36,229 bases of DNA from Halalkalicoccus subterraneus (GTDB lineage Archaea; Halobacteriota; Halobacteria; Halobacteriales; Halalkalicoccaceae): positions 1 to 36,229 of the forward strand of contig NZ_RDQG01000011.1 of assembly GCF_003697815.1 (NCBI RefSeq). Direction: 5' to 3'. Shown piece by piece: positions 1 through 36,229 of this stretch. The number at the start of each line of letters is the position of its first letter. Position 1 is the first letter of the stretch. The notes beneath the pieces are model-generated. The model was not told the origin of the DNA. It ran no database searches and saw only the letters and a program-made list of their open reading frames with translations. Both the position numbers and the translations under genes were made by a program.

Positions 1-387
1 GACGCCGATGATCGAGGGATCGGCCATCGGGTTTCTGAAAAAACCCTGCATCACCGTCCCCGCAGCCGCGAGCGCGAAGCCGACGACCGCCGCGAGGACC
101 ACTCTCGGGAGTCGGATCCGCATGACGATCGTCTCGTGGGTTTCCGGCACCGCGAAGTCGAACGCGGGAGTCCACTCGACCCGCGGGAGCGGAACGGAAA
201 GCGGTCCGATTCCGGCCGGACTCGCCGGCCCGATCCCCGCGGGAAGTGCCACCGCATTGAGCAGCACCTTCGCCACGACGACCGGGTCGACGCGGACGGG
301 GCCGAGCGCCGCGCTGAGGAGGATCACGACGACGAGCAGCACACACAGTCCCGCCGACCACGCCCCAGTCTCGATGCGTCGCGTCAC
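1..387 (-). CDS. btuC: FecCD/BtuC-family ABC transporter permease, N-terminal part (cut by window edge)
   Basis: Inner-membrane permease of a cobalamin/iron-siderophore type importer. Only the first 129 codons lie in the window. Reading the minus strand from GTG at 387 gives a first hydrophobic helix (about residues 10-32), then the family signature RLPRVVLAAVVGFALAAAG followed by the GTVMQGFFRNPMADPSIIGV block that is typical of FecCD permeases. The GTG was chosen because a T/A-rich box at 410-421 lies about 28 nt upstream, fitting a leaderless transcript. It is divergent from the binding-protein gene at 446, which is the expected partner. The substrate (B12 or an iron chelate) cannot be decided from sequence alone, so the symbol is tentative. 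Confidence 0.85.
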   Translation of the reverse strand, partial: MTRRIETGAWSAGLCVLLVVVILLSAALGPVRVDPVVVAKVLLNAVALPAGIGPASPAGIGPLSVPLPRVEWTPAFDFAVPETHETIVMRIRLPRVVLAAVVGFALAAAGTVMQGFFRNPMADPSIIGV

Positions 388-408
388 GGTAGCAAGTGAA
401 TTTGCTTT

Positions 409-421
409 AGGTAAATACTTA
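409..421. promoter_or_regulatory. Shared promoter box for btuC and btuF
   Basis: A single A/T-rich stretch (ggtaaatactta) sits about 28 nt from the GTG at 387 on the minus strand and about 30 nt from the GTG at 446 on the plus strand. It can therefore act as TATA region for both genes. Just beside it a 5-bp inverted repeat (agcaa / ttgct, 391-406) could be a regulator half-site. This is spacing evidence only. Confidence 0.5.
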
Positions 422-445
422 TTGAACAAGTGCCCACACAGGTTC

Positions 446-1552
446 GTGAATCGAGTGTTTACCGTCGTCGTGGCGCTGTTGGTGCTCACGTCGACGTTCG
501 GAATCGGGGCGGTCGGCGCACACGACGGTGTGGCGGCGGCCCAATCGGAGATCGAGTGTGAGTTTCCCGCGACCGTAACCGACGCGACCGGCGAGGAGAT
601 CACCGTCGAGGAGGAGCCCGAACGCATCGTCGCGATGCAGCCGAGCGACGCCCAGATGCTCTGGGAGATCGGTGCCCGTGAGAAGGTCGTCGGGATGCCC
701 GTCGGCCAGTACACCGAGTACCTGGAGGGCCACGACGAGCCCACGGACATCACACAGGACGACGGGTTGACGGTCAACACCGAGCAGGTCGTCGATCTCG
801 AACCCGACGTCGTCTTCGCCTCGTCGGTCGCCGACGAGGAACAGGTCGCACAGCTCCGCGACGCCGGTATCACCGTCTATCAGGTCGGGGACGCGACATC
901 GATCGACGACGTGCGCGAGAACACCGAGACGTTCGGCCAACTCAGCGGCGAGTGTGCGGGCGCGGCCGAAACCCTCGACTGGATGGACGAGGAGATCGGC
1001 GCGATCGAACGGGCCGTCGAGGGTGAGGACTCCCCCACGGTCCTGTTCGCGATGGGTGACGGCTTCACTGCGGGTGAGGGAACCTTCATCGAGGACGTGA
1101 TCGAAACCGCGGGCGGCGAGAACCTCGGGAGCGAGGCCGGTATCGAGTCCTACGGACAGATCAGCGAGGAGGTCGTGCTCAGCGAGGATCCCGACTGGAT
1201 CGTCTACCCCGACGGTAACTTCGAGGAGCCGCCCGTGAGCGATCAGGTGCTCCAGAGTACGACCGCCGGCCAGGAGGACCAGGTCTTCGCCGTTAACGCC
1301 AACCAGATGAACCAGCCCGGCCCGCAGGTCGTCTACGCGATCGACGCGCTCGCCGAGACGTTCCATCCCGACGCCTACGAGGCCATCGGGAACGACACTG
1401 CGGCCGCCAACGACTCGACCAACGAGGCCGCCGGCAACGATTCGACCGACGCCGCGGACGGCTCCGGCGGCGAAGACCAGCCCGGCTTCGGCGTCGTCGC
1501 CGCGCTCGTCGCGCTGGCGGCCGCGGGTCTGCTCTTCTTCCGCCGGCGATAG
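446..1552 (+). CDS. btuF: PGF-CTERM-anchored ABC transporter substrate-binding protein (BtuF-like)
   Basis: Captures a cobalamin- or siderophore-type ligand outside the cell and delivers it to the divergent FecCD permease. From GTG at 446 the 368-aa product begins with a signal-like hydrophobic stretch (FTVVVALLVLTSTFGIGAVG), then a periplasmic-binding-type domain with the family's ERIVAMQPSDAQMLWEIG entry and ..LEPDVVFASS.. strand. A Thr/Asn/Asp-rich low-complexity linker follows, and then PGFGVVAALVALAAAGLLFFRRR-like tail: a PGF motif, one membrane helix and terminal arginines. That tail is the PGF-CTERM signal handled by archaeosortase ArtA in haloarchaea. The open frame continues upstream to position 8, but that part overlaps btuC and has no start fitting the promoter. 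GTG at 455 is an alternative start. Confidence 0.88.
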   Translation: MNRVFTVVVALLVLTSTFGIGAVGAHDGVAAAQSEIECEFPATVTDATGEEITVEEEPERIVAMQPSDAQMLWEIGAREKVVGMPVGQYTEYLEGHDEPTDITQDDGLTVNTEQVVDLEPDVVFASSVADEEQVAQLRDAGITVYQVGDATSIDDVRENTETFGQLSGECAGAAETLDWMDEEIGAIERAVEGEDSPTVLFAMGDGFTAGEGTFIEDVIETAGGENLGSEAGIESYGQISEEVVLSEDPDWIVYPDGNFEEPPVSDQVLQSTTAGQEDQVFAVNANQMNQPGPQVVYAIDALAETFHPDAYEAIGNDTAAANDSTNEAAGNDSTDAADGSGGEDQPGFGVVAALVALAAAGLLFFRRR

Positions 1553-1562
1553 GTCGGAAGGC

Positions 1563-1569
1563 GTTTTAT
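1563..1569 (+). promoter_or_regulatory. TATA-like box of srp19
   Basis: The sequence gttttat lies about 26 nt before the ATG at 1592, the spacing expected for a leaderless haloarchaeal transcript. No ribosome binding site precedes the ATG. Confidence 0.5.
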
Positions 1570-1591
1570 TCTCGGCCCGTCGAGAACCGGT

Positions 1592-1870
1592 ATGGTCGAA
1601 AACGTGATCTGGCCCGCCTATCTCGACGCCGACGTCTCCCGGTCGAAGGGACGGCGCGTCCCGCTCGACATCGCCATCGACGAGCCGACGGTCGAGGAGA
1701 TCGCCGCCGCCGCCCAGCAGGTGGGCTACGACGCCGTCATCGAGCGCGATCAGACCTATCCCCGCGAGTACGAGCGGAGGGGGAGAGTCCTGATCAAGGA
1801 CGCCGACGACGCCTCGAAGAACGACCTCGTCCAGGCTATCGCCGCCTACGTGACGGCGCTGCGGGAGTGA
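1592..1870 (+). CDS. srp19: Signal recognition particle protein SRP19
   Basis: RNA-binding protein that organises the S domain of 7S RNA so that SRP54 can bind; acts in co-translational targeting of membrane and secreted proteins. The 92-aa product matches the size of archaeal SRP19 and shows the family opening ([20 protein letters not shown]) and the [18 protein letters not shown] strand near residues 55-70. It is followed after 4 nt by gar1 and then by the PSH protease gene on the same strand, suggesting one transcript for RNA-protein and membrane-protein functions. Start supported by a TATA-like box 26 nt upstream. Confidence 0.95.
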
Positions 1871-1874
1871 GACG

Positions 1875-2102
1875 ATGAAGCGCGTCGGCGAGGTCGTCAG
1901 AACGGCACAGGGGCTCGCGATCGTTCGCTGTCCCGAGGACAGTCGGCCCGATATCGGCACCGTGGTGCTCGACGAGAGCCTCTCGAAGGTGGGTCGCGTC
2001 GTCGACGTCTTCGGGCCCGTTTCTCATCCCTACGTCGCGGTGACGCCCGACGATCGGTCGGCGCTGGCGGGTCTGCTCGGCGGAAAACTGTACGCCCGCT
2101 GA
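1875..2102 (+). CDS. gar1: H/ACA ribonucleoprotein component Gar1
   Basis: Small beta-barrel protein of the H/ACA guide-RNA pseudouridylation complex, binding Cbf5 and helping product release. The 75-aa protein has the Gar1/Naf1 pattern: RVGEVVRTAQGLAIVR at the start, a central DIGTVVLDESLSKVGRVVDVFGPV strand pair and a short terminal extension ending in LYAR. It starts 4 nt after the srp19 stop codon, so the two are almost surely co-transcribed. Length is normal for archaeal Gar1. No Cbf5 or Nop10 gene lies in the window. Confidence 0.92.
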   Translation: MKRVGEVVRTAQGLAIVRCPEDSRPDIGTVVLDESLSKVGRVVDVFGPVSHPYVAVTPDDRSALAGLLGGKLYAR

Positions 2103-2145
2103 ACGGGAACGAAACCCCGAAGGTCCGTCGGGCGGATCGTGAGGC

Positions 2146-3099
2146 ATGGACCAGCGTTCCCACGTACTGGCTGCGGTCGCCGGTACGGTCGCCCTCTTCC
2201 TCTCGATCCAGCTCGGCGCGCTCGCGCTGGTCGAGCCCTTCCAGTCGGCGGGACTGCAGGCCGTCGAAAACCCCGACGACCCGACGAACTCCCTCCTGTA
2301 TATCGGCGCGATCCTCGTCGCCACGGGAGTGATGCTCGCGGCGTTCAAGTTCGACCTCCAGTGGCTGATTCGGGGGCTGGTCGTTCTCGCCAGTGTGTTC
2401 CTCTCGTGGTACGTCCTCGTCGTGGTGCTCCCGGCACCCGTGGTCATCGGCGGCGTCCACGTCCCCGCCGCGCTCGGCGCGCTCGCGGTCGGTGCCGGTC
2501 TCACGCTCTACCCCGAGTGGTACGTCATCGACGCCGCGGGCGTGATCATGGGTGCGGGCGCGGCGGGGATCTTCGGGATCACCTTCGGGATCTTCCCCGC
2601 GATCGTCCTTCTGGTCGTGCTCGCCGTCTACGACGCCATCAGCGTCTACGGTACGAAACACATGCTCTCGCTGGCCGACGGCGTCATGGAGATCAAGCTC
2701 CCGGTTCTCCTCATCGTTCCCGTTTCGGTCGGCTATTCGTTTCTCGAGGAAGCACCGACGGGGGACGATGAGGAGAACCGGGAAGACGGAACCACCGGGA
2801 GCGACGATCGGGACGCCTTCTTCATCGGGCTCGGGGACGCGGTCATTCCCACGGTCCTCGTCGCGAGCGCGGCGTTTTTCGTCCCCACACCGTCCCTCTC
2901 GATACCGGGGGTCGCGCTGACGGTTCCCGCGCTCGGCGGAATGATCGGCACCCTCGCCGGACTGCTCGTGTTGCTGTGGATGGTGCTTCAGGGGCGGGCC
3001 CACGCCGGGCTCCCTCTCCTCAATGGGGGGACCATCGCCGGCTATCTGGCGGGTGCGCTCGCGAGCGGGCTGACGCTCACACAGGCGATCGGGCTCTGA
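2146..3099 (+). CDS. Presenilin-family intramembrane aspartyl protease (PSH)
   Basis: Predicted membrane protease that cuts transmembrane peptides such as spent signal peptides. The 317-aa protein has about nine hydrophobic segments and the three family signatures: YD in one helix (Asp163), GLGD in the next (Asp231), and a PAL-like GLPLL near residues 288-292. The two aspartates form the catalytic pair in this family. A charged loop of about 25 residues (Asp/Glu-rich) separates the two catalytic helices. It lies 43 nt after gar1, downstream of srp19, so it is linked to protein export genes. GLPLL instead of ALPxL is a mild variation also compatible with function. Confidence 0.92.
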   Translation: MDQRSHVLAAVAGTVALFLSIQLGALALVEPFQSAGLQAVENPDDPTNSLLYIGAILVATGVMLAAFKFDLQWLIRGLVVLASVFLSWYVLVVVLPAPVVIGGVHVPAALGALAVGAGLTLYPEWYVIDAAGVIMGAGAAGIFGITFGIFPAIVLLVVLAVYDAISVYGTKHMLSLADGVMEIKLPVLLIVPVSVGYSFLEEAPTGDDEENREDGTTGSDDRDAFFIGLGDAVIPTVLVASAAFFVPTPSLSIPGVALTVPALGGMIGTLAGLLVLLWMVLQGRAHAGLPLLNGGTIAGYLAGALASGLTLTQAIGL

Positions 3100-3184
3100 A
3101 CGGTTCAAAGCCCGGCACGGAAACGCCGCTTGGCTCGATCCCCCTTGCGATCCGCACGAGCCGACGGCCCGTCCGAGCGCGCAA

Positions 3185-3200
3185 CGTATATCTATATACG
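3185..3200. promoter_or_regulatory. Palindrome over the presumed promoter of the MgtC-like gene
   Basis: A perfect inverted repeat (cgtatat, 2-nt centre, atatacg) coincides with the most TATA-like sequence before the gene starting at 3278. Transcription from it would leave a leader of roughly 60 nt. A regulator dimer bound here would compete with TBP, so it is a candidate operator; AT-rich promoter sequence could also be palindromic by chance. Confidence 0.4.
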
Positions 3201-3277
3201 ACTATTGACTACTCGATAGACATGTGGCGAACCGCGGCCCGTCGCGACCGGCGGGCAACGACCAGGGATAACTAGCG

Positions 3278-4516
3278 ATGATCGAGGGGGCACTGGCAGA
3301 GATCGGTCTCGAGGTACAACGACTGTTCGTAGCGGTCGCGCTGGGGCTGTTCCTCGGGCTCGAACGCGAGTGGTCACAGAAGTCCGCGGGCATCAGGACG
3401 TTCTCACTGGTCACGCTTGCGGGGTCGGTGTTCGTCATCGTCGGCAGCGACGGCCTGTTGGTCGTCGGCGGCGTCCTCGTAGTCGTCCACGGGGCGTTTC
3501 TGGGCGTGAAGGGGCTCGCGGACGATGAGGGGCTGTACCTGACGACCTCGATCTCGATGTTCGTCGCCTACGGCGTTGGGATCCTCGTCGCGAGCGGCTA
3601 CGTCCTCGAAGGGGTCGTGGTCGCGTTGCTGTCGTCGCTGCTGCTCGTGTTGAAGCGCGAGCTCCACGAGTTCGCCCGCGAGCTCTCGAAGGAGGAGGTC
3701 AAAAGTGCGAGCGAGCTCGCGATCCTCGCGTTCGTCATCTACCCGCTGTTACCGACCGAGAACATGGGGCCATGGAACGCGGTCGACCCGCGGACCGTCT
3801 GGCTGCTCGTGATCGCGATGAGCGCGATCGGCTTCGTCAACTACGTCATCATCCAGAAGTTCGGCAGTCAGGGCGTCGGCATCAGCGGCTTCTTCGGTGG
3901 ACTGGTCAACTCCACGGCGGCCGTCGGCGAGATCGCCTCACGGGCGCGCACGAGCCAGGATTTCACCGGGCTGGCCGTCGGCGGGATCCTGCTCGCCGAC
4001 GCCGCGATGGCGTTTCGGAACCTCCTGATAATCGTCGTGTTCGTCCCCGAGCTGGCGTTCGTCATCGGGATTCCACTGGCTGCGATCGCGCTGGCCGGGA
4101 TCGCGCTGTCGCTGCTGATGAGCGACTGGGACGTCGAACTCGAAACGGAGTTCGAATCGCCCTTCAGCCTGAGCAACGCACTGAAGTTCGGCACGCTGTT
4201 TCTGGTCGTTCTGATCGCGTCGGCCGGCGCCCAGGAGCTATTCGGCTCGACGGGATTTCTCGCGACGAGCTTCTTCAGCGGCCTCGTCTCGAGCGGGTCG
4301 GTGGCGACGACCGCGGTCGTCCTCGTCCAGTCGGGTCAGCTCTCGACTAACGTGGCCGCCGCCGGCGTGCTCGCCGGGACGGTCGCGAGCATCCTCGTCA
4401 AGATCGCGCTCGCAGCCTCCATCGAGCGCTCGATCGTCCGGCCGGTCGTTCGGGGAAGCGCCGCGTTGATCGCTGTCGGCCTCCTCTCGATGGGCGCCGC
4501 GCTGGCGTTCGCGTGA
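3278..4516 (+). CDS. MgtC/SapB-like membrane protein with DUF4010 domain
   Basis: Polytopic membrane protein of unproven function; MgtC-type domains are linked to magnesium limitation and membrane energetics. The 412-aa product starts with an MgtC-like domain (about residues 5-140) containing VALGLFLGLEREWSQKSAGIRTFSLVTLAGS, with the ERE and RTF elements of the family. The second half (about 145-412) is DUF4010, with GGLVNSTAAVGEIASRAR and a repeat-like GLVSSGSVATTAVVLVQSG. About a dozen hydrophobic segments are visible. It has its own promoter region with a 16-bp palindrome. The following gene is convergent and only 14 nt away. Confidence 0.9.
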   Translation: MIEGALAEIGLEVQRLFVAVALGLFLGLEREWSQKSAGIRTFSLVTLAGSVFVIVGSDGLLVVGGVLVVVHGAFLGVKGLADDEGLYLTTSISMFVAYGVGILVASGYVLEGVVVALLSSLLLVLKRELHEFARELSKEEVKSASELAILAFVIYPLLPTENMGPWNAVDPRTVWLLVIAMSAIGFVNYVIIQKFGSQGVGISGFFGGLVNSTAAVGEIASRARTSQDFTGLAVGGILLADAAMAFRNLLIIVVFVPELAFVIGIPLAAIALAGIALSLLMSDWDVELETEFESPFSLSNALKFGTLFLVVLIASAGAQELFGSTGFLATSFFSGLVSSGSVATTAVVLVQSGQLSTNVAAAGVLAGTVASILVKIALAASIERSIVRPVVRGSAALIAVGLLSMGAALAFA

Positions 4517-4530
4517 GGAGAGGGCCTCCC

Positions 4531-5529
4531 TCAGCGACCGGGCATCGCCTCGCTGGCGGGTGTGAACTCGATTTCCGTCCCGAGACCCGCTTCGCGTGCT
4601 CGCTCGTAGAGCATGTGGGCCGCGGCGACCGTCTCGATCCCGGTGCCGCCGCTGTCGAAGACGGTGATCTCCTCTGTGCTCTCGCGGCCCGAAACGTCCC
4701 CTGAAATCACCTCCCCGAGTTCGCCGTGGACGTGATCCGGACCCACGACACCCTGTTCGATGGCGGCCATCAGCGAGCCGGCGTCCCGGTCCATGCGGGC
4801 CCGAAGGTCGAGCACGTACTTCGCGCGCGAAACCGTCGTCGCGTCGAGTTCGTGCTTTCGGGTGTCGTACTGGCCCATCGCGGTGACGTGCGTGCCGGGT
4901 TCGAGCAACTCGCCGTCGAACACGGGATCCGAGGCGTTCGTCGCCGTGATCACGACGTCCGCGCCAGAAACGGCGTCGGCACTCGTTTCGACCGCCTCGA
5001 CCGTCGGGTCGACGATCGCGTCCATCTCGTCAGCGAACGCCTCGCGGTTCTCGCGGGTCGTCGAGTACACTCGAACTGAATCGAACTCGCGGACGGCGGC
5101 GGTCGCACGGAGCTGGCCGCGGGCCTGTGCGCCGCTGCCGATCAGCCCGAGCGTGCTCGCGTCCTCACGGGCGAGCGTGTCGACGCCGACCGCGCCCGCC
5201 GCCCCCGTCTTGAACGGGTTCAGGTACGCGCCGTCGAGCAGCGCCAGCGGTTCGCCGCTCTCTGCGTCGAACAGCGGCGTGACGAACCAGGCATCACGCG
5301 CACCGAAGCCGGCGCCGTAGGTGTACCCACCCATGACGCCGGTTTCGGGGAGGATCGCCATGTAGCCCGTCAGCATCCCCGGCGGATCGTCGTTTCGGAG
5401 TTTGGTCCGGGGCTCGGCGGCCGCGCCCGCCCCGCGCTGGCGGTAGCCCTCGCGGACGGCGTCGACGTAGTCCTCGGGATCCGCCAGATCGACGAGATCG
5501 TCGCTCGTCAGAAACAGTGTATCGGTCAC
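4531..5529 (-). CDS. Ornithine cyclodeaminase / mu-crystallin family protein (paralogue 1)
   Basis: NAD(P)-dependent oxidoreductase fold of the OCD/alanine dehydrogenase family; real substrate unknown. From GTG at 5529 the product has 332 aa. The Rossmann motif is GLIGSGAQARGQL (residues 128-140). Downstream the family pattern ADVVITATNASDPVFDGELLEPGTHVTAMG is clear. The substrate-side lysine normally found in a GxK segment before the TG-PLALMDG block is not evident: the corresponding part reads GGYTYGAGFGARDAWF. The usual LTxxRT motif reads LNPFKT. These changes suggest a substrate different from that of the second paralogue at 13792-14760. The open frame extends to 5643, but the extra N-terminus is arginine/proline-rich and overlaps the neighbouring small gene. 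Confidence 0.82.
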   Translation of the reverse strand: MTDTLFLTSDDLVDLADPEDYVDAVREGYRQRGAGAAAEPRTKLRNDDPPGMLTGYMAILPETGVMGGYTYGAGFGARDAWFVTPLFDAESGEPLALLDGAYLNPFKTGAAGAVGVDTLAREDASTLGLIGSGAQARGQLRATAAVREFDSVRVYSTTRENREAFADEMDAIVDPTVEAVETSADAVSGADVVITATNASDPVFDGELLEPGTHVTAMGQYDTRKHELDATTVSRAKYVLDLRARMDRDAGSLMAAIEQGVVGPDHVHGELGEVISGDVSGRESTEEITVFDSGGTGIETVAAAHMLYERAREAGLGTEIEFTPASEAMPGR

Positions 5530-5569
5530 GAACGGCCGTTCGGCCGCCGGCGAGAAAACAGTTCGTGGT

Positions 5570-5782
5570 CTATTCGGTCGATCGCTTCGAGGGGCCGGTC
5601 GGCTGTGCGGTCGGGCCCTCGGGCTGGTTGACGAACAGTGCATGGCCGATCAGGACGATGGCGACCGCGGCGGCGGCCGGAACGGCCAGCGCGAGATCGA
5701 CGCCCAGCACAGTCAACGTTCCACCGATACCGAACAACGCGAGCGGGATGAGTCCGAGGATCAAATCGTAGTAAGACGCCAT
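5570..5782 (-). CDS. Small two-helix membrane protein, haloarchaeal conserved type
   Basis: A 70-aa protein with two hydrophobic segments (about residues 6-28 and 32-52) and a short polar tail ending in PTGPSKRSTE. The pattern MASYYDLILGLIPLALFGIGG resembles small uncharacterised membrane proteins common in haloarchaea, from memory rather than search. It lies upstream of the OCD paralogue on the same strand (40 nt gap), so co-transcription is possible. An A/T-rich box (agtataattg, 5810-5819 region) about 30 nt upstream of the ATG could be its promoter. Function unknown. Confidence 0.72.
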   Translation of the reverse strand: MASYYDLILGLIPLALFGIGGTLTVLGVDLALAVPAAAAVAIVLIGHALFVNQPEGPTAQPTGPSKRSTE

Positions 5783-5866
5783 AATGTATCTGGATGTATG
5801 GACCCTATCAGTATAATTGTTTTGACTAACAGTTGAATAGCCCCTTGATAACTCTGTAGTAATCTG

Positions 5867-5903
5867 TGAATAACATATTTAAAACTTTTTTATAAGTTAT
5901 TCA
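5867..5903. repeat. Inverted repeat (8-bp arms) in an AT-rich pocket
   Basis: tgaataac at 5867-5874 and gttattca at 5896-5903 form an 8-bp inverted repeat around a 21-nt A/T-only-like loop. The surrounding 5783-5905 segment is far richer in A/T than the rest of the window. It could be a terminator for neighbouring transcripts, a promoter region or the end of a decayed mobile element. No transposase is recognisable next to it. Confidence 0.5.
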
Positions 5904-6009
5904 TGGTTACGCAGCGTGCTTCGCTTAGACCGACTGACTCCGCTGGTGGAGGCGGGTTGGAGGAAAGTCGAAAAGCCAATCGAACGACTGTCTGACCGAC
6001 GCCAGGGTT

Positions 6010-6420
6010 CTATCCGCGGCGCGAGAGCGCGGTTACCAGCACGCGCCACGGGAGCAGCGTCACGAGACCGGTGGCGACGGTGACCAGAACGAACGTCGGC
6101 GGTGCGCCGCCGACGAGCCACGGGGTCGCGCGCAGGCCAACGCCGATCAGCGCGGCGACGAGCCAGGCGATCCCCACCGCGAGGAGGGTTTCGACGAACG
6201 ACTCCCGGATGCGGGCGGTGTAGACGCCCACCATCGGGGCGACGAGCAGCCAGCCGAGCAGGAACGGGACAACGGTTTCCGCGGTGTAGGGGAGATCGGC
6301 GAGCGGGTCAGTGCCGTGCGTGATCAACCCGTAGGAGAGCTGTGCGGCGATGATCGCGAGATCGCCGAAGAGGACGAACAGGGTCGCCGCCGAGCGATCG
6401 AACCGAGTGACTCCGGCCAT
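6010..6420 (-). CDS. DUF3054 family membrane protein
   Basis: A 136-aa integral membrane protein with four hydrophobic segments. The order matches DUF3054: a first helix with FGDLAIIAAQLSYGLITHG, then PFLLGWLLVAPMVGVY, a third with LLAVGIAWLVAALIGVGLRA, and a last helix before the WRVLVTALSRRG tail. The ATG at 6420 was chosen because the longer frame to 6477 has a hydrophilic extension not seen in the family. It is divergent from the GNAT gene (6499). Molecular role is unknown. Confidence 0.82.
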   Translation of the reverse strand: MAGVTRFDRSAATLFVLFGDLAIIAAQLSYGLITHGTDPLADLPYTAETVVPFLLGWLLVAPMVGVYTARIRESFVETLLAVGIAWLVAALIGVGLRATPWLVGGAPPTFVLVTVATGLVTLLPWRVLVTALSRRG

Positions 6421-6498
6421 GAATCGCCCTTCTTCGGGCAGGGGTATGTGTTCCCCGGTTTCCACACCGCTCAACACGGCGGGCGATCAACGGAGGGT

Positions 6499-7029
6499 AT
6501 GGAGTCCGAACTGCTCGGCTGGCCGCCCGACGGGCCGAAACTCGAACTCGACTACCGGACGTTCAGCTACGCCGGGAAGTTCGTCATGACGAACACGGGC
6601 AAGGCTGTAATCCGCGAGGAGGGCGAGGTCCGTGCGGCCGCGGCGTTCAACGAGGACCGAACCGAACCCGAGACGCTGTGGATCCGCTACATCACGACCC
6701 ACGTCGAGCATCGGGGCGAGGGGCTCGGCCCCCGACTGCTCGCGTTCGTCCGCGAACGCGCCCGCGGGCGGGGCTACGACCGGGTGCGGATCGCGGTGAA
6801 CAACCCGTTTGCCTACGAGGCGTGCTACCGAGCAGGGTTTGCCTACACCGGACGAGAGACCGGTCTCGCAGAGCTCGTCCTCGAAACGCCGACCAAAGAA
6901 ACGGAGGAGCGCTATCAGGAGGGACTTGACGCCTTTCGTGAGCGCGATCTCGACGACGCCGAACGGGAGTTCCTCGCCCGTAAGGAGGAAAGCGACCCGC
7001 CGGACGAGTCGGGCCGACGAAACGGATAG
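6499..7029 (+). CDS. GNAT family N-acetyltransferase
   Basis: Predicted acyl-CoA-dependent acetyltransferase of unknown substrate. The 176-aa protein contains the GNAT acetyl-CoA motif R-x-x-G-x-G as HRGEGLGPRLL (residues 71-81), followed by the NNPFAYEACYRAGFAYTG stretch that matches the last core helix and strand. A Glu/Asp/Arg-rich helical tail (about residues 133-176) extends beyond the catalytic domain. The ATG at 6499 has an apparent ribosome binding site (cggaggg) directly before it, which is uncommon among the leaderless genes here. The NUDIX gene follows after 34 nt on the same strand. Confidence 0.87.
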   Translation: MESELLGWPPDGPKLELDYRTFSYAGKFVMTNTGKAVIREEGEVRAAAAFNEDRTEPETLWIRYITTHVEHRGEGLGPRLLAFVRERARGRGYDRVRIAVNNPFAYEACYRAGFAYTGRETGLAELVLETPTKETEERYQEGLDAFRERDLDDAEREFLARKEESDPPDESGRRNG

Positions 7030-7063
7030 AAACGGCCAAACGGCCGCCGACGCTCGGAGGGGT

Positions 7064-7525
7064 ATGGAGACGACACGGCACTTCACCGCCACCGTCTACG
7101 TCGTCAACGAGGGCGCGACGGCGCTGCACGAACACGAGAAGCTCGGGCTGTGGCTCCCGCCGGGCGGGCACGTCGACCGCGACGAACTCCCCCACGAGAC
7201 CGCCCTGCGGGAGGCCCGCGAGGAGACGGGTCTCGACGTCGAAATCCTGTCCGAACACGACGACGTGAGTTCGTCGACCGTCGAGTCGCTGCCTGAACCC
7301 GCCCACCTGCTGCTCGAGGACATCAACGTTTCCGAAAACGGTGTTGGCCATCAGCACATCGATTTCGTCTACTACGGGTGGGCCAACTCGCGCGCGCTCG
7401 ACCCCGCCGACGGCGAGCAAGGATCCGAAGACTGGGAGTGGGTCGGGCCCGAGACACTGGAGGACGAGCGGTTCGACCCTGACGTCACTCGGCTGGGTCG
7501 CGAGGCGCTATCCCGATTCGAGTAG
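7064..7525 (+). CDS. NUDIX domain hydrolase
   Basis: Hydrolase of nucleoside diphosphates linked to another moiety; exact substrate not predictable. The 153-aa product holds a perfect Nudix box: Gly35, Glu41, then R49-E50-A-R-E53-E54-T-G56-L57, which supplies the metal-binding glutamates. The VDRDELPHETALREA segment lies within it. A short acidic loop (DPADGEQGSEDWEWVG) precedes the C-terminal helix. Its last 18 nt overlap the convergent asnB-like gene. The start at 7064 follows a Shine-Dalgarno-like ggaggggt. Confidence 0.9.
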   Translation: METTRHFTATVYVVNEGATALHEHEKLGLWLPPGGHVDRDELPHETALREAREETGLDVEILSEHDDVSSSTVESLPEPAHLLLEDINVSENGVGHQHIDFVYYGWANSRALDPADGEQGSEDWEWVGPETLEDERFDPDVTRLGREALSRFE

Positions 7526-8569
7526 CGACGCGACGTACTTCGTGACGTGGTCGTCCATCCGGCGCTTGTAGCCCGCCTGACGGGCCAGACGGTCGAGTTC
7601 GCGCGCGATCAGGCTGCCGTACTGCACCGCCTTCTTCTTCCGACCGGCGACCTCGCCGGGGACGAACTCGCGGGCCGCTTTCCGGAAGATTCGTTTTCGC
7701 TCCTCGTCGGTCGCGAGCATCGGGCCGTCGAGGCGCAGCGCCGCGCGCACGACGCGTCCGTCGAGCAGGGGCGCGACCGGTTCGGCCCCGGCGGCACGGA
7801 TCGCGAGCACGTCGCGTTCGAGCTGGTCGGGCAGGCCCGCGATCACCTCGCGAGTCGCGCCCCGAACCGTGTCCGCGTCGACACGGTGATCGGTCCGAAC
7901 GATCTTCTCGTAGCCGCCGAACAGCTCGTCGGCACCCTGCCCGACGGCGAGGCGGTCGTAGCCGTCTCCTACTGCTCGCTCGGCGACGAGAAAGAGCGGG
8001 AGGGCGATGCCGACGTCCATCGCGTTGGTTCGGCCCGTAGCGCGTGCTACAAGGGGTACCGCCCGCTCGATGTCGGCGTGGGTACACTCGATGATCCGGA
8101 GGTCCCGGTCCATCGCGTGGGCACTCTCGCGGGCCGCATCGAGGTCGTGGCTCCCCTCGAACCCGACGACGTACAGCGGGGCGTCCACCCGACTGGCGAC
8201 GACGGCCGAATCGACACCACCGGAAAAGGCGACCGCGAGCCCCTCGGCATCGAGCGCGAGGCTCGCGTCGAGCGCGTCCGCGACCGCCGTGAGGGCCTCG
8301 TTCTCGTCGGCGAAGGCGGGCGGGTCGGGCAGCGAGAAGACACGCTCGTCACCGACATGGCCCGCGGGAAACGGGACCGCATCGTCGAGATCGGTCGGCG
8401 AGAACGCCCACTGCGTACCCGAGTGCTCGACGAACAGCGGGGAGCGCCCGAGGACGTCCCGGACGAGCCGTCCGTCGGGGAGTTCGCCGGCAAAGCCCGG
8501 CCCGTCGGGCAGCGGATCGTGGTTCTCGACGGCCCGCTCGACGGTCGCGAGGTCGGCGCCGTGGATCAT
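7508..8569 (-). CDS. Asparagine synthase-like protein with a shortened glutaminase part
   Basis: ATP pyrophosphatase (PP-loop) protein of the asparagine synthetase group. Of 353 aa, residues about 90-350 form the synthetase domain with the PP-loop SGGVDS (116-121) and the family motif GQGADELFGGYEK (210-222). The first 90 residues resemble only the last strands of the class II glutaminase domain (RLVRDVLGRSPLFVE...). They lack the N-terminal catalytic cysteine and the RGPD motif, so glutamine cannot be hydrolysed in the usual way. The start codon overlaps the stop of the PHP gene by 4 nt, indicating translational coupling. Product could be an amidated metabolite other than asparagine. Confidence 0.85.
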   Translation of the reverse strand: MIHGADLATVERAVENHDPLPDGPGFAGELPDGRLVRDVLGRSPLFVEHSGTQWAFSPTDLDDAVPFPAGHVGDERVFSLPDPPAFADENEALTAVADALDASLALDAEGLAVAFSGGVDSAVVASRVDAPLYVVGFEGSHDLDAARESAHAMDRDLRIIECTHADIERAVPLVARATGRTNAMDVGIALPLFLVAERAVGDGYDRLAVGQGADELFGGYEKIVRTDHRVDADTVRGATREVIAGLPDQLERDVLAIRAAGAEPVAPLLDGRVVRAALRLDGPMLATDEERKRIFRKAAREFVPGEVAGRKKKAVQYGSLIARELDRLARQAGYKRRMDDHVTKYVASLLESG

Positions 8570-9255
8570 TCGAGCAGTGAGGAGACGCGGCGTTTCACCC
8601 GGCGTTTCGCCCCGCCGCCGGCCTGCCGGAAGCTGATCCGCCAGGGAGTGCGCTTGCCGTCCACTGACGTGTGCCCCGCACGAATCGCATCGAGGATCGC
8701 ATCGACGGTCCGCTCACCATCGGTATCGACCCGCGTCACCGCCTGACCGACCATCTCGCTGATATGGGCGTCGCTGCCGGCGGTCATGGGCAGTCCGCGC
8801 GATCGTGCGAAGCGTTCGGCCTTGCGGTTGGCCCGGCCTGTGAGGAGTCTAGAGTTGTAGACCTCGATGGCGTCCGCTTGTGCGAGCTCGTCCCGGGACA
8901 CCTTCGCGCCGACGCCATGGCGGGAGGACTGGAAGGGATGGGGAACGACGGCGATCCCGCCCGCCGCGTGGATCCGCTCGATCGTCCCCTCGAAGGGAAG
9001 TCCCGGCGGGATCCGCTCGTCGACGCCGAGACCGAGGACGTGGCCGGCGCTACTGGAGATCTCGATACCGGGGATCCCGATCAGTCCGTACTCGGGGGCG
9101 AGTTCGGCGGCCTCGCGGCTCGCGTCGAACGCGTCGTGGTCGGTGATCGCGACGGCGTCGAGGCCGACGGCTGCGGCCTGCTCCAAAACGAGGTCCACGG
9201 GGTCGCGCCCGTCGTGCGAGAGCGCGGAGTGTGCGTGGAGTTCGACCGAGAGCAC
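8566..9255 (-). CDS. PHP domain metal-dependent phosphoesterase
   Basis: Predicted phosphoesterase with a PHP (polymerase and histidinol phosphatase) fold. The 229-aa product starts LSVELHAHSALSHDG, giving His7 and His9. It continues with AITDHDAFDA, a glutamate strand (IPGIEISS), PHPF and GSDAH, which together form the standard trinuclear metal site. A basic tail (GGGAKRRVKRRVSSLLE) ends the protein. GTG at 9255 is favoured because a TATA-like box within a palindrome (9271-9290) is about 27 nt upstream. It is the first gene of a two-gene unit with the AsnB-like protein. Confidence 0.9.
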   Translation of the reverse strand: MLSVELHAHSALSHDGRDPVDLVLEQAAAVGLDAVAITDHDAFDASREAAELAPEYGLIGIPGIEISSSAGHVLGLGVDERIPPGLPFEGTIERIHAAGGIAVVPHPFQSSRHGVGAKVSRDELAQADAIEVYNSRLLTGRANRKAERFARSRGLPMTAGSDAHISEMVGQAVTRVDTDGERTVDAILDAIRAGHTSVDGKRTPWRISFRQAGGGAKRRVKRRVSSLLE

Positions 9256-9270
9256 GGTCGATCTTCGAGA

Positions 9271-9290
9271 GGGGTGTGCAAAAGCACCCC
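9271..9290 (-). promoter_or_regulatory. Promoter with palindrome before the PHP gene
   Basis: ggggtg and cacccc flank the A-rich core caaaag (minus strand: cttttg) that is the best TATA candidate for the GTG at 9255. A 6-bp-arm inverted repeat centred on the TATA box is a plausible repressor site. No experimental support. Confidence 0.4.
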
Positions 9291-9326
9291 GATCCGTTGA
9301 TACACACGATCATGCACATAGAAAGC

Positions 9327-9334
9327 GATTTATC
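9327..9334 (+). promoter_or_regulatory. TATA-like box of purL
   Basis: gatttatc lies about 28 nt before the ATG at 9359, giving a leaderless transcript. The same intergenic segment holds the divergent PHP promoter. Confidence 0.5.
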
Positions 9335-9358
9335 GCCCTCGGCTGAACACGGGAGTGA

Positions 9359-11662
9359 ATGAGCCTCTCGGATTCGGATCGCGAGATCATTACTACGGAA
9401 CTCGGCCGCGAACCCACACGGGCCGAGGCCGCACTGTTCGAGAACCTCTGGAGCGAGCACTGTGCGTATCGCTCCTCGCGGCCCCTGCTCGGCGCGTTCG
9501 ATTCGGAGGGCGAGCACGTCGTCGTCGGGCCCGGCGACGACGCCGCGGTCGTCGCGCTCCCGGACCCCGGGACGGGGGAGTCGAGCGGGACCTACATCAC
9601 GCTTGGAATCGAGAGCCACAACCACCCCTCCTACGTCGACCCCTACGACGGGGCTGCGACGGGGATCGGCGGCATAGTACGGGATACCCTCTCGATGGGC
9701 GCATACCCCCTCGCGCTGACCGACTCGCTGTACTTCGGCGGGTTCGATCGCGAGCACACGCGCTACCTGCTGGAGGGCGTCGTCGAGGGGATCTCCGATT
9801 ACGGCAACGCCATTGGGGTTCCCACCGTCGGCGGCAGCCTCGCCTTCCACCCGGACTACGAGGGCAATCCTCTAGTCAACGTCGCCTGCGTCGGCCTCGT
9901 CACCGAGGACCGCCTCGTCACCGCCGAGGCCCAAAAGGCGGGCAACGCGCTCGTGCTCGTCGGCAACGCCACCGGTCGGGACGGGCTGGGCGGGGCCTCC
10001 TTCGCCAGCGAGGACCTCGCGGAGGACGCCGAGACCGAGGACCGCCCCGCGGTGCAGGTCGGCGACCCCTACGCGGAGAAGCTGCTCATCGAGGCCAACG
10101 AGATGCTCGTCGATGAAGGGTTGGTCGAGTCCGCCCGCGACCTGGGGGCGGCGGGGCTGGGCGGGGCGTCCTCGGAACTCGTCGCGAAAGGTGGTCTGGG
10201 CGCACGGATCGATCTGAACAGCGTCCACCAGCGCGAGCCGGACATGAACGCCATGGAGATCCTGCTCGCCGAATCCCAGGAGCGAATGTGCTACGAGGTC
10301 CGTCCGGAGAACGTCGACCGGGTCGAGGAGATCGCGGCGCGCTTCGATCTGGGTTGTTCGGTCATCGGCGAGGTCAGCGAGGGGAACTACACCTGTACGT
10401 TCGGGGGAAGCGAGGCACAACGCGTTCGAGAACCGCAGGGTGGTTCTCCCAGCCCATCAGAAGTGCGTTGCACTTCTGAGGACGCCTCGGACGGCCCGGG
10501 CGGTGAGCAAGGCGAACCGCGAGGGCGCGAGACGGTCGTCGACGTCCCTCCCGGCTTTCTCACCGATGGCGCGCCGATGAACGACCTCGACTACGTCGAG
10601 CCCGAAGAACCCGCACGCGAGGTGCCCGACGTCGATATCGAGGAGGCGTTTCGGGAGGTCGTTTCGAGCCCGAACACTGCGAGCAAGGAATGGGTCTACC
10701 GCCAGTACGACCACGAGGTCGGCCTGCGAACGGCCGTGAAGCCGGGCGACGACGCCGCCGTGTTGGCCATCCGGGACGCGGACGCTGCGAGCAGTGCGGA
10801 CCGCGGGCGCGGATCGGATCTGGCGATCTCGGCGGGCGCGGATCCCAACTGGACGGCCGCCGACCCCTACGAGGGCGCGCGGGCGGTCGCCGTCGAGAAC
10901 GCGACCAACCTCGCGGCCAAGGGTGCGACCCCGCTCGCGGCCGTCGACTGCCTCAACGGCGGCAATCCCGAGAAACCCGACGTGTATGGTGGTTTTCGGG
11001 CGATCGTCTCGGGGCTGGCCGATGCCTGTTCGGCCCTCGCGGTCCCGGTCGTCGGCGGCAACGTCTCCCTGTACAACGATTCTGCGACCGGCCCGATCCC
11101 GCCGACCCCGACGCTCGCGATGGTCGGGACGGTAGACGATCGAGATGCCCCGCCGACGCGTCTGGCCGGCGAGGGGTCCCTCCTGGTCGTCGGCGACCCG
11201 GTACTGACGGGCGACGCGACGCCCGAACTGGGCGGCTCGGAGCTGCTCGCGCGCGTGGGCGGCTCGGATCGTTTCCCTGCACCCGCCGAAAACGCCCCCG
11301 CGTTCGCCGGAGCGCTCGCGGGGATCGCCAACGACGAGGGAACGCTTGCGGTCCACGACGCGAGCCACGGCGGGCTCGCCGTGACGCTCGCGGAGATGGT
11401 CGGCGAGGCCGGCGCGCGCGTCGACCTCTCGGGCGGGCCGGCGCTCGGGCGGCTGTTCAACGAGCGTGCGGGCCGTGCAGTGATCGAGACGACCGACCCC
11501 GACGCCGTCCGCGAGCGCTTTTCGGGGGTCGCGCCCGTCGTCGAGATCGGCGAGGCCACCCCCGAGGAGACGCTCGAAATCGCGACTGACGTGGGCGAAC
11601 TCGTCTCCGACGCCGACGAGATCGCCGCGCTGCGCGACGTCCTCGCACGTGAACTGGACTGA
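9359..11662 (+). CDS. purL: Phosphoribosylformylglycinamidine synthase subunit PurL, with an in-frame insertion
   Basis: Fourth step of purine synthesis: FGAR + ATP + glutamine-derived ammonia to FGAM, with PurS and PurQ encoded elsewhere. The 767-aa protein has the two AIRS-like halves of small Pur[25 protein letters not shown] and [18 protein letters not shown] in the first, [42 protein letters not shown] and [10 protein letters not shown] in the second. Between them, around residues 358-388, is a low-complexity segment ([20 protein letters not shown] and following) absent from the expected [15 protein letters not shown] join. Its DNA has two hairpins and 7-bp flanking direct repeats. It does not break the frame. 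Monocistronic with a leaderless start. Confidence 0.95.
10428..10520 (+). repeat. Palindromic in-frame insertion inside purL
   Basis: Two hairpins lie side by side: gagaacc/ggttctc (10428-10434 and 10442-10448) and a perfect 10-bp arm pair tcagaagtgc/gcacttctga (10457-10466 and 10470-10479) with a 3-nt loop. The 7-bp sequence gaaccgc occurs at 10430-10436 and again at 10514-10520, exactly 84 nt (28 codons) apart. Deleting one repeat and the material between restores a plausible PurL linker. This looks like a small mobile or palindromic element inserted in frame. Confidence 0.6.
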
Positions 11663-11667
11663 TCGAC

Positions 11668-12051
11668 TCAGGTCTTCGAGAGCCCACGGGCCTCCTCTGC
11701 GGATTCCTTCACCGAGTCGAGCGTCGCCTTCGTGCCCGTCGCGCTCACGGCGGCGTTGACCGTTCCCTCGACCAGCGGGGCGTCCGCGAAGACCGCCTCG
11801 ACCTCGGCCACCTCGACGGCCATCTCGGCGTTCATCACCGCGCTGCCGAGGTCCGCAAGGACGACGACGCCCTCCGCCTCCGCGCTCGCCTCCTCGATCG
11901 CGTCGGCGATCAGGTCGACGCTCGTTCCCAGCCGGCCGTCGTCGGTGCCGCCGGCGGCGATCACGGCGGCGTCGCCGGCCATCTCGCCGGCGACCTCACA
12001 CACCCCCTCCGCGAGCCGCGCGCTGTGGGAGACGACGACGAGCCCGATCAT
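11668..12051 (-). CDS. dhaM: Dihydroxyacetone kinase phosphotransfer subunit DhaM
   Basis: EIIA-like subunit that receives phosphate from HPr and rephosphorylates the ADP held by DhaL. The 127-aa protein begins MIGLVVVSHSARLAEGV, with the phosphorylated His9, and has the mannose-EIIA fold with ..VVLADLGSAVMNAEMAV... It consists of the EIIA domain only; the HPr- and EI-like domains fused to E. coli DhaM are missing, as in many Gram-positive and archaeal forms. Its start overlaps the dhaL stop by 4 nt. It is last in the dhaKLM unit. EI and HPr must be supplied from another locus. Confidence 0.93.
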   Translation of the reverse strand: MIGLVVVSHSARLAEGVCEVAGEMAGDAAVIAAGGTDDGRLGTSVDLIADAIEEASAEAEGVVVLADLGSAVMNAEMAVEVAEVEAVFADAPLVEGTVNAAVSATGTKATLDSVKESAEEARGLSKT

Positions 12052-12746
12052 TCGCCCGACCCCTCTTCGATTTCCGCCTCGGCTTCCGCGTCAGCCACCG
12101 CCGCCTCGCCGTCGAGATACTCCGCGGCCACGTCGTGGATCTCCTCGAGCATGTAGAGCGTGCTCGTCGCGCCCGGATCGGGGTGACCGACCGAGCGCCA
12201 GCCGAGATACGACGCCCGGCCCTTGCTCGCGCGGATGGGGGTCGTAAACCGGACGCCGCGCTCGGCGGCGTCGACGGCCTTCGAGAGCGCTGCCAGTGGG
12301 TCGAGGTCGTCGACCTCGATCGCGCGCTTGTACGTGTGAACAGCGGGGGTGAGCGCGTCGACCATCGTCTTATCCCCGACGCTCGCCCCGCCGCGGTCCT
12401 TCACCTTTTCGAGGTAGGCCTCGGCGAACGCCACCGACGATTCGGTCGTTATCCCCTCCTCGAACTCGCTGCTCGCGACCGCGAGCGACCCGCCATAGAG
12501 GGGACCCGACGCGCCGCCGACCTTCGAGAGCAGCGCCATCCCCGCGGCCTTGACGAACGCGTCAGGGTCGTTTTCGGAATCTGCCCCGTCGAGTGCGGCC
12601 TGAAATCCTCTATGTAAGTTCGCGCCGTGGTCCGCATCTCCGATCGCGGAATCGAGTTCGGTGAGGTGGTCCTTCTCCAATTCGATCCGGTCGGCGATCG
12701 CCGTGAGTACAGCGGAGAGCGCCTCGCGCTGGGTATCCTCGTCCAC
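12048..12746 (-). CDS. dhaL: Dihydroxyacetone kinase ADP-binding subunit DhaL
   Basis: Carries ADP as a cofactor and transfers its phosphate to dihydroxyacetone bound on DhaK. In the 232-aa product the magnesium-binding aspartates fall in LDSAIGDADHGANL (Asp32, Asp37, Asp39), matching the triad known from E. coli DhaL. The LLSKVGGASGPLYGG and VGDKTMVDALTPA motifs of the eight-helix barrel follow. The last 25 residues are an acidic Ala/Glu tail typical of halophilic adaptation. It begins 1 nt after dhaK ends (stop at 12748) and overlaps dhaM by 4 nt, so the three are co-translated. Confidence 0.95.
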   Translation of the reverse strand: MDEDTQREALSAVLTAIADRIELEKDHLTELDSAIGDADHGANLHRGFQAALDGADSENDPDAFVKAAGMALLSKVGGASGPLYGGSLAVASSEFEEGITTESSVAFAEAYLEKVKDRGGASVGDKTMVDALTPAVHTYKRAIEVDDLDPLAALSKAVDAAERGVRFTTPIRASKGRASYLGWRSVGHPDPGATSTLYMLEEIHDVAAEYLDGEAAVADAEAEAEIEEGSGE

Positions 12747-12747
12747 G

Positions 12748-13761
12748 TTACTCCCCCCGAACCGTCAGTGCGGGCGTGTCGGCAGGCGCGCCCAGCAACT
12801 CCTCGAGTTCGTCGTCGAGTTCGAGCACCGTCACCGAACAGCCGGCCATGTCCAGCGAAGTCATGTAGTCGCCGACCCACGCCTCCCCGACGTCGAACCC
12901 GCGCTCGCCGAGCAGTTCCTGCACGCGGCGGTTCACGACGTACAGCTCCATCAGCGGGGTCGCGCCCATCCCGTTGACGATCGTGGCGATCCGCGCGCCC
13001 TCCGCGAGATCGAGGTCGTCGAGCACCCGCTCGGTGAGATGGTCTGCGACCGCGTCGGCGCTCATCACGTCCGCTCGCTCGACGCCCGGCTCGCCGTGGA
13101 TACCGATCCCGAGTTCGATCTCGTCCGCGGGGAGGTCGAACGTCGGCTCGCCCTTCTCGGGAGTCGTACAGGAGGTCAGTGCCATCCCCATCGTCCCCAC
13201 TTGGTCGATTACTTTCTCGGCGAGACGTTTGACCTCGCTCAGGTCGTCGCCGCGTGCGGCGGCCGCGCCCGCGATCTTGTGGACGAGAATCGTCCCGCAG
13301 ACGCCCCGGCGCCCGGAGGTATAGAGGGAGTCCTCGACGGCCACGTCGTCGTCGACGACGACGTACTCGACCTCCGTATCGCCCTCCAGCTCGGCGAGCT
13401 CGATCGCCGTCTCGAAGTTCATCACGTCGCCCTCGTAGTTCTTCACCACGCAGAGCACGCCCGCCCCGCCGTCACAGGCCCCGACCATTTCCCCCAGTTG
13501 GTCGGCGGTCGGGGAGGTAAAGACCTCGCCGGCGGCCGCCCCGGTGAGCATTCCCTCGCCGAGATAGCCCCCATGAGTCGGCTCGTGGCCACTCCCGCCG
13601 CCCGAGACGATCCCGACCGTCCCCTCGACCGGCGCGTCGGCACGCACGAGGACGTTCGTTTCCTCCAGTCGACGGACGTACTCGGGGTGGGCCGCGACCA
13701 TTCCGGCGAGCATCTCGTCGACGACGTCGCCGGGTTCGTTGATCAACTTCTTCATGTTCAT
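12748..13761 (-). CDS. dhaK: Dihydroxyacetone kinase substrate-binding subunit DhaK
   Basis: Binds dihydroxyacetone covalently and accepts phosphate from DhaL, feeding glycerone phosphate to central metabolism. With the ATG at 13761 the product is 337 aa. Family signatures: MKKLINEPGDVV opening, IVSGGGSGHEPTHGGYLG (residues 51-68), LCVVKNYEGDVMNF (103-116) and IGIHGEPGVE, whose His222 aligns with the hemiaminal-forming histidine of known DhaK proteins. A TATA-like box at 13783-13791 puts the transcription start close to 13761; ATG at 13755 is an alternative. First gene of dhaKLM, reading away from the OCD paralogue that ends 31 nt upstream. Confidence 0.95.
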   Translation of the reverse strand: MNMKKLINEPGDVVDEMLAGMVAAHPEYVRRLEETNVLVRADAPVEGTVGIVSGGGSGHEPTHGGYLGEGMLTGAAAGEVFTSPTADQLGEMVGACDGGAGVLCVVKNYEGDVMNFETAIELAELEGDTEVEYVVVDDDVAVEDSLYTSGRRGVCGTILVHKIAGAAAARGDDLSEVKRLAEKVIDQVGTMGMALTSCTTPEKGEPTFDLPADEIELGIGIHGEPGVERADVMSADAVADHLTERVLDDLDLAEGARIATIVNGMGATPLMELYVVNRRVQELLGERGFDVGEAWVGDYMTSLDMAGCSVTVLELDDELEELLGAPADTPALTVRGE

Positions 13762-13782
13762 TCGTATCAAGGACCGAGCGGC

Positions 13783-13791
13783 GCATAAACG
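13783..13791 (-). promoter_or_regulatory. TATA-like box of dhaKLM
   Basis: On the minus strand the sequence cgtttatgc is centred 26 nt before the ATG at 13761. It sits in the 30-nt gap after the stop codon of the upstream gene, so dhaKLM probably has its own promoter rather than relying on read-through. Confidence 0.5.
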
Positions 13792-14760
13792 TTAGCTGAG
13801 CGCGAGGCTCGTTCCACGGTCCATTTTCTCCGCGCGTTCGACCAGATAGGCGGCTGTCGCGGCGTCCAGAACCGCCGAACCGACGCTACAGAGAACGACG
13901 ATCCCCTCCGAGCGTTCGAACTCGCCCTCGAAGACGTCCGAAAACGGGACGAGATCGTCGGCTTCGAGCCCGCTCTCGCACAAATCACCCGTGTGGATCG
14001 CCTCTCCGGGGATGTCCGCGAGGACGGCCTCGGCCCGCTCGATGGTTTCGCGGTCCAGTTCGCGCATCCCCTCGTCGTAGGCCCCCACCGCGACCACCAG
14101 CGCGTCCGGTTTCAGCGCGCCGCCCGGAAACACCGGCTCCTCGCTCGGGGTCGCCGTCAGTACCACGTCCGCACCGGAGACGGCGTCCTCGGGAGTGGCG
14201 ACGGCCTCGGCCGGGATCCCTCGGTCCACGAGGTCGGCCGCACACCGGTCCTTGGATTCGCTCGGCGAGTAGATCCGAACCCCTCGAAGGGCGCTTCCGG
14301 CCGCGATCGCGCGCGTTCCCCAGCGGGCCTGTGTTCCCGCACCGATCACGCCGACGGTGAGCGGATCCGCCGCCAGATCGCGCGCGGCCAACCCGGCGAC
14401 ACAGCCCGTTCGGGCACCCGTGACCCGGGTGCCGTCCATGTACGCTTTCGCTGTCCCCGTCCGGGCGTCGGTGACGGCGATCTGGGCGTTGACCGTCGGT
14501 AGTCCTCGCTCCGGGTTCCCCGGATGGATGCTTGCCAGTTTCGTCGCGTAACACTTCTCGCCGTGGATGTAGGCGGGCATCGTCAGCCCGGTCCCGAGCG
14601 GTTCGTCGGATTCGATACCACTGCCGACCGGGAAATGCGGGCGTTCGGGGCGCTCGACCTCGTTTCGGCCCTGTTTTCGAAACGCCCCCTCGACGACTCC
14701 GAGGAGGTCTTCGAGGTCGAGCAGCGCGGCGACATCCGAATCGGACAGGACACGAACCAT
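13792..14760 (-). CDS. Ornithine cyclodeaminase / alanine dehydrogenase family protein (paralogue 2)
   Basis: NAD-dependent OCD/alanine dehydrogenase-type enzyme, 322 aa. It keeps the family features lost in paralogue 1: the GLTMPAYIHGEKCYATKLASIHPGNPERGLPTVNA block with the substrate lysine, a DARTGTAKAYMDGTRVTGARTGC helix, and the dinucleotide motif VGVIGAGTQARWG. The later ADVVLTATPSEEPVFPGGALKPDALVVAVGAYDEGMREL part is also standard. Plausible reactions are alanine/pyruvate interconversion or cyclisation of a diamino acid. Neighbours (divergent oxidase, aminotransferase, Lrp regulator) point to amino-acid turnover. Confidence 0.88.
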   Translation of the reverse strand: MVRVLSDSDVAALLDLEDLLGVVEGAFRKQGRNEVERPERPHFPVGSGIESDEPLGTGLTMPAYIHGEKCYATKLASIHPGNPERGLPTVNAQIAVTDARTGTAKAYMDGTRVTGARTGCVAGLAARDLAADPLTVGVIGAGTQARWGTRAIAAGSALRGVRIYSPSESKDRCAADLVDRGIPAEAVATPEDAVSGADVVLTATPSEEPVFPGGALKPDALVVAVGAYDEGMRELDRETIERAEAVLADIPGEAIHTGDLCESGLEADDLVPFSDVFEGEFERSEGIVVLCSVGSAVLDAATAAYLVERAEKMDRGTSLALS

Positions 14761-14784
14761 ACCTCCCCTGACTCGGCCGACGCC

Positions 14785-14794
14785 AAATGATTAC
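14785..14794. promoter_or_regulatory. Shared promoter box for the OCD paralogue and the FAD oxidase
   Basis: aaatgattac is centred about 30 nt from the ATG at 14760 (minus) and about 28 nt from the ATG at 14818 (plus). One box could serve both divergent genes, coupling their expression. Confidence 0.45.
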
Positions 14795-14817
14795 CTCCCC
14801 CGCCTCGTGTGACCGAC

Positions 14818-15957
14818 ATGCACGTCGTCGTGATCGGGGGCGGGATCATCGGCCTCGCGAGCGCCTACGAACTCGCCGAACGGGGTGTTCGCGTCACCGT
14901 CCTCGAGAAGGGGTCGCTGGGCGGAGGCAGCACGGGCCGGTCGGCCGGCGGGATCCGCGGTCAGTTCTCGACGCCCGTCAACGTCGAGCTCTCGCGGGCG
15001 AGTTTCGTGATCTGGGACCGCTTCGAGGAGACCTTCGGCGTCGACATCGCCCACCGTCGGGTCGGGTACCTGTTTCTCGCGCGCGAACCGGAGACCGCGG
15101 ACCGGCTACGCGAGACCGTCGCCATGCAGAACGCCCATGGAACGTCGAGCGAGTACCTCGACCCCGAAGCGGCCCGCGAACACTGTGACGGACTCCGTAC
15201 GGAGGCGTTCCTCGGTGCGAGCTACTCGCCCGAGGACGGCTTTGCGGACCCGAACCTCGCCGTGCAGGGCTACGCGCGGGCGGCCCGCGAGGCCGGCGCC
15301 GAGATCCGGACGAAGACCGCAGTCGAGGGGGTTCACCGCGACGGCGGGCGGGTGATCGGCGTCACGGCGGGCGGACGGATCGACGCCGACTACGTGGTCA
15401 ACGCCGCCGGCGCGTGGGCACGACGGGTGGGAAAGCTAGCCGGCGTCGAGCTACCGGTCACGCCAAAGCGCCGCCGGATGGTGATCGTCGACCCCGAGGA
15501 GCCGGTTCCCGAAACAGATCCGCTGACGGTCGACCTCGACGTCGGGTCGTACTTCCGGCCCGAGCGGGAGGGCGCAGCGCTGGTCGGCGGGCAGTTCGGC
15601 GCGGATCCGGCGGCCGACCCCGAACGCTACCGAAAGGGGATCGAAACCGACTGGGCCGCAGGCGTGGTCGAGCGCGCGGGGGAGATGGCTCGCTACTTCG
15701 GACCCGAAACCCGGATCAAACGGGGGTGGGCCGGGCTGTACGCCGTGACGCCGGACAACCACCCGATCATCGAGGAGACGGTTCCTGGATTGGTCAGTGC
15801 CGTCGGCTTCTCGGGACATGGGTTCATGCACGCGCCCGCGACCGGGAAACTGGTCACGGAGCTGATCCGTGAGGGCGAGGCCTCGCTCGTGGACATCGGT
15901 TCGCTGAAAAGCGATCGGTTCGGGGACGAACGCTCGGAGGAGCGGAACGTCGTTTAG
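14818..15957 (+). CDS. FAD-dependent oxidoreductase of the D-amino acid / sarcosine oxidase family
   Basis: Flavoprotein that likely oxidises an amino acid or secondary amine. The 379-aa product starts with the dinucleotide fold MHVVVIGGGIIGLASAYELAERG and an acidic strand end (VTVLEKG), then GSTGRSAGGIRGQF, a pattern of the DAO superfamily around the isoalloxazine ring. A YVVNAAGAWA motif (about residues 192-201) and the GLYAVTPDNHPIIEE ... GFSGHGFMHAPATGKLV C-terminal signature place it near glycine/sarcosine oxidase beta-type proteins. An in-frame GTG at 14809 is an alternative start; the promoter spacing favours 14818. Ends with a 4-nt tail-to-tail overlap with the aminotransferase gene. 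Confidence 0.88.
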   Translation: MHVVVIGGGIIGLASAYELAERGVRVTVLEKGSLGGGSTGRSAGGIRGQFSTPVNVELSRASFVIWDRFEETFGVDIAHRRVGYLFLAREPETADRLRETVAMQNAHGTSSEYLDPEAAREHCDGLRTEAFLGASYSPEDGFADPNLAVQGYARAAREAGAEIRTKTAVEGVHRDGGRVIGVTAGGRIDADYVVNAAGAWARRVGKLAGVELPVTPKRRRMVIVDPEEPVPETDPLTVDLDVGSYFRPEREGAALVGGQFGADPAADPERYRKGIETDWAAGVVERAGEMARYFGPETRIKRGWAGLYAVTPDNHPIIEETVPGLVSAVGFSGHGFMHAPATGKLVTELIREGEASLVDIGSLKSDRFGDERSEERNVV

Positions 15958-17090
15958 TTCACGAACGCTTCGAGGCGGTTCATCGCCTCCTTCAACTGGG
16001 GAAGGCCGCTCGCGTACGACACCCGGAGGTGGCCCTCGCCGGCCTCGCCGAAGACGGAGCCCGGAACGACGGCGACGCCCTGGTCTTCGAGCAGGCCCTC
16101 GGCGAACGCCTCGTCGTCGCCCGGGACTTCGGGGAAGACGTAGAAGGCGCCCTGAGCTTCGAAGCAGTCCAGTCCCATCTCCGAGAAGCGAGAGAGGACG
16201 AACCGACGGCGGCGGTTGAACGCGCCGACCATCTCCTCGACGTCGTCGTCGCAGCTCTCTAAGGCTTCGAGGGCGGCGTGCTGGGCGGTCGTCGGGGCCG
16301 AGAGCATGGAGTACTGATGGATGCGGTTCATCGCCGCGATCCCGTCGCTTGGCCCGAGCGCGTAGCCGAGGCGAAGCCCGGTCATGGCGTAGGCCTTCGA
16401 GAAGCCGTTGAAGACGATCGTGCGCTCGCGCATGCCCTCCAGTGTCGCGATCGAGGTGTGTTCTCCCTCGTAGGTCAGGTCGGCGTAGATCTCGTCGGAG
16501 AGCACTCGAATATCGTGTTCGCGGCAGAACTCCGCGACGGGTTCGAGGTGCTCCTCGCGCATGACCGCGCCCGTCGGGTTGTTCGGGTAACAGAGGATCA
16601 GCAGGTCGGCCTCGCTCGCGCCCGCCCGGTCGAGGGACTCGTAGGTCAGTCTGAACTGCTCGTCCTCGCGGGTGCGCACGGGTAGGGGTTCCCCGTCGGC
16701 CAGCAGGACACCCGGGCGGTACGAAACGTAGGAGGGGTCGACCATCGCGACCCGGTCACCCGAGTCGACCAGCGCCCGCAGCGCCACGTCGACGCCCTCA
16801 CTGACGCCCGTCGTCACGAGGACCTCCTCACCGGGATCGTAGTCGAGAGCGTATCGCTCCGCACAGTGGTCCGCGATCGCCTCTCGGAGTTCGCGCATTC
16901 CGCGGTTCGCGGTATACGAGGTCTGTCCTCGCTCCAGCGAGGCGATCGCGGCGTCGCGGGCGGCCCATGGCGCCGAGAAGTCGGGCTCGCCGACGCCGAG
17001 CGAGATGACGTCCTCGCGCTCCTCGGCGAGTTCAAAGAACTTCCGGATGCCGGAGGGTGGAACCCGCCCGACGCGCTCGGAAGTCCTCAC
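15954..17090 (-). CDS. Class I/II pyridoxal-phosphate aminotransferase
   Basis: PLP enzyme exchanging amino groups between an amino acid and a keto acid. The body shows RVPPSGIRKFFELAEE, LGVGEPDFSAPWAARDAA, TTGVSEGVD, LCYPNNPTGAV, LSDEIYADLTY and NGFSKAYAMTGLRLGY with the PLP lysine, and a final LRVSYASG arginine for the substrate carboxylate. Start choice is difficult: ATG 17171, GTG 17111, 17099 and 17090 are all in frame. GTG 17090 gives 378 aa, close to family length, and the protein then starts VRTSERVGRVPPSG. That GTG lies in the 3' arm of a perfect 16-bp-arm hairpin. It lies downstream of an Lrp gene on the same strand (99 nt between the Lrp stop and GTG 17090). Confidence 0.88.
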   Translation of the reverse strand: MRTSERVGRVPPSGIRKFFELAEEREDVISLGVGEPDFSAPWAARDAAIASLERGQTSYTANRGMRELREAIADHCAERYALDYDPGEEVLVTTGVSEGVDVALRALVDSGDRVAMVDPSYVSYRPGVLLADGEPLPVRTREDEQFRLTYESLDRAGASEADLLILCYPNNPTGAVMREEHLEPVAEFCREHDIRVLSDEIYADLTYEGEHTSIATLEGMRERTIVFNGFSKAYAMTGLRLGYALGPSDGIAAMNRIHQYSMLSAPTTAQHAALEALESCDDDVEEMVGAFNRRRRFVLSRFSEMGLDCFEAQGAFYVFPEVPGDDEAFAEGLLEDQGVAVVPGSVFGEAGEGHLRVSYASGLPQLKEAMNRLEAFVN

Positions 17091-17120
17091 GCGTGCCACC
17101 TCGTGTGGCACGCGTGAGGA
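17084..17120 (-). repeat. Perfect hairpin (16-bp arms) on the aminotransferase start
   Basis: The arms tcctcacgcgtgccac (17084-17099) and gtggcacgcgtgagga (17105-17120) are exact reverse complements with a 5-nt loop. In the minus-strand transcript all three candidate GTG starts fall within this structure. It could hide the start codon until melted, act as attenuator between Lrp and the aminotransferase gene, or be a small palindromic insertion that extended the N-terminus. Confidence 0.75.
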
Positions 17121-17189
17121 GGGAACAGCGCCGCTGCGACCGTGTTCACGAGATCCACCCCACGCGTTCAATCCCGACGGCCGACCGCG

Positions 17190-17678
17190 TCATGGCGAGA
17201 CCGAGAGGCGGTCGTCGTCGTCGTCGCCGTTCATCTCGATGCCGCCCTCCTTGTAGGTCTCCATGACGAAGTGGGTCACCGTCTGGGTCACCTCGGGGAC
17301 GGGAGCGACCTTCTCGCTGACGAACCGCGAGATCTTTCTCACAGAACTCGCCTCGACGATCATCAAAAAGTCGTAGTTCCCGCTGACGAGGTGGAGCGAG
17401 GAGACCTCGGGGAACTTCGCGAGGCGCTCGGAGACCTCGCCGTAGCCCGTCTCGCGGTCCAGCGTGACGTTGAGTTCGACGGCGGCGCGGGCGTGGCCCT
17501 CGTCGAGGTCGTCCCAGTCGACGATCGCCTGATAGCCCCGGATCGTCCCCTCGCCTTCGAGGTCGGCGATCGTGGCCTCGACCTCGCTCTCGGAGAGGCC
17601 GGTCTGGCGCGCGAGATCCGCCGTCTCGGTGCGGGCGTTCGCACAGAGGGCCTCGAGCAGTTCGCGTTTCGGCTCCAT
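17190..17678 (-). CDS. Lrp/AsnC family transcriptional regulator
   Basis: DNA-binding regulator that senses amino acids. The 162-aa product has an N-terminal winged HTH (residues 1-55: KRELLEALCANARTETADLARQTGLSESEVEATIADLEGEGTI) and a RAM ligand-binding domain (about 65-145) with HLVSGNYDFLMIVEA and a sheet ending in TVTHFVMETYKEGG. The tail is a run of aspartates. The ATG at 17678 has a TATA-like box at 17701-17709 about 26 nt upstream. Directly upstream of the aminotransferase on the same strand, it is the obvious candidate regulator of that gene. Confidence 0.92.
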   Translation of the reverse strand: MEPKRELLEALCANARTETADLARQTGLSESEVEATIADLEGEGTIRGYQAIVDWDDLDEGHARAAVELNVTLDRETGYGEVSERLAKFPEVSSLHLVSGNYDFLMIVEASSVRKISRFVSEKVAPVPEVTQTVTHFVMETYKEGGIEMNGDDDDDRLSVSP

Positions 17679-17700
17679 ACAGGGAGAGCCGACCGCGGGG

Positions 17701-17709
17701 GAATAAGGC
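17701..17709 (-). promoter_or_regulatory. TATA-like box of the Lrp gene
   Basis: On the minus strand the sequence gccttattc is centred 26 nt before the ATG at 17678, matching leaderless spacing. Confidence 0.45.
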
Positions 17710-17779
17710 TTGCTCCCGACCCGATATTCGCCCCGGTCGGGATCGCAACGCATACCGAACCGACGCGGATAGCTCCGCC

Positions 17780-18193
17780 ATGAACTACCTGCTGTGGGCG
17801 CTGATCGGACTGGTGGCGTACACCTTCGTCGCCCCGCTGATGAGCGTCGCCACGACCGACGTGCCGAGCGACGTCGCGGTCATCGTCTCGAACACCATGC
17901 TCGTCGTCGCCGCTGGGGCCGTGGTCGCCGTCTCGAACGAACCGGTCGTCGAGTATCTCACCCATCCCGATGCACCGTACATGTACGCCGCGGGGATCTG
18001 TCTCGCGGTGGGGATCCTCGCGTACTACCGCGCGCTCTCGATGGGGCCGGTCAGCGTCGTCGTCCCGATCTTCGGGATGTTCATCGTCACGAGCTCGCTG
18101 GTGGGGTTCGTCGCGCTCGACGAGCCGGTGACGGCTCGGAAAATGGCCGGGATCGGCTTCGCGGTACTGGCGGTCTACCTCACCGCCGAGTGA
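17780..18193 (+). CDS. Half-size EamA-type membrane transporter
   Basis: A 137-aa membrane protein with five hydrophobic segments and the drug/metabolite transporter pattern: ILAYYRALSMGPVSVVVPIFGMFIVTSSLVGFVALDEPVTARKMAGIGFAVLAVYL. It equals one EamA repeat, so a dimer would be needed for a full carrier, as in small EamA/EMR-type proteins. The substrate is unknown. The ATG at 17780 is used; divergent from the Lrp gene, so an amino-acid link is possible but unproven. The thioredoxin-like gene follows after 42 nt with its own TATA-like box. Confidence 0.85.
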   Translation: MNYLLWALIGLVAYTFVAPLMSVATTDVPSDVAVIVSNTMLVVAAGAVVAVSNEPVVEYLTHPDAPYMYAAGICLAVGILAYYRALSMGPVSVVVPIFGMFIVTSSLVGFVALDEPVTARKMAGIGFAVLAVYLTAE

Positions 18194-18203
18194 TCCGAGT
18201 CAA

Positions 18204-18213
18204 CGCTTTTGTC
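18204..18213 (+). promoter_or_regulatory. TATA-like box of the thioredoxin-like gene
   Basis: cgcttttgtc is centred about 28 nt before the ATG at 18236, supporting that start over the in-frame upstream codon at 18209. Confidence 0.4.
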
Positions 18214-18235
18214 CTTCGCGGTCCCGAGATTCGAT

Positions 18236-18853
18236 ATGGCGCTCCAGAAATCCGACAGCGACCTCGCACGCGACGACCCGGCTCCCGAGTTCGAGCTGCC
18301 CGGCGCGGACGGCGGGACCTATTCTCCCGAGGATTTCGCGGACCGCGAGGCGCTGCTCGTGGTCTTTACCTGTAACCACTGCCCGTACGCGAAGGCGAAG
18401 ATCGACCCGCTGAACGCGATCGCACGCGAGTACGACGAGGTGGCGGTCGTCGGGATCAACGCCAACGATGCCGAGGCATACGCTGAGGACTCGTTCGAAC
18501 GCATGAAAGAGCTGGTCGCGGACGGTACCGTTGAGTACGACGCCTACCTGCGCGACGAGTCCCAGGAGGTCGCTCGCGCATACGGCGCGGTCTGTACGCC
18601 CGACCCGTTCCTCTTCGAACGACAGGACGGCGAGAAGTCGCGCTCCTCGGAACGGTCGAGCGGATCGGATCCGCGAGACGGCGAGTTTCGACTGGCCTAC
18701 CACGGCCGGATCGACGACGCCCACGACCCCGACGCCGAGCCGACCGAACACGACCTGCGCGAGGCCATCGAGCAACTGCTGGCGGGCGAGTCGGTCACCG
18801 TCGAGGAACAGCCCTCACGAGGTTGCTCGATCAAGTGGCGAGATACGACCTGA
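18236..18853 (+). CDS. Thioredoxin / AhpC-TSA family protein with an in-frame insertion
   Basis: Redox protein with a peroxiredoxin-like fold. In the 205-aa product DDPAPEFELPGADGG opens the AhpC/TSA domain and VVFTCNHCPYAKA gives the Cys46-x-x-Cys49 pair. TCTPDPFLF-like (VCTPDPFLFERQ) is the cis-proline strand. Residues about 134-147 (KSRSSERSSGSDPR) interrupt the expected DGEFRLAYHGRIDDA strand; the DNA around them carries a 9-bp direct repeat that is in frame. The C-terminus has SRGCSIKWR, a conserved ending of this family. Function: probably a peroxide or disulfide reductase; substrate unknown. Confidence 0.88.
   Translation: MALQKSDSDLARDDPAPEFELPGADGGTYSPEDFADREALLVVFTCNHCPYAKAKIDPLNAIAREYDEVAVVGINANDAEAYAEDSFERMKELVADGTVEYDAYLRDESQEVARAYGAVCTPDPFLFERQDGEKSRSSERSSGSDPRDGEFRLAYHGRIDDAHDPDAEPTEHDLREAIEQLLAGESVTVEEQPSRGCSIKWRDTT
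18626..18685 (+). repeat. Insertion bounded by 9-bp direct repeats in the thioredoxin-like gene
   Basis: gacggcgag occurs at 18626-18634 and 18677-18685, exactly 51 nt apart (17 codons). The 42 nt between encode KSRSSERSSGSDPR and contain an inverted repeat gcggatc-g-gatccgc (18660-18674) plus tcgcg/cgcga near its ends. Removing one repeat and the 42 nt restores the uninterrupted strand DGEFRLAYHG. The structure resembles a target-site duplication around a very short insertion. Confidence 0.7.
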
Positions 18854-18951
18854 AAGCGTGCCGGGGCAGCAGCGTTTATGCTCTCAGCGCACCATATAGT
18901 ACGCTGGATCACCTGAATCGACGGCGATCGCATCGAGATCCGGTGGTCGGA

Positions 18952-18957
18952 GAGGAG
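18952..18957 (+). promoter_or_regulatory. Ribosome binding site of the SRPBCC gene
   Basis: gaggag lies a few nt before the ATG at 18962, in the context ggagaggagtaac. TATA-like sequences at 18874-18880 and 18893-18899 are 65-85 nt upstream, so this gene has a true leader, unlike most genes nearby. Confidence 0.5.
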
Positions 18958-18961
18958 TAAC

Positions 18962-19417
18962 ATGGTCACAATCGAGAGAGACATTTGGATGGATGCGCGG
19001 CCGGAACGGGTGTTCGAGTACATGGCGTCGCCTACAAACCACCTGAACGTGATGCCGAGCCTCCACAGGGTCGAGAACGTCGAGGAGCTACCGAGCGGCG
19101 GCCACCGAGGGGATTTCCGGTTCAAAATGGTCGGCATTCCGATCGACGGACGCTTCGAGGACGTCGAGTTCGTTCCGTATGAACGGCGCGTCTACGAGAT
19201 GAGCGGCGAGATCGAAGGCAGCATGCACTACACCTTCGAGCCGGAGGACGGCGGGACGCGCGTTACCTGCGTGATGGACGTGGAGTTCCCCTCCCGAGTG
19301 CTCGATAGGGTGCTTCGTCCCGTCGTCAGGCGGTACAACGAACGTGAGGTCGAGACGATGCTCGAGACCCTCAAGACGATCACGGAGGCCGAACGAAAGA
19401 CGCCTCAACCGGCGTGA
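18962..19417 (+). CDS. SRPBCC (START-like) family protein
   Basis: A 151-aa protein of the hydrophobic-ligand-binding SRPBCC/polyketide cyclase fold. It opens TIERDIWMDARPERVFEYMASPTNHLNVMPSLHRVENVEELPSGG, the usual helix-strand start of this fold, followed by a curved sheet (MVGIPIDGRFEDVEFVPYERRVYEM) and a long C-terminal helix (NEREVETMLETLKTITEAER). No catalytic residues can be assigned. It has its own leader with a ribosome binding site and is convergent with the NCS2 permease gene. Ligand and role unknown. Confidence 0.85.
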   Translation: MVTIERDIWMDARPERVFEYMASPTNHLNVMPSLHRVENVEELPSGGHRGDFRFKMVGIPIDGRFEDVEFVPYERRVYEMSGEIEGSMHYTFEPEDGGTRVTCVMDVEFPSRVLDRVLRPVVRRYNEREVETMLETLKTITEAERKTPQPA

Positions 19418-19430
19418 ACGTACGTTTTTA
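19417..19430 (+). terminator. Probable terminator between the SRPBCC gene and the permease gene
   Basis: The palindrome aacgtacgtt runs directly into a T-tract (ttttta) right after the stop codon at 19415-19417. T-tracts of this sort end transcripts in archaea. Weak but in the right place for convergent genes. Confidence 0.4.
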
Positions 19431-19477
19431 ACCGAGAGAAGCGATCGAGGCGGAATCACACGTCCCGACCGCGCGGT

Positions 19478-20971
19478 TCAGTCGGCCGACTGACGAAATC
19501 GTTCCCAGGCACTGTGAAACTCCGTATCGTCCTCGGTGCGTTCGTCCCACTGTTCGAGGCCACGCTCCCGTCGAGTGCCGGGGATGGTGTTGTCCAACAC
19601 GAGCGCGACCAGCCCGCCGACGGCCATCCCCGTGCCGCCGATGACGAAGACCGTATCGGCGAACAGCGGCGAGCCAAGTAGGGGAGAAACGCCGGCGGCG
19701 AGTTCGCGGAAGGCCGCCGCGCTCTCGAAGTTCGCCATGTACTGGGGGATCGCGAGGCCGACGAACAGCGAGAAGCCGACGATGAAGACGTTTCTTTGGC
19801 TGTCGAGGTCGACGTGTTTCAGCGTGCTGATCCCGACGGCGACGATCTGGCCGAACATCGCGAGAAAGAGGCCGCCGACGATGGGGTCGGGAATGGTCGC
19901 GACGAGTTGGCCGAAATATCCCACGAACCCGACCACGAGCATGATCGCCGCACCGACCTGCACAACGTAGCGGGAGGCGACCCCGGTGAGGCCGATCGCG
20001 CCGATGTTCTCCGAATAGGATGTCGAGCCGCCGGTGCCCATGACGCCCGAAAAGACGTTCATCAACCCTTCCATGCCGATCCCGTGGTTGATCCGCTTCT
20101 CGCTCGGCGCGCCCGTGCCGGTCAGGCGCGCCACCGCGTGATAGTCGCCGAAACTCTCGATGACGGAGGCGAGCACGCCCGCGATCATCCCGATCACGAG
20201 CGCGAATTCGACTCTGGGGATCCCCCACTGGAAGGGGTAGATCGGCATCAGGGCAGGGGCCGACGCGACTTGGCCCAGCGCGACGTAACCCGCCGAATCA
20301 GGGGAGTACACGCCCGTAATCGAGAGGACTGTGGCGAGCACCCAGACGATCGCGACTCCGAGGATCACCGGGAAGAGCTGGAACGCGCGGCTTTTCGTTT
20401 TCAGGTACTGCGAGAACAGTACGATCAACCCGACCGTGAGTCCCAAGAGGAGCCAGTCCTGGTTCGCGGCGGTGATCTGGTCGGCGTCGAACAGCGCCAG
20501 CCCGATCAGCGCGATCGTAGGGGCGATCACCACGGGGGAGAGGAACCTGCGAAGGCGGCCGATCAGGCCGAGGTAGCCGATGGCGATCTGAACGAACGCC
20601 GCGACGATGATCGCCCCCTGCAGGTAGCGCAGGTCGGTCTGCCAGCTCGGCTCGCCTGGGATGGTCCCCACGACGGCGATGATCGCCAAGGCGGGCGCGA
20701 GCATCGAGAAGGGCGCGCCCTGTACGATGGGATAGCGGTTTCCCAGCGTGGTCTGTGCGAGCGTTGCGACCCCCGACACGACGAAGAAGGTGCCGACGAA
20801 CCGCGCGGTGACGTCGGCGGGCATTCCCATCGCGCCCGCGAGGATCAGCGGAACGGCGATGTTCGCCCCGACCATCGTGAGATAGTGTTGCAGACCCAGA
20901 AGGATCGATTCGAAAAGGGGTGGTCTGTCCTCGATACCGTACTCGACGAAACTGGCCTGGTCCTCACCCAT
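19478..20971 (-). CDS. Uracil/xanthine permease (NCS2 family)
   Basis: Nucleobase importer driven by cation or proton gradient. The 497-aa protein has around 12-14 membrane helices. Diagnostic motifs: GLQHYLTMVGANIAVPLILAGAMG at the start, QGAPFSMLAPALAI, and the NCS2 signature GTGGSTSYSENIGAIGLTGVASR near residue 310. ESFGDYHAVARL holds the family's acidic residue in a helix facing the substrate. Whether uracil or xanthine is preferred cannot be told. It is divergent from the small DUF7557-like gene; an 8-bp inverted repeat (gtggttcg/cgaaccac, 20986-21039) lies between them and may be regulatory. Confidence 0.93.
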   Translation of the reverse strand: MGEDQASFVEYGIEDRPPLFESILLGLQHYLTMVGANIAVPLILAGAMGMPADVTARFVGTFFVVSGVATLAQTTLGNRYPIVQGAPFSMLAPALAIIAVVGTIPGEPSWQTDLRYLQGAIIVAAFVQIAIGYLGLIGRLRRFLSPVVIAPTIALIGLALFDADQITAANQDWLLLGLTVGLIVLFSQYLKTKSRAFQLFPVILGVAIVWVLATVLSITGVYSPDSAGYVALGQVASAPALMPIYPFQWGIPRVEFALVIGMIAGVLASVIESFGDYHAVARLTGTGAPSEKRINHGIGMEGLMNVFSGVMGTGGSTSYSENIGAIGLTGVASRYVVQVGAAIMLVVGFVGYFGQLVATIPDPIVGGLFLAMFGQIVAVGISTLKHVDLDSQRNVFIVGFSLFVGLAIPQYMANFESAAAFRELAAGVSPLLGSPLFADTVFVIGGTGMAVGGLVALVLDNTIPGTRRERGLEQWDERTEDDTEFHSAWERFRQSAD

Positions 20972-20985
20972 TGTCCAAACTGCCT

Positions 20986-21039
20986 GTGGTTCGCAGTTGG
21001 GCGCTCAAATGCCTGCTGATTCGCCCGCCGACGAACCAC
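20986..21039. repeat. Inverted repeat in the permease/DUF7557 intergenic region
   Basis: gtggttcg at 20986-20993 and cgaaccac at 21032-21039 are exact reverse complements separated by 38 nt. Close to it aactgc/gcagtt (20979-20999) forms a second short hairpin. Located between two divergent start codons, so an operator or leader structure is conceivable. Confidence 0.35.
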
Positions 21040-21077
21040 GGCCAACACTTACAACACCGGACCGCAAAGGGGACGAC

Positions 21078-21227
21078 ATGACCAAAGTCGAGCTCGAGGA
21101 GGAGACGATCGACCGTCTGGATGCCCTTCGCCAGGAGGAGGAGTCCTACGAGGAACTCATCAACGAGCTCATCAACATCTACGAGGCCGGCGAGATGAGC
21201 CTCCACCACGCGGGCGACGAGTTCTAA
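21078..21227 (+). CDS. Small DUF7557-type protein
   Basis: A 49-aa acidic protein, TKVELEEETIDRLDALRQEEESYEELINELINIYEAGE, with the sequence style of short ribbon-helix-helix or antitoxin-like proteins. Small haloarchaeal proteins of this pattern are grouped as DUF7557 (from memory). A TATA-like box (cacttacaac, 21046-21055) is about 28 nt upstream. Its stop overlaps the convergent downstream gene by 4 nt. No toxin partner is recognisable beside it. Function unknown. Confidence 0.78.
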   Translation: MTKVELEEETIDRLDALRQEEESYEELINELINIYEAGEMSLHHAGDEF

Positions 21228-21670
21228 CTGGCCGCCTCGCGGGTCGACTGCCACTTGCCCTGGTCTTCGAGGCGTTCCTGTAACCGGTCGGCGTACTCGG
21301 CGACCAGCTCTTCGGCCGCCTGCAGGTCCTCGTCGTTCCCGCCGTCGCCGCCCAGCCCGAGCGCGCCTTTGATCGAGGCGAGGACGCCCCCCGATGGTTC
21401 CGATGTCGAGCTGCCGCCCGCCCCGCCGGCGGCCCGGACCTGCGCGTCGATCTTCTCGAGTTCGGGCATGATTTGGGGGAGTTTCTCGGTGTTCGCGACT
21501 AGTCGTGCGCGTTCGGAATCCTCGGGATCGCGGATCTCGAACCCGGTGGCGGTCATGATCAGGCCCCACTGCTGGCTCGAAAAGCGCGACTCGTTGACTC
21601 GCTCGGTGAACTCGCGGTCGACGGCCATCCGGTCGCCGACGATCCGGTCCATCCACGGCTGTTCGCTCAT
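21224..21670 (-). CDS. Haloarchaeal DUF5799 family protein
   Basis: A 148-aa soluble, acidic protein: WMDRIVGDRMAVDREFTERVNESRFSSQQWGLIMTATGFEIRDPEDSERARLVANTE, then a Gly/Ser-rich linker (about residues 82-108) and a C-terminal helix. The first part matches a conserved haloarchaeal family that I recall as DUF5799; assignment rests on recognition of the VGDRM.VD.EF..RV..S.FS.Q.WGLIMTATEFEI pattern. The ATG at 21670 is used. No enzymatic motif seen. Confidence 0.8.
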   Translation of the reverse strand: MSEQPWMDRIVGDRMAVDREFTERVNESRFSSQQWGLIMTATGFEIRDPEDSERARLVANTEKLPQIMPELEKIDAQVRAAGGAGGSSTSEPSGGVLASIKGALGLGGDGGNDEDLQAAEELVAEYADRLQERLEDQGKWQSTREAAS

Positions 21671-21799
21671 GCCCGTCGTTCGGAGAGCGGCGGTATCAGG
21701 GTTTCCCACGGCAGCCACTCGACCGGGGCGCGGCGGGTGAAAACGGCGAGGCTCGTCCGCTCGCTCGAAAACGTCGTCGGGAAGAGTACCGGGGTCGAT

Positions 21800-22198
21800 C
21801 TAGAACGCGCCGCCTTCGACGCTGATGTCGGCGTGGAGTTCCTCGCGCAGCGCGGCGTGGACGTGACAGATCCCCTCCGCACGGTCGACGACCTCTTCGA
21901 GCTCCGAGTCGTCGAGGTCCTCCTCGACGTAGATGTCGAATCGGATGGCCGAGAGGTCGTCGTCGTCGTCCACATCTGCCTCGGCGTCGATCTGGAGCTT
22001 GCCGAGATCGTCGTGATCGCGCTGCTGGCCGCCAACGCGGAACGCCGGCAGGAAACACGACGCGTAGTCCGCGACGAGGACGGCGTTGGGGTTCGGCCCC
22101 TCCTCGTCGGTGGCGTCGATCGTGAGTTCGAAGTCGCCGACCTGGCTGTTGGTTACGAAGCCCTGCTCGCTGACGCTGGTGGTTTCGATGTCGGTCAT
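21800..22198 (-). CDS. OsmC family protein
   Basis: Probable peroxide-detoxifying or redox protein of the OsmC/Ohr fold. The 132-aa product has VLVADYASCFLPAFRVGGQQ with the first catalytic cysteine at the start of the central helix, and GICHVHAALREELHADISVEGG with the second cysteine, spaced as in OsmC. The start at 22198 is followed by TDIETTSVSEQGFVTNSQVGDFELTIDA, the usual first strands. A cctttagg box (minus strand, 22226-22233) about 30 nt upstream may be its promoter. A longer open frame to 22726 overlaps the metallo-hydrolase gene and is not used. Confidence 0.9.
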   Translation of the reverse strand: MTDIETTSVSEQGFVTNSQVGDFELTIDATDEEGPNPNAVLVADYASCFLPAFRVGGQQRDHDDLGKLQIDAEADVDDDDDLSAIRFDIYVEEDLDDSELEEVVDRAEGICHVHAALREELHADISVEGGAF

Positions 22199-22311
22199 TG
22201 CGTTCGGATGATTCGGCCCAACGGTCCTAAAGGTGGTGTTAGCAGGCGAAGGGGACCGATACCGATGCGGTGAGGTCCGCGTCGCGTTCGGTCGGTTCGG
22301 TCGCCGTCTGC

Positions 22312-23040
22312 CTACGGCGAGAGGTCGAACGTCTCGTCGCCTTCGAGGATGTGGGCCTCGGCGTCGCTGCCCGTGGCCTTCACCTCGCGGACGAAGTCGT
22401 CGGTGTCGATCTCGATGGGCGGGAACGTATCGTAGTGCATCGGGAAGGCATGATCGACGTCGAGCCAGTCGGCGGCGATCGCGGCCTGCCACGGACCCAT
22501 CGTGAAGTGATCGCCCGCCGGAAGCGCGGCGGCGTCGGGCTCGAGATACGGGCCGATCACCTCGCGCATCTCGGTCATCAGGCCGGTGTCGCCGGCGTGG
22601 TAGAACGTCGTCGACTTCTCGTCTTCGACCTGTGTCGGCTTGGTGTCGCTGATGACGTAGCCCGCAGGCATCCCCGCCGAGTACTCGTAGTCGGTGTCGA
22701 TGCCGTTGGTGTGGTCCGCACGACACATCGTCACGTAGGCGTCACCGCACTCGACGGTGCCTCCGAGGTTCATTCCCATCCCGCCGACGGTCTCCTCGAA
22801 GCCGAGTTCCTCCTGAGCGTAGGTCGCGAGTTCCGGGTTCGCCACGAGCGTCGCCTCCGAGAACTCGCCGGCGTGACCGATGTGATCGGCGTGAGCGTGG
22901 GTCAGCAGGACGTAATCGGGCGTTTCGATGTCGCTCGGCTCCAGATCCGTCTTCGGGTTGTCGAAGAAGGGGTCGATCAGCAGGTCGGTGTCGCCGACGG
23001 TGACGTGCCATGTCGAGTGTCCGTGCCAGGTGAGTTCCAT
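22312..23040 (-). CDS. Metal-dependent hydrolase, MBL fold (UPF0173 type)
   Basis: Metallo-beta-lactamase-fold hydrolase of unknown substrate. The 242-aa product begins [29 protein letters not shown] and has [10 protein letters not shown] (HxHxDH metal site), [17 protein letters not shown] and a final HYDTFPPIE histidine, all as in the UPF0173 group. ATG at 23040 is supported by a box (ccttttatg on the minus strand, 23067-23075) about 30 nt upstream. It is divergent from the FAH-family gene. Confidence 0.92.
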
Positions 23041-23111
23041 ACGAGTCGACGAACGACCGACGGACCCATAAAAGGTGCCGCCCGCGATAGTCGAAACTGC
23101 CGCCGAACGAA

Positions 23112-23120
23112 GCCTTTTGC
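23112..23120 (+). promoter_or_regulatory. TATA-like box of the FAH-family gene
   Basis: gccttttgc is centred about 27 nt before the ATG at 23143. The divergent hydrolase uses a separate box 45 nt away. Confidence 0.45.
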
Positions 23121-23142
23121 TCCCCCGGTCTGAGGACCACCC

Positions 23143-23868
23143 ATGCACCGCGTTCGATTTCGCGACCCCGCCGGTTCGATCCGACAGGGCGAGTGGAGCG
23201 ACGGAGAGGTCAGCTTCGGCGGCGAGACGTACGCCACCGAGGAAATCGACGTCCTCGCGCCCTGCGAGCCGACCAAGATCGTCTGTATCGGCCGGAACTA
23301 CGCCGCCCACGCCGCGGAGCGCGACGAGGACGTTCCCGATCGGCCCCTGCTCTTTCTCAAACCGCCCAACGCCGTCGCGGGCCATGACGACACTGTGACC
23401 CTACCCGAGGGCCGCTACGTCGAACACGAGGCCGAACTCGGGGTCGTCATCGGCGAGCAGTGTCGCAACGTGAGCGAGGACGATGCCGAGGACGTGATCG
23501 CGGGCTACACCTGCTTCGACGACCTCTCGAACCGGGACGACCAGGACGAGGAACAGAACTGGATCCGGGGGAAGGCCTTCGACAACGCCGCGCCGATGGG
23601 TCCGGTTCTCGCAACGCCCGAGGAGGTCCCCGACGACGCGCGGATCCAGTTGCGCGTCGACGGCGAGACGCGCCAGGATTCGACCCTTGAGCACCTCATA
23701 TTCTCGGTTCCCGAGTTGATCGCCGAGATCACCCACTACATGACCCTCGAACCCGGCGACGTGATCGCGACGGGTACTCCTGAGGGTGTCGGGCCGGTCG
23801 AGGACGGCGAGACGGTCGAAGTCGAGATCGAAGGGATCGGAACGCTCGAACACGAGATACGCCAGTAA
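23143..23868 (+). CDS. Fumarylacetoacetate hydrolase family protein
   Basis: Hydrolase or decarboxylase of beta-diketo or oxo-acids (acylpyruvate, oxaloacetate and related substrates). The 241-aa protein shows [43 protein letters not shown] with the metal-binding glutamates, [12 protein letters not shown] with the acidic metal ligand, and [13 protein letters not shown] and [13 protein letters not shown]. These appear in the order typical of FAHD1-like proteins. Start supported by a TATA-like box. Possibly involved in aromatic or oxo-acid degradation; no pathway partners nearby. Confidence 0.92.
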
Positions 23869-23913
23869 TCGCGAGACGGCGCTACGGTAAACCTCGGAGG
23901 GTCCGATCGCTGG

Positions 23914-23921
23914 CTATTTAT
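23914..23921 (+). promoter_or_regulatory. TATA-like box of the lipoprotein gene
   Basis: ctatttat is centred about 28 nt before the ATG at 23945, favouring that codon over the in-frame GTG at 23939. Confidence 0.5.
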
Positions 23922-23944
23922 CACATCGAGCGATCCGAGTGTAT

Positions 23945-24196
23945 ATGCAACGACGCAGCTTTCTCGCGCTGGGAGTCACGAGCGTCTCGCTGCTCGCCGG
24001 CTGTACCGACGTTGGCGGCATTAACGGTGGAGACGACGGAGAGAGCGGGGCGAACGGGAACGATACCGACTCGGACGACCACGGGCACGAACACGACGGC
24101 GAAAATCACAGCCACGGCGACGATGGGAACCATAGCCACGACGGTGAGGAAAACCACAGTCACGACGGCGAGGAGAACCACAGTCACGATCTCTGA
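23945..24196 (+). CDS. Histidine-rich repeat lipoprotein
   Basis: An 83-aa exported protein. The N-terminus MQRRSFLALGVTSVSLLAGC combines a twin-arginine-like RR-SFLALG signal with a lipobox LLAGC, so the cysteine would become lipid-linked. After an Asp/Gly/Asn linker come histidine clusters: DDHGHEHDGE and four NHSH units (NHSHGDDG, NHSHDGEE twice, NHSHDL). No folded domain is visible. Alternating His and acidic residues suggest binding of zinc, copper, nickel or cobalt at the cell surface. Neighbouring genes do not include a metal transporter. Function not established. Confidence 0.72.
   Translation: MQRRSFLALGVTSVSLLAGCTDVGGINGGDDGESGANGNDTDSDDHGHEHDGENHSHGDDGNHSHDGEENHSHDGEENHSHDL
24104..24193 (+). 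repeat. Tandem repeat encoding NHSH units
   Basis: Four 24-nt-spaced units each encode Asn-His-Ser-His plus acidic residues. The last units are nearly identical in DNA (aaccacagtcacgacggcga), indicating recent duplication or slippage. Confidence 0.75.
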
Positions 24197-24227
24197 TCGG
24201 CTCCCGTCCCGAACCGAAGACTGAACG

Positions 24228-24237
24228 GTTTTTTACC
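24228..24237 (+). promoter_or_regulatory. TATA-like box of gatE
   Basis: gttttttacc is centred about 29 nt before the ATG at 24261, fitting a leaderless start. The T-run may also help end the preceding lipoprotein transcript. Confidence 0.5.
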
Positions 24238-24260
24238 ACTCGGATCCCCACGTCGGCACA

Positions 24261-26132
24261 ATGACCGACGCGTATGACTACGAGGAGCTTGGGCTCGTCG
24301 CCGGTCTCGAGATCCACCAGCAGCTCGACACGGCGACGAAGCTCTTCTGTTCCTGTCCGACCGAACGGCGCGACCCCGATGAATCGACCCACCGGTTCTC
24401 GCGGTATCTCCACCCGACCAAAAGCGAGCTCGGCGAGATCGACGAGGCGGCCTTGGAGGAGAGCCGGGTCGACCGCGAGTTCGAGTACCTCGCGTACGAT
24501 ACGACCTGTCTGGTCGAGGCCGATGACGAGCCACCGCATCGAATCGACGGCGAGGCGCTCGACGTCGCACTGGAGATCGTACGGCTGCTCGACGCCGAGC
24601 CGGTCGATCAGGCCCACGTCATGCGAAAGCTCGTCGTCGACGGCTCGAACACCTCGGGCTTCCAGCGCTCGTCGCTGATCGCTACCGACGGCGAAATCGA
24701 GACGAGCGAGGGACCAGTAGGAATCGAGGACCTCCTCCTGGAGGAGGAAAGCGCCCAGCGCATCGGAGGGACTGAGTCGGGCGTTCGCTGGAGCCTCGAC
24801 AGACTAGGGATTCCGCTGGTGGAGATCGGCACCAGCCCCGACATCTCCTCGCCCGAGCAGGCCCTGGAGGCCGCAGAGCGCATCGGCATGCTGCTTCGCT
24901 CGACGGGCACCGTCAAACGGGGGCTCGGCACGATCCGCCAGGACGTCAACGTCTCGATCGCGGAGGGCGCCCGCGTCGAGATGAAGGGCGTCCAGAGCTT
25001 GGAGGACATCGCCGACCTCGTGCGCGGCGAGGTCGGTCGACAGGTCGAGCTGCTGGCGGTCGCCGAAGAGCTCACCGACCGGGAGGCGAGCGTCGGCGAC
25101 CCCGTAGCGGTGAGCGAACTCTTCGCCGACACCGACAGCGGGGTCATCGCCGGCGCCCTCTCGGACGACGGCTCGGTGATGGCCGTTCCGCTGTACGGCT
25201 TCGACGGGCTGGTTGGCCGGGAACTCCAACCCGACCGTCGTCTGGGCACCGAGCTCTCCGATCACGCGAAACGCCACGGCGCGGGCGGGATCTTCCACAC
25301 CGACGAGCTACCGGCCTACGGCGTTACTGATGACGAGGTCGAGGCGCTGCGCGAGGCCGTCGACGCCGGGCCCGACGACGCCGTCGCCATCGTCGCCGAC
25401 GACACCCAGACCGCCGAATCCGCGATCGACGCAGTTGCCGCCCGTGCCGAGACCGCGATCGAGGGGGTTCCCGAAGAGACCCGCGGCGCGGACGAGGACG
25501 GGACCTCACGCTACCTCCGCCCACTGCCGGGCGCGGCGCGGATGTACCCCGAGACGGACGTTCCGCCCGTCGAACCGGACCCGAGCGAGGTCGAGACGCC
25601 GGAGCTCCTCACTGAAAAAGTCGAGCGCTACCAGTCCGAGCATGGTCTCGACGCCGGGCTCGCAGAACAGGTCGCCTACGGCCGGCGAATGCCGCTGTTC
25701 GAGCACGTCGTGAGCGACGGGGTCGATCCCACGCTCGCCGCGGGCACGCTCGAATCGACCCTCACCGAACTGCGTCGCGACGACCTGCCCGTCGAGAACC
25801 TGAGCGACGACCAACTCGCCGGGGCGCTCGCGCTCGCGCGCGACGGTGACCTCCCGAAGGGGAGCGTCGGCGACCTGCTCGCGGCGGTCGCCCGGTCCCC
25901 GGAACTCACCGCCGAGGAGACCCTCGAACGCGAGGACCTGGGTGGGGCCTCCGAGGACGAGGTCCAGGAGGCGGTCCGCGAGGTGGTCGAACGTAATTCC
26001 GAACAGGTCGAGGCGGAGGGGATGGCCGCGTTCTCGGGACTGATGGGCGAGGCGATGGGCGCCTTGGGTGGGAAAGCCGACGGCGAGGCCGTCAGCGCCG
26101 CACTGAGAGCGGAGATCCAGCGGCGAACGTGA
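24261..26132 (+). CDS. gatE: Glutamyl-tRNA(Gln) amidotransferase subunit E
   Basis: With GatD it converts Glu-tRNA(Gln) to Gln-tRNA(Gln) in archaea. The 623-aa length is normal for GatE. The N-terminal GatB-like domain has GLVAGLEIHQQLDTATKLFCSCPTE, VDGSNTSGFQRSSLIATDG and GIPLVEIGTSPDISSPEQALEAAE. An AspRS-type insertion domain (about residues 285-400) distinguishes it from GatB, and the PGAARMYPETDVPP motif (about 420-435) follows. The C-terminal YqeY-like helical domain binds tRNA and ends in a Met/Ala/Gly-rich tail. gatD is not in the window. Confidence 0.96.
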   Translation: MTDAYDYEELGLVAGLEIHQQLDTATKLFCSCPTERRDPDESTHRFSRYLHPTKSELGEIDEAALEESRVDREFEYLAYDTTCLVEADDEPPHRIDGEALDVALEIVRLLDAEPVDQAHVMRKLVVDGSNTSGFQRSSLIATDGEIETSEGPVGIEDLLLEEESAQRIGGTESGVRWSLDRLGIPLVEIGTSPDISSPEQALEAAERIGMLLRSTGTVKRGLGTIRQDVNVSIAEGARVEMKGVQSLEDIADLVRGEVGRQVELLAVAEELTDREASVGDPVAVSELFADTDSGVIAGALSDDGSVMAVPLYGFDGLVGRELQPDRRLGTELSDHAKRHGAGGIFHTDELPAYGVTDDEVEALREAVDAGPDDAVAIVADDTQTAESAIDAVAARAETAIEGVPEETRGADEDGTSRYLRPLPGAARMYPETDVPPVEPDPSEVETPELLTEKVERYQSEHGLDAGLAEQVAYGRRMPLFEHVVSDGVDPTLAAGTLESTLTELRRDDLPVENLSDDQLAGALALARDGDLPKGSVGDLLAAVARSPELTAEETLEREDLGGASEDEVQEAVREVVERNSEQVEAEGMAAFSGLMGEAMGALGGKADGEAVSAALRAEIQRRT

Positions 26133-26205
26133 TCCACCGTCCCGACGTCCGTGGTGATCGCCCGTCGTGTCGATCGCACCGGTTGCGCCGAGCGGGGCGC
26201 GGACG

Positions 26206-27420
26206 ATGAGCGACGGGGACGGGCCGACGCCGCCCTCGGAACGGATCGTCGGCCTCGACGCGCTGCGCGGGTTCGCGCTGCTTGGGATCCTCGTGATCAA
26301 CGTCCGGGTGTTCTCGATGCCCGAGGCCACCCTGAGCAATCCGACGGTCTACGGCGATCTGACGGGGGCGAACTACTGGGTCTGGTTCGCGGGTCACGTC
26401 CTCGCGGAGGGGAAGTTCATCGCGCTGTTTACCCTCCTGTTCGGCGGCGGGATCGTGCTGTTCACCCGCAGCGCCGAGCGACGGGGACAGTCGCCCCTTC
26501 GGCTCCACCGGCGGCGCTCGGCGTGGCTCGTCGGGTTCGGCCTCGCCCATGCCTATCTGCTGTGGTACGGCGACATCCTCGTCGCCTACGGCCTCTGTGG
26601 ACTCGTCGCCGTCGGCTTCCGGGATCGCCCGCCCCGGGCGCTCGCCTCGTTCGGGCTCGCCCTGTTCGCGCTCCCTTCGGCCGTCGAGGTGCTGTCGGCG
26701 CTGAGCGTCGATCCGGCCGCGATCGCGGGTAGCTGGCATCCCTCGGTGGCCGCGCTTCAAGGGGAGATCGCGGCCTACCGAGGGGGCTGGCTCGAACAGA
26801 TGCGCCACCGGGTACCGACGGCGTTCGAGCGCCAAACCACGGGTTTTCTCGGCTACAGCGCCTGGCGGATCGGCGGCTCGATGCTGCTTGGAATGGCGCT
26901 GTTCAAGTGGGGCGTGCTGACCAACGAGCGCTCGTCGCGGTTCTACCGCCGGTTAGTCGTCGTCGGAGCGGCGAGCGGGCTGGCGGCGATCCTCACGGGT
27001 GTCTGGTACATCAAGGCCAACGACTGGAGCGCCGGGGCGGCGCTGTTCTGGCGGCAGTTCAACTACTGGGGAAGCCTCCCGCTGGCCGGCGCGTACGTCG
27101 GGCTGGTCATGCTGTACTGCCGGTGGCGCCCCGAAGGGATCGCGACGCGGGCGCTCGCGGCCGTCGGCCGGACCGCCTTCAGCAACTACGTTCTCCAGAC
27201 GGTGCTCGCCACGTCGGTCTTCTACGGCCACGGGCTGGGTCTGTTCGGGGCGGTGAGCCGCGTCGAGGCGATCGGGGTCGTCGTCGCCATCTGGGCGGTG
27301 CAGATCCCGCTGTCGGTCCTCTGGCTGCGGTACTTCCGGTTTGGCCCGCTGGAGTGGCTCTGGCGAACCCTCACGTACGGGGAGCGCCAGCCGATCCGAC
27401 ACGACCGGACCGACGGATAG
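26206..27420 (+). CDS. DUF418 family membrane protein
   Basis: A 404-aa multi-pass membrane protein. The N-terminus ERIVGLDALRGFALLGILVINVRVFSMPEA is characteristic of DUF418/YeiB-type proteins, which are related to membrane acyltransferases. A GKFIALFTLLFGGGIVLF segment and the C-terminal DUF418 block (VGRTAFSNYVLQTVLATSVFYGHGLGLFG ... WLRYFRFGPLEWLWRTLTYGE) are both present. About ten membrane helices. The in-frame GTG at 26167 would add 13 residues; ATG 26206 begins the usual polar tail before the first helix. Substrate and role unknown. Confidence 0.9.
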   Translation: MSDGDGPTPPSERIVGLDALRGFALLGILVINVRVFSMPEATLSNPTVYGDLTGANYWVWFAGHVLAEGKFIALFTLLFGGGIVLFTRSAERRGQSPLRLHRRRSAWLVGFGLAHAYLLWYGDILVAYGLCGLVAVGFRDRPPRALASFGLALFALPSAVEVLSALSVDPAAIAGSWHPSVAALQGEIAAYRGGWLEQMRHRVPTAFERQTTGFLGYSAWRIGGSMLLGMALFKWGVLTNERSSRFYRRLVVVGAASGLAAILTGVWYIKANDWSAGAALFWRQFNYWGSLPLAGAYVGLVMLYCRWRPEGIATRALAAVGRTAFSNYVLQTVLATSVFYGHGLGLFGAVSRVEAIGVVVAIWAVQIPLSVLWLRYFRFGPLEWLWRTLTYGERQPIRHDRTDG

Positions 27421-27435
27421 AGTGGGATCCCGATC

Positions 27436-28152
27436 CTATCGCTCCCGAGTCGCGCGCTCGACCGCCCGCAACACGCCGTGCAGCGTCGTGATCTCCCGAT
27501 CGGTCGGATGGGCCCGCCCCACGAGCCGGCGCACCAGTCGCATCGTCTTCGGACGCTTGCCCTCGGGATAGCCGACCGCTCGTAGGGTCTCGTCGAACCG
27601 GTCGTAAAAGCGCTCGATCTCGGGTTCGGCAGCGCGCTCGTGTTCGACGTCCGGCAGCTGAGACTCACCCAGTGCCAGCCCCCGCAGTTCGTAGAGCGCG
27701 ACCGTCGCGGCCTGCCCCAGATTGAGCACGGGGTAGTCGGCGCTCGCGGGGATCGTACAGATCTGGTCCAGTCGGGCGAGTTCCTCGTTGGTCAGGCCGA
27801 TGCGCTCGCGTCCGAAGACGAGTGCCACGTCTGCCTCGACACCCGAGAGGTCCTCTGCGAGTTCGGCGGGCGTGCGAAACGGGAACCGGACGTGTTTGCG
27901 GGCGTCCTCGTTGGTCGTTGCGGTAAAGCCCACCGTATGAAAGCCCTCGACCACTTCGTCGAAGGTCACCGCCTCGGCGTTCGGCAGTATGTCTTCTCGT
28001 GCCTGCCCAGCGAAGCCGTAGGCCTCTCCATCCCTATCGAGTTCGGGTGGATCGACGAGTTTCAGGTCCGAAAACCCGAAGTTCTTCATCGCGCGGGCGA
28101 TGGTACCGACGTTGCCGGGTGTTTTGGCCCCGACGACCACCACCGATATCAC
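27436..28152 (-). CDS. trmJ: SPOUT RNA 2'-O-methyltransferase, TrmJ type
   Basis: S-adenosylmethionine-dependent 2'-O-methylation, probably of tRNA position 32. The 238-aa protein opens ISVVVVGAKTPGNVGTIARAMKNFGFSDLKLV. It carries the trefoil-knot motifs DVALVFGRERIGLTNEELARLD and IPASADYPVLNLGQAATVALYEL. The C-terminal helix region (about residues 165-238) is a family-typical extension. GTG at 28152 is used: it overlaps the stop codon of the upstream gene as GTGA, so the two are coupled. The longer frame to 28335 is Arg/Gly-rich shadow sequence. Exact RNA target is inferred from the family. Confidence 0.88.
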   Translation of the reverse strand: MISVVVVGAKTPGNVGTIARAMKNFGFSDLKLVDPPELDRDGEAYGFAGQAREDILPNAEAVTFDEVVEGFHTVGFTATTNEDARKHVRFPFRTPAELAEDLSGVEADVALVFGRERIGLTNEELARLDQICTIPASADYPVLNLGQAATVALYELRGLALGESQLPDVEHERAAEPEIERFYDRFDETLRAVGYPEGKRPKTMRLVRRLVGRAHPTDREITTLHGVLRAVERATRER

Positions 28153-28673
28153 GAGGAGGGGTACTCCTGAGAGATGTCGAACTCCCGGAGGTCGATCTTC
28201 TTGCCGTCCTCCGGGTCCGGGACCTGCATCGCCTCGAAATCCACCTCGCTGGGCTCGGGGACGTCTCCCGGGTCGGTCTCGACGTGTTCGATTCCCCCGT
28301 AGTTGCCCGGCGCGCGCCCGCCGTCGGCGAACCACTCGTGGAAGGCGTCCTTGAGTCCGTCCTCACCCATGTACTCGCGCCCGCCCTCGTCGCGAAACCA
28401 GTAGAGGAAATCGGCTTCGTGCTCCTCGCAGAGCACCACCTCCGATCGGGGCTCGCCGTAGACCGCCTCGGCGACGTTACACTCCGCGATGTTCGCGTCG
28501 CCATGGATCAGCCAGCAGGCCTGACACGGCGAGGTCACGAGCGCTTCGAGCCGTTCGAGGCGCAGACGGGTGTCCTCGGGGATTTCCTCAAGGGGCTTGA
28601 ACTCCCCCTCGTCGTCGAAGACCTCCTCTTCCTCGAACCGCCAGCCGCGAAGCCCGATACTTACCTTTCCCAT
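28149..28673 (-). CDS. Uncharacterised haloarchaeal Cys/His-containing protein
   Basis: A 174-aa acidic, soluble protein that I do not recognise by function. It has possible zinc ligands: Cys50-x-x-Cys53 (SPCQACWLIHGD), Cys65, and Cys82-x-x-His85 (LCEEHEADFLYWFRDEGG). The first 45 residues are KVSIGLRGWRFEEEEVF and a charged helix; the last 40 are acidic and ordered poorly. The ATG at 28673 has a box (ggtttttacc on the minus strand, 28695-28704) about 26 nt upstream. The stop overlaps the TrmJ-type start, suggesting a link to RNA modification. Other assignments are not supported. Confidence 0.8.
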   Translation of the reverse strand: MGKVSIGLRGWRFEEEEVFDDEGEFKPLEEIPEDTRLRLERLEALVTSPCQACWLIHGDANIAECNVAEAVYGEPRSEVVLCEEHEADFLYWFRDEGGREYMGEDGLKDAFHEWFADGGRAPGNYGGIEHVETDPGDVPEPSEVDFEAMQVPDPEDGKKIDLREFDISQEYPSS

Positions 28674-28763
28674 GTCGGTGCTAACGGCGTGGCCGGTAAA
28701 AACCGCGTGGATCACCCGTCTCGAACCGGACCGCCTATCCGAACCCCTATCCTACCCCCGTCC

Positions 28764-29891
28764 ATGCAGACCGTCGACGCGGCCGGACTGGGGATCGGCG
28801 ACGGCCATCCCCCACGGATCATGGGTGTGCTCAACGTCAGCGAGGAGTCGCCCTACGATCCGAGCGTCTTCGCCGATCCCGGCGCCGCCGCCGAGTACGT
28901 CGACCGCGAACTGATCGACGAGGGCGCGGACATCGTCGACGTCGGCCTCGAATCGGCGAACAAGCGTCTCGACGTGCTTTCCGCAGAGGAGGAACTGGAC
29001 AGGCTCGATACCGCCATCGAAACCATCGAGTCGGTCTCGGGGGAGGCGGTCTTCTCGATCGAGACACGCTACTCGGAGGTGGCCGAGGAAGCGCTCTCGC
29101 GGGGGTTCGACATGGTCAACGACGTCTGTGGGTTCGCCGACCCCGCGATGCCGGGGGTCTGCACCGAGCACGACGCCGCGGTCGTCAAGATGGCCTCGCC
29201 GCCGGATCTCGAACGCCCCGGTGCCGTCGAATCGGTCGAGGAGATCTACGAAGCCCTGTCGATGAACGGCGTGACGGAAAAGACGATCCTCGACCCTGCG
29301 TTCGGGGGATGGTCGGAGGAAAAGACGCTCGCGGACGACCGCGAGACGCTCCGTCGGCTCCGGGAGTTTCGCGCCTACGACCGGCCCGTGCTGGTCTCGA
29401 TCAACCGGAAGAACTTCCTCCGAGAAGTCGCCGGACGGAGCACCGAGGCGGCCCTACCCGTTTCGCTCGCGGCGACCGCACTGGCCGTCGAGCGCGGAGC
29501 ACACGTCCTCAGAACACACGACGTGAGCGAGACCCGCGACGCCGCGCTGATCGGTCGGGAGTTCACCCGCGAACGTGTCCACGAACCGAGGATCGAGGAA
29601 CTCGACGTGACGACCCGTCGGGAGGCCGCCCGCCATCTCGAACGCGTCGGCGCCGACCGGGCGGTCGGCGACGCGACCCTCTCCCGTTGGTTTCGCCTCC
29701 GCGGACTCGGCGACAGCGCCGACCCGCTCGCGACCGCGGTCGCCGACGCCAACGGCGTGTTCCTCGTTGGCAGCGATCCCGCACTCCTCGTTGGGACCTA
29801 CGAGGGGTTCGACACCGTCGCGCGCTCGCTCGGAGCCGATGTGACGCCCGCATCGGCTCTACTCTCGAAAATACTTCATGAATTTAGATAA
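28764..29891 (+). CDS. folP: Dihydropteroate synthase family protein (FolP-like)
   Basis: Condenses 6-hydroxymethyl-dihydropterin diphosphate with p-aminobenzoate in folate-type biosynthesis. In 375 aa, residues about 15-270 follow the TIM-barrel order of FolP: IMGVLNVSEESPYDP, EGADIVDVGLES, SIETRYSEVAEEAL, MVNDVCGF, TILDPAFGGWSEEKT, VLVSINRKNFL (substrate lysine) and LRTHDV. The usual ESTRPG loop reads ESANKRLDV, an unusual change. An extra domain of about 100 residues follows, unlike the 270-280 aa bacterial enzyme. mptE, which makes the substrate, lies directly downstream (126 nt). Confidence 0.85.
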   Translation: MQTVDAAGLGIGDGHPPRIMGVLNVSEESPYDPSVFADPGAAAEYVDRELIDEGADIVDVGLESANKRLDVLSAEEELDRLDTAIETIESVSGEAVFSIETRYSEVAEEALSRGFDMVNDVCGFADPAMPGVCTEHDAAVVKMASPPDLERPGAVESVEEIYEALSMNGVTEKTILDPAFGGWSEEKTLADDRETLRRLREFRAYDRPVLVSINRKNFLREVAGRSTEAALPVSLAATALAVERGAHVLRTHDVSETRDAALIGREFTRERVHEPRIEELDVTTRREAARHLERVGADRAVGDATLSRWFRLRGLGDSADPLATAVADANGVFLVGSDPALLVGTYEGFDTVARSLGADVTPASALLSKILHEFR

Positions 29892-29897
29892 GAGAAA

Positions 29898-29906
29898 GTT
29901 TATACC
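29898..29906 (+). promoter_or_regulatory. TATA-like box upstream of mptE
   Basis: gtttatacc follows the folP stop closely. Transcription from it would create a leader of roughly 90 nt before the ATG at 30018. Confidence 0.4.
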
Positions 29907-29971
29907 AGAGGGGATAAAACTGGAGGGTGGTAGCCGGAAGGGCCTTCGGGTAGGGGTACTCGGGCCACTCC

Positions 29972-30011
29972 GGCTCGCGAAACCGGTTCTCCCGACGCAT
30001 CGTCGCGAGCC
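29972..30011 (+). ncRNA. Possible structured leader of mptE
   Basis: ggctcgcga (29972-29980) and tcgcgagcc (30003-30011) form a 9-bp stem enclosing a 22-nt loop, with an inner cgacg/cgtcg hairpin. The stem ends 6 nt before the mptE ATG. With the GC-rich upstream part (29930-29971) it could fold into a regulatory RNA. No known riboswitch class is recognised. Confidence 0.35.
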
Positions 30012-30017
30012 CCGGCG

Positions 30018-30698
30018 ATGAACTTCCCGACGTGGAACCCCGTCTACGAAACGATCCTCGCGGACTTCGGGTTCGGCCGTCGGGAGGACGAGCGCGCTCG
30101 CGACGTGCTCGCGGATCTCACGGAATCGTTCGACGAGGGGCGACTCGCTCGGATCGAGGGCGCGGCGGTCGCGGTGGCGGGCGCGGGGCCCTCGCTTCCC
30201 GACGACCTCGAACTCGCCGCCGAGGCCGACTACGTGATCGCCGCCTCGACCGCCGCGGACACGCTTCTTGCGGCAGGAATCGAGCCCGACCTGTTCGTCA
30301 CGGACATCGACAAGAATCCCGAGACGCTTCGGGAACTGACCCGACAGGGGACGCCGGCCGCCGTCCATGCCCACGGCGACAACATCGAACTGGTCGAGCG
30401 ATGGGTACCCCGGCTCGCCGCCGAGAACGTCCTCCCGACGACGCAGGCCGCGCCGAAAGGGCCGGTCGAGAACTTCGGCGGCTTTACCGACGGCGATCGA
30501 GGGGCCTTCCTTGCGGATCACTTCGGCGCGTCTGAACTCCGTTTTCCGGGCTGGACCTTCGACGATCCGTCCGTGGGTTCGATGAAAGCCCGCAAGCTGC
30601 GGTGGGCCGAGCGCCTGCTGTACTGGCTCGAAACCCGCCGCGGCGAACGGTTCGCGGTCCTCGACGGCCGACGTGACGGGATCGAGCCCGTGAAGTAA
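30018..30698 (+). CDS. mptE: 6-hydroxymethyl-7,8-dihydropterin diphosphokinase MptE
   Basis: Archaeal replacement for FolK: transfers diphosphate from ATP to 6-hydroxymethyl-dihydropterin. The 226-aa protein belongs to the DUF115/MptE family, with NFPTWNPVYETILADFGFGRREDERARDVL, VAVAGAGPSLPDDLELAAEADYVIAASTAADTLLAAGIEPDLFVTDIDKNPE and VHAHGDNIELVERWVP, then TTQAAPKGPVENFGGFTDGDRGAFLADHFGA. These are the family's conserved aspartate and glycine-rich motifs. Directly after folP, so the two adjacent pathway steps are clustered. A GC-rich structured leader precedes the ATG. Confidence 0.93.
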   Translation: MNFPTWNPVYETILADFGFGRREDERARDVLADLTESFDEGRLARIEGAAVAVAGAGPSLPDDLELAAEADYVIAASTAADTLLAAGIEPDLFVTDIDKNPETLRELTRQGTPAAVHAHGDNIELVERWVPRLAAENVLPTTQAAPKGPVENFGGFTDGDRGAFLADHFGASELRFPGWTFDDPSVGSMKARKLRWAERLLYWLETRRGERFAVLDGRRDGIEPVK

Positions 30699-30782
30699 TC
30701 GCACGAGGGTTCGGTTCGGAATCAGAGTTTCGATCCTCTAAATCGACGAGATCGACTCGCCGTGCGGGAACCGTACCGGGAC

Positions 30783-30798
30783 GAACGGGTTTCCGTTC
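30783..30798 (+). terminator. Short hairpin after mptE
   Basis: gaacgg / ccgttc with a 4-nt loop (gttt) lies 85 nt after the mptE stop, followed by tctccta. It may end the mptE transcript or sit in the leader of the next gene. Weak. Confidence 0.3.
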
Positions 30799-30858
30799 TC
30801 CTAGCAAGCCGAACCCTTACCAGTGTGTTTCGGCGGTGTACTACTACGAGTTCGAGAC

Positions 30859-32103
30859 ATGGGATTCAAAGAGAAGTACGGTTCGAATCGATCAGGGGTG
30901 CAGTACGCCAGACGGATGATTCACGACTACGGGTTGGGTGTCCTGTTCGCGGCGAACGTCTTCGGCGCCGGGTCGGTCTACATCCTCTCGAATACGGGCG
31001 CGAACTTCGCGTTCGCGCTGCTGTGGGTCATGCCGCTGGCGTTCGTGATCGACATGGGCCTCCACGAGATGTCCGGTCGCCTCGCCACGATCGACGAACC
31101 GCTCATGTTCTACATCCGCGACGTCGTCGGCGCGACTGCGGGGAAGGCGTTCGCGATCACGATCTCGTTCATCATGCATTTTTGGTCGATCGCGAACTAC
31201 GCCGTCGGCGGGGCGGCACTCGCGTGGCTCCTCCCGGTGAACAACGTATACATCACGACGATCGTCGTCGCCGCCATCGGCTTCGCGCTCGTCGAACTCC
31301 GGGTGTACGACCGCATCGAGGCCGCGGTCACGGTGTTGATCCTCGCGGTCTTCAGCATCTACATCGTGCTGACGAGCGGCCTCGAACTCCAGGTCGCCGA
31401 GGTGGCAAGCGGGTTCGTCCCGGCCATCTCCGGCGACCTCGGCTACATGGCGACGGTGATCGGCCTGCTCGGGACGACGGTCTACTACCCGAACTTCTTC
31501 ATCCAGTCGAGCATCCAGTCCTCGAAGGGCTGGACGGACATGAAGCCCTATCGTCGCGACAACGTCGTGGGCGTCTCGTTCGCCGTTCTCCTCTCGATGG
31601 CCGTGATCATCGTCTCGGCCGCCACATTGGAGGAGGGAACGCCGACGCTGACCAGCCCGGGCGAACCGCTCACTGCGGCGCTCGGCGAGTGGGCACTCGT
31701 GGTCTTCGTCATCGCGGTGTTCCTCGCGTCGATCACCTCGGCGACCGGGACGCTGTTCGGTGCGGGATACATCGTTCCGCAGGCATGGGGCCACGACGCC
31801 GTCTTCGGCGACCGGTCGTTCCGCCGTGTGGTCGAGGTGCTGATCGTGATGTCGGTCGGATTCGCGATCCTACTGCTGGAGTTCACCGAAATGACGCCGG
31901 TTCGACTGGGGATCGTCATGCCGGCGGTCAACGGGATCATCGGCCTGCCGCTGACGACGTTGGCGCTGTACTACGCCAACGAGCGGTTCTTCGATCATCC
32001 GATCTGGCTCCGGGCGTTCCTCGGGGCTCTGGTCGTGTTGATGTTCGTTGCGTCCGCACTGAGTGCCCAGGACCTCGCCACGCAGGTCCTCTCGTGGCTC
32101 TGA
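30859..32103 (+). CDS. Nramp-like transporter with altered metal site
   Basis: A 414-aa membrane protein with about 11 helices and the general architecture of Nramp/SLC11: YGLGVLFAANVFGAGSVYILSNTGANFAFALLW in helix 1 and GLLGTTVYYPNFFIQSSIQSSKG in helix 6. The helix 1 DPGN motif, aligned from the shared GA-F-ALLW, reads GAGS (residues 36-39), and the helix 6 MPH motif reads YYP (209-211). Both normally bind the divalent ion, so the cargo may be different (another cation, or even an organic molecule). A UspA gene begins 1 nt after its stop. Start at 30859 gives the normal KEKYGSNRSG cytosolic N-terminus. Confidence 0.78.
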   Translation: MGFKEKYGSNRSGVQYARRMIHDYGLGVLFAANVFGAGSVYILSNTGANFAFALLWVMPLAFVIDMGLHEMSGRLATIDEPLMFYIRDVVGATAGKAFAITISFIMHFWSIANYAVGGAALAWLLPVNNVYITTIVVAAIGFALVELRVYDRIEAAVTVLILAVFSIYIVLTSGLELQVAEVASGFVPAISGDLGYMATVIGLLGTTVYYPNFFIQSSIQSSKGWTDMKPYRRDNVVGVSFAVLLSMAVIIVSAATLEEGTPTLTSPGEPLTAALGEWALVVFVIAVFLASITSATGTLFGAGYIVPQAWGHDAVFGDRSFRRVVEVLIVMSVGFAILLLEFTEMTPVRLGIVMPAVNGIIGLPLTTLALYYANERFFDHPIWLRAFLGALVVLMFVASALSAQDLATQVLSWL

Positions 32104-32104
32104 T

Positions 32105-32548
32105 ATGCACGATACGATCCTCGTTCCGACGGACACGGAGATCGACACCGCGACCGTCGACTACGCGATCGACCTCGCTCGATCGACCGGTGCGACGATC
32201 CACGTGCTGTACGTCGTCGAGGCGGCGGTCGCCGAGGCGGCTCGAACAGTCTCGACGGTCGGCTCCTGGGAGGGCCGGGAGGCACTTCGAGAAGCCGGCG
32301 AGGAGGCGACCGACGCGATCGTCGAGCGCGCGGCCGACGCCGACGTCAAGGCCGTCGGTGCGGTGCTCGAAGGCGAACCCGAGGCGGAGATCGCCGACTA
32401 CGCAAACGACTTCGACATGGACGTGATCGTGATCGGGACACAGGGCCATAGCACGGTCGAACGGGCGCTGTTGGGTAGCGTCACCGAGCGGGTCGCCCGC
32501 CTCGCAGATCGGCCCGTGTTGATCGTCAAGGGGATGGCCGACGACTGA
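32105..32548 (+). CDS. Universal stress protein (UspA family)
   Basis: A 147-aa single-domain Usp with HDTILVPTDTEIDTATVDYAIDLARSTGATIHVLYVVE at the start and the nucleotide-binding signature VIGTQGHSTVERALLGSVTERVARLADRPVLIVK at the end. The G-x2-G-x9-G-S spacing indicates an ATP-binding type. It begins 1 nt after the transporter stop codon, so it is co-transcribed. In haloarchaea, Usp domains are often attached to or paired with transporters and may modulate them. Confidence 0.93.
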   Translation: MHDTILVPTDTEIDTATVDYAIDLARSTGATIHVLYVVEAAVAEAARTVSTVGSWEGREALREAGEEATDAIVERAADADVKAVGAVLEGEPEAEIADYANDFDMDVIVIGTQGHSTVERALLGSVTERVARLADRPVLIVKGMADD

Positions 32549-32654
32549 GTCCGGCCCGTCGTCGAAAAGCGGCGTACGGCCGGAGGACGAACCTCGGGTT
32601 CGGCGCGAACACGTCGAGACTCCGCTCGAAGCTCTCGCCGCCGCCGTCGGGGAG

Positions 32655-33653
32655 CTAAGGCGAGAGCGCGTCGATCGTCGTCTCGATCTCCGCCTCGCTC
32701 GCGCCTCGTGGGAAGCTCACTGCGACGGCATCCAACCCGTCGACCGCCTCGAAGCGCTCGATCGATTCCCTCGCTTCCTCGGGCGTACCGGCCGCACAGA
32801 GTTCGTCGAGCAGCTCGTTCGTGACGTGCTCGACGGCGGCCTCGCGCTCGCCACTGCCCCACGCCGAGGCGATGGCGTTCGCCGCCTCCTCGTAGCCCTG
32901 GCGCGCCAGCGATTTTCGGTAGTACGTCCCCATCCCCCCGATGTAGAAGGCGGTGTGCTGGCGCGCGAGGTCGCGGGCGCGTTCGCGGTCGTCGAGAGCA
33001 CAGCAGGTCAGCGAGAGCGTGGTCCGAACCATGGACGGGTCACGGTCCCCCAACTCGGCTCCGCGTTCGAGGTCAGCGAGTCGCTCGCGGATGCCGTCGG
33101 GCGTGAAGACGACGGCGTGCCACCCGTCGGCAAAGCGGCCGGCGAGCTCGACGGATTTGGGACCGAGACCGGCGGCGTCGATCGGCGGGGCGGGCTCGGG
33201 CGGATCGCTTCGGAGTCGGAAGCCCGACAGCTGGAAGATCTCTCCCTGATACTCGACCGGCTCGCCCGAGAGCACTCGCTCGATGATCTCGACGTACTCG
33301 CGGGTGCGCCGGAGCGGGCGCTCGAAGGACTCGCCGTGCCAGCCCTCGATCACCGCGGGACCGCTGGGGCCGATCCCGAGTCGGAACCGGCCCTCGGAGA
33401 TCTCCTGGAGGGTCGCGGCCGCCTGCCCCATCAGCGCCGGCGAGCGCGAGTAGACTGGGAGGATGCTCGATCCCAGTTCGATGGTGTCGGTGCGTTCCGC
33501 GAGCACCGTAAGCACGCTCACCGCGTCGCGGCCCCACGTCTCGGGCAGCCAGGCACGCTCGTAGCCCTCGTCTTCGGCCTGCCGAGTGTAGGAGACGAGC
33601 GAGTCGATCCCCGACTGGGCGGCCACCGGGAGGTGGATCTCGCGGTCCGTCAC
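32655..33653 (-). CDS. LLM-class F420-dependent oxidoreductase (TIM-barrel)
   Basis: Flavin- or coenzyme F420-dependent oxidoreductase; haloarchaea make F420, so that cofactor is likely. The 332-aa protein has the luciferase-like order: LPVAAQSGIDSLVSYTRQAEDEGYERAWLPETWGRDAVSVLTVLAERTDTIELGSSILPVYSRSPALMGQAAATLQEISEGRFRLGIG, then VIEGWHGESFERPLRRTREYVEIIERVLSGEPV and a GLGPKSVELAGRFADGWHAVVFTPD strand. The form resembles the haloarchaeal NP1902A-type F420 group (from memory). GTG at 33653 gives TDREIHLPV. Substrate unknown. Nothing coding is seen in the 106 nt between it and the UspA gene. Confidence 0.9.
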   Translation of the reverse strand: MTDREIHLPVAAQSGIDSLVSYTRQAEDEGYERAWLPETWGRDAVSVLTVLAERTDTIELGSSILPVYSRSPALMGQAAATLQEISEGRFRLGIGPSGPAVIEGWHGESFERPLRRTREYVEIIERVLSGEPVEYQGEIFQLSGFRLRSDPPEPAPPIDAAGLGPKSVELAGRFADGWHAVVFTPDGIRERLADLERGAELGDRDPSMVRTTLSLTCCALDDRERARDLARQHTAFYIGGMGTYYRKSLARQGYEEAANAIASAWGSGEREAAVEHVTNELLDELCAAGTPEEARESIERFEAVDGLDAVAVSFPRGASEAEIETTIDALSP

Positions 33654-33732
33654 CGGAAACTCACCGCGCGTTGAGTGTGCATACCGTCCGTGGGTGGGCG
33701 GCGAGTAAAAAGAGCGGGGATAGTGGAGTCGG

Positions 33733-33740
33733 CTTTTTAG
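33733..33740 (+). promoter_or_regulatory. TATA-like box of the glutaredoxin gene
   Basis: ctttttag is centred about 27 nt before the ATG at 33764. Confidence 0.5.
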
Positions 33741-33763
33741 TCCACCGCGTGCTAGTGGTCGGT

Positions 33764-34003
33764 ATGTCCATCACGCTGTACCAGCTCGATGGCTGCCCGT
33801 ACTGCGAGAAGGTCGCGGATCGACTCGACGAGATCGGCGTCGAGTACGAGACGATCTGGACCGAGGCACTGCACTCGAAGCGGGACGAAGTCAAGCGGGT
33901 GTCGGGCCAGCGGGGCGTCCCGGTGCTCGTCGACGACGAGCGGGGGATCACCATGCCCGAATCCGAACACGTCCTCGAACTCATCGACCGAACCTACGCC
34001 TGA
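33764..34003 (+). CDS. Glutaredoxin-like protein
   Basis: A 79-aa thiol-disulfide oxidoreductase: SITLYQLDGCPYCEKVADRLDEIGVEYETIWTE with active-site Cys11-Pro-Tyr-Cys14. The GVPVLVDDERGITMPESEHVLELIDRTY cis-proline strand and ending are of the glutaredoxin/GST N-terminal type. Haloarchaea use gamma-glutamylcysteine rather than glutathione, so the electron donor is probably different from the bacterial one (inference). Leaderless start. Convergent with the AbrB-PhoU gene, 6 nt away. Confidence 0.92.
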   Translation: MSITLYQLDGCPYCEKVADRLDEIGVEYETIWTEALHSKRDEVKRVSGQRGVPVLVDDERGITMPESEHVLELIDRTYA

Positions 34004-34009
34004 GTCGCA

Positions 34010-35014
34010 CTACTGCGTACCGGGGGTCGGCGCGGCCTTCTGGAGGGCGATCTCGGCGATGTTTGCCCCGTAGTCGCCGATGCGCGACAGCGAGTCGACG
34101 ATCAGCCCCAGTAGCTGGGCGTCCGCCGGATCGACGACTCTGAGGCGCTCGTCGAGCGTTCGCGTCCGCTCGTCGAGTTCGGTCGCCTGCACGAGCGTCG
34201 CGGTGGCGAGTTCGGTCGCCCGATCCGGGTCCTCGACGAGGAAGGCGTCCATCGCGTTCTCGACGATGTCTCGCGAGTCGGCTTCGAGGGCCGCAAGCGG
34301 CTCGCGAACGTCCTCGGGGAGCGCTTCGAGGTCCTCGCCGTGGCTCGCGATCTTGACGGTGTGATCCGCGATACGCTCGATCTGGCGCGCACAGGTCCGG
34401 TAGTCGAAGCAGGTCTCCCGGTCGAGGTCGATGGCCGCCGCCGCCCGCGGGTCGCGCAGGACCGAGCGAAACAGCCGTGAGGTGACGTACCACAGCCTGT
34501 CAACGTCGTCGTCGCGGGCGGCGACCTCGCCGAGTGAATCGGGCTCCTCGGAGAGCAACCCCTCGGTGACGTCCTCGAGCATCGAGAGCGCGAGCAGTCG
34601 CATCTGCATGACGGTGTCGTGCAGCGAGAGCTCCGACGAATCGAGGAAGTCTCGAAGGACGATCCGGTCCTCTGTCTCGGCGCTGACCTCGAAACCCACG
34701 AGCTCCGTTGCCGTGTTTCTGACCGCCCGGCGCTGGGCGGTCTCGATCGGCTCGGATTCGACGACGATCTCCTCGAACCCGTTGATATACAGGGTCACGA
34801 GCCGGCTCTCGAGTTCCTGTGGAGTGACGCCCTCGGCTGCAAGGACGGTCTCGGAGTCCCCGCCCGATTCCGAGGGCGCCGCGACGAGGCTGTCGCCCTC
34901 CGGATAGAAGGCGAGCGTACTTCCCGCCTCGATGCCCGTTGCTGTCGCCCACTCCTTCGGGAGCGAGACGGTGTAGGTCGATCCACCCGTGATCTGAACC
35001 TTACGGACCTCCAT
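34010..35014 (-). CDS. AbrB-PhoU fusion phosphate uptake regulator
   Basis: Regulator of phosphate uptake. The 334-aa product starts with an AbrB/SpoVT-type DNA-binding hook (residues 1-45: EVRKVQITGGSTYTVSLPKEWATATGIEAGSTLAFYPEGD). Two PhoU-like three-helix domains follow (about 100-200 and 220-330), with the CARQIERIADHTVKIASHGEDL and SLSRIGDYGANIAEIAL metal-binding helices. ATG at 35014 is preceded by a good ribosome binding site (cggaggggt); ATG at 35032 would add six residues. The TATA-like box ctaaatatatatagc at 35049-35063 serves it. Divergent from pstB, so it may control that operon through the region between. Confidence 0.9.
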   Translation of the reverse strand: MEVRKVQITGGSTYTVSLPKEWATATGIEAGSTLAFYPEGDSLVAAPSESGGDSETVLAAEGVTPQELESRLVTLYINGFEEIVVESEPIETAQRRAVRNTATELVGFEVSAETEDRIVLRDFLDSSELSLHDTVMQMRLLALSMLEDVTEGLLSEEPDSLGEVAARDDDVDRLWYVTSRLFRSVLRDPRAAAAIDLDRETCFDYRTCARQIERIADHTVKIASHGEDLEALPEDVREPLAALEADSRDIVENAMDAFLVEDPDRATELATATLVQATELDERTRTLDERLRVVDPADAQLLGLIVDSLSRIGDYGANIAEIALQKAAPTPGTQ

Positions 35015-35470
35015 ACCCCTCCGTTCGTTCATCGCTACATAAGCTCTTCTAAATATATATAGCATGTTTCCAAATCGCCTCGTTCGTCCGTCAATAGGAT
35101 GCGATTCGTCCGTGGACGGAGCTTGCGTCCTGACGGAATCGTCGTCACGAACTGGCTCAAATCCACTGAAATGCCGTATATCGCCTTTTGATCGCCTCGG
35201 ATTCGATTCGTTTGGATACACCGTGTAGGAGAGCCGGTGATCAGGACGGTGTAACCAACCGTTAGTACTGGGATATATATCTATGATATACTATATAGAT
35301 ATCTTAGTAGAGTATTTACCCGCTCTCGAACACGGGACAGACGGTGGGGGATGATCCGTCGATCACCGAGTCGGCCGGCGGCGAATCGCCCCGTTTGTCG
35401 CCTCCGTGCGGTCGTCCGTACGGGGGTATCGCCGGTGAGAGTGGTCGGTCAGTAGAACGGAACACAACCC
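35015..35470. promoter_or_regulatory. 456-bp intergenic region between the PhoU-like regulator and pstB
   Basis: No credible gene is seen. The left part has the A/T-rich promoter of the regulator (35049-35063). The middle (35270-35320) holds an AT-rich palindrome, atatctat/atagatat, and another TATA-like stretch (agtattta, 35311-35318). The right 150 nt are GC-rich, with a plausible long leader before the pstB ATG at 35471. A short open frame starting at 35344 runs into pstB in another frame and is not supported. Confidence 0.7.
35277..35302. promoter_or_regulatory. AT-rich palindrome in the phoU/pstB region
   Basis: atatctat (35277-35284) and atagatat (35295-35302) are inverted repeats around a 10-nt spacer, inside ggatatatatctatgatata. 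It is a candidate operator for phosphate control or part of a promoter; pstB would have a leader of about 140-165 nt from here. Confidence 0.4.
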
Positions 35471-36229
35471 ATGTCATCACAGAAATCAGACACGGACGAG
35501 GCACTCATCCAAACGGATATTCAAACGTCGGCCCCCTCGCGGGACTCCTCGGGGACCAATCGGACGGTCCTCGAAGCTCGCGACCTCGACGTCTACTACG
35601 GCGATGACCGAGCGCTCGATGCGGTCGACATCGAGATCCCCGAGAAGCAGGTGACGGCGATCATCGGCCCGTCGGGCTGTGGAAAATCCACGTTCCTGCG
35701 CTCGATCAACCGGATGAACGACCTCATCGACGTCTGCCAGGTCGAGGGTGAACTGATCTTTCGTGACAAGAACGTCTACGACGAGGACGTCGATCCCGTC
35801 GCGCTGCGCCGCAGGATCGGAATGGTCTTTCAGAAACCCAACCCGTTCCCGAAGTCCATCCGCGACAACGTCGCCTACGGCCTGACGGTCCAGGGCCAGT
35901 CGGCCACCGACGAGGACGTCGAGCGCGCACTGCGCGAGGCGGCACTCTGGGAGGAGGTCGAGGGTAAACTCGATTCATCGGGGCTGGACCTCTCCGGTGG
36001 GCAACAACAGCGCCTGTGTATCGCTCGCGCCATCGCGCCCGACCCCGAGGTGGTCCTGATGGACGAGCCGACGAGCGCGCTCGACCCCGTCGCCGCCTCG
36101 AAGATCGAGGACCTGCTCGAAGAGCTCGCCCGTGATTACACGGTCGTGATCGTTACCCACAACATGCAACAGGCCGCCCGCATCAGCGACAAGACGGCCG
36201 TCTTCCTGACCGGCGGCGAGCTCGTCGAG
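35471..36229 (+). CDS. pstB: Phosphate ABC transporter ATP-binding protein PstB (cut at window end)
   Basis: ATPase of the high-affinity phosphate importer PstSCAB. The first 253 codons are present. A polar N-terminal extension of about 35 residues ([20 protein letters not shown]) precedes [41 protein letters not shown], with Walker A at 66-74. PstB-specific [10 protein letters not shown] and [21 protein letters not shown] follow, then the LSGGQQQR signature (174-181), Walker [14 protein letters not shown] and the H-loop [15 protein letters not shown]. There is no stop within the window. pstS, pstC and pstA do not lie upstream, unlike the common order; they may lie elsewhere. Confidence 0.95.

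Follow-up and report, generated by a model that had tools for sequence, protein, structure and literature searches.

An in-frame insert in a thioredoxin-like gene

The window analysed here, the whole 36,229-nucleotide stretch of Halalkalicoccus subterraneus DNA (contig NZ_RDQG01000011.1), contains a gene in which a short direct repeat brackets an apparent extra segment, and the question is whether a mobile sequence has entered this gene and persisted as part of its protein. The gene (18236-18853, + strand) encodes 205 amino acids and, as a preliminary description had proposed, is thioredoxin-like, its product being a thioredoxin-fold AhpC/TSA protein (PF00578, 2e-14; PDB relatives 2cvb and 3u5r). 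The layout of the site was likewise confirmed. The two copies of GACGGCGAG (18626-18634 and 18677-18685, both + strand) are exactly 51 nt apart with 42 nt in between, the insert is in frame with the host gene and translates as KSRSSERSSGSDPR, and the palindrome GCGGATC-G-GATCCGC is present at 18660-18674. In the host protein the insert separates two conserved strands, FLF and F.LAYHG. The AF2 model has it between strands 123-129 and 151-156 with a pLDDT of 57-71, against 89 overall, and thus places it at a predicted turn of low confidence.

The repeat alone is proof of nothing, because perfect 9-mer direct repeats are common in this GC-rich window, where 40 of them occur at a spacing of 30-70 nt; it is not beyond chance. 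The insertion itself is beyond chance, since it is absent from five congeners and most of the order, and since an independent covariance model, described below, finds it. Sister species do have an empty site, the five congeners having a short turn at this position (FLFRRENGEFRLAYHG and similar).

An element of two tandem hairpins

The consensus of the element (AGCGAGGCGCAACGCGCCTCGGACAGTCGAGCGGCGGAGCCGCGAGAC) comprises two tandem hairpins over ~48-51 nt; the first has a stem of 8 bp and a loop of 3 nt, and a short spacer separates it from the second, of 5-7 bp. When 12 genomes were searched with its core pattern, allowing up to 3 mismatches, 25 matches were found in 9 of them, mostly in unrelated genes; a reversed control pattern gave 0 matches in the same genomes. 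A covariance model (R1) was then built from 19 aligned copies, none of which comes from the thioredoxin-like gene. In this alignment, 96% of cells agree with the two-hairpin structure. The stem covariation score is 0.271 versus 0.086 in shuffles, with 0 of 500 shuffles reaching it, and slid partners, used as a control, give at most 0.048.

Because R1 contains no copy from the thioredoxin-like gene, its match to the window insert is an independent test. The match (18629-18679, + strand) scores 33.5 bits, with an E-value of 6.4e-7 in the search of the window and 6.4e-5 for the whole genome, and it is the only strong match in the window, the runner-up scoring 19.5 bits. It represents a degenerate copy of the 51-nt form, with a long spacer and a long second hairpin. 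Hairpin 1 (18631-18649, + strand; CGAGAAGT-CGC-GCTCCTCG) keeps 7 of 8 pairs in the cmsearch alignment, including one G-U, and the palindrome at 18660-18674 (+ strand) forms hairpin 2, at model positions 31-43. On the evidence of sequence, the 17-residue stretch of the thioredoxin-like protein derives from a haloarchaeal hairpin element of about 50 bases, of which it is a worn copy. That the copy is worn and its E-value modest counts against this reading; the fold of the copy alone is no better than that of shuffles (z -0.11) and is uninformative. R1 also finds other thioredoxin-gene copies, with scores of up to 76 bits, and a 19-nt run (CCTCGGAACGGTCGAGCGG) is common to the window copy and the copy at L098. 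Plain DNA or peptide similarity gave no convincing further copy in the same genome, where copies were recovered by the structure-aware model alone, and no Rfam family matched window positions 18200-18900.

In a set of 26 equally long copies within genes, 329 of 338 base pairs are preserved, and entropy is 0.44, 0.41 and 0.46 at the first, second and third codon positions, respectively. Furthermore, the frame of the second hairpin differs between the 51-nt and 48-nt forms (SSGDEPRD versus RAAEPRD), compensating indels restoring the frame of the host. Since codon position 3 is no more variable than the others, and since hairpin 2 is read in different frames in the two forms, these patterns point to conservation acting on the nucleic acid and not on the peptide. 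Template-switch correction of quasi-palindromes, which belongs to the established mutational mechanisms, could repair the stems in the same way in the absence of selection.

R1 matches at E ≤ 0.001 were found in 341 of the 392 genomes of the order and in 80 of 95 genera, a tally that includes some hits to a related intergenic repeat. Copies per genome, as lower bounds, are at least 7 in the genome of the window and at least 4-22 within the family. In a phylum-wide draw of 197 genomes, 29 had a match, 28 of these belonging to this order, and the lone match outside it is weak (E 6.5e-4). The strong R1 matches in four genomes of one genus (G109, G040, G050 and G013) represent a distinct intergenic repeat and were left out of the in-gene counts. 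This repeat (L243-L260) has similar hairpins, AGCGTGGCGCTACGCGCCACGG..CCGGCGGCGAAGCCGCCGG, in many near-identical copies, and is possibly a recently active relative of the element. Three identically scoring copies on short contigs of a fragmentary congener assembly (L185, L192 and L202 in G004) perhaps belong to a larger repeat. A phage source was also considered, and the match proved to be one of chance only.

Strand and frame of copies within genes

The coding frame of both flanks was called from codon usage, with the element itself ignored. Strict criteria were passed by 40 of the 79 copies in a first set and by 8 of 40 in a second; as L268 and L194 are one and the same, 47 distinct strictly in-gene copies are left, the remainder being at gene edges, unclear or intergenic. 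These 47 copies are spread over 35 host gene families. All 47 lie on the sense strand of the host gene, and about 45 are read in a single frame (SEAQRASDSRAAEPRD; SEAQRASD...); the consensus is open in all six frames. In the first set, 37 of 40 copies are in phase 0; L193 and L209 have the same frame as the majority if their match is taken to start at a shifted position, and the left half of L141 is shifted. In the second set the proportion is 7 of 8, L267 being shifted. Hosts named by NCBIfam include PurL, UvrC, CarB, ArgS, PurC, KsgA/RsmA, PyrF, HutG, MoeA and a YdiJ/GlcD-like oxidase, the copies in KsgA, PyrF and HutG being from the less strict set. In the public annotation of Halorussus plasmids, the element is located inside thioredoxin-family and FAD-linked oxidase genes. 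Tandem or double hairpin inserts within one gene were observed at L150, L176 and L280 (e.g., EAQSASKNASSAERSSADSRAATPRD), which suggests that elements accumulate at tolerant sites.

Empty sites and the target sequence

In uvrC the insert is present in G002 alone and eight family relatives are empty; in carB it is present in G009 alone, with three family relatives empty; in argS it is confined within the family to G003, with a DNA insert of 48 nt; and in the FAD-oxidase gene it is shared by G000 and G006 and missing from G001. These empty sites in sister species show insertions into each of the four genes. None of the four filled/empty comparisons revealed a constant target duplication. No duplication of the flanks was found across 40 in-gene copies, the longest shared string being 3.68 nt versus 3.55 nt at control positions. 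No terminal inverted repeats were detected in the consensus, the two hairpins being separate and unlike, and the element thus has neither of the features, terminal inverted repeats and target-site duplication, by which MITEs are recognised. At the site in the window, the left GACGGCGAG overlaps the conserved 5′ end of the element itself (AGCGAG/GGCGAG), and the repeat is not a target-site duplication. The right copy lies partly on the 3′ end of the element and partly on host sequence, and the empty homologue L115 reads GAGGACGGCGAGTTC at its position. The proposed short in-frame insertion is upheld, at a loop that is empty in sister species, and it belongs to something dispersed and far below transposon size; its target-site duplication falls away.

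A second, nested member of the family was found in the window, within purL (ORF 9359-11662, + strand), at 10408-10525 on the + strand, by alignment with insert-bearing congeners and with the empty G004. The same site is filled in seven family members and empty in G004. In the purL copy (fold z -3.7), the first hairpin is interrupted by two more, GAGAACC..GGTTCTC and AGAAGTGC-GTT-GCACTTCT; the insert amounts to ~40 residues, the additional hairpins sitting inside the first hairpin of an older copy.

The loop of the thioredoxin-like gene in relatives

The insert is not a unique event in this strain, since homologues from other genera and families have related loops whose DNA has diverged. Two species of another genus in the same family (G008 and G009) have a 17-aa loop, AREDGEERGSSDESSGGRPRDGEF, clearly related to that of the window. 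A search of the loop region in 392 genomes of the order returned more such loops in three other families (e.g., RNEGHEAQRASERSSGDEPRDDEF and RNSEAQRASDSRAVEPRDDEGDTF), and their DNA forms two tandem hairpins with a common consensus, not merely a Ser/Arg-coding stretch. When presence of the element was placed on a gene tree (95 rows, loop removed), on which gain and loss are indistinguishable by themselves, at least 11 gains or losses were required, at least 5 of which are forced by well-supported branches. The nearest relative of the window gene is the empty congener G001. Repeated gain, possibly with loss or transfer, at one tolerant turn is the simplest account, and inserts of related species at this loop could in part have come with the gene, by inheritance or horizontal transfer. 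The same turn also has expansions rich in Asp, Gly and Ser that lack the element (L104, L109, L111-L118 and L123, with L115 empty), so the turn is generally tolerant.

Origin of the insert

We consider it very probable that the insert goes back to a palindromic element, non-autonomous and dispersed in haloarchaea, of which it is a degenerate copy tolerated as a translated loop. The element would be copied into new sites, presumably by a transposition-like process, without a fixed target-site duplication, and insertions within genes would persist only where a hydrophilic, stop-free segment of 16-17 residues can be tolerated. Such tolerance would restrict the surviving copies to surface turns, to the sense strand of the gene and to essentially one of six frames, so that the element would be translated as a loop of the host enzymes. 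In the thioredoxin-like protein, the loop that connects strands 123-129 and 151-156 would be one such tolerant site, filled or emptied many times. The bias in strand and frame would then arise from purifying selection on the host protein. Because the favoured frame is hydrophilic and has the most acidic residues, purging of harmful insertions is probably the simplest account of this bias.

It is possible, though doubtful, that the copies were spread in trans by a single-stranded-DNA (Y1/HUH) transposase, which would sit inside the explanation preferred here. The hairpins, the lack of a target-site duplication and the strand asymmetry are all in keeping with such an enzyme, and Y1 proteins occur in 4 of the 8 copy-bearing genomes examined; REPs with RAYTs, for which spread by a Y1/HUH transposase in trans has reportedly been proposed, offer a precedent. 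However, a Y1 (IS200/IS605-type) transposase was absent from the other four genomes (G062, G141, G391 and G060), all of which have strong copies, and no element copy was found beside the 7 Y1 loci examined, although the enzyme could have been lost since. An insertion process itself tied to the coding strand, e.g., via RNA or transcription, and spreading specifically inside genes seems unlikely to us. If true, it would mean a steady addition of translated loops to core enzymes throughout haloarchaea.

The strict sense orientation, the near-single frame, the kept stems and the many hosts among central-metabolism or repair genes might also be expected of a functional peptide or RNA module, such as a protein tag or a regulatory mRNA structure, recruited repeatedly and not a selfish insert. 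We find this quite improbable: essential genes of close relatives carry the insert patchily, the reading frame of its right half is not the same in the 48-nt form as in the 51-nt form, and positions that change the amino acid vary as much as silent ones. Very improbable, too, is an ancestral Ser/Arg/Asp-rich protein loop, inherited vertically and lost many times. Loops of similar length and composition do occupy the same place in several families, G008 and G009 of another genus have a closely similar one, and Ser/Asp/Gly-rich loops without the element occur here as well (L104, L109, L111-L118). The pattern that had been named as refuting an insertion, a shared loop with variable DNA, was thus literally found. 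Its cause is not one old protein loop, because the element recurs at this loop, where the tree requires no fewer than 11 changes and G001, the nearest relative, lacks it, and in 35 other, unrelated gene families that match it at the nucleotide level; nor are third codon positions freer. A miniature transposon of the classical type (MITE), flanked by a target-site duplication of 9 bp, which would account for the direct repeat with its internal palindrome and for a dispersed family with empty sites, is hardly credible for an element without terminal inverted repeats, whose in-gene flanks (40 copies) are no more alike than controls, whose four dated insertions have no constant duplication and whose 9-mer repeat is of a kind common in the window.

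Comparison with known elements

The element shows that palindromic sequences inserted in frame, as found in some bacteria, are present throughout almost an entire archaeal order, in genes such as uvrC, argS, carB and purL. It also accounts for a class of hydrophilic loops in haloarchaeal proteins that look specific to a lineage and might wrongly be read as adaptations to salt, and the movement of the insert and its one-strand, one-frame bias become testable in genetically tractable haloarchaea. In the full-text literature searched, which takes in few subscription papers, neither an earlier description of this archaeal element family nor its peptide or DNA consensus was found.

The RPEs of Rickettsia are short dispersed palindromic elements found in frame in unrelated genes, including housekeeping genes; they are bacterial and mostly about 100-150 bp (PMC10969869, PMC3733652). 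The haloarchaeal element resembles them in that its palindromic copies sit in frame in unrelated genes and are missing from the same sites in relatives, and differs, as compared by description, in being haloarchaeal, 48-51 nt long and made of two unequal hairpins with a consensus of its own. REPs are mainly intergenic, have GTAG or CGTC tags, and some are linked to RAYT transposases (PMC3733652). Some intragenic REPs of the GTAG/CGTC families, 20-40 bp hairpins, lie in uvrA, tRNA synthetase and recombination genes, and their dimers encode 20-30 aa (PMC3733652). The element shares with REPs the dispersed hairpins with a conserved stem; unlike them, its 47 distinct copies are strictly intragenic and all in sense, with no adjacent Y1 gene, and neither a GTAG nor a CGTC tag is present in its consensus or constant in the flanks listed.

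Among haloarchaea, the PATEs and SMRs of Haloquadratum walsbyi are, in the accessible part of the published account, short mobile elements without a transposase that have palindromes or inverted ends (PMC3119063). According to the same part, PATEs derive from IS605 ends, and SMR-A, of about 110 bp, targets other mobile elements and, like the element described here, makes no target duplication (PMC3119063). The likeness lies in short, transposase-free haloarchaeal elements; neither PATEs nor SMRs are described in that part as in-frame inserts in housekeeping genes, unlike the present element (PMC3119063). Intragenic palindromic inserts in bacteria and short transposase-free elements in Haloquadratum are thus known already. 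The dispersion, the empty sites and the hairpins fit a non-autonomous element of the RPE/REP kind. Of the kinds already known, bacterial intragenic palindromic elements, namely RPEs and intragenic REPs, come closest to the haloarchaeal element.
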